DNA of 36,444 nucleotides, taken from NCBI GenBank assembly GCA_003137135.1, contig PLFB01000232.1:26373-62816 (forward strand), written 5' to 3'. This document shows positions 1 to 36,444 of this stretch, piece after piece (the first letter of the stretch is position 1; each line of letters begins with the position of its first letter). The notes below the pieces were generated by a model. That model was not told where the DNA came from, made no database searches, and worked only from the letters and a program-made list of their open reading frames with translations. Both the position numbers and the translations under genes were made by a program. Origin of the DNA: Acetobacteraceae bacterium. Its GTDB lineage: Bacteria; Pseudomonadota; Alphaproteobacteria; Acetobacterales; Acetobacteraceae.

Positions 1-66
1 CCCCCAGGAGCAAAAGTTTTTGCGCCGCACCCGCGGAGGGGCTTTTTTAAAAAAGCGCTGCTTTCT
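1..66 (-). repeat. AT-rich hairpin repeat at end of Rieske operon, possible terminator
   Basis: The perfect palindrome GCTTTTTTAAAAAAGC lies at 41-56. Read on the minus strand it is preceded by GAAGAAAGCAG and followed further on by AAAAACTTTTG. The same modules flank the hairpins at 4482-4505, 18229-18252 and 21987-22012. It sits directly downstream of the minus-strand oxygenase beta gene, so it could stop transcription of that operon. The stem is almost all A/T with only a GC clamp, so it is not a textbook intrinsic terminator. The copy may continue beyond the window edge. Confidence 0.5.
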
Positions 67-600
67 TCAGAGAATAATCGAAACCTTCCCCTGCGGGATC
101 AGTGCCTCGAGATCCAGCGCCACGCGCTTGGAACGAATCAAGAAGCTATCGCCGTCGCGCACCAGCACATAGCGGATGGTGCCTGGATAATGCGAGGTGG
201 TCCGATTTTTGGTGCGGAAGACGAGGCAGTTGGCGGTGGCGACAACCTCTGTGCCGTTGTCGCTGAGGATGCGGACGTTGGTGTAAAGATGCCGCGTGAG
301 GGATTTGGGGTATTCCACATGCGCGGAGGTTTTGTTCAGGCGGATGACGCGCTGCTCCAGCCGTTCCCGGTCATCGGCGATGAGAAACATCGTCGTGTCC
401 GGGTCGAGCGCGAATGGGTTGGCGACGCCGGTGGGGGTGACCTCATAGACGCAATCGGTCGTGAACAGGGTGACCCAGCCGTTGAGGTCCCAGGCGTCGA
501 GATGGGCGGCTTCATCGGCGATGAAATCCTCCACCGCCAGCCTGGTTTCGGTGAAACGGTGGACGGGCGCTTTGGAAGGTTCGGTCATGGCGTTTGTCAT
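67..600 (-). CDS. Aromatic-ring-hydroxylating dioxygenase, beta subunit
   Basis: This is the small, non-catalytic subunit of a Rieske non-heme iron oxygenase, with an NTF2-like (SnoaL) fold, and would assemble with the alpha subunit encoded just upstream. Visible features are the N-terminal helix with VEDFIADEAAHLD, a central RVIRLNKTSAHVEYPKS segment and the C-terminal VSIIL ending. The same landmarks occur in the paralog at 23378-23902. I use the ATG at 600 (MTNAMTEP, 177 aa), which lies 16 nt after the alpha stop. The longer ORF start at 645 would run back into the alpha gene. The pair is cotranscribed alpha then beta on the minus strand. The beta subunit by itself does not identify the substrate. 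Confidence 0.88.
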   Translation of the reverse strand: MTNAMTEPSKAPVHRFTETRLAVEDFIADEAAHLDAWDLNGWVTLFTTDCVYEVTPTGVANPFALDPDTTMFLIADDRERLEQRVIRLNKTSAHVEYPKSLTRHLYTNVRILSDNGTEVVATANCLVFRTKNRTTSHYPGTIRYVLVRDGDSFLIRSKRVALDLEALIPQGKVSIIL

Positions 601-616
601 TTGGTTGGTTCCAGGA

Positions 617-1903
617 TCAGGCGATGGCGGACATGATCTTATCATATTGCGTCCAGTAGGCGCGCATCTGCAGTTCGTTCATCAGCTTGTCCTCGCCGGA
701 CGGGGTTTCCTCGCCGGGCGAAAAGCCTTTGGAGACGTCATTCCATTCGATGCCGCCCATCTCATAGCCGCGCTGGCACAGTTCCAGCATCTCGACGTCA
801 TCGGGCGTGGCGAAGCCGCCTGGCCCGAGGAAGGAAAGCGCGCCCTCGATCCGGATGCGGCGCAATTCCGGCGCTTCGTTCACCGGCCCCAGCGGCCAGG
901 CGCGCACCACCATCTCGTTGACGGAAATCGGAATCATGCTGCGGATGAAGATGGATTGCTGGTCGTTCATCACCGAGTTGGGGAAGATGACCATGTTGCG
1001 GTGAACCTGGGAGATCAGGTGGCCGCGTTCCGGGCCGACGCGTTCGATCAGTTCGGCCTTGGCCTCGTCGATCAGTTCGCGCACCGTCTCGCCCCATACC
1101 GGCAGCCATTGCGCCAGCGGCCGGCCGGCCATGATGTCGATCTCGAAACAGGCATGGCCGTTATCGAGGCCGCGGCCAAAGCCCGTGGCCTTCATCTGCG
1201 TGACGCCGGCGAGGCGGGACATCTGGTAGTCGATATAGCTGCCATGCGTGGCTTCCAGATGGTAGCCGTCATAGCTGTTCTCGCACATCAGCTTGTAGTT
1301 GGCCTTGATGTAGTATTCCTGCATGCCGCCGATCACTTCGAGCCCGGTGCCGGAATGCTGCGCCAGCATGTCGATCCGGTCGCCGGCAGCACCGAGATAG
1401 TCGCTGAGCGGCATGGCGCCGGCGTCGAAATTGACGAAGATGAAGCCGCTGCGGATTTCCAGCCGCGGCACTTCGTGCAGGTTATAGTTGCCGTCGGCGT
1501 TGAAATCCTCCTCGTAGCCGAAGGCGGCGTTCTGCGTCTGCAGTTCGCCGGAGTTTTTGAAGGTCCAGCCGTGATAGGGGCAGGTGAAGGATTTGCGGCT
1601 GCCCACCGGCTCCCGGCAGATGACGGCGCCGCGATGCGGGCAGGTGTTGAAGAAGGCGCGGATTTCGCCGGCGCGATCGCGCGTGAGGATCAGCGTGACG
1701 TCGATCACCTGGCGCGTGATGAAATCATTGAGTTTAGGCACTTCCGAGACATGCGCGAAATACAGCCACGACTTGCGCAGCAGGTGCTTCTTCTCCAGCT
1801 CAAAGAGCTGTGGGTCGGTATAGACCTTGCGGCTGATCTGGAAGCGCCGCTTTTGCGGGTCAACGCGGAGATATTTGGATTCGTAAGGCTCGGACCATTT
1901 CAT
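617..1903 (-). CDS. Rieske [2Fe-2S] ring-hydroxylating oxygenase, alpha subunit
   Basis: This is the catalytic subunit of a multicomponent ring-hydroxylating oxygenase that uses O2 and electrons to hydroxylate an aromatic or cyclic substrate in the cytoplasm. The Rieske cluster motif is complete: CPHRG near residue 88 and CPYHGW near 108. The mononuclear iron site is visible as DGYHLEATH (D212, H215, H220), preceded by ENSY. The start at 1903 (MKWSEPYE, 428 aa) is chosen because GGGGGAGAA precedes it; the track start at 2020 adds an unlikely 39-residue leader. The length fits the benzoate/toluate and salicylate-hydroxylase-like alpha families. No ferredoxin or reductase gene is adjacent. The gene diverges from a MarR regulator at 2191, which may control it. 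A second alpha subunit is encoded at 22054. Confidence 0.93.
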   Translation of the reverse strand: MKWSEPYESKYLRVDPQKRRFQISRKVYTDPQLFELEKKHLLRKSWLYFAHVSEVPKLNDFITRQVIDVTLILTRDRAGEIRAFFNTCPHRGAVICREPVGSRKSFTCPYHGWTFKNSGELQTQNAAFGYEEDFNADGNYNLHEVPRLEIRSGFIFVNFDAGAMPLSDYLGAAGDRIDMLAQHSGTGLEVIGGMQEYYIKANYKLMCENSYDGYHLEATHGSYIDYQMSRLAGVTQMKATGFGRGLDNGHACFEIDIMAGRPLAQWLPVWGETVRELIDEAKAELIERVGPERGHLISQVHRNMVIFPNSVMNDQQSIFIRSMIPISVNEMVVRAWPLGPVNEAPELRRIRIEGALSFLGPGGFATPDDVEMLELCQRGYEMGGIEWNDVSKGFSPGEETPSGEDKLMNELQMRAYWTQYDKIMSAIA

Positions 1904-2190
1904 CGATGTTCTCCCCCGGGCGGTTTCGCGTTGCCGAACCGGCGCATACGGCAAGGCACCGGTTCGGCCGGTAATGAGGCTTATAATAAGGGTGATAACA
2001 GTCTGCGGGACGGCGTGCAAGCCCCGCCCGCCGCCGGCGTCAGCAAGGCCCTGTTTTTCTCAAGAATAGTAACCGCTTCCTTCCTTTGCTAATGCATCCT
2101 TGCGCGGTTTTTGCCTTGCGAAATATGTTGGATTGGCGCAAAAATTGATCGTCTGCCCGGCTATGCCTTGCCGCTTTCATGGGCTTTTGA
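1904..2190. promoter_or_regulatory. Divergent intergenic region between Rieske operon and MarR gene
   Basis: This 287-bp gap separates two divergent genes and must hold promoters for both. Next to the alpha start is the ribosome-binding sequence GGGGGAGAA (minus strand). From about 2052 to 2090 there is a decayed copy of the AT hairpin repeat, with GTAACCGCTTCCTTCC matching the edge of the copies at 4460-4505 and 21987-22016. I could not find a convincing -35/-10 pair, nor a second copy of the CTTATTGT inverted repeat seen at 2848. Confidence 0.5.
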
Positions 2191-2775
2191 ATGGTACAAC
2201 CGAGGATGGATGATACAATGTCGGCTAACGTAACGAAATCGGCGCCCAGCAGGAAACTCGCCGTGACGGGGGCGCCCGAGCGCAAGGTGGCGCCCTTGAA
2301 CGCGACGGCGACGCGGGATTTGCGGATCGGCTTTCTGATCCATGACGTCTCCCGGCTGCGGCGCAACATGTTCGATCAGTATATGAAGCCGCTTGGGGTG
2401 ACGCGCTCGCAATGGTGGGTCATCGCGCATCTGGCGCGCAAGGATGGCATGATGCAGACCGAACTCGCCAGCCTGCTGGATGTCGGCAAGGTCACGTTGG
2501 GCGGCCTGGTGGACCGGCTGGAGGCCGGCGGATGGATCAACCGGCGGCCGGCGCCGGGCGACCGGCGCGTGAAAAACGTGTTTCTCACCGAGCAATCGCT
2601 GGGTCTGCTGCAGGAGATGCGCGCGGTCGAAAAAGACCTCAATCAAGGCGTTCTAAAAGGTTTCAACCCGGTGGAGCGCCACCAGTTGGCCGATCTCCTG
2701 ACCCGGCTGCGGGCGAATCTCATCGGCACGCTGGACAAGGCGCGGGTGAGCGATGCCGGGGTGGATGACGACTGA
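2191..2775 (+). CDS. MarR-family transcriptional regulator
   Basis: This is a winged-helix DNA-binding regulator of about 194 aa. The core runs from RDLRIGFLIHDVSRLRR through TRSQWWVIAHLARKDGM to the wing segment VTLGGLVDRLEAGGWINRR and DRRVK, the usual MarR signature. MarR proteins near aromatic catabolic genes usually repress them until an aromatic acid or CoA-thioester ligand binds. The gene diverges from the Rieske operon and precedes the aldehyde dehydrogenase, whose promoter region holds a perfect inverted repeat. The start is uncertain: ATG codons lie at 2191, 2206 and 2218, with GAGG at 2202-2205. The 2218 start (MSANVTK) is attractive but its spacing is long. A close paralog begins near 36068. 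Confidence 0.92.
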   Translation: MVQPRMDDTMSANVTKSAPSRKLAVTGAPERKVAPLNATATRDLRIGFLIHDVSRLRRNMFDQYMKPLGVTRSQWWVIAHLARKDGMMQTELASLLDVGKVTLGGLVDRLEAGGWINRRPAPGDRRVKNVFLTEQSLGLLQEMRAVEKDLNQGVLKGFNPVERHQLADLLTRLRANLIGTLDKARVSDAGVDDD

Positions 2776-2847
2776 AGCGCCGCCGGTCACGCCCGGCATT
2801 TCAGGCCGCCGTTTGCTGATTTGACCGCTGGAATTTTTGATTGCATA

Positions 2848-2873
2848 CTTATTGTAAGGATGTGCACAATAAG
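2848..2873. promoter_or_regulatory. Inverted repeat CTTATTGT-N10-ACAATAAG, candidate MarR operator
   Basis: Arms 2848-2855 (CTTATTGT) and 2866-2873 (ACAATAAG) are perfect reverse complements separated by 10 bp. The site lies between the MarR stop and the aldehyde dehydrogenase start, about 100 bp upstream of that start. Dimeric winged-helix regulators bind such AT-rich dyads, and the adjacent MarR is the obvious candidate. Binding is inferred, not shown. The spacing is a little longer than many MarR sites, so another regulator is possible. Confidence 0.5.
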
Positions 2874-2971
2874 CACGAGGGACGGGTAGATGTCACCGGC
2901 ATGCACGCCGGATCGGCGCCGTGTCGCGGCTTGGCTTGGCGCGTCCGTTTTCTCAAAGCCAGGGAGCCGAA

Positions 2972-4459
2972 ATGGATCAAATAATTGAACGGAGTCTCGG
3001 TGACGTCACCGGCGCCGGGGACCAGTTGATGTGGATCGACGGGGAAGCCGTCGCGGCGCTGGCGGGCGGTACGATCGATATCTTCAACCCGTCGAACGGT
3101 GCGCGCATCGGCACCTCGCCCGCCGGGCTGGCGGCGGATATCGACCGGGCGGTGCAGGCCGCGCGGCGCAGCTTCAAATCGGGTGTCTGGTCGCGCATGC
3201 CGGGTGCTGCGCGGCAGAAAATCCTGTGGCGCGCCGCGGATATGATTGAAGCGCGCGCGGCGGAGATCGCCACCGTGGAAGCGCTGAATGCCGGGCAGCT
3301 CTACCCCTTCGCGCAGGCCATGGTGCATGGCGCGGTCGAGCTGCTGCGCTATTTCGCCGGCTGGGCCACCAAGATTCACGGCCTGACGTCCGAAATCTCC
3401 GGCCCGATGGGGCAGTTCCACGCCTACACGTTGCGCGATCCGATCGGCGTCGCCGGCATGATCGTGCCCTGGAACGTGCCGTTCGGGCTGGTGATGACCA
3501 AGCTCGGCGCCGCCCTGGCGGCCGGCTGTTCGTGCGTCGTCAAACCCTCTGAGGAGACGCCGTATTCGGCGCTGATGCTGGTGCGGATCCTCGAAGAGGC
3601 CGGCGTGCCGAAAGGCGTGGTGAACGTGGTGACCGGGTATGGTCATGAAGCGGGCGCGGCGCTTGCCGAGCATCCCGATGTCGATAAGATTGCCTTCACG
3701 GGCTCGACCGAAATCGGCAAGCGCATCGTGCGCGCGGCGGCGGGCAATCTGAAAAAGGTGACGCTGGAACTGGGCGGCAAGTCGCCCGTCATCATGTTCG
3801 ACGACGCCGACCTCGCCAAGGCGATTCCCAGCACGGCGATGGGGATTTTTCTGCATTCCGGGCAGATCTGCATCGCCGGGTCGCGGCTGTATGTGCAGCG
3901 CAAGATTTTTGATCAGGTGATGGCGGGCCTGGCCGGCGCGGCGGCCAGCCTGAAGATCGGCGACGCCTTCAGTCCGGCGACGCAGATCGGCCCGTTGATT
4001 TCGGCCAGGCAGCGCGAACGCGTGAGCGAACTGGTGGCGAGCGGCGTAGCCGGCGGCGCCACGCTGGTGGCCGGCGGCCAGGTGCATGGCGAGCAGGGCT
4101 TTTATTTTCAGCCGACGGTGCTGGCGCACCCAAAAGCGGATTCGCGCGTTATAAGAGAGGAAATTTTCGGGCCGGTCATTACCGCCAATGTTTTTGATGA
4201 ATTCGACGAGGTGCTGGAAGCGGCGAATGATTCGACGTTCGGTCTGGCTTCCACGGTCTATACCACGGATATCAGCAAGGCGCATCGGGCGGCAAAGGCG
4301 CTGCAGGCCGGCTTTGTCTGGATCAATTGCCACTTCGTGTCCGACCCCTCGCTGCCGGGCGGCGGCTTCAAACAGTCCGGCTGGGGGCGTGAGATGGGCG
4401 CCGAGGGGCTGGATGCGTATCTGCAAACTAAGTCGGTGTTCACGTCTCTGAACGGCTAG
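2972..4459 (+). CDS. NAD(P)-dependent aldehyde dehydrogenase
   Basis: This enzyme oxidises an aldehyde to the carboxylic acid with NAD(P)+. It is 495 aa, the normal length for the ALDH superfamily. Visible motifs are VPWNVPFG and FTGSTEIGK (cofactor binding), LELGGKSP with the general-base glutamate, the catalytic cysteine in HSGQIC (about residue 300) and EEIFGPV near the C terminus. The ATG at 2972 follows AGGGAG with good spacing; the track start at 2921 lacks such a site. It stands alone between the MarR gene and the AT-rich hairpin at 4482, so it may be monocistronic under the dyad at 2848. It probably oxidises an aldehyde intermediate of the pathway encoded around it, but the substrate is not readable. 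Confidence 0.93.
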   Translation: MDQIIERSLGDVTGAGDQLMWIDGEAVAALAGGTIDIFNPSNGARIGTSPAGLAADIDRAVQAARRSFKSGVWSRMPGAARQKILWRAADMIEARAAEIATVEALNAGQLYPFAQAMVHGAVELLRYFAGWATKIHGLTSEISGPMGQFHAYTLRDPIGVAGMIVPWNVPFGLVMTKLGAALAAGCSCVVKPSEETPYSALMLVRILEEAGVPKGVVNVVTGYGHEAGAALAEHPDVDKIAFTGSTEIGKRIVRAAAGNLKKVTLELGGKSPVIMFDDADLAKAIPSTAMGIFLHSGQICIAGSRLYVQRKIFDQVMAGLAGAAASLKIGDAFSPATQIGPLISARQRERVSELVASGVAGGATLVAGGQVHGEQGFYFQPTVLAHPKADSRVIREEIFGPVITANVFDEFDEVLEAANDSTFGLASTVYTTDISKAHRAAKALQAGFVWINCHFVSDPSLPGGGFKQSGWGREMGAEGLDAYLQTKSVFTSLNG

Positions 4460-4763
4460 CAAGGAAGCAAGCAAGAAAGCAGTTCTTTTTTTGCAAAAAA
4501 AGAACCAAAAAAAACTCTTGTTTTATGGGGTCACGGGGGTTGTTAGGCCTCGGTCTGAAGGAATCAGAAGTCTTTTTGATTCCCCGGGCGGGGCGCCTTT
4601 TTCTTCAGAAAAAGCAGTGCTTGCTGCCTCCCCGATTGCCTGCTTTGCCGGTATGGTCTTGACGTTTAATGTCAGCTAGCTTACTAAAATGGCGTTCCGT
4701 GCGGTTCATCACGCGTCGGCTTAACAAGAACTCCGGAATATCGGCCGGAGGATGGGGTTGAGA
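4460..4763. promoter_or_regulatory. Intergenic region before the long CoA-ester operon
   Basis: This 304-bp gap contains the AT-rich hairpin at 4482-4505 and, around 4595-4620, a second AT-rich piece (CCTTTTTCTTCAGAAAAAG). A possible promoter start is TTGACG at 4659-4664. The best -10-like word downstream, TAAAAT at 4685-4690, is 20 bp away, which is too far, and TACTAA at 4682 is a weak match. The short dyad TGAC-N7-GTCA (4660-4674) overlaps the -35-like word. Just before the first gene lies GGCCGGAGGATGGGG. I see no coding sequence; the 62-aa ORF at 4491 is made of repeat sequence. Confidence 0.4.
4482..4505 (+). repeat. AT-rich hairpin repeat GTTCTTTTTTT/AAAAAAAGAAC
   Basis: Two perfect 11-bp arms (4482-4492 and 4495-4505) with a 2-nt loop follow the aldehyde dehydrogenase stop by 22 nt. 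AAGCAAGAAAGCA precedes the hairpin and CCAAAAAAAACTCTTG follows it. It belongs to the same family as the hairpins at 41-56, 18229-18252 and 21987-22012. Position after a gene end suggests a terminator or a dispersed palindromic element. Confidence 0.6.
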
Positions 4764-6257
4764 ATGTCTCAAGATGTCGGCATCGTTGCTTATGGCGCCT
4801 ATGTCCCGCAATTGCGGTTGCGCCGCAGCGCCATCGTCGCGGCCAATAGCTGGGTCAATCCCGGCCTGAAGGCGCAGGGCAAGGGCGAGCGCGCGTTTGC
4901 CAGCTGGGATGAGGATGCGGTGACGATGGCGGTGGAAGCCGCGCGCGACGCGCTGGGTGAATTTCCGCGCGGCGGCATCTCCGGCGTGGTGTTTGCCTCG
5001 ACCACCGCGCCGTTCGCGGACCGGCTGAATGCCGGCATCGTGGCGGGCGCGCTGGGGCTGGGCGATGACGTGACGGCGTTCGACGTGAGCGGCAGCATGC
5101 GGGCCGGGACCTCGGCGCTGATCGCGGGGCTGGGCCTGGCGGCGACGAGCGAGGGCGCGGTGGTGGTGGCGGCGGGCGAGCGCCGCCGTTCCAAGCCCGG
5201 CAGCGCGCAGGAGTTGGGCAATGGCGATGCCGGCGCGGCGCTGGTGCTGGGTCGCGAAAATATTTTGGCGCGCGTGGTGGCGCGCTACAGCGTGACGCGG
5301 GATTTTGTGGATCATTTCCGTGCCGCCGGCGAGGCGTATGACTATGGCTGGGAAGAACGCTGGGTGCGCGAGGAAGGGTATCTCAAGCTGGTGCCGGAGG
5401 CGGTGCGCGGCGTGCTGGCCAAGGCGCAATTATCGGCGCGCGACATCAGCACGCTGGTGCTGCCCTCGCCGCTGGCCAAGATCGAGCAGGCGGTGGCGAA
5501 GAAGCTCGGCATCGCGGAATCCGCCATCGTCGATGGCCTCAGCGCGCAGCTTGGCTATAGCGGTGCCGCGCATGGCCTGGTGATGCTGGCCGGCGCGCTG
5601 GAAAAGGCCAGGCCGGGCGAGCGGATCCTGGTGGTGAATTTCGCCAATGGCTGCGACGCGCTGATCCTCGAAGCGACACCTGCGATTGCGGATTTTGCGC
5701 CGCGGCGCGGCCTGTCCGGCTGGCTCGCCGTGGGCAAGCCGGTTGATGATTACATGCGATTTCTGTCCTATAACGGCGAAGTCGGGATGGAATGGGGCGC
5801 GCGAGCCGAATTCGGCAATAAATACGCGCTGACAATGGAATACCGGTTCAGCCGCGACATGCTCGGCTTCATCGGCGGGCGCGACAAGGCGACGCGGGTG
5901 GTGCAGTTTCCAAAAACGCCGCTGGCGGTCGCACCTGGTGCGGCGGCCGACCGGGTCGCGTCCTACGAGGATGTGCCGCTCGCCAATCTGCGGGCCCGGG
6001 TCATCGCCTGCACCGCTGACTGGCTGACCTATCATCCGAGCCCGCCGTTTTATTTCGGTCTCGTGCAGTTCGACAACGGCGCGCGGGTGCAGATGGAATT
6101 TGTCGATGTCGCGGCCGGCAGCGTCGCGATCGGCGCCACGGTCGAGATGCTGTTCCGGATCAAGGAGATCGATAACGTCCGGCACTACCGGCATTATTTC
6201 TGGAAGGCGACGCCGGTTGCCGGCGGCGCGGCGCAACAGCTGGAGGCGGCACAATGA
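4764..6257 (+). CDS. HMG-CoA-synthase-like thiolase-fold protein fused to a DUF35 OB-fold domain
   Basis: The first ~320 residues resemble the hydroxymethylglutaryl-CoA synthase/KAS III family (GIVAYGAYVPQLRL; LNAGIVAGALGLGDDVTAFDV; ELGNGDAGAALVLG). The last ~160 resemble a DUF35/ChsH2-type OB domain (YFGLVQFDNGARVQMEF; LFRIKEID). The position that carries the nucleophilic cysteine in true HMG-CoA synthases reads SGSMRAGTSAL, with Met and no Cys. The DUF35 zinc-ribbon region reads GGRDKATRVVQFPKTPLAV, with none of the usual cysteines. It may therefore be a scaffold or partner rather than a condensing enzyme. Its stop overlaps the thiolase start by 4 nt (ATGA), matching the DUF35-thiolase pairing known in archaeal HMG-CoA synthesis and in steroid side-chain aldolases. 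I use the ATG at 4764 (MSQDVGIV, 497 aa); 4752 is an alternative. Confidence 0.82.
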   Translation: MSQDVGIVAYGAYVPQLRLRRSAIVAANSWVNPGLKAQGKGERAFASWDEDAVTMAVEAARDALGEFPRGGISGVVFASTTAPFADRLNAGIVAGALGLGDDVTAFDVSGSMRAGTSALIAGLGLAATSEGAVVVAAGERRRSKPGSAQELGNGDAGAALVLGRENILARVVARYSVTRDFVDHFRAAGEAYDYGWEERWVREEGYLKLVPEAVRGVLAKAQLSARDISTLVLPSPLAKIEQAVAKKLGIAESAIVDGLSAQLGYSGAAHGLVMLAGALEKARPGERILVVNFANGCDALILEATPAIADFAPRRGLSGWLAVGKPVDDYMRFLSYNGEVGMEWGARAEFGNKYALTMEYRFSRDMLGFIGGRDKATRVVQFPKTPLAVAPGAAADRVASYEDVPLANLRARVIACTADWLTYHPSPPFYFGLVQFDNGARVQMEFVDVAAGSVAIGATVEMLFRIKEIDNVRHYRHYFWKATPVAGGAAQQLEAAQ

Positions 6258-7456
6258 GCACGGGCATACGCGATAAGGTCGCCATCATCGGCATGGGCTG
6301 CTCGCAGTTTGGCGAGCGCTGGGATGTCGGGTCCGACGAATTGATGGTGGAGGCATTCGTCGAAGCGCTCGGCGATGCCGGGATCACGCGTGACGAGATC
6401 GACGCCGCCTGGTTCGGCGTCTCCTGCGATCCGATCAATGTCGGCAATTCATCGGTCCCGCTCGCGGTCGCGTTGCGCCTGCCGAACATTCCGGTGACGC
6501 GCGTGGAAAACATGTGCGCGACGGGCACCGAGGCGCTGCGTGGTGCCGCCTATGCCGTGGCATCCGGGGCGTGCGATATCGCGCTGGCGCTGGGTGTGGA
6601 GAAATTGAAGGACACCGGCTATGGCGGGCTGCCGGTGCGCACGAAAGGCTTGTTCAACGATCTTTGGATGCCCTATGGCTCGGCGCCCGGCACGTTCGCG
6701 CAGCTGGCAGGGGCGTACGCGGCGGCGCACGACATGCCGATGGCGGATGTGAAGCGCGCGATGGCGCATGTGTCGTGGAAAAGCCATGAGAACGGCGTGA
6801 AAAGTCCGAAGGCGCATTTGCGCAAGGCGGTCTCGATGGAAACGATTTTGAACGCGCCGATGATCGCCGAGCCGCTCGGGCTGTTCGATTGCTGCGGCGT
6901 GTCGGACGGCGCGGCCTGCGCGATCGTCACCACGCCGGAGATCGCGCGGTCGATGGGCAAGAATTCGCCGGTCACGATCAAATCGCTGCAGATCTCGGTC
7001 TCGAACGGGCAGGAATCGAGCTATAACGAGTGGGATGGCTCCTACGTCGTCAACACGCGCAAAGCATCCGGACGCGCCTACGCCGAGGCCGGCATCAAAG
7101 ATCCGAGGCGGGAGCTGAGCCTGATTGAAGTGCATGATTGTTTCTCCGTGACTGAAATGGTCACGATGGAGGATCTGGGCATTTCGTCGCCGGGTAAGGC
7201 GCCGCGCGATATTCTGGACGGCTTTTATGACGCGGATGGCAAAATCCCTTGCCAGATCGATGGTGGATTGAAATGCTTTGGGCATCCGATCGGCGCCTCC
7301 GGCCTGCGCATGGCCTATGAGATGTATCTGCAATTGCAGGATAGGGCGGGTGAGCGGCAGCGCGCGGACGTGCGTTTTGGACTGACGCATAATCTCGGCG
7401 GCACGCCGATCAACAATGTCGCCTGCGTCGGCATTTTCGGCCGCCTGGGAGACTGA
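6254..7456 (+). CDS. Acetyl-CoA acetyltransferase/thiolase, SCP2 (lipid-transfer) type
   Basis: This thiolase-fold enzyme of 400 aa would cleave a 3-ketoacyl-CoA, or act as a retro-aldolase as the related Ltp2 proteins do. The active-site cysteine sits in ENMCATGTEAL (about residue 90). EVHDCFS and CFGHPIGASG supply the other catalytic positions, and THNLGG closes the C-terminal domain. The overall pattern is that of the SCP2/non-specific lipid-transfer thiolases rather than the FadA type. Translation is coupled to the DUF35 fusion upstream through a 4-nt overlap, so the two probably form a complex. A MaoC dehydratase follows after 5 nt. Whether it is a thiolase or an aldolase cannot be settled here, though the retained cysteine favours thiolysis. 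Confidence 0.9.
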   Translation: MSTGIRDKVAIIGMGCSQFGERWDVGSDELMVEAFVEALGDAGITRDEIDAAWFGVSCDPINVGNSSVPLAVALRLPNIPVTRVENMCATGTEALRGAAYAVASGACDIALALGVEKLKDTGYGGLPVRTKGLFNDLWMPYGSAPGTFAQLAGAYAAAHDMPMADVKRAMAHVSWKSHENGVKSPKAHLRKAVSMETILNAPMIAEPLGLFDCCGVSDGAACAIVTTPEIARSMGKNSPVTIKSLQISVSNGQESSYNEWDGSYVVNTRKASGRAYAEAGIKDPRRELSLIEVHDCFSVTEMVTMEDLGISSPGKAPRDILDGFYDADGKIPCQIDGGLKCFGHPIGASGLRMAYEMYLQLQDRAGERQRADVRFGLTHNLGGTPINNVACVGIFGRLGD

Positions 7457-7461
7457 ACGCC

Positions 7462-7917
7462 ATGGCCGGGCTGTTTTATGAGCAATTCGAGTTGGGCCAG
7501 AAATTCAGCCACGACATCCGCCGCACCGTGACGGAGACGGATAACATTCTGTTCACGACGCTCACGCATAACCCGGCGGCGATTCATCTGGACGCTGAAT
7601 CCGCGAAAAATTCGCCGTATGGGCAGGTTATTATGAACAGCGTGTTTACGCTGGGGCTGATGGTGGGCGTTTCCGTTGGGGACACGACGCTGGGAACCAC
7701 GGTTGCCAATCTTGGCTGGGACGAAGTGCGGTTTCCCAAGCCGGTGTTTGTCGGGGACACGCTGCGCGGCGAGACCGAAGTGATGGAGAAGCGGGAAAGC
7801 AAGTCTCGGCCGGAGACGGGGATCGTCGTGTTCAAGCACACTGCCTATAATCAGCGCGATGAACTGGTGGCGAGCTGCCTGCGGTCGGCGCTGATGTACA
7901 AGGCGCCGGCGGGCTAG
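7462..7917 (+). CDS. MaoC-family acyl-CoA dehydratase/hydratase
   Basis: This is a single hot-dog-fold protein of 151 aa. The segment FTTLTHNPAAIHLD aligns with the hydratase-2 active site but has Asn where many hydratases have the Gly-Asp pair; the His is kept. GQVIMNSVFTLGLMVG and TTVANLGWDEVRFPKPVF are typical, as I recall, of the MaoC subgroup found beside CitE-like lyases, including mesaconyl- or methylmalyl-CoA hydratase-like proteins. It is 5 nt from the thiolase and 5 nt from the CitE-like gene. It probably hydrates an unsaturated, perhaps branched, acyl-CoA to a beta-hydroxyacyl-CoA that the lyase next door cleaves. The substrate is inferred only from context. Confidence 0.87.
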   Translation: MAGLFYEQFELGQKFSHDIRRTVTETDNILFTTLTHNPAAIHLDAESAKNSPYGQVIMNSVFTLGLMVGVSVGDTTLGTTVANLGWDEVRFPKPVFVGDTLRGETEVMEKRESKSRPETGIVVFKHTAYNQRDELVASCLRSALMYKAPAG

Positions 7918-7922
7918 TCGAG

Positions 7923-8783
7923 ATGTTGCGCTCCTTCCTCTTTGTGCCCGGCGACAGCGAAAAGAAGATTCTGCGCGCAGCGGAATGCGGCGCTGATGCA
8001 TTGATTTTGGATCTTGAGGATTCCGTGGCGCCTGAGCGCAAGCCAGCGGCGCGCGACATGGTGCGCGCGCGGCTAGCGGCGCGGGTGGCGGGCGGGCCGC
8101 AACTCTGGGTGCGCATCAATCCACTGGACGGTCCGGAGGCGCTGCACGATCTCTGCGCGATTGCGAGTGGGCGGCCGGATGTCGTGGTGGTGCCAAAAGT
8201 CAGTCATGCCTCCGAGCTCGGCGTGCTGCACGCCTATCTGGATACGCTGGAGACTCGCGAAGATTTGCCGCGCGGCGCCATCGGCGTGGTCCCGGTTGCG
8301 ACCGAAACCGCCGCCGCACTTTTCAATCTCGGCAGCTACGCGCCGGCGCCGCCCCGCCTGGCCGGGCTGACCTGGGGAGCGGAGGATCTGGCGGCCGCGA
8401 TCGGTGCGGTTTCCAACAGCGATGCACACGGGCTGACGCCGCTCTATCAGCTCGCGCGCGGGCTTTGCCTGGCCGCCGCGGCCAGCGCGGGGGTGCCCGC
8501 GATTGATACCGCCTGCATGACGTTGAACAATGTCGCGGCGCTTGAGGCGGAATGCGCGGCGGCGCGGCGCGATGGGTTTCGCGGCAAGCTCGCGATCCAT
8601 CCCGCGCAGGTCGCGGTCATCAACCAGAAATTCTCGCCGGGCGAGGCGGAGATCGCGCAGGCGCGCGCGATCGTCGCGGCGTTCGAGGCCGATCCGCGGC
8701 TCGGGACATTCCAGCTCGACGGCCGCATGATCGATATTCCCCATCTCAAACAGGCCAGAAAGATTCTGGCGTCGCTCGCTTAA
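7923..8783 (+). CDS. CitE-like CoA-ester lyase (HpcH/HpaI aldolase family)
   Basis: This 286-aa TIM-barrel protein belongs to the citrate lyase beta/malyl-CoA lyase superfamily. It starts with the characteristic LRSFLFVPGDSEKKI, followed by DALILDLEDSV. VRINPLDG carries the CoA-binding arginine. The Mg2+ ligands are expected to be the Glu in VATETAAAL and the Asp in GAEDLAAAIG. KLAIHPAQV is the usual C-terminal landmark. Such enzymes cleave (or form) malyl-, methylmalyl- or citramalyl-CoA, releasing glyoxylate or pyruvate and an acyl-CoA. No alpha or gamma citrate lyase subunits are nearby, so a stand-alone lyase is likely. The MaoC gene immediately upstream would supply its hydroxyacyl-CoA substrate. 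Confidence 0.9.
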   Translation: MLRSFLFVPGDSEKKILRAAECGADALILDLEDSVAPERKPAARDMVRARLAARVAGGPQLWVRINPLDGPEALHDLCAIASGRPDVVVVPKVSHASELGVLHAYLDTLETREDLPRGAIGVVPVATETAAALFNLGSYAPAPPRLAGLTWGAEDLAAAIGAVSNSDAHGLTPLYQLARGLCLAAAASAGVPAIDTACMTLNNVAALEAECAAARRDGFRGKLAIHPAQVAVINQKFSPGEAEIAQARAIVAAFEADPRLGTFQLDGRMIDIPHLKQARKILASLA

Positions 8784-8822
8784 GCGGCCGGACGCAGACC
8801 GGCGGAAACAGGACGGACAAAA

Positions 8823-9989
8823 ATGCAGATCGAGCTTAGCGAAGAGCATCAGGCCATCCAGGAAAGTGTCAAGAAAATCTGCGCGGGTTTTGACGATGCC
8901 TACTGGACCGCGCGGGAAGAGGAAAAAACCTTTCCGTTCGAGTTTCATCGCGCGATGGCGGATGGCGGCTGGCTTGGCATCACGATGCCGCCGGAACTCG
9001 GCGGCGCCGGGCTCGGCGTCACCGAGGCGGCGATCATGATGCATACCGTGACCAGCAGTGCCGGCGGCTATTCCGCGGCCAGCACCATCCATCTCAATCT
9101 CTTCGGTCCGCACGCGGTCGTGGTGTTCGGCAATCCCGAGCAGAAGGAGCGGATGCTGATGCCGCTGATCAAGGGCGAGGATAAGGCGTGTTTTGGCGTC
9201 ACCGAGCCGGATGCCGGCCTCGATACCACCAGCATCACCACGTTCGCCACCAAGGTTACGGGTGGCTACCGGGTGACGGGGCGCAAGATCTGGACATCCT
9301 CCGCCCAGGTGGCGAACAAAATCGTGCTGCTGACCCGCACGACGCCGCGCGAGCAATGCCGTAAACCAACCGACGGACTTACATTATTCTATACCGACCT
9401 TGATCGGACGCAGATCGAGGTCCGCCGGATTCCGAAGATGGGGCGTAATGCGGTGGATTCCAATGCGACCTTCATCGACGATTATTTCATTCCGGATCGC
9501 GACCGGATCGGCGAGGAAGGCAAAGGGTTTCACTACATTCTGCACAGCCTGAATCCGGAGCGGATTCTTGTCGGGATCGAGGCGGTGGGGCTGGGGCAGG
9601 GGGCGCTGGCGCGGGCGGCGAATTATGCCAGGGAACGAAAAGTCTTTGGCCGGATCATTGGCGCCAACCAGGGCATCGCGCACCCTTTGGCGGAAAGCTG
9701 GGCGGCCTTGGAATCGGCGTACTGGATGCTGATGCGCGCCGCGTATTTGTATGATGCCGGCAAATCCTGCGGCGCGGAGGCGAATGCCGGCAAATTTTTG
9801 GGCGCGCGCGCGGCGTTTGATGCGTGCACGCGGGCGGTGATGACGCATGGCGGCATGGGTTATTCGAAAGAATACCAGGTGGAGCGCCTGTTCCGTGAAT
9901 CGATTTTGCTGCGCATCGCGCCGATCACGGAGCAGATGATTTTGAATTTCATCGGCGAGAAAATCCTGGATCTGCCGAGATCGTATTAA
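8823..9989 (+). CDS. Acyl-CoA dehydrogenase
   Basis: This FAD enzyme of 388 aa would introduce the alpha,beta double bond into an acyl-CoA and pass electrons to ETF. Typical segments are ELSEEHQAIQ at the start, GVTEPDAGLDTTSI and GRKIWTSSAQ (FAD contacts), RKVFGRIIGANQGI in the C-terminal helical domain and MTHGGMGYSKEYQVERLFRE. The usual YEGT-type catalytic glutamate is absent (IAPITEQM). The Glu in LNPERILVG sits where isovaleryl- and long-chain acyl-CoA dehydrogenases carry theirs, which suggests a branched or bulky substrate. The ATG follows ACAGGACGGACAAAA. It lies in the middle of the plus-strand beta-oxidation-like run. Confidence 0.92.
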   Translation: MQIELSEEHQAIQESVKKICAGFDDAYWTAREEEKTFPFEFHRAMADGGWLGITMPPELGGAGLGVTEAAIMMHTVTSSAGGYSAASTIHLNLFGPHAVVVFGNPEQKERMLMPLIKGEDKACFGVTEPDAGLDTTSITTFATKVTGGYRVTGRKIWTSSAQVANKIVLLTRTTPREQCRKPTDGLTLFYTDLDRTQIEVRRIPKMGRNAVDSNATFIDDYFIPDRDRIGEEGKGFHYILHSLNPERILVGIEAVGLGQGALARAANYARERKVFGRIIGANQGIAHPLAESWAALESAYWMLMRAAYLYDAGKSCGAEANAGKFLGARAAFDACTRAVMTHGGMGYSKEYQVERLFRESILLRIAPITEQMILNFIGEKILDLPRSY

Positions 9990-10016
9990 AATTGAAAAAA
10001 GCTTGAGGATAAGAAA

Positions 10017-10937
10017 ATGACAGGGCTTCTTGAAGGTAAAGTGGTGGTGGTGACCGGCGGGGGCCGGGGAGTCGGCCGGGGCATCGCGCTGGAAATCGCG
10101 AAAGCCGGCGGCAAGGTCGTCGTCAATGATCTCGGCGTCGGCCCGGGGGGCGAGGTGGACGGCAGCCTTGGGCCGGCGCAGGACGTCGTCGATGAAATCA
10201 AGGCGGCGGGCGGCGAGGCGGCTGCCTCCACCGATAGCGTGGCGACCTGGAAGAGCGCGCAGCAGATCGTGGCGGCGGCGCTCGATAATTTCGGCCGGAT
10301 CGACGGGGTTGTGAACAACGCCGGCATTCTGCGGGATACGATCTTTCATAAGCTGGCGCCGGAAGATTTTGAACTGGTGCTGAACGTGAATCTACTGGGA
10401 CCGTTTTATGTCAGCCGCGCGGCGGCGCCGTATTTCAAGGAGCAGGCCTCCGGGTCATTTGTGCATATGACGTCGAGTTCCGCGCTGATCGGCAATTTTG
10501 GCCAGGCGAATTATATCGCCGCCAAAGCCGGCATCGTCGGCCTGTCGCGGTCGATCGCGCTGGACATGCAGCGGTTCAACGTCACCTCCAACTGCATCGC
10601 GCCGTTCGCGTGGACGCGGATGGTGAACACGATACCGACCGACACGCCCGAGCAGCGCGAGCGCGTCGAGGGCTTAAAGAAAATGGTGCCGGAAAAAATC
10701 GCGCCCTTCGTCGTGGCGTTGCTATCGGATGCCGGGCGCGCGCGGGTGAACGGGCAGATTTTTGGCGTGCGCAACAATGAGATCTTCTTCTTCTCGCAGA
10801 ACCGGCCGACGCATATCGCGCATAATGGCGATGGCTGGACGCCGGATACCGTGATCGAACGCGCTTTTCCCATGCTGGAGCCGCACTTCTTTCCGCTGGT
10901 GCGTTCTGGAGAAATCTTTTCCTGGGCGCCGTGCTGA
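10017..10937 (+). CDS. SDR, MFE-2-like 3-hydroxyacyl-CoA dehydrogenase
   Basis: This is a short-chain dehydrogenase of 306 aa. It has TGGGRGVGRGIA (cofactor binding), VVVNDLG, NNAG and the YIAAK active-site pair after the serine-rich SSSALIG. The length, the VVVNDLG segment and the C-terminal extension with WTPDTVIERAFPM resemble the dehydrogenase half of peroxisomal multifunctional enzyme type 2 (17-beta-HSD4). It likely oxidises a 3-hydroxyacyl-CoA to the 3-keto form with NAD+. The next gene, 3 nt downstream, encodes the matching hydratase-2-like protein, so the two halves of an MFE-2 system are adjacent but separate. A ribosome-binding site (TTGAGGATAAGAAA) precedes the ATG. Confidence 0.9.
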   Translation: MTGLLEGKVVVVTGGGRGVGRGIALEIAKAGGKVVVNDLGVGPGGEVDGSLGPAQDVVDEIKAAGGEAAASTDSVATWKSAQQIVAAALDNFGRIDGVVNNAGILRDTIFHKLAPEDFELVLNVNLLGPFYVSRAAAPYFKEQASGSFVHMTSSSALIGNFGQANYIAAKAGIVGLSRSIALDMQRFNVTSNCIAPFAWTRMVNTIPTDTPEQRERVEGLKKMVPEKIAPFVVALLSDAGRARVNGQIFGVRNNEIFFFSQNRPTHIAHNGDGWTPDTVIERAFPMLEPHFFPLVRSGEIFSWAPC

Positions 10938-10940
10938 GCC

Positions 10941-11810
10941 ATGCCGTTCGATCGCGACTATCTCAAAAGCTACGCCTTCTCGGAGTCCACGCAGGCCTAT
11001 GAGAAGCGCGACACCATGCTCTACGCGCTGGGTCTCGGGCTGGGTGCGGAGCCGACCAATCCCGGCCATCTCAAATTCGTCTATGAGAAATCGCTGTGCG
11101 CCTTGCCCACCATGGGCGTGGTGCTGGCGCATCCGGGTTTTTGGGCGGGGATCGAGGAGCTTTCCATCGACTGGGTCAACATGCTGCATGTCGGCCAGGG
11201 CCTGACCATCCATCGGCCGATCCCGGTGCAGGGCCGCGTCATCGGGCGCTCGCGCGTCGCCGAAGTGTTCGACCGCGGCCCGGGAAAGGGCGCGCTGCTG
11301 CTCTATGAGCGCGACGTTTGTGAAGTCGGCAGCGGCGAGCCGATCGCCACCGTGCGCCAGACGCTGCTATGCCGCGGCAATGGGGGATTCGCGGGGGTGC
11401 CGGCGGAGATCCCGAAACCGCATATCGTGCCGGCGCGCGCGCCGGACCACGTGGTCGAGCAAAAAACCTTGCCGCAGATGGCGCTGATTTATCGGCTTTC
11501 CGGCGACATGAACCCGCTGCACGCCGACCCGGAGGTCGCCGCGCGGGCCGGCTTCGCGCAGCCCATTCTGCACGGGCTGGGCACCTTCGGCATCGCCGGG
11601 TTCGCGCTGCTGCAGGCCGTGCTGGACTATGACCAGACCCGTCTGCGCGCGATGGATGTGCGCTTCACCGCGCCGGTGTTTCCGGGCGAGACGATCCGGA
11701 CCGAATTATGGCTGGACGGCGAAACCGTCTCGGTGCGCTCCACAGCGCTCGAACGCGGCAAGATTGTGCTGGATAACGGGCTATGCTTGATTGCCAAAAA
11801 AACAACATAA
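10941..11810 (+). CDS. MaoC-type 2-enoyl-CoA hydratase 2 (double hot-dog)
   Basis: At 289 aa this is a double hot-dog protein like the hydratase part of MFE-2. The active-site segment is canonical: YRLSGDMNPLHADPEVA, with Asp, Asn and His in place, followed by ILHGLGTFG. The N-terminal repeat (LKFVYEKSLCALPTMGVVL) is the degenerate hot-dog that binds the acyl chain. It would hydrate trans-2-enoyl-CoA to the (R)-3-hydroxyacyl-CoA, the right stereochemistry for the SDR encoded 3 nt upstream. The large binding pocket of this family accepts bulky or steroid-like acyl chains. It is followed closely by the BKACE gene. Confidence 0.91.
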   Translation: MPFDRDYLKSYAFSESTQAYEKRDTMLYALGLGLGAEPTNPGHLKFVYEKSLCALPTMGVVLAHPGFWAGIEELSIDWVNMLHVGQGLTIHRPIPVQGRVIGRSRVAEVFDRGPGKGALLLYERDVCEVGSGEPIATVRQTLLCRGNGGFAGVPAEIPKPHIVPARAPDHVVEQKTLPQMALIYRLSGDMNPLHADPEVAARAGFAQPILHGLGTFGIAGFALLQAVLDYDQTRLRAMDVRFTAPVFPGETIRTELWLDGETVSVRSTALERGKIVLDNGLCLIAKKTT

Positions 11811-11825
11811 TTGGGGAACCGCCTG

Positions 11826-12758
11826 ATGGCGAATGCGGGCAAAGTGATCATTACATGCGCGGTGACGGGTTCGATCCATACGCCGTCGATGTCGCCGCAT
11901 CTGCCGGTGACGGCGGAAGAAATCGCGCAGGCCGCGATTGACGCGGCGGAGGCCGGTGCCGCGATCGTGCATCTGCACGCGCGCAATCCACAGGATGGCC
12001 GGCCGGACCAGTCACCGGAGGCGTTCGAGCCGTTTCTGAAGGTGATCAAGCAGCGCTCGGGCGTGGTCATCAACCTCACCACCGGCGGCTCGCCCTATAT
12101 GAGCGTCGAGGAACGCATCCGCCCCGCGGCTTTGTACAAACCGGAAATCGCCAGCCTGAACATGGGGTCGATGAATTTTGGCCTGTTTCCGATGCTGAAG
12201 CGCTTTAAGGATTTCAAGCATAGCTGGGAGCGCGAGATGCTGGAGAACAGCAAGGACCTCGTGTTCCGCAATTCCTTCAAGGATATCCGCTACGCGCTGG
12301 AGACGCTGAACGAGACCCAGACGCGCTACGAGTTTGAATGCTACGACACCAGCCATCTGTACAACCTGCATTATTTCTGGACCGAAGGGCTGGTGCAGGC
12401 GCCGTTATTTATTCAGACGGTGTTTGGATTGTTGGGCGGCATCGGGCCGCATCCGGATGATCTGATGCATATGAAGCGGACGGCCGACCGGCTGTTTGGT
12501 GAACATTACCGCTGGTCGGTGCTGGGTGCGGGCAAAGCACAGATGCCGCTGGCCGCCATGGGGGCGGCGATGGGCGGCAATGTGCGGGTGGGGCTGGAGG
12601 ATAGTCTGTGGATCGGCAAGGGCCAGTTGGCGCCGTCCAACGCGGCGCAGGTCCGGCAGGTGCGAAAAATTATCGAGGGCCTGGGGCTGGAAGCCGCGAC
12701 GCCGGATGAGGCGCGCGAGATTCTCGGCCTAAAGGGCGCTGACCGGGTGAATTTTTAG
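11826..12758 (+). CDS. BKACE family (DUF849) beta-keto acid cleavage enzyme
   Basis: The BKACE family is a Zn-dependent TIM barrel that reacts a beta-keto acid with acetyl-CoA to give acetoacetate and a new CoA thioester; Kce of lysine fermentation is the founding member. Visible landmarks are IITCAVTGS at the start, the zinc-binding VHLHARNP, VVINLTTGGS, LNMGSMNFG and the late RVGLEDSLWIGKGQLAPSN. I use the ATG at 11826 (310 aa), with GGGGA upstream; the track start at 11811 is a TTG. It is co-oriented with and close to its neighbours, so a beta-keto acid intermediate is probably processed here without a separate ligase step. The exact keto acid is unknown. Confidence 0.91.
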   Translation: MANAGKVIITCAVTGSIHTPSMSPHLPVTAEEIAQAAIDAAEAGAAIVHLHARNPQDGRPDQSPEAFEPFLKVIKQRSGVVINLTTGGSPYMSVEERIRPAALYKPEIASLNMGSMNFGLFPMLKRFKDFKHSWEREMLENSKDLVFRNSFKDIRYALETLNETQTRYEFECYDTSHLYNLHYFWTEGLVQAPLFIQTVFGLLGGIGPHPDDLMHMKRTADRLFGEHYRWSVLGAGKAQMPLAAMGAAMGGNVRVGLEDSLWIGKGQLAPSNAAQVRQVRKIIEGLGLEAATPDEAREILGLKGADRVNF

Positions 12759-12773
12759 CCGTGAGGCCGCTTT

Positions 12774-14342
12774 ATGCACCCGCGTGAAACGGCACGCCTG
12801 TATCCGGACAAGCCCGCCTGCATCATGGCGGGGTCTGGCGCTATCGTGACTTATGGCGCGCTGGCGAAGCGGGCGAATCAGACCGGGCGGCTGCTGCGGA
12901 GCCTTGGCCTTCTGCGCGGCGACCATGTGGCGGCCTTGATCGAGAATCATCCGGATTATTACGTGCCGGTCTGGGCGGCACTGAACACCGGCCTGTATTT
13001 CACCAGCATCAGCACCTTGTTCACGCCGGGCGAAATCGCCGGCATTCTGAATGATTGCGGCGCCAAAGTGCTGTTCACCAGCGTCGCCATGGCGCACACG
13101 GTCCGGGACGTATTGCCCCTGGTGGGCGGCCTTAAGGCGGTGTTCATGCTGGGCGGCGCGATAACCGGTGCCACGGATTTTGATGCCGCCATCGCCGGCC
13201 TGGATGATTCCCCGCTGCCGGATGAGCGCCAGGGCGCGCTGATGGTGTATTCCTCCGGCACCACCGGCACGCCAAAAGGCATCAAGCCAAATCTGCCGGA
13301 CCTGCCGGTGGACGTGCCGATGGGGCTGGTCGCGGCGCAGTTGAAACTTTTCGAATTTGGCGAGGCGACCGTATATCTCTCGACCGCGCCGCTCTACCAT
13401 ACCGCGCCGCTGAAATGGAATTTGACCGTGCAGGTTTCGGGCGGGACTTCCATCGTCATGGAAAAATTCGACGCCGAGGCGGCGCTGGCGCTGATTGAAA
13501 AATATCGCGTCACGCTGGCGCAGTTCGTGCCGACGATGTTCATCCGCATGCTGGCCTTGCCCGAGACGGTGCGGCAAAAATACGATCTCTCTTCGCTGCG
13601 CCAGGTGGTGCATGCCGCGGCACCCTGCCCGCCGGACATCAAGCGCCGGATGATCGAATGGCTGGGGCCGATCATCGACGAATATTATGCCGGCAGCGAG
13701 AGCAATGGGCTTTGTTTGATCCGCTGTCATGAATGGCTGCTTCGTCCCGGCTCGGTCGGCCGCTCGGTGCGCGGGCCGGTGCATATCATGGCCGAGGATG
13801 GCGAGACCGAACTGGCGCCCGAAAAACCCGGCGTGATCTATTTTGAGGGCGGCACGCCGTTTGAGTATCATAACGATATTGCAAAAACCCGGCGCGCGCA
13901 TAACAGCCGGGGCTGGAGCGCGATCGGCGACATCGGCTATGTCGATGCGGAGGGCTATGTGTTCCTGACCGATCGCGCGCAGGACATGGTGATTTCGGGC
14001 GGCGTGAACATCTACCCGCGCGAGGCGGAGAATGTTCTGGCGGCGCATCCGGCGGTGTACGATGTCGCGGTCATCGGCACGCCCGACGAAGAATTTGGTG
14101 AGGCCTTGCGCGCCGTGGTGCAGCCGGTATCGCTTGCGGCGGATCGGGCGGGACTGGAAGCCGAACTGCGGGCGTTTTGCGCCGCCCGGCTCGCATCCTA
14201 CAAATGCCCGCGGTTTTACGATTTTGTTGATGAATTGCCGCGACTGCCGACCGGCAAATTGCTAAAACGCGCCTTGCGCGAAAAATATTGGGGCGGCCGC
14301 GCGCCGGTTACCGCCATCGCCGCCAATGCCACGAAAGGATGA
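12774..14342 (+). CDS. AMP-dependent acyl-CoA synthetase/ligase
   Basis: This 522-aa ANL-superfamily enzyme activates a carboxylic acid with ATP and CoA. The phosphate-binding loop reads VYSSGTTGTPKGI. YYAGSES is the adenine-side motif, GDIGYVD holds the ribose-binding Asp, ISGGVNIYPREAE is the hinge region and LPTGKLLKR carries the catalytic lysine. The first ATG (12774) already begins at HPRETARLYPDKPAC, so the N terminus is as short as the fold permits. GTGAGG precedes the start. It presumably makes the CoA thioester that feeds the acyl-CoA dehydrogenase, hydratase and thiolase of this operon. It resembles FadD-type ligases of cyclic acids, but substrate choice is not predictable. Confidence 0.93.
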   Translation: MHPRETARLYPDKPACIMAGSGAIVTYGALAKRANQTGRLLRSLGLLRGDHVAALIENHPDYYVPVWAALNTGLYFTSISTLFTPGEIAGILNDCGAKVLFTSVAMAHTVRDVLPLVGGLKAVFMLGGAITGATDFDAAIAGLDDSPLPDERQGALMVYSSGTTGTPKGIKPNLPDLPVDVPMGLVAAQLKLFEFGEATVYLSTAPLYHTAPLKWNLTVQVSGGTSIVMEKFDAEAALALIEKYRVTLAQFVPTMFIRMLALPETVRQKYDLSSLRQVVHAAAPCPPDIKRRMIEWLGPIIDEYYAGSESNGLCLIRCHEWLLRPGSVGRSVRGPVHIMAEDGETELAPEKPGVIYFEGGTPFEYHNDIAKTRRAHNSRGWSAIGDIGYVDAEGYVFLTDRAQDMVISGGVNIYPREAENVLAAHPAVYDVAVIGTPDEEFGEALRAVVQPVSLAADRAGLEAELRAFCAARLASYKCPRFYDFVDELPRLPTGKLLKRALREKYWGGRAPVTAIAANATKG

Positions 14343-14346
14343 AGCC

Positions 14347-15153
14347 ATGAGTGCTGATCTACTCACCGAGGTGAAGGACGGCATCGCCCGGATGACGATC
14401 AACCGGCCGGACCAGCATAACGCCATGTCAGGCGAAATGTTGCAGGAGATGCTGGAATTCGTGCTGCATGTTGAAACCCTGCCGCAGGTGCGCGCGTTGC
14501 TGATCACCGGCACCGGTCCGCATTTCGCGGCCGGCGGCGACGTCAAAAGCTTTGCCTCGGTGATCGGCAGTTCGCCTGAAATTCTGCGCAAGGATTTCGA
14601 GCGCCGTTCCGAAGCGGCGGCACCGCTTTGGCTGGCGCTGGAACGCTTGCCGCAGCCGGTGGTGTGCGCGGTGCGCGGATTCTCGGCGGGTGCTGCGTTG
14701 AGTTTTGTCGCCGGCGCCGATTATTCCATCGCGTCCGAAAATTCGAAATTTTTGCTGGCGCATGTCGGCATCGGGCTCGTCGCCGATGCCGGCACGACGT
14801 ACCATCTACCGCGCGCGATCGGCATTCGAAAAGCCAAGGAGCTGGCGTTTTTCGGCGACCGGATCGATGCGCAGCAGGCGCTGCAGATCGGCCTCGTCAA
14901 CAAGGTGGTGCCGGATGCGGCGCTGGAGAGCGAGACGGAAACCATCCTCAAGCGTCTCGCGGCAGCACCCGCCGTTTCCATTGCCAATGCCAAGCGTCTG
15001 CTCAATGCCTCGCTCAACAATAGCTTCGACGAACAGCTCGCTCTGGAGACCGCCGCCGTCGGCAATTGCGGGGCGTCGGCGGATCTCAAGGAAGGTGTTC
15101 TGGCGTTTATCGAAAAGCGGCGGCCGGAATTCGGCAAGGCCGTGCTGTCTTAG
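14347..15153 (+). CDS. Enoyl-CoA hydratase/isomerase family protein
   Basis: This is a crotonase-fold protein of 268 aa. It shows NRPDQHNAMSGEM, the CoA oxyanion segment HFAAGGDVKSFA and RGFSAGAALSF. The two glutamates of true crotonases are not visible: the first site reads GAALSFVAGADY and the second AHVGIGLVADAGTTYHLPR. The Asp in the latter matches the position used by PaaG-type delta3-delta2 isomerases, so isomerisation is as likely as hydration. I use the ATG at 14347 (MSADLL), after AAAGGATGAAGCC and 4 nt beyond the ligase stop. The track start at 14326 would overlap the ligase. Confidence 0.9.
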   Translation: MSADLLTEVKDGIARMTINRPDQHNAMSGEMLQEMLEFVLHVETLPQVRALLITGTGPHFAAGGDVKSFASVIGSSPEILRKDFERRSEAAAPLWLALERLPQPVVCAVRGFSAGAALSFVAGADYSIASENSKFLLAHVGIGLVADAGTTYHLPRAIGIRKAKELAFFGDRIDAQQALQIGLVNKVVPDAALESETETILKRLAAAPAVSIANAKRLLNASLNNSFDEQLALETAAVGNCGASADLKEGVLAFIEKRRPEFGKAVLS

Positions 15154-15171
15154 ACAACGAAAGGGCCGAAA

Positions 15172-15483
15172 ATGATTCATGTCGATGCAACCGTCGAAAT
15201 TAGTGAGGAGTCGCAGAAAATTCTGCTGCCGGTGATGCGCAAGGCCATGGCGGCCACCGCGCTGGAGGAGGGCTGCCTGGTGTTTCGTTTCACCGCCGAT
15301 CTTTCATCGCCGACGCTGTTTTACATGTCCGAGCTGTGGGCCAGTGAAGCCGCGCTGATGGCGCATATGCAGCGTCCGTCCTTCCAGGACTCGATCGGGA
15401 TCCTGATGGCGCACGCGAAAGTCTTGAACATGGTCACACGCCAAGGCGAGCTGGCGCCATATGAACTGGCCCTTCCCGCATGA
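15172..15483 (+). CDS. Antibiotic biosynthesis monooxygenase (ABM)-fold protein
   Basis: This small protein of 103 aa has the dimeric ferredoxin-like ABM fold. It shows the usual pattern of a first beta strand (MIHVDATVEI), a helix with LLPVMRKAMAATALEEGCLVFRF, then LFYMSELWASEAALMAHMQRPSF. Members include quinol monooxygenases of the YgiN type and cofactor-free oxygenases, and also many proteins with no known reaction. It is the last gene of the long run and starts 18 nt after the hydratase, with AAAGGGCCGAAA upstream. Its role here is not known. Confidence 0.82.
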   Translation: MIHVDATVEISEESQKILLPVMRKAMAATALEEGCLVFRFTADLSSPTLFYMSELWASEAALMAHMQRPSFQDSIGILMAHAKVLNMVTRQGELAPYELALPA

Positions 15484-15598
15484 CGGGCGGAAGTGGGTGG
15501 CGAGGCCGCGGGATCGCACGCTCGGCGCTGATCAGGTCCGGTGCGCCGCACCGGCATGAGCGGCCGAGCAGGACGGCGGCGAAGCGGCGCCTGGCATC

Positions 15599-16675
15599 AT
15601 GGAATTAGGCTTGTACGGCTTTGGAGAGATGACCGCCGACCCTGTCACGGGCCAGACAATCTCCGCGGTGGAGCGGATGGCCGAGGTCATCGAGGCGGCG
15701 CAGTGCGCTGATGCGGTTGGGCTCGATGTCTATGGGTTCGGCGAGCACCACCGGCGGGATTTCGTTGGCTCGGCGCCGGCTTTGGCATTGGCCGCGATCG
15801 CCGCGACCACGCGGCATATCCGCCTCACCAGCACCGTCAGCGTGCTCGGCACGGAGGATCCCGTGCGGCTGTTTCAACAGTTCGCGACCTTGGATCTGAT
15901 TTCGAACGGGCGCGCTGAAATCATGGTCGGGCGCGGCGTGTTCCCTGAACCGTTTGCGCTGTTTGGCACGGATATTCGTTCATACGATGATATCTTTCAG
16001 GAAAAGCTCGAGCTTTTGCTGCAACTCCGGGCGCAGGAATGCGTCACGTGGTCGGGCCGGCACCGGCCTGCGCTGGTGCGCCAGTACGTCTATCCGCGGC
16101 CGGTGCAGCCGAAGCTGCCGATCTGGGTCGGTGTCGGCGGCACGCCCGGCTCGGCGGTGCGCGCCGGCCGGCTCGGTCTGCCGATGGCCCTCGGTATCAT
16201 CGGCGGCGATCCGGCCAGCTTTTTGCCCCTGGCGTTATCGCATCGCCAGGCCGTTTTGGATGGCGGACGCGATCCGTCCGATGTGCCGGTCAGCCTCAAT
16301 ATGCATGGCTTCGTTGCCGACAGCTTTGCCGAAGCCGCCGACGCGTTTTTTCCGCCTTATGCGGCGTTCATGACCGCCATTGGCCGTGAACGCGGCTGGC
16401 CGCCCGTGGCGCGCGCGCATTTCGACAAGCTGACTGGCCCGAACGGGTCGATGCTGATCGGAAATCCGCAACAGGTCGCCGAGAAGATCATCCGCCATCA
16501 CGGCATGTTCAAGAACAGCCGATGCCTGATTCAGCTCTCCGCCGGAACCATGCCGCATGACAAGGTTCTCAGGGCGATCGAACTGCTGGGGACGAAGGTC
16601 GCGCCCATCGTGCGTGCCGCGCTGGGAACGGGTCAGCGTGATCGCATGGCGGCGGCTTCGGGCCTGGCAAGTTAG
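15599..16675 (+). CDS. Luciferase-like (LLM-class) flavin-dependent oxidoreductase
   Basis: This is a 358-aa bacterial-luciferase-fold monooxygenase. It begins with a beta strand MELGLYGFGEM, has the GFGEHH motif near residue 48, then IRLTSTVSVL, and GRAEIMVGRGVFPEPF. PVQPKLPIWVGVGGTPGSA is the conserved flavin-phosphate region. Such enzymes use reduced FMN or F420 supplied by a separate reductase, and no reductase gene is nearby. The 115-bp gap upstream suggests its own promoter, though I see no clear one, and its ribosome-binding site is weak. It could perform a Baeyer-Villiger-type or hydroxylation step. Confidence 0.88.
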   Translation: MELGLYGFGEMTADPVTGQTISAVERMAEVIEAAQCADAVGLDVYGFGEHHRRDFVGSAPALALAAIAATTRHIRLTSTVSVLGTEDPVRLFQQFATLDLISNGRAEIMVGRGVFPEPFALFGTDIRSYDDIFQEKLELLLQLRAQECVTWSGRHRPALVRQYVYPRPVQPKLPIWVGVGGTPGSAVRAGRLGLPMALGIIGGDPASFLPLALSHRQAVLDGGRDPSDVPVSLNMHGFVADSFAEAADAFFPPYAAFMTAIGRERGWPPVARAHFDKLTGPNGSMLIGNPQQVAEKIIRHHGMFKNSRCLIQLSAGTMPHDKVLRAIELLGTKVAPIVRAALGTGQRDRMAAASGLAS

Positions 16676-16729
16676 CAGGACGCGGCGCTTTTTGAATGGA
16701 CCGAACAAAATAGTAAAAAAGGGGAAACC

Positions 16730-17656
16730 ATGAGTCTGAAAGATCAGGTCGTGATCGTAACAGGCGCCGGCGGCGGCATCGGCCGCGCGGCAGCACTGCT
16801 GCTTGGTAGGCTTGGTGCGCGCGTTGTCGTCAATGATTACGGCGGCGATACCGCCGGGCAGGCCGGTGACATCGGCCGCGCGCAGGCTGTCGCCGATGAA
16901 ATCCGCGCGGCGGGCGGCGAGGCGACGGCCAACGGCGAGCCGGTCGGCTCGGTGCGGGCCGCGGAAAAAATCCGCGACGCGGCGCTCGCCGCCTATGGGC
17001 GGATCGACGCGCTGATCAACAATGCCGGGATCATGGCGATCGGCGAAGTGGACGAGATTTCGGATGCGTTGCTCGATCGCGTCATCGAGATAAATTTTCT
17101 CGGCGCCTTTCGGCTGCTGCGTGCCGTCTGGCCGGGAATGAAGGCGCGCGGCTATGGGCGGATCGTCAATGTGTCGTCGAGTTCGCTGCTCGGTTTCGGG
17201 GACCGGGCGCCCTATGGCGCCGCCAAGGCGGCCCTGATCGGGCTGACCGCCGACGCCGCGTTCAACGGCAAGCCGCACGGCATTCTGGTCAACAGCCTGC
17301 TGCCCGCCGCCTTCACGCGCCTGACCAATGGCGAGGCCGGCGGCGCCGACGCCATCGATCCGGCGATGTGGGAGATGCTGCGCGAAAAATTCGCGCCGGA
17401 ATTCGTCGCCTCGACCGCCGCCTTCCTGGTGAGCCCAAAACTTTCCATCACCGGCGAGCATATCGTGTCCGGCGCCAACCGGGTCGCGCGGCTGGCGCAT
17501 TTTGAGACGGCGGGCTGGCGCAAGCCGGGTCTGACAATGGAGGATATAGCTTTGAACATTGCCGAGGTTCGCGATACCAGGCGGGGCGCCTTTGTGGCGT
17601 CGGGGCAGGAAGAACTCGCGCTGTTCATGCCGGCGCCGGAAGCGGTGGTGGTATGA
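16730..17656 (+). CDS. SDR-family oxidoreductase
   Basis: This 308-aa short-chain dehydrogenase has TGAGGGIGRAAA (cofactor loop), VVVNDYGGD, NNAG and the catalytic YGAAK after SSSSLLG. The length and the Asp/Asn after the second beta strand are similar to the SDR at 10017, so it is probably another MFE-2-like 3-hydroxyacyl-CoA or cyclic-alcohol dehydrogenase that uses NAD+. The C-terminal tail differs (EELALFMPAPEAVVV). An AAAAAGGGGAAACC ribosome-binding site precedes it, and its stop overlaps the VOC gene by 4 nt. It lies 54 bp after the flavin monooxygenase and is probably in the same operon. Confidence 0.9.
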   Translation: MSLKDQVVIVTGAGGGIGRAAALLLGRLGARVVVNDYGGDTAGQAGDIGRAQAVADEIRAAGGEATANGEPVGSVRAAEKIRDAALAAYGRIDALINNAGIMAIGEVDEISDALLDRVIEINFLGAFRLLRAVWPGMKARGYGRIVNVSSSSLLGFGDRAPYGAAKAALIGLTADAAFNGKPHGILVNSLLPAAFTRLTNGEAGGADAIDPAMWEMLREKFAPEFVASTAAFLVSPKLSITGEHIVSGANRVARLAHFETAGWRKPGLTMEDIALNIAEVRDTRRGAFVASGQEELALFMPAPEAVVV

Positions 17657-18195
17657 TGGAAATCCAAGCTCGATTTGCGCAATTCGGCCCGGTGATGCAA
17701 TTGGCGTTCGTGCCGAAGGATATCGGCGCGGCGCTGCGGTTCTGGACGCAGACCATGGGGGTCGGGCCGTTTTTCAAATTTCCGCACGTCGCCTATGAGC
17801 ACTTTGCCTATGAAGGGCAGACGCGGGACGCCGATTTTTCGGTCCTGACCGGCTACTGGGGCGAAATGCAGATCGAACTGATCGAGCAACATAACGCCGC
17901 GCCCTCAACCTATACAAAATGGCTGGCGGCGGACCATGACGGCCTGCACCATGTCTGCATCGCCGTTGACTCGGTGGACGCCGTGCGCGCGCATGCCGCG
18001 CGCGCCGGTGCGAGAATCGTGCAGGACATGCGGATGGGCGGCCTGGAGACGATCTATGTCGATAGCGACGGCGGGCCCGCGCCGTACGTCGAATTTGCCC
18101 AGGTGCCGCCGCAGTTTGCTGGTTTGTTCGACATGATGCGCGGCGCCGCGCTGGGTTGGGATGGCACTGATCCGGTGAGAATGATTGGGGGGTGA
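17653..18195 (+). CDS. VOC-superfamily protein (glyoxalase/dioxygenase fold)
   Basis: This 180-aa protein has two vicinal-oxygen-chelate modules. The first begins MQLAFVPKDIGAALRFWTQTMG. The second contains DGLHHVCIAVDSVDAVRAHAARAGA. The C terminus has YVDSDGGPAPYVEFAQ. Possible metal ligands are the His in DGLHH and the Glu in YVEFAQ. Family members include glyoxalase I, methylmalonyl-CoA epimerase and extradiol dioxygenases; at this size it is not a two-domain extradiol enzyme. It overlaps the SDR by ATGA. Its neighbours suggest a pathway isomerase or lyase, but no reaction can be assigned. Confidence 0.85.
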   Translation: MMEIQARFAQFGPVMQLAFVPKDIGAALRFWTQTMGVGPFFKFPHVAYEHFAYEGQTRDADFSVLTGYWGEMQIELIEQHNAAPSTYTKWLAADHDGLHHVCIAVDSVDAVRAHAARAGARIVQDMRMGGLETIYVDSDGGPAPYVEFAQVPPQFAGLFDMMRGAALGWDGTDPVRMIGG

Positions 18196-18228
18196 GGGTT
18201 TTTTGGACAGGCAGGAAGTAAGAAAGTA

Positions 18229-18252
18229 GTTACTTTTTTGAAAAAAAGTAAC
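18229..18252. repeat. AT-rich hairpin repeat between convergent genes, possible bidirectional terminator
   Basis: Perfect 11-bp arms GTTACTTTTTT (18229-18239) and AAAAAAGTAAC (18242-18252) are separated by 2 nt. AAGTAAGAAAGTA precedes and CAAAAAACTTTTAC follows. The hairpin lies between the VOC stop (18195) and the end of the convergent NTF2-like gene (18263), where T-runs on either strand could end transcription both ways. It belongs to the same repeat family as the hairpins at 41, 4482 and 21987. Confidence 0.6.
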
Positions 18253-18262
18253 CAAAAAACTT

Positions 18263-18634
18263 TTACGATAAACGGCTGGCGTGGTAGGTGCTTTGTTGCC
18301 ATCCTCCTGAGACCTTCAACCAGACTTGCGTTACCACGGCTTGCAACTCCAGGACGGCGCCGCTGTCGCGGATGCGCATGGTCTGATTGAGCTTGCCGGT
18401 GACGACGGCGGTATCGCCAAACAGCCTGATCTGAAGTTCCGGGCGCTCGATCTTCAAAAAATCGAGTTTTTCGCGCACGCTCGCCAGGTAGGATGCCTTG
18501 CTGTCCACCAGCCCGTTGGCGTGAATATGCACGAGATCGTCAGCCAGCAGGCCGGCGAGCTTGTCACAATCTCCGGCTAACAGCGACGCGATGCGCGCGT
18601 CTTCGGCGCCGCGGATTTCGGCTTCTTCATTCAT
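18263..18634 (-). CDS. NTF2-like (SnoaL/DUF4440-type) protein
   Basis: This 123-aa cone-shaped NTF2-fold protein runs EDARIASLLAGDCDKLAGLLADDLVHIHANG, then KLDFLKIERPELQIRLFGDTAVVTG and VTQVWLKVSGGWQQSTYHASRLS. This is the DUF4440 pattern. The fold is used by ketosteroid isomerases, dehydratases and hydrolases as well as by binding proteins. The ATG at 18634 (MNEEAE) follows a strong AGGAGGAAATTCCACC. The longer track ORF to 18835 adds a Pro/Arg-rich stretch that overlaps the LysR gene and is not credible. It lies downstream of the LysR gene on the same strand. Confidence 0.84.
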   Translation of the reverse strand: MNEEAEIRGAEDARIASLLAGDCDKLAGLLADDLVHIHANGLVDSKASYLASVREKLDFLKIERPELQIRLFGDTAVVTGKLNQTMRIRDSGAVLELQAVVTQVWLKVSGGWQQSTYHASRLS

Positions 18635-18713
18635 GGTGGAATTTCCTCCTGATCTGTTGCAGCTGCGTTCGCGCCAAAAATCTACACGAAACGGAATTTG
18701 AGTACCAGCTTCG

Positions 18714-19646
18714 TTATCTCCCGGCGCCGGTTTTCGCGCGCTCCGCGACGGCTTCCTTGATTTGCGTCCGCAGCCATTTGTGCCTGGCGTCGTCCTGATC
18801 GCGCTCATGCCATAGCTGATAGACGACGAGGTCACTTACGGGAAACGGTAGCGCCATGGTCTTGATTTGCGTCATCGATGCGAAGCGCGCCGCCACGCGG
18901 GCCGGCCCCGTCAGGATCAGGTCGGTATCGCTCAGCATGAACAGGGCGGCGGCCAGACTATGCGTGCGCAGCAGGATGTTGCGCTTGATGCCGATGCGCT
19001 TCAACGCGGCGTCAACCAGAGACGGGTAGGGGGCATCCAGCAGTCTGAGCTGGAGATGCCGCGCCGCGGCATAGGTCTCGAGTGTGAGCTCGCCTCTTGC
19101 AAGCGGGCTGGCCGCGTTCACGACGCAGACGAACTTGTCCGCGTATAGTTTCTGACGGATGTAGGGGCCGCTTGCCGCCGGAATCGGGCCGATGACAAAA
19201 TCGACCGTTTCGTTCTGCAGTTGCGCCACGGATAGGCCGAGAAGTGGGACGGCTTCCAGCCGCAGATGAGGCGCCAGCTGAGCTGTCCGGCGCAACAGGT
19301 TTGGCAACAGCAAAAATTCCTCGGTATCCAGCATCGCCAGACGGATGGCGCCCGACCAGTCTTTTAGTTCCAGGGCCGGCGGGGCCAGTGCCGAGCCGAG
19401 ATTCGAGAGCGCCTCATGCAGGGGTGCCACCAGCGCCGCGGCGCGCGCGGTGGGGCGCAGGCCGCCGGCCGTGTGGACAAATAACGGGTCGTTGAAATAT
19501 GTGCGAAGCCGCCCCAGGGCGCGGCTGATGCCGGGCTGGCTGATGCCGATTTTTTTGGCGGCCCGGGTCGCGTTCAGTTCGGTGCCGAGCGCATCCAGAA
19601 CCATCAGAAGATTCAAGTCGAGCCCTTTCAAATTCATCTGACCCAT
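18714..19646 (-). CDS. LysR-family transcriptional regulator
   Basis: This LTTR of about 310 aa has the N-terminal helix-turn-helix LNLLMVLDALGTELNATRAAKKIGISQPGISRALGRLR and an effector-binding domain with AIRLAMLDTEEFLLLPNL and LSVAQLQNETVDFVIGPI. It diverges from the FAD hydroxylase at 19974, the usual LTTR-target arrangement. A perfect T-N11-A dyad lies about 70 bp upstream of its start. I place the start at 19646 (MGQMNLKG); 19637 is equally possible. The track start at 19739 would put the dyad inside the coding sequence. The inducer is unknown but probably a pathway intermediate. Confidence 0.92.
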   Translation of the reverse strand: MGQMNLKGLDLNLLMVLDALGTELNATRAAKKIGISQPGISRALGRLRTYFNDPLFVHTAGGLRPTARAAALVAPLHEALSNLGSALAPPALELKDWSGAIRLAMLDTEEFLLLPNLLRRTAQLAPHLRLEAVPLLGLSVAQLQNETVDFVIGPIPAASGPYIRQKLYADKFVCVVNAASPLARGELTLETYAAARHLQLRLLDAPYPSLVDAALKRIGIKRNILLRTHSLAAALFMLSDTDLILTGPARVAARFASMTQIKTMALPFPVSDLVVYQLWHERDQDDARHKWLRTQIKEAVAERAKTGAGR

Positions 19647-19973
19647 CGCGTTGACCCGTATCCCATCTCGCAATCGCGCGCGGATCGCCATCCCGCGCAA
19701 AAATGCGGAACTGATATAAATATTATATCCGTTTTGCATTATAGACTGGGGCGCCGCGCTGGTAAATGGTTTTTACAAAAAACCGAGAGACGATGCGCCA
19801 GGAACGCCATGATCATTAAACACCCTTATGTTTCATATGCATATTGTCTGTCCGCCGAATTACGAAATCCGTTTGCCGAATTTTGGGTCGACGGTATTGG
19901 GTTTATGTAGGCCGTGCGTGATGTGATGGCCGGGCAAAAACGATCGATGAAAACAGCCGAAGGATTTGAGTAA
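19647..19973. promoter_or_regulatory. Divergent control region between LysR gene and FAD hydroxylase
   Basis: This 327-bp non-coding stretch is clearly more AT-rich than the genes around it. It contains the 17-bp dyad at 19713-19729 and the 10-bp palindrome ATATGCATAT at 19835-19844. It ends with AAGGATTTGAGTAA in front of the GTG start at 19974. Promoters for both divergent genes are expected here; I cannot point to exact -35/-10 boxes with confidence. Confidence 0.55.
19713..19729. promoter_or_regulatory. LysR-type box, dyad GATATAA-ATA-TTATATC
   Basis: The 7-bp arms are perfect reverse complements around a 3-bp centre. Inside it TATAAATATTATA fits T-N11-A with interrupted dyad symmetry, the recognised LTTR recognition-site form. 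Its position between the LysR gene and its divergent neighbour is where such sites occur. Binding is inferred. Confidence 0.6.
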
Positions 19974-21608
19974 GTGTCGATCCGAACAGCAGAAATTCTG
20001 ATTATCGGCGCCGGTCCCATTGGGTTGACGCTCGCCCTCGATCTCGGGCTGCGGGGCATCGAGGTCATGCTGGTCGATAGCAAGGCGGACCTCCTGCGGC
20101 TGCCGAAAATGGAGCGGAGCAATCCCCGGACCATGGAGATTTTCCGCCGGCTCGGCATCGCTGACGAGATCCGGGCGGCGGGCTATCCGGCCGATGTGCC
20201 GATGGATGTCTGTATCGTGACGTCGATGGCCGAACCGCCTCTGCTGCACCAAAAATATCCTTCGGTGGCGGAGACGCGCGCCAGAATCGCGGCGTGTCAT
20301 GACGGCACCATGCCGCGGGAGCCGTATCAGCTGATCTCGCAATACACGCTCGAGCCGATCCTGCTGGCGCGCGTCAAAACGCTGCCCAACGTGACCCTGC
20401 GGTTCCAAACGGAATTTGTAAGTCTGACGCAGGATGAGAATCAGGTGACGGTGACGCTCCGCAATCTCGCGGATGATGAACTCGAGGTGATGCGGGTACC
20501 CTACGTGGCGGCGTGCGATGGCGCGTCCAGCCCCGTGCGCAAGGAACTCGGCATCAAAATGGCGGGCGCCGCGCAGCTGGGCGCGGTCACGAACGTGTTC
20601 TTCCGGTGCGAAGATCTGTTTGAAAAGGCAACGGTCCCGCCGGGGCGGCATTATTGCTTCGCCGGTCTGGGCGCCGGCGGTGGCGCCGCGGGGACCTTGA
20701 TCGTGCAGGACGACCGCAAGCATTTTGCCTACCACACCGTGACGCCGCCGACGGGAGATCTGGCGCAGGAAATCCGGCGGCTCACCGGCCTGGATATCCA
20801 GCCGGAAATTTTGCACGCCGGCACCTGGGTGCAGCACATGCTGGTCGCCGAACGCCACAGCTTGGGGCGGGTTTTTCTGGCCGGCGACGCCAATCATATC
20901 TACATTCCCGCCGGCGGGCTGGGGATGAATACCGGCATCGGCGATGCGATCAATCTCGGCTGGAAACTGGCGGCGGTGCTGCGGGGTTCTGGCGGCCCCG
21001 GGTTGCTGGAGAGTTATCATGACGAGCGCGGCGCGGTCGCGCGGCGCAATATCGCGGCGGTGGCCCATGCGGTCGATGGCGTCAGGCAATGGCGCGGGAT
21101 GCCGATCACCAATGAGATCCGCCTCGATACGGAGGCGGGCCGGGCGATGCGGGAATCGTTTACGCGAACAGCCGAGCCTTTGAACCGGCGGGTCTATGAA
21201 ATGCATGGGGCGGATCTTGGTTATCGCTATGTCTCGGCCGTGATCTGCGATGAGCCGGGTGAGCCGCCGGAAGATGACAGCTACCGCTACCAGCCGAGCA
21301 CGTGGCCGGGGGCGCATCTGCCGCATGTCTGGCTAGAGCCGGGTGTTGGTTTATTTGACGTCCTGGGACTGGGTTATACTTTGCTCCGGCTCGGCGATCA
21401 CGCTGCGGACACCGCGCCGCTGGCGGCAGTTTTCGCGGAGCGGGAAATTCCGCTTAAAATTCTTGAAATCGACAGCGCCGAGATTCGGGAAGTTTATCAA
21501 AGAGATCTTGTCCTTGTCCGGCCCGACCTGCATGTTGCCTGGCGGGGCGATGAACTGCCGAGCGATGTCACCGCGCTGGCCGCGCGCGTGACGGGGCATG
21601 TTCCGTAG
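19974..21608 (+). CDS. FAD-dependent aromatic hydroxylase (PheA/TfdB/MhpA-like)
   Basis: This group A flavoprotein monooxygenase of 544 aa uses NAD(P)H and O2 to hydroxylate a phenolic ring. The FAD-binding Rossmann motif is IIGAGPIGLTLALDLGLRG near the N terminus. DGASSPVRKELGI is the DG motif and VFLAGDANHIYIPAGGLGMN is the GD motif that binds FAD ribityl and pyrophosphate. The C-terminal ~150 residues form the thioredoxin-like domain of the phenol hydroxylase branch. The start is a GTG (19974) preceded by AAGGATTTGAGTAA. It is divergent from, and probably controlled by, the LysR protein. No transmembrane or export signal is seen. Confidence 0.92.
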   Translation: MSIRTAEILIIGAGPIGLTLALDLGLRGIEVMLVDSKADLLRLPKMERSNPRTMEIFRRLGIADEIRAAGYPADVPMDVCIVTSMAEPPLLHQKYPSVAETRARIAACHDGTMPREPYQLISQYTLEPILLARVKTLPNVTLRFQTEFVSLTQDENQVTVTLRNLADDELEVMRVPYVAACDGASSPVRKELGIKMAGAAQLGAVTNVFFRCEDLFEKATVPPGRHYCFAGLGAGGGAAGTLIVQDDRKHFAYHTVTPPTGDLAQEIRRLTGLDIQPEILHAGTWVQHMLVAERHSLGRVFLAGDANHIYIPAGGLGMNTGIGDAINLGWKLAAVLRGSGGPGLLESYHDERGAVARRNIAAVAHAVDGVRQWRGMPITNEIRLDTEAGRAMRESFTRTAEPLNRRVYEMHGADLGYRYVSAVICDEPGEPPEDDSYRYQPSTWPGAHLPHVWLEPGVGLFDVLGLGYTLLRLGDHAADTAPLAAVFAEREIPLKILEIDSAEIREVYQRDLVLVRPDLHVAWRGDELPSDVTALAARVTGHVP

Positions 21609-21647
21609 AAGGTGCAGCAAAACCCGGCCAAACATCGGAGTCCACCC

Positions 21648-21944
21648 ATGACCGCCCAGGTGATTTTTTTTGTCGAGACTATCATTGACGCTGACCGTTT
21701 GCATGCGTATCAAATAGCCGCGCGTCCGACGCTGGAAGAAGCGGGCGGCCGGGTGAGCGTGGCTTACGGCAAGCAGGAGGTTGTCGAAGGCGCACCGCTC
21801 GCCGGGGTCGTGGTGCTTGAATTTCCAACCTACGAGGCGGCGCACGCCTGGTATCACTCGCCCGGCTATACCAAGGCGGCGGAGATCCGCAAAACCGGTG
21901 GCGCCGTCTGCCACGCCGTGATTGTGCAAGGCAGGGCCGCGTAA
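21648..21944 (+). CDS. DUF1330 protein
   Basis: This small ferredoxin-like-fold protein of 98 aa contains DRLHAYQIAARPTLEEAGGRVSVAYGKQEVVEG and VVLEFPTYEAAHAWYHSPGY, which are DUF1330 hallmarks. No reaction is established for the family, although members often sit in catabolic clusters. I use the ATG at 21648 (MTAQVIFF), after CGGAGTCCACCC. The track start at 21612 is a GTG with no matching spacing. It follows the FAD hydroxylase by 39 nt and is probably cotranscribed with it. Confidence 0.82.
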   Translation: MTAQVIFFVETIIDADRLHAYQIAARPTLEEAGGRVSVAYGKQEVVEGAPLAGVVVLEFPTYEAAHAWYHSPGYTKAAEIRKTGGAVCHAVIVQGRAA

Positions 21945-21986
21945 GGAGTCCAAGCTTCGTCATGCATCCAAAAGCAGAAGTTTTTT

Positions 21987-22012
21987 GGTTAGTTTTTTTC
22001 AAAAAAGTAACC
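21987..22012 (-). repeat. AT-rich hairpin repeat (reverse orientation)
   Basis: Arms GGTTAGTTTTTT and AAAAAAGTAACC surround a 2-nt loop, with one G-G mismatch. AGAAGTTTTTT precedes and GCTTAACG follows, i.e. the family consensus read on the opposite strand to the 4482 and 18229 copies. It lies between the DUF1330 stop and the second Rieske alpha gene. Confidence 0.55.
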
Positions 22013-22053
22013 GCTTAACGGCCTGATCAAACGCCCGGAGGAGGAAGCGCGCC

Positions 22054-23376
22054 ATGCTAGATATGCCCATCGAGAAGGATAGTTTCAGCGAGTATGTCAG
22101 CGTTGACCGCGGCCGGCAGCGCTTCCGGGTGGACCGCACGGCGTATTCCAGCGCCGAGGTTTTTGAGCGCGAGCGCCGCACCGTGTTCGCGCGCTGCTGG
22201 CTTTATCTCGGCCATGGCTCGGAAATTGCCAAGCCCGGCGATTTTGTGGCGCGCGCGGTCGGCGGCCGTGACCTGATTTTTGTGCGCGACCGGGAGGGGC
22301 AGGCGCGGGCTTTGTTCAACGCCTGCACGCATCGCGGCTCGACCTTGTGCCGCGATGCCGCCGGCAGCGCGCGGGTTTTTACCTGCCCGTATCACGGCTG
22401 GGTTTTCGGCCTGGATGGCGCGCTGCGCGACACCGCCTCGAAGGGCGGCTACGGGCCGGCATTCAATGCGGACGGGCTGTACAATCTGGTGCCGGTGCCC
22501 CGGCTGGAAGTGTTTCGCGATTTCTACTTCATCAATTACAATCCGGCGGCGATTCCGCTGGTCGATTATCTGGCCGGCGCCGGCGACTATCTGGCGATGA
22601 TCGCCGACCAGTCGGCGGTGGGGCTCGAGGTGATCGCGGGCGCGCAATCCTTCAGTTGCTACGGCAACTGGAAGCTGCTGATCGAGAACAGTTATGACGC
22701 CTATCATGGCCCCTCGCTGCACCAGAGCTATTTTGAATTTTTGGATAACCGCACCGCCTCGACCAATTCGGCCGCCACGCAATCGGGCTTTGGCCGCGGG
22801 CTTGGCAATGGCCATGGCGTGTTCGAGATCAGGCTGAATTCCGGCCGCCCGGTGGCGCAATGGATCCCGGCCTTCGGCGAGGCGGCCAAGCCCTTGATCG
22901 AGGCGGTGAACGCCGAACTGACCGGCCGGCTGGGGGCGGAGCGGGCCGAGCGCGTCGGCCAGCGCCAGCGCAATACCATCATCTTTCCCAACCTGGTGAT
23001 GAACGACAACCTCGCGGTCTCGATCCGCTCGGTCTATCCGCAGAGCCCGACGCGCATGGATGTGAAAGTGTGGGCGGTGGGCCCGGCCGATGAGGATCCG
23101 CACATCCGCAAGATCCGTCTGGATAATTATCTGACCTTCGTGGGCCCGGCTGGGTTTGCCACACCCGACGATATCGAGGCGTTCGAATTGTGCCAGCGCG
23201 GCAATGACCATGGCGCGCCCGGGCGCTGGAGTGATCTGTCCAAGGGCATGACCGCTGATGAAGAGTTTTTGCACGCGCAAGGGGATTTTATGGACGAGGC
23301 GCAGATGCGCTCCTGGTGGGCGCAGTGGGATCGTCTGATCGCCGGCAAGGACCGGCTCAGCATGGGGGAGAGTTGA
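22054..23376 (+). CDS. Rieske [2Fe-2S] ring-hydroxylating oxygenase, alpha subunit (second copy)
   Basis: This is the catalytic subunit of a second Rieske oxygenase, 440 aa. The cluster ligands are CTHRG (about 91-95) and CPYHGW (about 111-116). The iron site is DAYHGPSLH (D215, H218, H223), preceded by ENSY. It is a distant paralog of the alpha at 617-1903: the motifs and the FNADG/YNL segment are shared, but the intervening sequence differs widely, so a different substrate or position of attack is likely. A strong GGAGGAGGAAGCGCGCC precedes the ATG. The beta gene follows after one nucleotide. Again no electron-transfer genes are adjacent. Confidence 0.94.
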   Translation: MLDMPIEKDSFSEYVSVDRGRQRFRVDRTAYSSAEVFERERRTVFARCWLYLGHGSEIAKPGDFVARAVGGRDLIFVRDREGQARALFNACTHRGSTLCRDAAGSARVFTCPYHGWVFGLDGALRDTASKGGYGPAFNADGLYNLVPVPRLEVFRDFYFINYNPAAIPLVDYLAGAGDYLAMIADQSAVGLEVIAGAQSFSCYGNWKLLIENSYDAYHGPSLHQSYFEFLDNRTASTNSAATQSGFGRGLGNGHGVFEIRLNSGRPVAQWIPAFGEAAKPLIEAVNAELTGRLGAERAERVGQRQRNTIIFPNLVMNDNLAVSIRSVYPQSPTRMDVKVWAVGPADEDPHIRKIRLDNYLTFVGPAGFATPDDIEAFELCQRGNDHGAPGRWSDLSKGMTADEEFLHAQGDFMDEAQMRSWWAQWDRLIAGKDRLSMGES

Positions 23377-23377
23377 G

Positions 23378-23902
23378 ATGAGCGCCGCGCTGAATCACGA
23401 CGAGGCCCGCGCCGTCAGCCTGGCCGAGCGCGCCGAGATCGAGGATTTTCTCTACCATGAGGCAGCACTGCTGGACCGCTGGGACCTGGCGGGCTGGGAC
23501 GCGCTGTTCAGCGAGGACGGGCGCTATGAAATCGCGCCGATCAGTCTGGGCGCGCAGGACCAGCTCGACCCGGCCAAAGTGCTGTTTCTGGTCGCCGACG
23601 AGCGCGGCCGCATCACGCAGCGGACCATCCGGCTGATGAAAAAGAGCGCGCATGCGGAATATCCGCATTCGCGCACACGCCACCTGGTCAGCAACGTCCG
23701 CAGCCGCGCCGAGGGCGAGCTGTTTCTCGTCAACTCGACCTTCGTGGTGTACCGCATCCGGCGCGAGGAACTGATGACCTATATGGGCGAGAATTTTCAC
23801 ACGCTGCGCCGCGTCGGGGGGGCGCTGCGCATCGTCTCCAAGCGCGCTTGTCTCGACCTGGAAACATTGAAGCCGCAGGGGACCGTCTCGATCATCCTGT
23901 AA
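23378..23902 (+). CDS. Aromatic-ring-hydroxylating dioxygenase, beta subunit (second copy)
   Basis: This 174-aa NTF2-fold small subunit pairs with the alpha at 22054. It shows EIEDFLYHEAALLDRWDLAGW, RTIRLMKKSAHAEYPHSRTRH and the C-terminal VSIIL. It matches the first beta subunit (67-600) throughout, which fixes the reading frame. It begins one nucleotide after the alpha stop (GAGTTGAGATGAG), so translation is probably coupled. The cytochrome P450 gene follows after 36 nt. Confidence 0.92.
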   Translation: MSAALNHDEARAVSLAERAEIEDFLYHEAALLDRWDLAGWDALFSEDGRYEIAPISLGAQDQLDPAKVLFLVADERGRITQRTIRLMKKSAHAEYPHSRTRHLVSNVRSRAEGELFLVNSTFVVYRIRREELMTYMGENFHTLRRVGGALRIVSKRACLDLETLKPQGTVSIIL

Positions 23903-23938
23903 CAGCATGCGCGCGACAACAAGGAATGGGTAAACCAG

Positions 23939-25177
23939 ATGCTGCAAAGCCAACGTCCAGAGACCGATATCGACTTCACCAAGGTGGCGGAATTCGGCAA
24001 CGATCTGCTGCCGATGCTCAACGATTTGCGCGAGCAGGCGCCGGTGATCTGGAGCAACGCGCTGCAGGCCTGGATGGTGAACCGGCATGAAGATGTAATG
24101 GCGGGGTTCGACAACAAGGTGCCGCTCTCCAACGAGCGTTTCCCGGAGGATTTTTTCGACTGCATTCCCCCGGCCGAACAGGCCGAGCGGATACCGCTGC
24201 TGCGCACCACCGGCGACTGGATCATCGGGATCGACCCGCCGCGGCATACCCATGTCCGCACCCTGGCGCGCAAGGCGTTCAGCAAGAAGGTCGTCGATGA
24301 GATCCGGCCGTATGCGGAGAGCGTGATCGACCGCGTTCTGACCGAGGCGGGCGAACGCGAACAAGTGGATTTTGTCGAGGAGGTCGCGGTGGCGATCACC
24401 GGGCGGGTGATGGCGCGGCTGCTCGGCGTGCCGGAGCGTTATATCAGCCATCTGCGCAGCTGGTCCTGGAATTTGAATGTAGCACTCGGCCCGGCCCGCA
24501 CGCCGGCGGTGCTGGATGCCGCCGAGCAGAGCCTGCGGGAGATGAAGCAAATTCTGCAGGAGGAGATCGCCGAACGCCGGCGCGCGCCGCGCGAGGATTT
24601 TTTGAGTCAGCTGGTGACGGCGCGCGATTCCGGCACCGGCCTGACGGATGAGGAACTGCTCGGCGTTTGCTACGTCACGCTGGTGGCCGGCCATGACACC
24701 ACCGCGCATTCGATGACGCTGGGTTTCAAGGCGGTGGTCGAGCATCCCGAGGCGCGCCGGTACCTGCTGGAGCATCCCGAGCGCATCAACGACTCGGTCG
24801 GCGAGGTGATGCGCTACGTCGCGATGGCGACCATGCAGCCGAAGGTGGCGGCGCAGGATTTTGAGTGGCATGGCCAGCGCATCGCCAAGGGTGAGTACGT
24901 GTTCCTGATGATCGCGGGGGCAAACCGCGATGGCAGCGTGTTCCCGAATCCCGAAGTGTTGGACCTGACCCGTTCGACCGACCGTTCGATGGTGTTCGGC
25001 AGCGGCATCCATCACTGCATCGGCCATTTGCTGGCGAAAATGCAACTCGGCAGCTTTTTCCCGGAGGCGTTTTCGCGCTATCCGGAGCCGAGGATTCTTG
25101 AAACGAAGTTGCGATGGCAGCCTTCGCTCGCCTTCCGCGGGCTCGAGCATCTGGCGGTATGTTTCAAACCCTCCTGA
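23939..25177 (+). CDS. Cytochrome P450
   Basis: This soluble bacterial P450 of 412 aa hydroxylates or otherwise oxidises an organic substrate using O2 and two electrons. The heme-binding loop is FGSGIHHCIGH, with the thiolate Cys at about residue 360. The I-helix oxygen-activation motif reads VAGHDTTAHS. EVMRYV provides the K-helix ExxR, and IDPPRHTHVRTLARKAFS is the C-helix region. There is no N-terminal membrane anchor and no fused reductase, so it needs a ferredoxin and reductase from elsewhere. It sits right after the Rieske pair, and its 3-prime end overlaps the next gene by about 19 nt, so all four genes are likely one operon. Confidence 0.94.
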   Translation: MLQSQRPETDIDFTKVAEFGNDLLPMLNDLREQAPVIWSNALQAWMVNRHEDVMAGFDNKVPLSNERFPEDFFDCIPPAEQAERIPLLRTTGDWIIGIDPPRHTHVRTLARKAFSKKVVDEIRPYAESVIDRVLTEAGEREQVDFVEEVAVAITGRVMARLLGVPERYISHLRSWSWNLNVALGPARTPAVLDAAEQSLREMKQILQEEIAERRRAPREDFLSQLVTARDSGTGLTDEELLGVCYVTLVAGHDTTAHSMTLGFKAVVEHPEARRYLLEHPERINDSVGEVMRYVAMATMQPKVAAQDFEWHGQRIAKGEYVFLMIAGANRDGSVFPNPEVLDLTRSTDRSMVFGSGIHHCIGHLLAKMQLGSFFPEAFSRYPEPRILETKLRWQPSLAFRGLEHLAVCFKPS

Positions 25178-25737
25178 ATCCCGTGCGGCAAATATTCGCC
25201 TTGAGCTTTGGTCTGATCGGCGTGCTGGCGGCCGGCGGCAGCAGCGCCGCGGCGGCCGGCGATGGCGCGGCCGGCGATGGCGCGGCCGGCAATGGCGCGG
25301 CCGGCGATGGCAAGGCGCAAATTTTGCGCATTGAAAAGATCCTGGCGGCAGCACAGAACGCGGCTCAAGTAACGCCCTATCTGGACCCGCATTTCGTCTG
25401 GGATGACGTGGTACCCGGAGAATGGCAGGGCCTGCCGGCCGCGAAAGCCCACCTCGCGGCGGAATACGGCGCGGTCAAGGACCTGCACACGCGGATCGTC
25501 AAAATCGCGGTCGATGCGGATGGCGAGCTGGGCTTTGCCTACAGCATCCAGCGGATCAGCTGGACCGCCGCGGCAACCGGACAGAATGTGGAGTTCATCA
25601 CCCGGCAGACCGATTGCTATCATCGGGTCGGCGCGCGCTGGCTGATCGTTTACCAGCACGTCTCGTTTCCGGTCGATCTGGCCTCCGGCAAGGCCGTCCT
25701 GAACGAGTCGCTCAGCCCGCAATCGGCCGGCTTCTAG
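25159..25737 (+). CDS. Exported NTF2-like (SnoaL) protein with AAGDG repeats
   Basis: The ATG at 25159 overlaps the P450 end and gives a signal-peptide-like N terminus (MFQTLLNPVRQIFALSFGLIGVLAAG, then SSAAAA). Four pentapeptide repeats (AAGDG x2, AAGNG, AAGDG) follow, then an NTF2-like domain with HFVWDDVVPGEWQGLPAAKAHLAAEYG and YHRVGARWLIVYQHVSFPVD. This places a ketosteroid-isomerase-like fold in the periplasm, next to cytoplasmic oxygenases. The length is 192 aa. The track start at 25114 would give a non-hydrophobic leader. The reaction is unknown; it might bind or isomerise a substrate before import. Confidence 0.78.
   Translation: MFQTLLNPVRQIFALSFGLIGVLAAGGSSAAAAGDGAAGDGAAGNGAAGDGKAQILRIEKILAAAQNAAQVTPYLDPHFVWDDVVPGEWQGLPAAKAHLAAEYGAVKDLHTRIVKIAVDADGELGFAYSIQRISWTAAATGQNVEFITRQTDCYHRVGARWLIVYQHVSFPVDLASGKAVLNESLSPQSAGF
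25252..25311 (+). repeat. 15-bp tandem repeat, four copies
   Basis: The unit GCGGCCGGCGATGGC occurs four times head to tail (25252, 25267, 25282, 25297), with one change (GAT to AAT) in the third copy. It is in frame and encodes AAGDG, AAGDG, AAGNG, AAGDG as a flexible linker after the signal peptide of the NTF2-like protein. Near-identical units suggest recent slippage expansion, so copy number may vary between strains. Confidence 0.9.
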
Positions 25738-25801
25738 TGCTCGCATCGTTAAAAAAATTGCGAAGCGCGCTAACCGAATTTTAGAACCACGGGGGGAAAA
25801 A

Positions 25802-26566
25802 ATGGACTTGCGGCTGCGCGGCAAAAAAGCCCTGGTCACCGGTGGAACCCGCGGCATCGGCCGCGGCATCGCCGATTGCCTGGCGGGCGAGGGCTGTGAC
25901 GTCGCGCTCTGCGCGCGCCACGAAGACGACGTTGTGAGCGCGGTCGCGGCGTTGCGCACCAAGGGCGTGCGGGCCTTTGGCGGCGCCGCCGATGTCAGCG
26001 ACGCCGGCAGCCTGACGGCGTGGATCGATACCTCGATCGCGCAACTGGGCGGCATCGACATTCTGGTGCTCAATGTCAGCGCGCAGTCTCTGGCGCGCGA
26101 CGCGGCGTCCTGGCGCGTGAGTTTCGAGACCGATCTGATGAGCGCGGTGCACGCCATCGAGGCGGCGCTGCCGGCGCTGCGGCGGTCGGACGCCGGGTCG
26201 ATCCTGTTCATCAACAGCATCATGGGCAGCGAGCACCAGGTGATGACCGGCGGCGCCTATAGCGGCATGAAGGCCGCACTGCACAGCTACGCGAAGGGGC
26301 TCGCGATCGACCTGGCGGCGCAGGGCATCCGGGTCAATACGCTGACACCCGGTGCGATCGATTTCGAAGGCAGCACCTGGCATCGCGCGCGCGGCGCCGG
26401 CGTCGGCCTGGTTGACCAGGTGATGGCCCAGCAGCCGATGGGACGCATGGGCACACCCGAGGAGATCGGCTGCGCCGCCGCGTTTCTCGTCAGCCCGGTC
26501 GCGAGTTTTATCTGCGGCGCCAACCTCGTGGTCGATGGCGCCAGCACGCGCCGCGTGCAGTTCTAG
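25802..26566 (+). CDS. SDR-family oxidoreductase
   Basis: This 254-aa classical SDR has VTGGTRGIGRGIA (cofactor loop), the Ser in INSIMGSEHQ and the YSGMK active-site pair. The usual NNAG motif is replaced by LNVSAQ. The C terminus (VSPVASFICGANLVVDGAST) is regular. It resembles the 3-oxoacyl-ACP reductase-like SDRs used on cyclic alcohols. GGGGGGAAAAA precedes the ATG. It lies 64 bp after the exported NTF2-like gene and may be the last gene of the Rieske/P450 operon, before the 473-bp non-coding gap. Confidence 0.9.
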   Translation: MDLRLRGKKALVTGGTRGIGRGIADCLAGEGCDVALCARHEDDVVSAVAALRTKGVRAFGGAADVSDAGSLTAWIDTSIAQLGGIDILVLNVSAQSLARDAASWRVSFETDLMSAVHAIEAALPALRRSDAGSILFINSIMGSEHQVMTGGAYSGMKAALHSYAKGLAIDLAAQGIRVNTLTPGAIDFEGSTWHRARGAGVGLVDQVMAQQPMGRMGTPEEIGCAAAFLVSPVASFICGANLVVDGASTRRVQF

Positions 26567-27039
26567 CGGGCGCGCGATTTTCAACCATCCGGCTCGATCA
26601 TGGGCGATTTTGTCAACCATCATGACGTATGCTGCGATGCGGCGTGAACCGGGGGACGGGGCGAATCCCGGAGATCGTTCGAGATACGGATAGTCAATAT
26701 AGCATATAATAGGGCTAGCGTACTTTATGTGTGCTTTTCGCTTGACGGGCCTTGCCGGCTACTTTATGAAAACGAAAAAGCCGGAGGATGTCCAAAGATC
26801 ATCGGAACAATCAAGAGTCGCGATGTCGCAAATAAGTTGATGACTGCAAGTTTCTATCGTGGGTGTGGGTAATCTCTTTCATGCCTTGGGTTAAGCCGTT
26901 AGCGCGGCGGCGATGGCTGCGGTTTGCCGTGGCTGGGTCCGCTGGTCAGGTCCCGAATGGGACGACGAAGGCCCGCGCTGGATGGTCTCGTACGCGTATC
27001 GATATGGCTCATTCATAAGAATAACGGGAGTTAGTGGGG
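26567..27039. promoter_or_regulatory. Non-coding region upstream of the envelope module
   Basis: This 473-bp gap is AT-richer than its surroundings in the middle. TATAAT occurs at 26705-26710 without a good -35. A better pair is TTGACG (26742-26747) with TTATGA or TTTATG about 16 bp downstream (26763-26769). The nonamer TACTTTATG occurs twice (26721-26729 and 26760-26768), 39 bp apart, flanking the TTGACG. A 15-codon ORF starts at the ATG after GCCGGAGG near 26787; I doubt it is real. ORF 26913-27197 lacks any ribosome-binding site and overlaps the next gene. Transcription of the outer-membrane protein gene most likely starts in this region. Confidence 0.5.
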
Positions 27040-28743
27040 ATGGTTCAAGTGGAGAAAATCAAGACCGACCTGGCGGCGAAGGACCTGGCGCGACCTCGGG
27101 AAAACCGGCGGCCGCGCGGATTGCACCTGGCGCTGCTGGCCGGCACCGCCGTTGGCATGGTCGTATGCCTCGGTTCGCGCCCGGCGCGGGCCTTTAATCT
27201 CTATACCGGCACATACAGCGATCAGTCTCTGACGATCAATCTCGAGACCGAAATCGAATATTCGACGATCTACCGCGTCAACGATCCCTCCGCGATTCTC
27301 GCCGGCCCGCAGGACGCCAATCAGAATGACGGCGATGTGGATTTCCGCCATGGTTTTGTGGATAATTCGTTCACGGTCACGCCGGTCTTCGACGTGAAAT
27401 ATGGCAATTACGGTGTGCATGTCAGCGGGGACGCGTATCTCGACACGTCCTATCTTGACAAAAGCCAGAACAACGATGCCGCGACCTACAACCCTTATTC
27501 GACGGCGTCGAACCGGGATTTCACCAGCGCCACGCGCAACATCAACGGCGAGAACGCGCAACTGCTCGACGCCTTTGTCTATGGCACGGAGGAATTCGGC
27601 GCCAATGACGAGCAGTCGATCGAAGTCAAATTCGGCCGCCAGACCTTGCTGTGGGGCCAGAGCTTCTTCTTCCCCACCACCGGCATCGCCGGCGGCCAGG
27701 CGCCGATCAACATTATTACCGCGCAGAGCCTGCCCAATCCGCAGGCGCAGCAACTGTTCCAGCCGGTCGGCCAGGGTGTCGTCACCTATCAGCCGAACGA
27801 GGTTCTGACCTTTCAGGGCTACTACCAGTTTGAATGGGAGCCCGATACGTTCCAGGGCGTGGGCGCGTATTTCAGCAGCGCCGACTTCTTCGACAAAGGC
27901 GGCCAGCGCCTCATCCTCGGGCCGGGTATCGATGCCTATCGCGGCAAGGATCTGCGGCCGGGACATAACGGCCAGTTCGGCGCCTCCGTGCAGGCGACGC
28001 TCGGCAATTACGACCTTGGCCTGTATTACGAACGTTTCGACGCGAAGGCGCCGGAAATCTATCTCGGGCTGCCCACGGCGGGTGAGCCGGCGGGTTCCGC
28101 GGGCACCTACTACCTGGTCTATCCCCGCGATATCAGCCTGTATGGCGCCTCGGTCTCCACCACGGTGGGACCCGCCAATGTCGCGGCGGAAATTTCTGGA
28201 CGCACCAATCAGCCGCTCGATAGCGGGTTCGGGCTGCTGTATAATCCGCTCACTTTCGCGCCGGTCGCGGGCAACGCCAATTCGCATCCGCTCTACGCGG
28301 TCGGTGATACGGTCGATGCGCAGGCCTCGATGTTCTACATCTCGCCCGGGTTCATCGGCGATCCCGGCGGCGCCACGGTGATCGGCGAAATTCAGGGCAA
28401 CAAGCTCGTGTCGGTCACCGCCAATCAACAGGCTTTGGTACAGGGCCGCGATCCGACCGCGGTGGCGTTCGACGTCGAGGTCGAGCCGACCTATTACAAC
28501 GTCCTGCCTAATCTCGAGATCCAGTTCCCGATCAGCGTCAACTACACGCTGCTCGGCCGTTCGCAGATCGCCGCCAACGTCAACCATGGCACCGGCACGA
28601 TCGATGTCGGGATTGCCGGGACCTATCAGACCACCTGGATCGGCACGCTGAGCTACCAGGACTATCTCGGCGCGGCCAACCCGTCATTCAACGGCGACGC
28701 CGATCGCGGCTATGTTTCGTTCAATTTGCAACACACGTTCTGA
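27040..28743 (+). CDS. DUF1302-family outer-membrane protein
   Basis: This 567-aa protein has a charged N terminus followed by a signal peptide (LHLALLAGTAVGMVVCLGSRPARA, cut before FNLYTG). The rest alternates short beta strands rich in aromatic residues and ends in FNLQHTF, a C-terminal aromatic typical of outer-membrane barrels. Segments such as FGRQTLLWGQSFFFPTTG and FQGYYQFEWEPDTF match DUF1302. Family members are found next to DUF1329 genes and RND transporters in clusters for hydrophobic compounds, where they are thought to act at the outer membrane; direct evidence is sparse. The ATG at 27040 follows CGGGAG; the track start is a GTG two codons earlier. Confidence 0.87.
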   Translation: MVQVEKIKTDLAAKDLARPRENRRPRGLHLALLAGTAVGMVVCLGSRPARAFNLYTGTYSDQSLTINLETEIEYSTIYRVNDPSAILAGPQDANQNDGDVDFRHGFVDNSFTVTPVFDVKYGNYGVHVSGDAYLDTSYLDKSQNNDAATYNPYSTASNRDFTSATRNINGENAQLLDAFVYGTEEFGANDEQSIEVKFGRQTLLWGQSFFFPTTGIAGGQAPINIITAQSLPNPQAQQLFQPVGQGVVTYQPNEVLTFQGYYQFEWEPDTFQGVGAYFSSADFFDKGGQRLILGPGIDAYRGKDLRPGHNGQFGASVQATLGNYDLGLYYERFDAKAPEIYLGLPTAGEPAGSAGTYYLVYPRDISLYGASVSTTVGPANVAAEISGRTNQPLDSGFGLLYNPLTFAPVAGNANSHPLYAVGDTVDAQASMFYISPGFIGDPGGATVIGEIQGNKLVSVTANQQALVQGRDPTAVAFDVEVEPTYYNVLPNLEIQFPISVNYTLLGRSQIAANVNHGTGTIDVGIAGTYQTTWIGTLSYQDYLGAANPSFNGDADRGYVSFNLQHTF

Positions 28744-28764
28744 GACCTCAGGAGCGCCAGAAAA

Positions 28765-30156
28765 ATGAAAAGACGCACATTCGGAATCATGGCCGGCGGC
28801 ACCGCGGCGGCGCTCGCCGCCGGTCTGCCCAAGCCGGCGCGCGCGACGGTGACGGCCGACCAGGCCGCGACGTTGAAAACGACCTTGACGCCGTTCGGCG
28901 CCGAGAAGGCCGGCAATGCCGATGGCTCGATCCCGGCATGGACCGGCGGCCTGACGGAGACCGCGCCGGGTTGGACGGAAGGTACGCAACAGCCGGATTA
29001 TTTTGCGTCGGACGCGCCTTTGCTGACCATCAATGCCGGCAATGTCGCACAATATGCCGATATGCTGCCGGTCGGCGTCGTCAACATGATCAACAAGCAT
29101 TCAGACTTCTATGTGCGGGTTTACCCGACGCACCGCACCGCGGCGGCGCCGCAATGGGTCTATGACAACACCTATCAGAACGCGACCTCCGCGCAGTTGG
29201 ACCCGCGCGGCGGCAGGTTCGGCTTTCACGGCGCCTATGGCGGCATCGCGTTCCCGATCCTGGACCCCGATCCGGCCATCGCCGGACCGCAGGCGATCTG
29301 GAACCATCTCACCCGCTGGGACGGCGCCAATTATAAATTTGTCGTCTCGGCCTACATCATCTCCGGCGGGAATATTTCGCTCGGTGGCCTGTACTGGCTG
29401 AAATATCATTATCCCTACTACGATCAGAGCGGCTCGCTGGCGAATTTCAACGGCTGGTATGAATATATCCATCTCGATTACATCGCCCCGCCGGTGCTGG
29501 TCGGGCAGGTTCTGATGGAGTGGTCGCCGACCAACGCGCTCGATTCACCTTCGCAGGCCTGGGAACTGCTGAATGGCCAAGGCCGCGTGCGCAAGGCGCC
29601 GGAACTGACCTACGACACGCCGACCGCGACCGGTGGCGGCATCACCAATTATGACGAGTCGTACGGATTTTATGGCTCGCCGGACCGCTATAATTGGACC
29701 TATGTCGGCAAAAAAGAAATGTATATTCCCTATAACAACAATGCGCTGGCCAATTCCGATCCGAACAAGGTGATCGGTCCGGAATTTATCGATTCATCGG
29801 TCTGCCGCTTTGAAAAACACCGTGTCCATATTGTGGACGCCGTGCTGGCGCCTGGTGAACGCCACACGATTCCGCACCGCCGCGTCTATATCGATGAGGA
29901 TAACTGGCATATCGCGGCGGTCGATGAGTATGACGCCAACGGCAACTATGTAAAACTCTGCCTGGAGTTCAATACCAATGCTCCAAATCTGCCGGGAACC
30001 GTGTTTCTGAATTCGGTGGTCTATAATCTGCAGACCAATCAATACACGGTCGGCACCGGCGCGTTTTTCAACCCGCAATATCCCGGCATCGAATTCGGTC
30101 CGCAGGATCCAAAACTGTTCAATCCGCAGGATATCGCGGCGCAGGGCCAGTACTAG
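28765..30156 (+). CDS. DUF1329 exported protein
   Basis: This 463-aa protein starts with MKRRTFGIMAGGTAAALAAG and ends its signal at KPARA. The RRTFG sequence makes Tat export possible. The mature part begins VTADQAATLKTTLTPFGAEKAGNADGSIPAWTGG, the N-terminal signature of DUF1329. The family is related in fold to LolA/LolB-type lipid-binding proteins. It is 21 bp after the DUF1302 gene, with TCAGGAGCGCC upstream of the ATG, and the pair is conserved in many proteobacteria. It probably works in the periplasm with the barrel and the RND protein in moving or binding a hydrophobic compound. Confidence 0.9.
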   Translation: MKRRTFGIMAGGTAAALAAGLPKPARATVTADQAATLKTTLTPFGAEKAGNADGSIPAWTGGLTETAPGWTEGTQQPDYFASDAPLLTINAGNVAQYADMLPVGVVNMINKHSDFYVRVYPTHRTAAAPQWVYDNTYQNATSAQLDPRGGRFGFHGAYGGIAFPILDPDPAIAGPQAIWNHLTRWDGANYKFVVSAYIISGGNISLGGLYWLKYHYPYYDQSGSLANFNGWYEYIHLDYIAPPVLVGQVLMEWSPTNALDSPSQAWELLNGQGRVRKAPELTYDTPTATGGGITNYDESYGFYGSPDRYNWTYVGKKEMYIPYNNNALANSDPNKVIGPEFIDSSVCRFEKHRVHIVDAVLAPGERHTIPHRRVYIDEDNWHIAAVDEYDANGNYVKLCLEFNTNAPNLPGTVFLNSVVYNLQTNQYTVGTGAFFNPQYPGIEFGPQDPKLFNPQDIAAQGQY

Positions 30157-30218
30157 GGTTATCGCCGTGCTCTCACCCGGCGAGCGCGCGGCGTCCGTCT
30201 GAGGCCGGGTGAAGAGGC

Positions 30219-31358
30219 ATGTCATTGAGCAAGGTTGCGCGTCTGACGAGGAGGTGGCGGCTGGGCCTGCTGGTCTTGCCGAGGGCTCTGATCGCCATGG
30301 CGCTGTTCTGCGTGGCCTTCGGCGGCCCTGCGGTGGCCGCGGAGACGGGTATACGCGCCCTCGATGAAGCCGCGATCCAGATCAAGGCGCCGGACAAAGT
30401 CTTTCTCGATGCGATCACCACCGCCGGCAGCCGGCTGGTGGCCGGCGGCGAACACGGTGTGATCATCATTTCGGACGATAATGGTCTCACCTGGCGGCAG
30501 GCGGCGGTACCGGTGAATGTCGAGATCACCGCCATCAGCTTTGCTACGCCGAGCCAGGGCTGGGCGGTGGGCCATTACGGGATCATCCTGCACACGCAGG
30601 ACGCGGGTGCCACCTGGCAGGTGCAGTTGAACGGCCTGCAGGCCAACCAATTGACCTTGGCGGCCGCCCAGGCGGCGGTTGCGGCCAATGATCCGTCGCC
30701 CGGCACGCCGCTCGCGCTCAAACGCGCGGCCCATTTCGTCAGCGGCGGCGCCGACAAGCCGCTGCTCACCATCTGGGCGGCAAGTCCGCAAGACGCCATC
30801 GTGTTCGGCGCCTATCGCCTGGCCTTGAAAACCACGGATGGCGGCAAAAGCTGGACCGATTGGAGCCTGCATGTCGGCGACGCCTACAGCCATAATCTCT
30901 ATGACGTGACCGCGGTGGGCGGCCAGGTTTATATCGCGGCCGAAACCGGCATCATTTTCCGCTCCAGCGATGGCGGCGGGACATTTCAGAACATCGCCAC
31001 GCCCGGCACCGCCACGCTGTTTGGCGTGCACGACGCCGGCGATGGCGGCGTAGTGGTGTTTGGCGTCGCCGGGCAGATTTTTCTCAGCGACGATCAGGGA
31101 AAATCCTGGAAGGCCGCCAGCATCGGCACTTCGGACAATTTGACCGCCGCCGTGACGCTGCGGGACGGCAGCCTTGTTCTTGCCTGCGAGAACGGCACGC
31201 TCTATAGAAGCACGGATCACGGCCAAAGTTTTTCGCCGTTGCCGCTCGCAATCCCGATGGCCATATTCGACCTGGTGCAGGCGCCCGACGGCGCGCTGGT
31301 GTTGGCCGGGAATGCCGGAAGTCTTCGTATTCCATTACAAGACTTAAGAACGAACTAA
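30219..31358 (+). CDS. YCF48/BNR-repeat exported protein
   Basis: At 379 aa, with an N-terminal signal peptide (LIAMALFCVAFGGPAVAA), this is a beta-propeller of the YCF48-like, photosystem-II-assembly-factor-related family. Six Asp-box motifs are visible: SDDNGLTW, TQDAGATW, TTDGGKSW, SSDGGGTF, SDDQGKSW and STDHGQSF. In non-photosynthetic bacteria such genes commonly accompany DUF1302, DUF1329 and MMPL genes, as here. It may be an assembly or adaptor part of the transport machine; no enzymatic residues are evident. It lies 62 bp after the DUF1329 gene. Its ATG is close to GAAGAGG, and a slightly later start is possible. Confidence 0.85.
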   Translation: MSLSKVARLTRRWRLGLLVLPRALIAMALFCVAFGGPAVAAETGIRALDEAAIQIKAPDKVFLDAITTAGSRLVAGGEHGVIIISDDNGLTWRQAAVPVNVEITAISFATPSQGWAVGHYGIILHTQDAGATWQVQLNGLQANQLTLAAAQAAVAANDPSPGTPLALKRAAHFVSGGADKPLLTIWAASPQDAIVFGAYRLALKTTDGGKSWTDWSLHVGDAYSHNLYDVTAVGGQVYIAAETGIIFRSSDGGGTFQNIATPGTATLFGVHDAGDGGVVVFGVAGQIFLSDDQGKSWKAASIGTSDNLTAAVTLRDGSLVLACENGTLYRSTDHGQSFSPLPLAIPMAIFDLVQAPDGALVLAGNAGSLRIPLQDLRTN

Positions 31359-31359
31359 C

Positions 31360-31392
31360 ACGGAGATGGATGCCCTAGAACGGAGATGGATG
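31360..31392 (+). repeat. Duplicated ACGGAGATGGATG with an 11-codon overlapping ORF
   Basis: The 13-mer ACGGAGATGGATG occurs at 31360-31372 and again at 31380-31392. The first copy offers an ATG at 31366 that reads MDALERRWMFG and stops at 31399-31401. This stop overlaps the first codons of the transporter gene, whose TTG start (31394) uses GGAG of the second copy. The arrangement could be a simple duplication of the start region or a small leader that couples translation. Confidence 0.55.
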
Positions 31393-31393
31393 T

Positions 31394-33856
31394 TTGGCTA
31401 ACCATGGTGCAACGCCGTCCCCGGTCATCGCCGAGATTGCGGATTTCGACCGCAATTCCGGCTCGCGCGCCGAACGGCTATTGTTCAACAATCGCCTCGT
31501 CATTCTGCTTGGCTGCCTTTTTCTGACGCTGTTTCTGGGATTCCAGGCGACGAAGACGACGTTGAATGCCAGCTACGACAGCATGCTGCCGATCCATCAT
31601 CCGTTCATCGTGAACTATTTCAAGCACTACGATGATCTGCAGTCGCAGGAGAACGCGATCCGTATTGCCGTGTCGGCCGATCATGGCACGATCATCGACG
31701 CGCATTATCTTTCCGTGCTGCAGCGTATCAGCGATGAGGTCTATCTGCTGCCCGGCGTCAATCGCCCTTACATGACTTCGCTCTGGACTTCGAACACGCG
31801 CTGGGTCGCGGTGACGCCGGATGGTCTGAGTTCCGGCCCGGTGATTTTTGACCAGTTCAGCGGCAGCAAATCCGACCTGGCGCTCGTGCAAAAGAATATC
31901 GGAGAGACCGGGCAAATCGGCCAGCTCGTCAGTCCGGATTTCACCTCGAGCATGATCTATGTGCCGCTGCTGGAACACAACAATCTCACCGGCAAGCCGC
32001 TGGACTACGGCGATCTGGCGCGCCGGCTGAATGCGATCCGTGACAAGTATGCGAGCCAGGGTGTCACGCTGCATATTGTCGGTTTCGCGATGATCGTCGG
32101 CGACATGATCAACGGTCTCGACAGAATCCTATTTTTCTTCGGGGTTTCCATCCTGCTCGCGACGGCGGTGCTGTATTGGTACACGCGCTGCATCCGCTCC
32201 ACGGCGCTGGTGGTCACCGCCTCGCTCGTCGCCGTGGTTTGGCAGCTTGGTCTGCTGCCGATGCTGGGCTTCGATCTGACGCCGTATTCCATTCTGGTGC
32301 CGTTCCTGATTTTCGCGATCGGCATGAGCCACGGCGCGCAGAAGATGAACGGCGTGATGCAGGATATCGGCCGCGGCACGCATCCGCTGATTTCCGCCCG
32401 GTACACGTTCCGGCGGCTGTTCGTGGCCGGTTTTGCGGCGCTGACCTGCGATGCGGTGAGTTTCGCGGTGCTGCTGACCATCAAGATCAACGCGATTCAG
32501 GAACTGGCCCTGATCGCGAGCATGGGTGTGGCGATTCTGATTTTCACCAACCTGATCATGCTGCCGATGCTGCTGAGCTATACCGGGGTCAGCAAGGCCG
32601 CCGCGGTGCGCAGCCTGCGCCACGAGGCCGCGGCGGGCGACGATCGCGTGTCGCATCCGCTGTGGAATTTCCTCGATCTTTTCACGCAGCGCCGGTATGC
32701 CGCCATCGCCATCCTGGGCGCCGTGGTGTTGGGCGGCGCCGGCTGGGTGGTGGGGCAGCGCGTGCAGGTGGGCGACCTGGCACCCGGCGCCCCGGAACTG
32801 CGGCAGAATTCGCAGTATAATCGCGACAACGGCTACATCCTGAAGAACTACGCGATTGGTAACGACTCGTTCATCGTCTTGGTCGATACGCCAGCGAATC
32901 ACTGTTACGACATCTCGACGCTGCTGACGCTGGATGACCTCGACTGGCAACTGGACCAGTTGCCGGGCGTCGAGAACGCGTCGTCGATCGCCTCGTTCGG
33001 CGAAAATGCGACGATGCTGATGACGGAGAACTCACCGAAGTGGTTCGCCAACGTCAATAGCGACGCCACCGTGCAGGACTACGCGCAGACCGTTCCGGCC
33101 TCGCTGGCGAATTTTTCCTGCAACTTTGACCCGATCTATGTTTCGCTGCTGGACCACAAGGCCACGACGCTGAATGCGGTCGTGAAAACCGTGCAGGATT
33201 TCGCGGCGCTGCCGCAAAATCAGAGCACCGACTTCAAGATTTCACTGGCGGGCGGCAATGCGGGCGTGGCGGCGGCGACGAATATCGTGGTCGCGCAGGC
33301 CAATGAGAGCATGCTGGCGCTGGTCTATGCCTCGGTGATCCTTTTTTGCTTCATCACGTTTCGGTCATGGCGCGCCGTGGTCTGCGCCGTTCTGCCGCTC
33401 GTGCTCACCTCCATTCTGGCGCAGGCGCTGATGGTGCTGCTGCATGTCGGCATCAAGGTGGCGACACTGCCCGTCATCGCGCTCGGTGTCGGCATCGGCG
33501 TGGACTATGCGCTCTACGTGCTAAGCATTCTGCTGCGGCAGTTGCGCCAGGGGGCGAGCCTGTCGGAGGCCTATCATCGGACCTTGCTGTTCACCGGCAA
33601 GGTGGTGGTGCTGACCGGCTTCACGCTTGCCGCGGGTGTGGTGACCTGGGCATTCGCGCCGATAAAATTCCAGGCGGATATGGGTCTGCTTCTCGCCTTC
33701 ATGTTCTTGTTGAACATGCTGGGCGCGCTGATTCTGCTGCCGTCGTTGTGTTATTTTCTGCTGCCGGCGCGCCTGTTCCGCCAGGAACCGGTCAGCGCCA
33801 TCGCCGTGCGGCCCATAACCCAGGCGGCGGCGGCCAAGAAGACATTCGTCAGTTAG
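31394..33856 (+). CDS. RND-superfamily (MMPL-type) transporter
   Basis: This inner-membrane protein of 820 aa has the two-half RND layout. TM1 is LVILLGCLFLTLFLGF, followed by a large periplasmic loop, then a helix cluster (ILFFFGVSILLATAVLYW; ALVVTASLVAVVWQLGLL; ILVPFLIFAIGMSHGAQKM). After a second loop the pattern repeats (LALVYASVILFCFITF; VATLPVIALGVGIGVDYALYVL; VVVLTGFTLAAGVVTWAF). It resembles hopanoid/lipid-type MMPL exporters in size. The only in-frame start after the stop at 31376 is TTG at 31394, with GGAG 8 nt upstream. Operon partners are the DUF1302, DUF1329 and YCF48 genes. Direction of transport is unknown. Confidence 0.92.
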   Translation: MANHGATPSPVIAEIADFDRNSGSRAERLLFNNRLVILLGCLFLTLFLGFQATKTTLNASYDSMLPIHHPFIVNYFKHYDDLQSQENAIRIAVSADHGTIIDAHYLSVLQRISDEVYLLPGVNRPYMTSLWTSNTRWVAVTPDGLSSGPVIFDQFSGSKSDLALVQKNIGETGQIGQLVSPDFTSSMIYVPLLEHNNLTGKPLDYGDLARRLNAIRDKYASQGVTLHIVGFAMIVGDMINGLDRILFFFGVSILLATAVLYWYTRCIRSTALVVTASLVAVVWQLGLLPMLGFDLTPYSILVPFLIFAIGMSHGAQKMNGVMQDIGRGTHPLISARYTFRRLFVAGFAALTCDAVSFAVLLTIKINAIQELALIASMGVAILIFTNLIMLPMLLSYTGVSKAAAVRSLRHEAAAGDDRVSHPLWNFLDLFTQRRYAAIAILGAVVLGGAGWVVGQRVQVGDLAPGAPELRQNSQYNRDNGYILKNYAIGNDSFIVLVDTPANHCYDISTLLTLDDLDWQLDQLPGVENASSIASFGENATMLMTENSPKWFANVNSDATVQDYAQTVPASLANFSCNFDPIYVSLLDHKATTLNAVVKTVQDFAALPQNQSTDFKISLAGGNAGVAAATNIVVAQANESMLALVYASVILFCFITFRSWRAVVCAVLPLVLTSILAQALMVLLHVGIKVATLPVIALGVGIGVDYALYVLSILLRQLRQGASLSEAYHRTLLFTGKVVVLTGFTLAAGVVTWAFAPIKFQADMGLLLAFMFLLNMLGALILLPSLCYFLLPARLFRQEPVSAIAVRPITQAAAAKKTFVS

Positions 33857-33895
33857 TTTTGCTTGCTTGAGTGATCATAACCGGAGGCAGTCGAC

Positions 33896-34297
33896 ATGGC
33901 CGATCTCGAAAAAAACAAAGCCGTGTGCCGAGAATTTTTGGGTCATCTGGCGAAGTTGGACATTCCCGCCGCACTGGCCTGCGTGACCGATGACGTGGTC
34001 TGGTGGGTCCAGGGCGACTGGCCGAACGGCAATGAGCATCATGGCAAAGCCGGCATTGCACAGCTTTTTGGCAATGTATCGGATATCCTGATCGGGGACT
34101 TAAATTTTGAGTTCGGCGCGCTCACCGCCGAGGACGATCGCGTCGCGGTGGAAATGCGCTCCCTTGCCGAATTCCGGAATGGCAAAACCTATAACAACAC
34201 CTATCACTATCTTTTCACCATAAGGGACGGAAAGATCGCGAAGGGCAAGGAGTATCTCGATACCAAGCATCTCGTCGAGACGGTGTTTTCCTCATGA
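33896..34297 (+). CDS. NTF2-like (SnoaL/KSI-type) protein
   Basis: This 133-aa protein of the nuclear-transport-factor-2 fold has CREFLGHLAKLDIPAALACVTDDVVWWVQG and TYHYLFTIRDGKIAKGKEYLDTKHLVETVF, the pattern of SnoaL-like and ketosteroid-isomerase-like proteins. Asp and His residues in the pocket (DDVVWW, YHYLF) could act as base or binding residues, but none can be assigned. CCGGAGGCAGTCGAC precedes the ATG. It starts 39 bp after the transporter and overlaps the next NTF2-like gene by ATGA. Confidence 0.87.
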   Translation: MADLEKNKAVCREFLGHLAKLDIPAALACVTDDVVWWVQGDWPNGNEHHGKAGIAQLFGNVSDILIGDLNFEFGALTAEDDRVAVEMRSLAEFRNGKTYNNTYHYLFTIRDGKIAKGKEYLDTKHLVETVFSS

Positions 34298-34749
34298 TCG
34301 CGGGGGAAACCAGCTTGCAGATCATGGCCGATGAGTGGGCGTTGCTGCGCCTCTCATGGCTCTACGCGCGCGCCATGGATCGTAACGAGCCGGACACTCT
34401 GGCGGCGATTTTTACCGCGGACGCCAAACTGGAGGGGGATTGGTTCAAAGTGGAGGGCATCGAACAGATCAAGCAACTGCCGACGGGTTTGAGCAAGCGC
34501 TATGCCGGGATGATGCACACCGTGCATAATCAAACGGTGGACATCGCCGATGACCGCGCGGCAGGCGAGACCTATTGCCTCGCGCACCACCTGATCGAGG
34601 GCGAAGGCCGCGGCGGACCGACGATTTTCGACATGGGCATCCGCTATTGGAGCCGCTGGGTCCGTATCGATGGAGCCTGGCGTTTCGCGCACCGCCAGGT
34701 CACGCTGGACTGGACCGAAATCAGGCCGGCCCGGCGCACTCTGGCCTGA
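34294..34749 (+). CDS. NTF2-like (SnoaL_4-type) protein
   Basis: This 151-aa NTF2-fold protein opens with EWALLRLSWLYARAMDRNEPDTLAAIFTADAKLEG, followed by MMHTVHNQTVDIADDRAAGETYCLAHH and YWSRWVRIDGAWRFAHRQVTLDW. This is the bile-acid 7-alpha-dehydratase/SnoaL_4-like pattern, including a Tyr near the start, an HTVHN histidine and a later HH. Members include dehydratases of cyclic alcohols. It overlaps the preceding NTF2-like gene by 4 nt, so the two may form a heteromer or act on successive intermediates. An SDR follows after 24 bp. Confidence 0.86.
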   Translation: MIAGETSLQIMADEWALLRLSWLYARAMDRNEPDTLAAIFTADAKLEGDWFKVEGIEQIKQLPTGLSKRYAGMMHTVHNQTVDIADDRAAGETYCLAHHLIEGEGRGGPTIFDMGIRYWSRWVRIDGAWRFAHRQVTLDWTEIRPARRTLA

Positions 34750-34773
34750 AGCCGTTTATCATAGGGGATTGCC

Positions 34774-35547
34774 GTGGATCAGTTGTTTGACATTTCGGGC
34801 GGGACGGCACTCATCACCGGCGGCACCGGGGATATCGGCCGCGCCATCGCGGATTTTTTTGTCCGGCGCGGCGTAAAAACCTATATCTGCGCCCGCAACG
34901 CGCAAAGCTGCGCGGACACGGCGGCTGAATTGTCGCGGCACGGCGAATGCCATGGCGTGCAGGCCGATCTTGGCAGCCTCGCCGGCATGCAGCGTCTTGC
35001 CGCCGAAATTTCGGGCCGCGAGGATCGCGTGGATATTCTGGTGAACAATGCCGGCGCTGTGCATTATGCCGGGATCGATGTGTTTCCGGAAAGCGCCTGG
35101 GATGAGGTGTTCGACCTCAATCTGAAGGCGCCGTTCTTTCTCGCCCAGGCGTTTCTGCCCCTGCTGCGCAAGGCTGGCACCAGCGCCCGTCCGGCGCGGA
35201 TCATCAATATTGGGTCATCCGCCGGCAGCCAGGTCTCCGCCAACGAAGCCTACGCCTATTCGACGTCGAAATCCGCCCTGAATTACCTGACGCGCAAGAT
35301 CGCGCGCCGGCTGTCCAAAGAAAACATTACCGTCAACATGGTCGCACCCGGGCCGGTGGATGCAGGACTGATGAGCAAAATGGATGAAGCTTTCAGAAAA
35401 TCGGTGCGGGATGACATTCCGCTGGGGCGGATGGCGACGCCCGACGAGGTCGCCGCCGCGGTGGTTTTTCTGGCATCGCCGGCCGCCGCCTATCTGACGG
35501 GCGTGATTCTTCCCGTCGATGGCGGGGTGACGGGCTGCATGCGTTAG
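34774..35547 (+). CDS. SDR-family oxidoreductase (RhlG/FabG-like)
   Basis: This 257-aa classical SDR has ITGGTGDIGRAIA (cofactor loop), ARNAQSC after the second strand (Arg favours NADP), NNAG, the Ser in GSSAGSQVSANE and the YSTSK active-site pair. The C terminus is YLTGVILPVDGGVTG. ARIINIGSSAG and YAYSTSKSALNYLTR are like RhlG-type beta-ketoacyl reductases. The start is GTG at 34774 after ATAGGGGATTGCC; no ATG fits. Its neighbours on both sides are NTF2-like genes, so a dehydrogenation coupled to isomerisation or dehydration is a reasonable guess. Confidence 0.91.
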   Translation: MDQLFDISGGTALITGGTGDIGRAIADFFVRRGVKTYICARNAQSCADTAAELSRHGECHGVQADLGSLAGMQRLAAEISGREDRVDILVNNAGAVHYAGIDVFPESAWDEVFDLNLKAPFFLAQAFLPLLRKAGTSARPARIINIGSSAGSQVSANEAYAYSTSKSALNYLTRKIARRLSKENITVNMVAPGPVDAGLMSKMDEAFRKSVRDDIPLGRMATPDEVAAAVVFLASPAAAYLTGVILPVDGGVTGCMR

Positions 35548-35590
35548 CGAAACTTTCTCTAATCAGTGTCTGGCCGAAATGGAGACGATG

Positions 35591-36040
35591 ATGAGCCTCA
35601 CGACGAAAAGCGAGACCGGCGCGATCGGGCTGCGCGCCTTGCAATGTCTCTCGGCGCGCGACATGGCGGGGCTTCGCGCGCTGCTCGCGGATGACACCGT
35701 CGTCGAATGGCCGTTTGCCGGACGCAAGATCGCGACATTCCACGGCGGCGATACCGCGATCAAAATGTTCAGCCCGATTCAGGTATTTGCGAGCTTTGAG
35801 CTGAACATCACGGATATCCATGAACTGCCGGAGGCAGGGACCGTCGTGCTGGAGGGGCATTCTCACGGGAGCTTCGGGGACGGACGGCCGGATTATGTCA
35901 ATCGCTACGTTTTTATTCTGCGCATCGCCGGCGGAAAGGTTACGCGCTGGCGCGAGTATTTCAATCCGATCGAAGGCGGCAAGGCTTTTGGCCGGCCCGA
36001 TGAACGCGGCGTCACGCCGGTCGCGGTTTTGCCGGCGTGA
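35591..36040 (+). CDS. NTF2-like (SnoaL) protein
   Basis: This NTF2-fold protein of about 149 aa has GLRALQCLSARDMAGLRALLADDTVVEWPFAG, the PhzA/PhzB- or KSI-like opening, and NRYVFILRIAGGKVTRWREYFNPIEGGKAFG at the end. The start at 35591 (MSLTT) is chosen because GGAGA lies 6 nt upstream; ATGs at 35579 and 35588 are alternatives. It is 43 bp after the SDR and ends just before a MarR gene. Its reaction is unknown. Confidence 0.85.
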   Translation: MSLTTKSETGAIGLRALQCLSARDMAGLRALLADDTVVEWPFAGRKIATFHGGDTAIKMFSPIQVFASFELNITDIHELPEAGTVVLEGHSHGSFGDGRPDYVNRYVFILRIAGGKVTRWREYFNPIEGGKAFGRPDERGVTPVAVLPA

Positions 36041-36067
36041 AACCGCCGTGCATGAAAAAGCTTTGAC

Positions 36068-36444
36068 GTGGCCCGCGGGGAGGTTACGGGAAAGCAACAA
36101 AAACCGGCGGCCGGCCGGCGCGTGGCGAGGCTGGATGCGGACGTCAATCCGCCCGGTTTACCGGAAACCGGCGCGGCGCGGGATTTGAGGATTGGGTTTT
36201 TGATCCACGACGCCTCGCGGATGCGGCGCAACGCATTCGACCATTTCATGAAGCCGATGGGCATTACGCGTTCGCAATGGTGGGTCATCGCGCATCTCTC
36301 GCGCAAGGACGGCATGGTCCAGACCGAGCTTGCGGGCCTGCTGGATATCGGCAAGGTCACGCTGGGCGGGCTGGTGGACCGGCTCGGACAGGGCGGCTGG
36401 GTTGAGCGCCGGCAGGATGCCGATGACCGCCGCGCAAGGCGGGT
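36068..36444 (+). CDS. MarR-family regulator, 3-prime truncated by window edge
   Basis: This open frame is missing from the ORF track. It has the MarR core RDLRIGFLIHDASRMRR, TRSQWWVIAHLSRKDGM, VTLGGLVDRLGQGGWVERR and DRRARR, and is about three-quarters identical over roughly 84 residues to the regulator at 2191. The frame is open from about 36056. The first credible start is GTG at 36068; GTG at 36122 is an alternative, and no ATG precedes the conserved core. GGGGAGG at 36077-36083 would suit neither exactly, so the start stays uncertain. The gene runs off the window end. Confidence 0.82.
   Translation, partial: MARGEVTGKQQKPAAGRRVARLDADVNPPGLPETGAARDLRIGFLIHDASRMRRNAFDHFMKPMGITRSQWWVIAHLSRKDGMVQTELAGLLDIGKVTLGGLVDRLGQGGWVERRQDADDRRARR

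Follow-up and report, generated by a model that had tools for sequence, protein, structure and literature searches.

A further AmeABCD-type DUF1302-DUF1329-YCF48-MMPL gene set in a degradation locus of an Acetobacteraceae bacterium

Described relatives of the gene set

The gene set considered here bears on the passage of apolar molecules across the periplasm of Gram-negative degraders, and related systems have been described. The ameABCD genes of Castellaniella defragrans 65Phen, situated in a degradation island for hydrophobic compounds, match the locus described below in their four families and in gene order (PMC6394551). Their deletion, reported in 2018, lowered tolerance to monoterpenes, and the mutant grew poorly on apolar monoterpenes and normally on oxidised ones (PMC6394551). 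De-energised mutant cells accumulated slightly more Nile Red, whereas real-time Nile Red efflux was equal to that of the wild type; the authors regarded the system as an exporter in which AmeB and AmeC are both proposed as membrane-fusion proteins (PMC6394551). In Pseudomonas putida KT2440 the homologues PP_0765 (DUF1302), PP_0766 (DUF1329), PP_2018 (periplasmic) and PP_2019 (RND) are needed for growth on Tween 20, and AlphaFold co-folding published in 2024 yields a strong PP_2018-PP_2019 contact together with weak PP_0766-PP_2019 and PP_0766-PP_0765 contacts (PMC10866462). In the anaerobic benzene degrader ORM2a, a DUF1329-YCF48-MMPL set described in 2026 forms a "nanopod" cluster with a porin-like protein; benzene transport is proposed for this cluster and the direction left open (PMC13101534). 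Finally, a Thalassolituus protein that combines MMPL and LolA-like domains is encoded beside a porin gene and is induced on long-chain alkane.

Prior publications thus cover both the module and its interpretation as a trans-envelope system, and the window, by which is meant the whole 36,444-nucleotide stretch of DNA analysed here, holds another AmeABCD-type set: a DUF1302 protein (A), a DUF1329 protein of the LolA superfamily (B), a YCF48-type propeller (C) and an HAE3-like RND transporter (D), contiguous, co-oriented and in the AmeABCD order. It differs from ameABCD in its accompanying pathway, which comprises Rieske, P450 and FAD hydroxylase genes with CoA enzymes, and in being present in three to four copies, one of them rotated. 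The P. putida genes form the same pairs but at distant loci, whereas those of the window are contiguous, and the ORM2a cluster differs in having a universal stress protein and other genes between DUF1329 and YCF48. What is new here is the division of the module into two pairs of unequal copy number (122 carriers and 49 engines in one family) and the fixed pairing of the propeller with the RND protein.

The four genes and their setting

Gene A (27,034..28,743, forward strand as are all the features below) starts at GTG 27,034 or at ATG 27,040, the latter being the start originally assigned, and encodes an AmeA-like outer-membrane barrel with an N-terminal signal sequence and a PF06980 match (E 1.6e-89) covering residues 35-569. 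Its AF2 model (pLDDT 85.3) shows about 18 strands arranged as a porin-like barrel. No solved sequence relative of DUF1302 turned up in a search, and fold comparison of the model with the PDB gave generic porin-like barrels only (OccAB, OmpF and AlgE, with TM by target no higher than 0.58), FadL being absent from the top 50.

Gene B (28,765..30,156; PF07044, E 4.1e-96) encodes the AmeB-like protein, which begins with a Tat-like signal, MKRRTFGIMAGG. The AF2 model (pLDDT 84.8, pTM 0.87) finds its PDB matches in LolA3 of P. gingivalis (9tp6, TM by target 0.81), in the solved DUF1329 structure 4z48 and in 3bk5; on the model, these folds and the signal as read by eye, B is a periplasmic LolA-superfamily protein. 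It is likely a shuttle for a hydrophobic molecule, the carrier role being suggested by the modelled fold. Although B shares the fold of the LolA/LolB carriers, its partner is an RND protein rather than the LolCDE ABC transporter and a lipoprotein cargo is not implied. The Lol lipoprotein-sorting pathway was accordingly rejected as an identity for the module, which contains no ABC gene.

Gene C (30,219..31,358; PF14870, E 9.3e-22) encodes an exported, AmeC-like beta-propeller of the YCF48/HCF136 type. Six Asp-box motifs of the pattern [ST]xDxGx[ST][WF], at residues 85, 126, 205, 249, 290 and 331, span 30,471..31,232. The propeller family profile matches Ycf48 (2xbg, E 5.6e-28); as a Ycf48/HCF136 photosystem II assembly factor, however, C scores 72.9 bits against an NCBIfam equivalog cut-off of 326, and it is a member of the same fold family and no orthologue.

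Gene D (31,394..33,856, with a TTG start; PF03176, E 1.2e-19) encodes the MMPL/HAE3-like RND transporter, putatively of the AmeD lineage, for which the best NCBIfam model is HAE3 TIGR00921 (E 6.5e-35), the score of 120 bits lying below the model's cut-off of 351.9. The protein is 38-69% identical to the D proteins of other A-B-C-D loci aligned with it, and its family profile matches MmpL5, HpnN, MmpL3 and Patched. Among 16 aligned homologues D704-Y705 (33,503..33,508), within GVGIGVDY of the C-terminal half, is invariant, as is S312-H313-G314 (GMSHG; 32,327..32,335), which stands in for DY at the matching position of the N-terminal half. D704-Y705 is a candidate proton-relay pair, and proton coupling of D may be supposed from these residues. 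HpnN, MmpL3 and MmpL4/5 share with D the membrane-core family and a DY in the C-terminal half, but D differs from them by its N-terminal SHG and by having its own propeller and a LolA-like partner. A tripartite HAE1 pump of the AcrAB-TolC type was rejected, there being no membrane-fusion or TolC-type Pfam domain but a LolA-like B, a propeller C and a porin-like A.

The intergenic gaps A-B, B-C and C-D are 21, 62 and 35 nt. A promoter scan returned six sites against 3.5 expected, none of them credible upstream of A, and an Rfam search of the window gave no match. Upstream of the module is a catabolic locus with oxygenase and CoA-pathway genes. It encodes a luciferase-like monooxygenase, an FAD hydroxylase, both Rieske subunits (alpha and beta), a P450, an aldehyde dehydrogenase, an HMG-CoA-synthase-like protein with an OB domain, a thiolase, MaoC hydratases, a citrate-lyase-type aldolase, an acyl-CoA dehydrogenase, a BKACE and an AMP ligase. 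The module is followed directly by three SnoaL-like genes, an SDR gene and a gene for a MarR regulator. The original prediction had placed four adjacent, co-oriented envelope families, with six Asp-boxes in the propeller, in a degradation locus, and in all of this it is borne out by the coordinates, the small gaps, the Pfam E-values, the motif positions and the upstream enzyme genes. The module is situated among degradation genes for a hydrophobic compound, whose class the neighbouring enzyme families would specify no more finely than as an aromatic or hydrophobic ring compound.

Copy numbers and the pairing of the genes

Synteny was compared in the 80 best DUF1329 matches to the window protein among GTDB genomes, with 10 kb flanks, a sample that is biased to near relatives and over-represents the A-B-C-D order. 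That order, in a single orientation, was found at 52 of the 80 loci. Of the others, many are variants or run into a contig end; nine had A-B only, six B-C-D and one C-D-A-B. The four families were predicted to recur together, and even with the bias of this sample they do so far above chance. In the genome of the window itself further copies read A-B-C-D (contig C89), C-D-A-B (contig C247) and B-C with a truncated D (contig C174), giving three to four copies of the module in all. The rotated C-D-A-B order, seen on C247 and at locus L098, leaves the A-B and C-D pairs intact.

The numbers of the four genes separate along the same line. In a sample of 60 genomes drawn evenly from the phylum, strong DUF1329 matches and DUF1302 occur in one and the same set of 15 genomes, and a co-oriented DUF1302 gene lies within 1.5 kb at 36 of 53 DUF1329 places. 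Per-genome counts of A, B, C and D are 9, 10, 1 and 1 in one genome and 10, 12, 3 and 3 in another; G032, an independent representative of the window's class, has about 14, 15, 6 and 6. Across 26 genomes of one family (19 genera) there are 122 DUF1329, 49 RND and 47 propeller genes. DUF1329 and RND genes are present in the same 20 of these genomes and both missing from the same six (Fisher p 4e-6, with kinship ignored), and in every genome the DUF1329 count is at least the RND count; yet an RND gene lies within 5 kb of only 35 of the 122 DUF1329 genes. These family-wide counts imply that the carriers need an RND protein in the genome but not alongside. The propeller gene, by contrast, adjoins an RND gene in all 47 instances, so that 47 of the 49 RND genes have a propeller, upstream in 45. 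Against a shared engine, orphan A-B pairs could work with another RND protein missed by the profile.

From gene counts and adjacency it follows that the propeller belongs to the RND protein and the carrier to the barrel. This suggests, at the level of gene content and order, that the module consists of two separable pairs, a port with its shuttle (A-B) and a pump with its propeller (C-D), and the propeller is best read as a fixed, permanent subunit of the RND transporter. Because the two pairs separate and are unequal in number, the idea of one obligate four-part machine loses weight. The distance trees of the four proteins all correlate strongly with one another (0.78-0.88), with neither the A-B nor the C-D pair standing out, and partial correlations are highest for B-C and A-D; since all four correlate, mirror-tree pairing was set aside as uninformative evidence of contact.

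Mechanism, direction and alternatives

The reading that we favor, at a probability of roughly 0.5, is that of an AmeABCD-type envelope system, made up of two sub-modules with a shared C-D engine, for a hydrophobic compound handled by the adjacent catabolic genes, with a lean to uptake. It rests on features computed here, namely the families, their order, the fold of B, the inseparability of C and D, the excess of A-B and the strict co-occurrence of B and D, and on published work on homologues, namely the deletion phenotype and the predicted contacts; from these we infer the role of the carrier, the sharing of the engine, its coupling to protons, and the substrate with its direction of transport. 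A would serve as the port in the outer membrane, and B would carry the apolar molecule through the periplasm, shielding it and calling at both membranes. D would be the proton-driven inner-membrane engine, receiving the molecule from B or passing it to B; C would stay attached to D as a subunit on the periplasmic side, probably as a platform for docking or assembly. Several A-B pairs would be served by one C-D engine. B, not C, is the natural link between the membranes because of its carrier fold and its predicted contacts to both sides. The Thalassolituus MMPL-LolA-like protein, assuming that it is related to the module, fits a direct coupling of B and D. Where the AmeABCD authors propose two fusion proteins, our account has a shuttle in B and, in C, a subunit that belongs to D.

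The direction of transport may be considered in the light of two familiar arrangements: many receptors share one TonB complex, and many pumps share one TolC. In the present system the outer-membrane part is the one that is multiplied, which resembles TonB receptors and differs from TolC-type efflux; we therefore lean to uptake, with a small lead over export. Inward transport agrees with the growth phenotypes as well as with the multiplied outer-membrane side, and outward transport with known MmpL/HAE3 behaviour and with the tolerance phenotype. A more specific form of the uptake reading, drawn by analogy and held only tentatively, is a hub-and-spoke arrangement in which DUF1302 ports, many in number and each specific for a substrate, would feed one shared propeller-RND engine through DUF1329 carriers of their own. 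If true, this would be a bacterial RND protein working on the import side, and if the engine is indeed shared, loss of a sole propeller-RND pair should disable every DUF1302-DUF1329 substrate at once.

The alternative that survives best, and that we consider quite possible though not favored, is the AmeABCD authors' view of a tetrapartite efflux pump, in which D extrudes a toxic hydrophobic substrate, B and C are fusion-protein-like and A is the exit channel. The characterised HAE3/MmpL relatives HpnN and MmpL3 carry lipids outward, which counts in its favour. So do the reduced tolerance of the ameABCD deletion to apolar monoterpenes and its slightly greater Nile Red accumulation, but the same mutant effluxes Nile Red in real time as the wild type does (PMC6394551), and the homologues are required for growth on Tween 20 (PMC10866462). 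Moreover the folds of B (LolA carrier) and C (propeller) are not those of membrane-fusion proteins, and the many A-B pairs per C-D pair are the reverse of TolC-type sharing.

It is improbable that, rather than transporting substrate, the module serves the maturation or export of a secreted hydrolase or the formation of vesicles or nanopods. DUF1302 and DUF1329 proteins have been found in Delftia nanopods, a phenanthrene-growth mutant attributed to a DUF1329 gene has a deficit of vesicles and nanopods, and PMC10866462 cites an older suspicion of hydrolase activity; however, the loci examined show no regular hydrolase neighbour, and the LolA and RND folds indicate a lipid-like cargo. Still less probable is the part assigned to C in the original prediction, which envisaged one trans-envelope machine with the propeller as the adaptor bridging the outer-membrane barrel and the RND transporter. 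A recurrent trans-envelope system for hydrophobic compounds is supported, but the adaptor is not. C is exported, its gene lies between those of the periplasmic and RND proteins, and the partial distance correlation of B-C is 0.53; nevertheless C tracks D, and not A or B, in number and position, its fixed partner being the RND protein (47 of 49) and not the outer-membrane pair, and the published P. putida co-fold places its strong contact at the RND protein only (PMC10866462).

That there is no machine at all, and that four independently useful envelope genes are merely co-inherited on mobile catabolic islands, is the least credible reading: distribution is patchy and plasmid-borne copies occur, but the C-D and A-B pairs persist in broken or rotated blocks, and B is never without D in the 26 genomes sampled of one family. 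The module is an accessory one: B and D are both absent from all 59 other genomes of the window's order, a joint absence in line with their co-occurrence elsewhere, and the three to four modules of this genome were therefore probably acquired; homologues of D are found on 46 plasmid records in PLSDB.

Sequence features of the transporter and of the DUF1329 protein

The two halves of the MMPL/HAE3-like RND transporter differ in that the C-terminal half carries a DY pair (window 33503-33508) while SHG occupies the equivalent N-terminal site (window 32327-32335), and both motifs are invariant in 16 homologues. The DUF1329 protein begins with a twin-arginine (Tat-like) signal, both in the window (28765-28850) and in the copy on contig C89 of the same genome (L008, 10396-10480). 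This signal is also present in two close relatives (loci L041 and L042) and is absent from most of the 80 homologues; if the protein is exported by Tat, its folding would precede export.

Further modules and DUF1329 variants

A second module of the same genome, on contig C247 (L009, 6374-16745), has a rotated gene order, i.e. propeller, transporter, barrel, DUF1329, and its neighbours are two luciferase-like monooxygenases, an FMO-like flavoprotein and an alpha/beta hydrolase. A partial DUF1329 gene, a propeller and an N-terminal RND fragment on contig C174 (1-2800, L012), together with a C-terminal RND fragment on contig C170 (13154-13693), apparently constitute a broken fourth module, split by either decay or assembly breaks.

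Among other genomes, G032, G063 and G058 each carry 11-15 DUF1329 copies, an expansion whose relation to substrate range is of interest. G033, G036, G001, G040, G048 and G052 have short (about 270 aa), divergent DUF1329-like proteins, and a divergent DUF1302 gene lies at a distance of about 3 kb; this may be a variant layout in which other genes separate the two.

Genes flanking the module

The RND gene is followed at short gaps by genes for three SnoaL-like proteins and an SDR (window 33896-36040), which may be co-transcribed with it. In the upstream catabolic locus, a BKACE gene (window 11811-12758) scores 554 bits, against an NCBIfam cut-off of 430, with the 3,5-dioxohexanoate:acetyl-CoA acetone transferase model, a match that points to a putative and unusual acetone-transfer step in the pathway.
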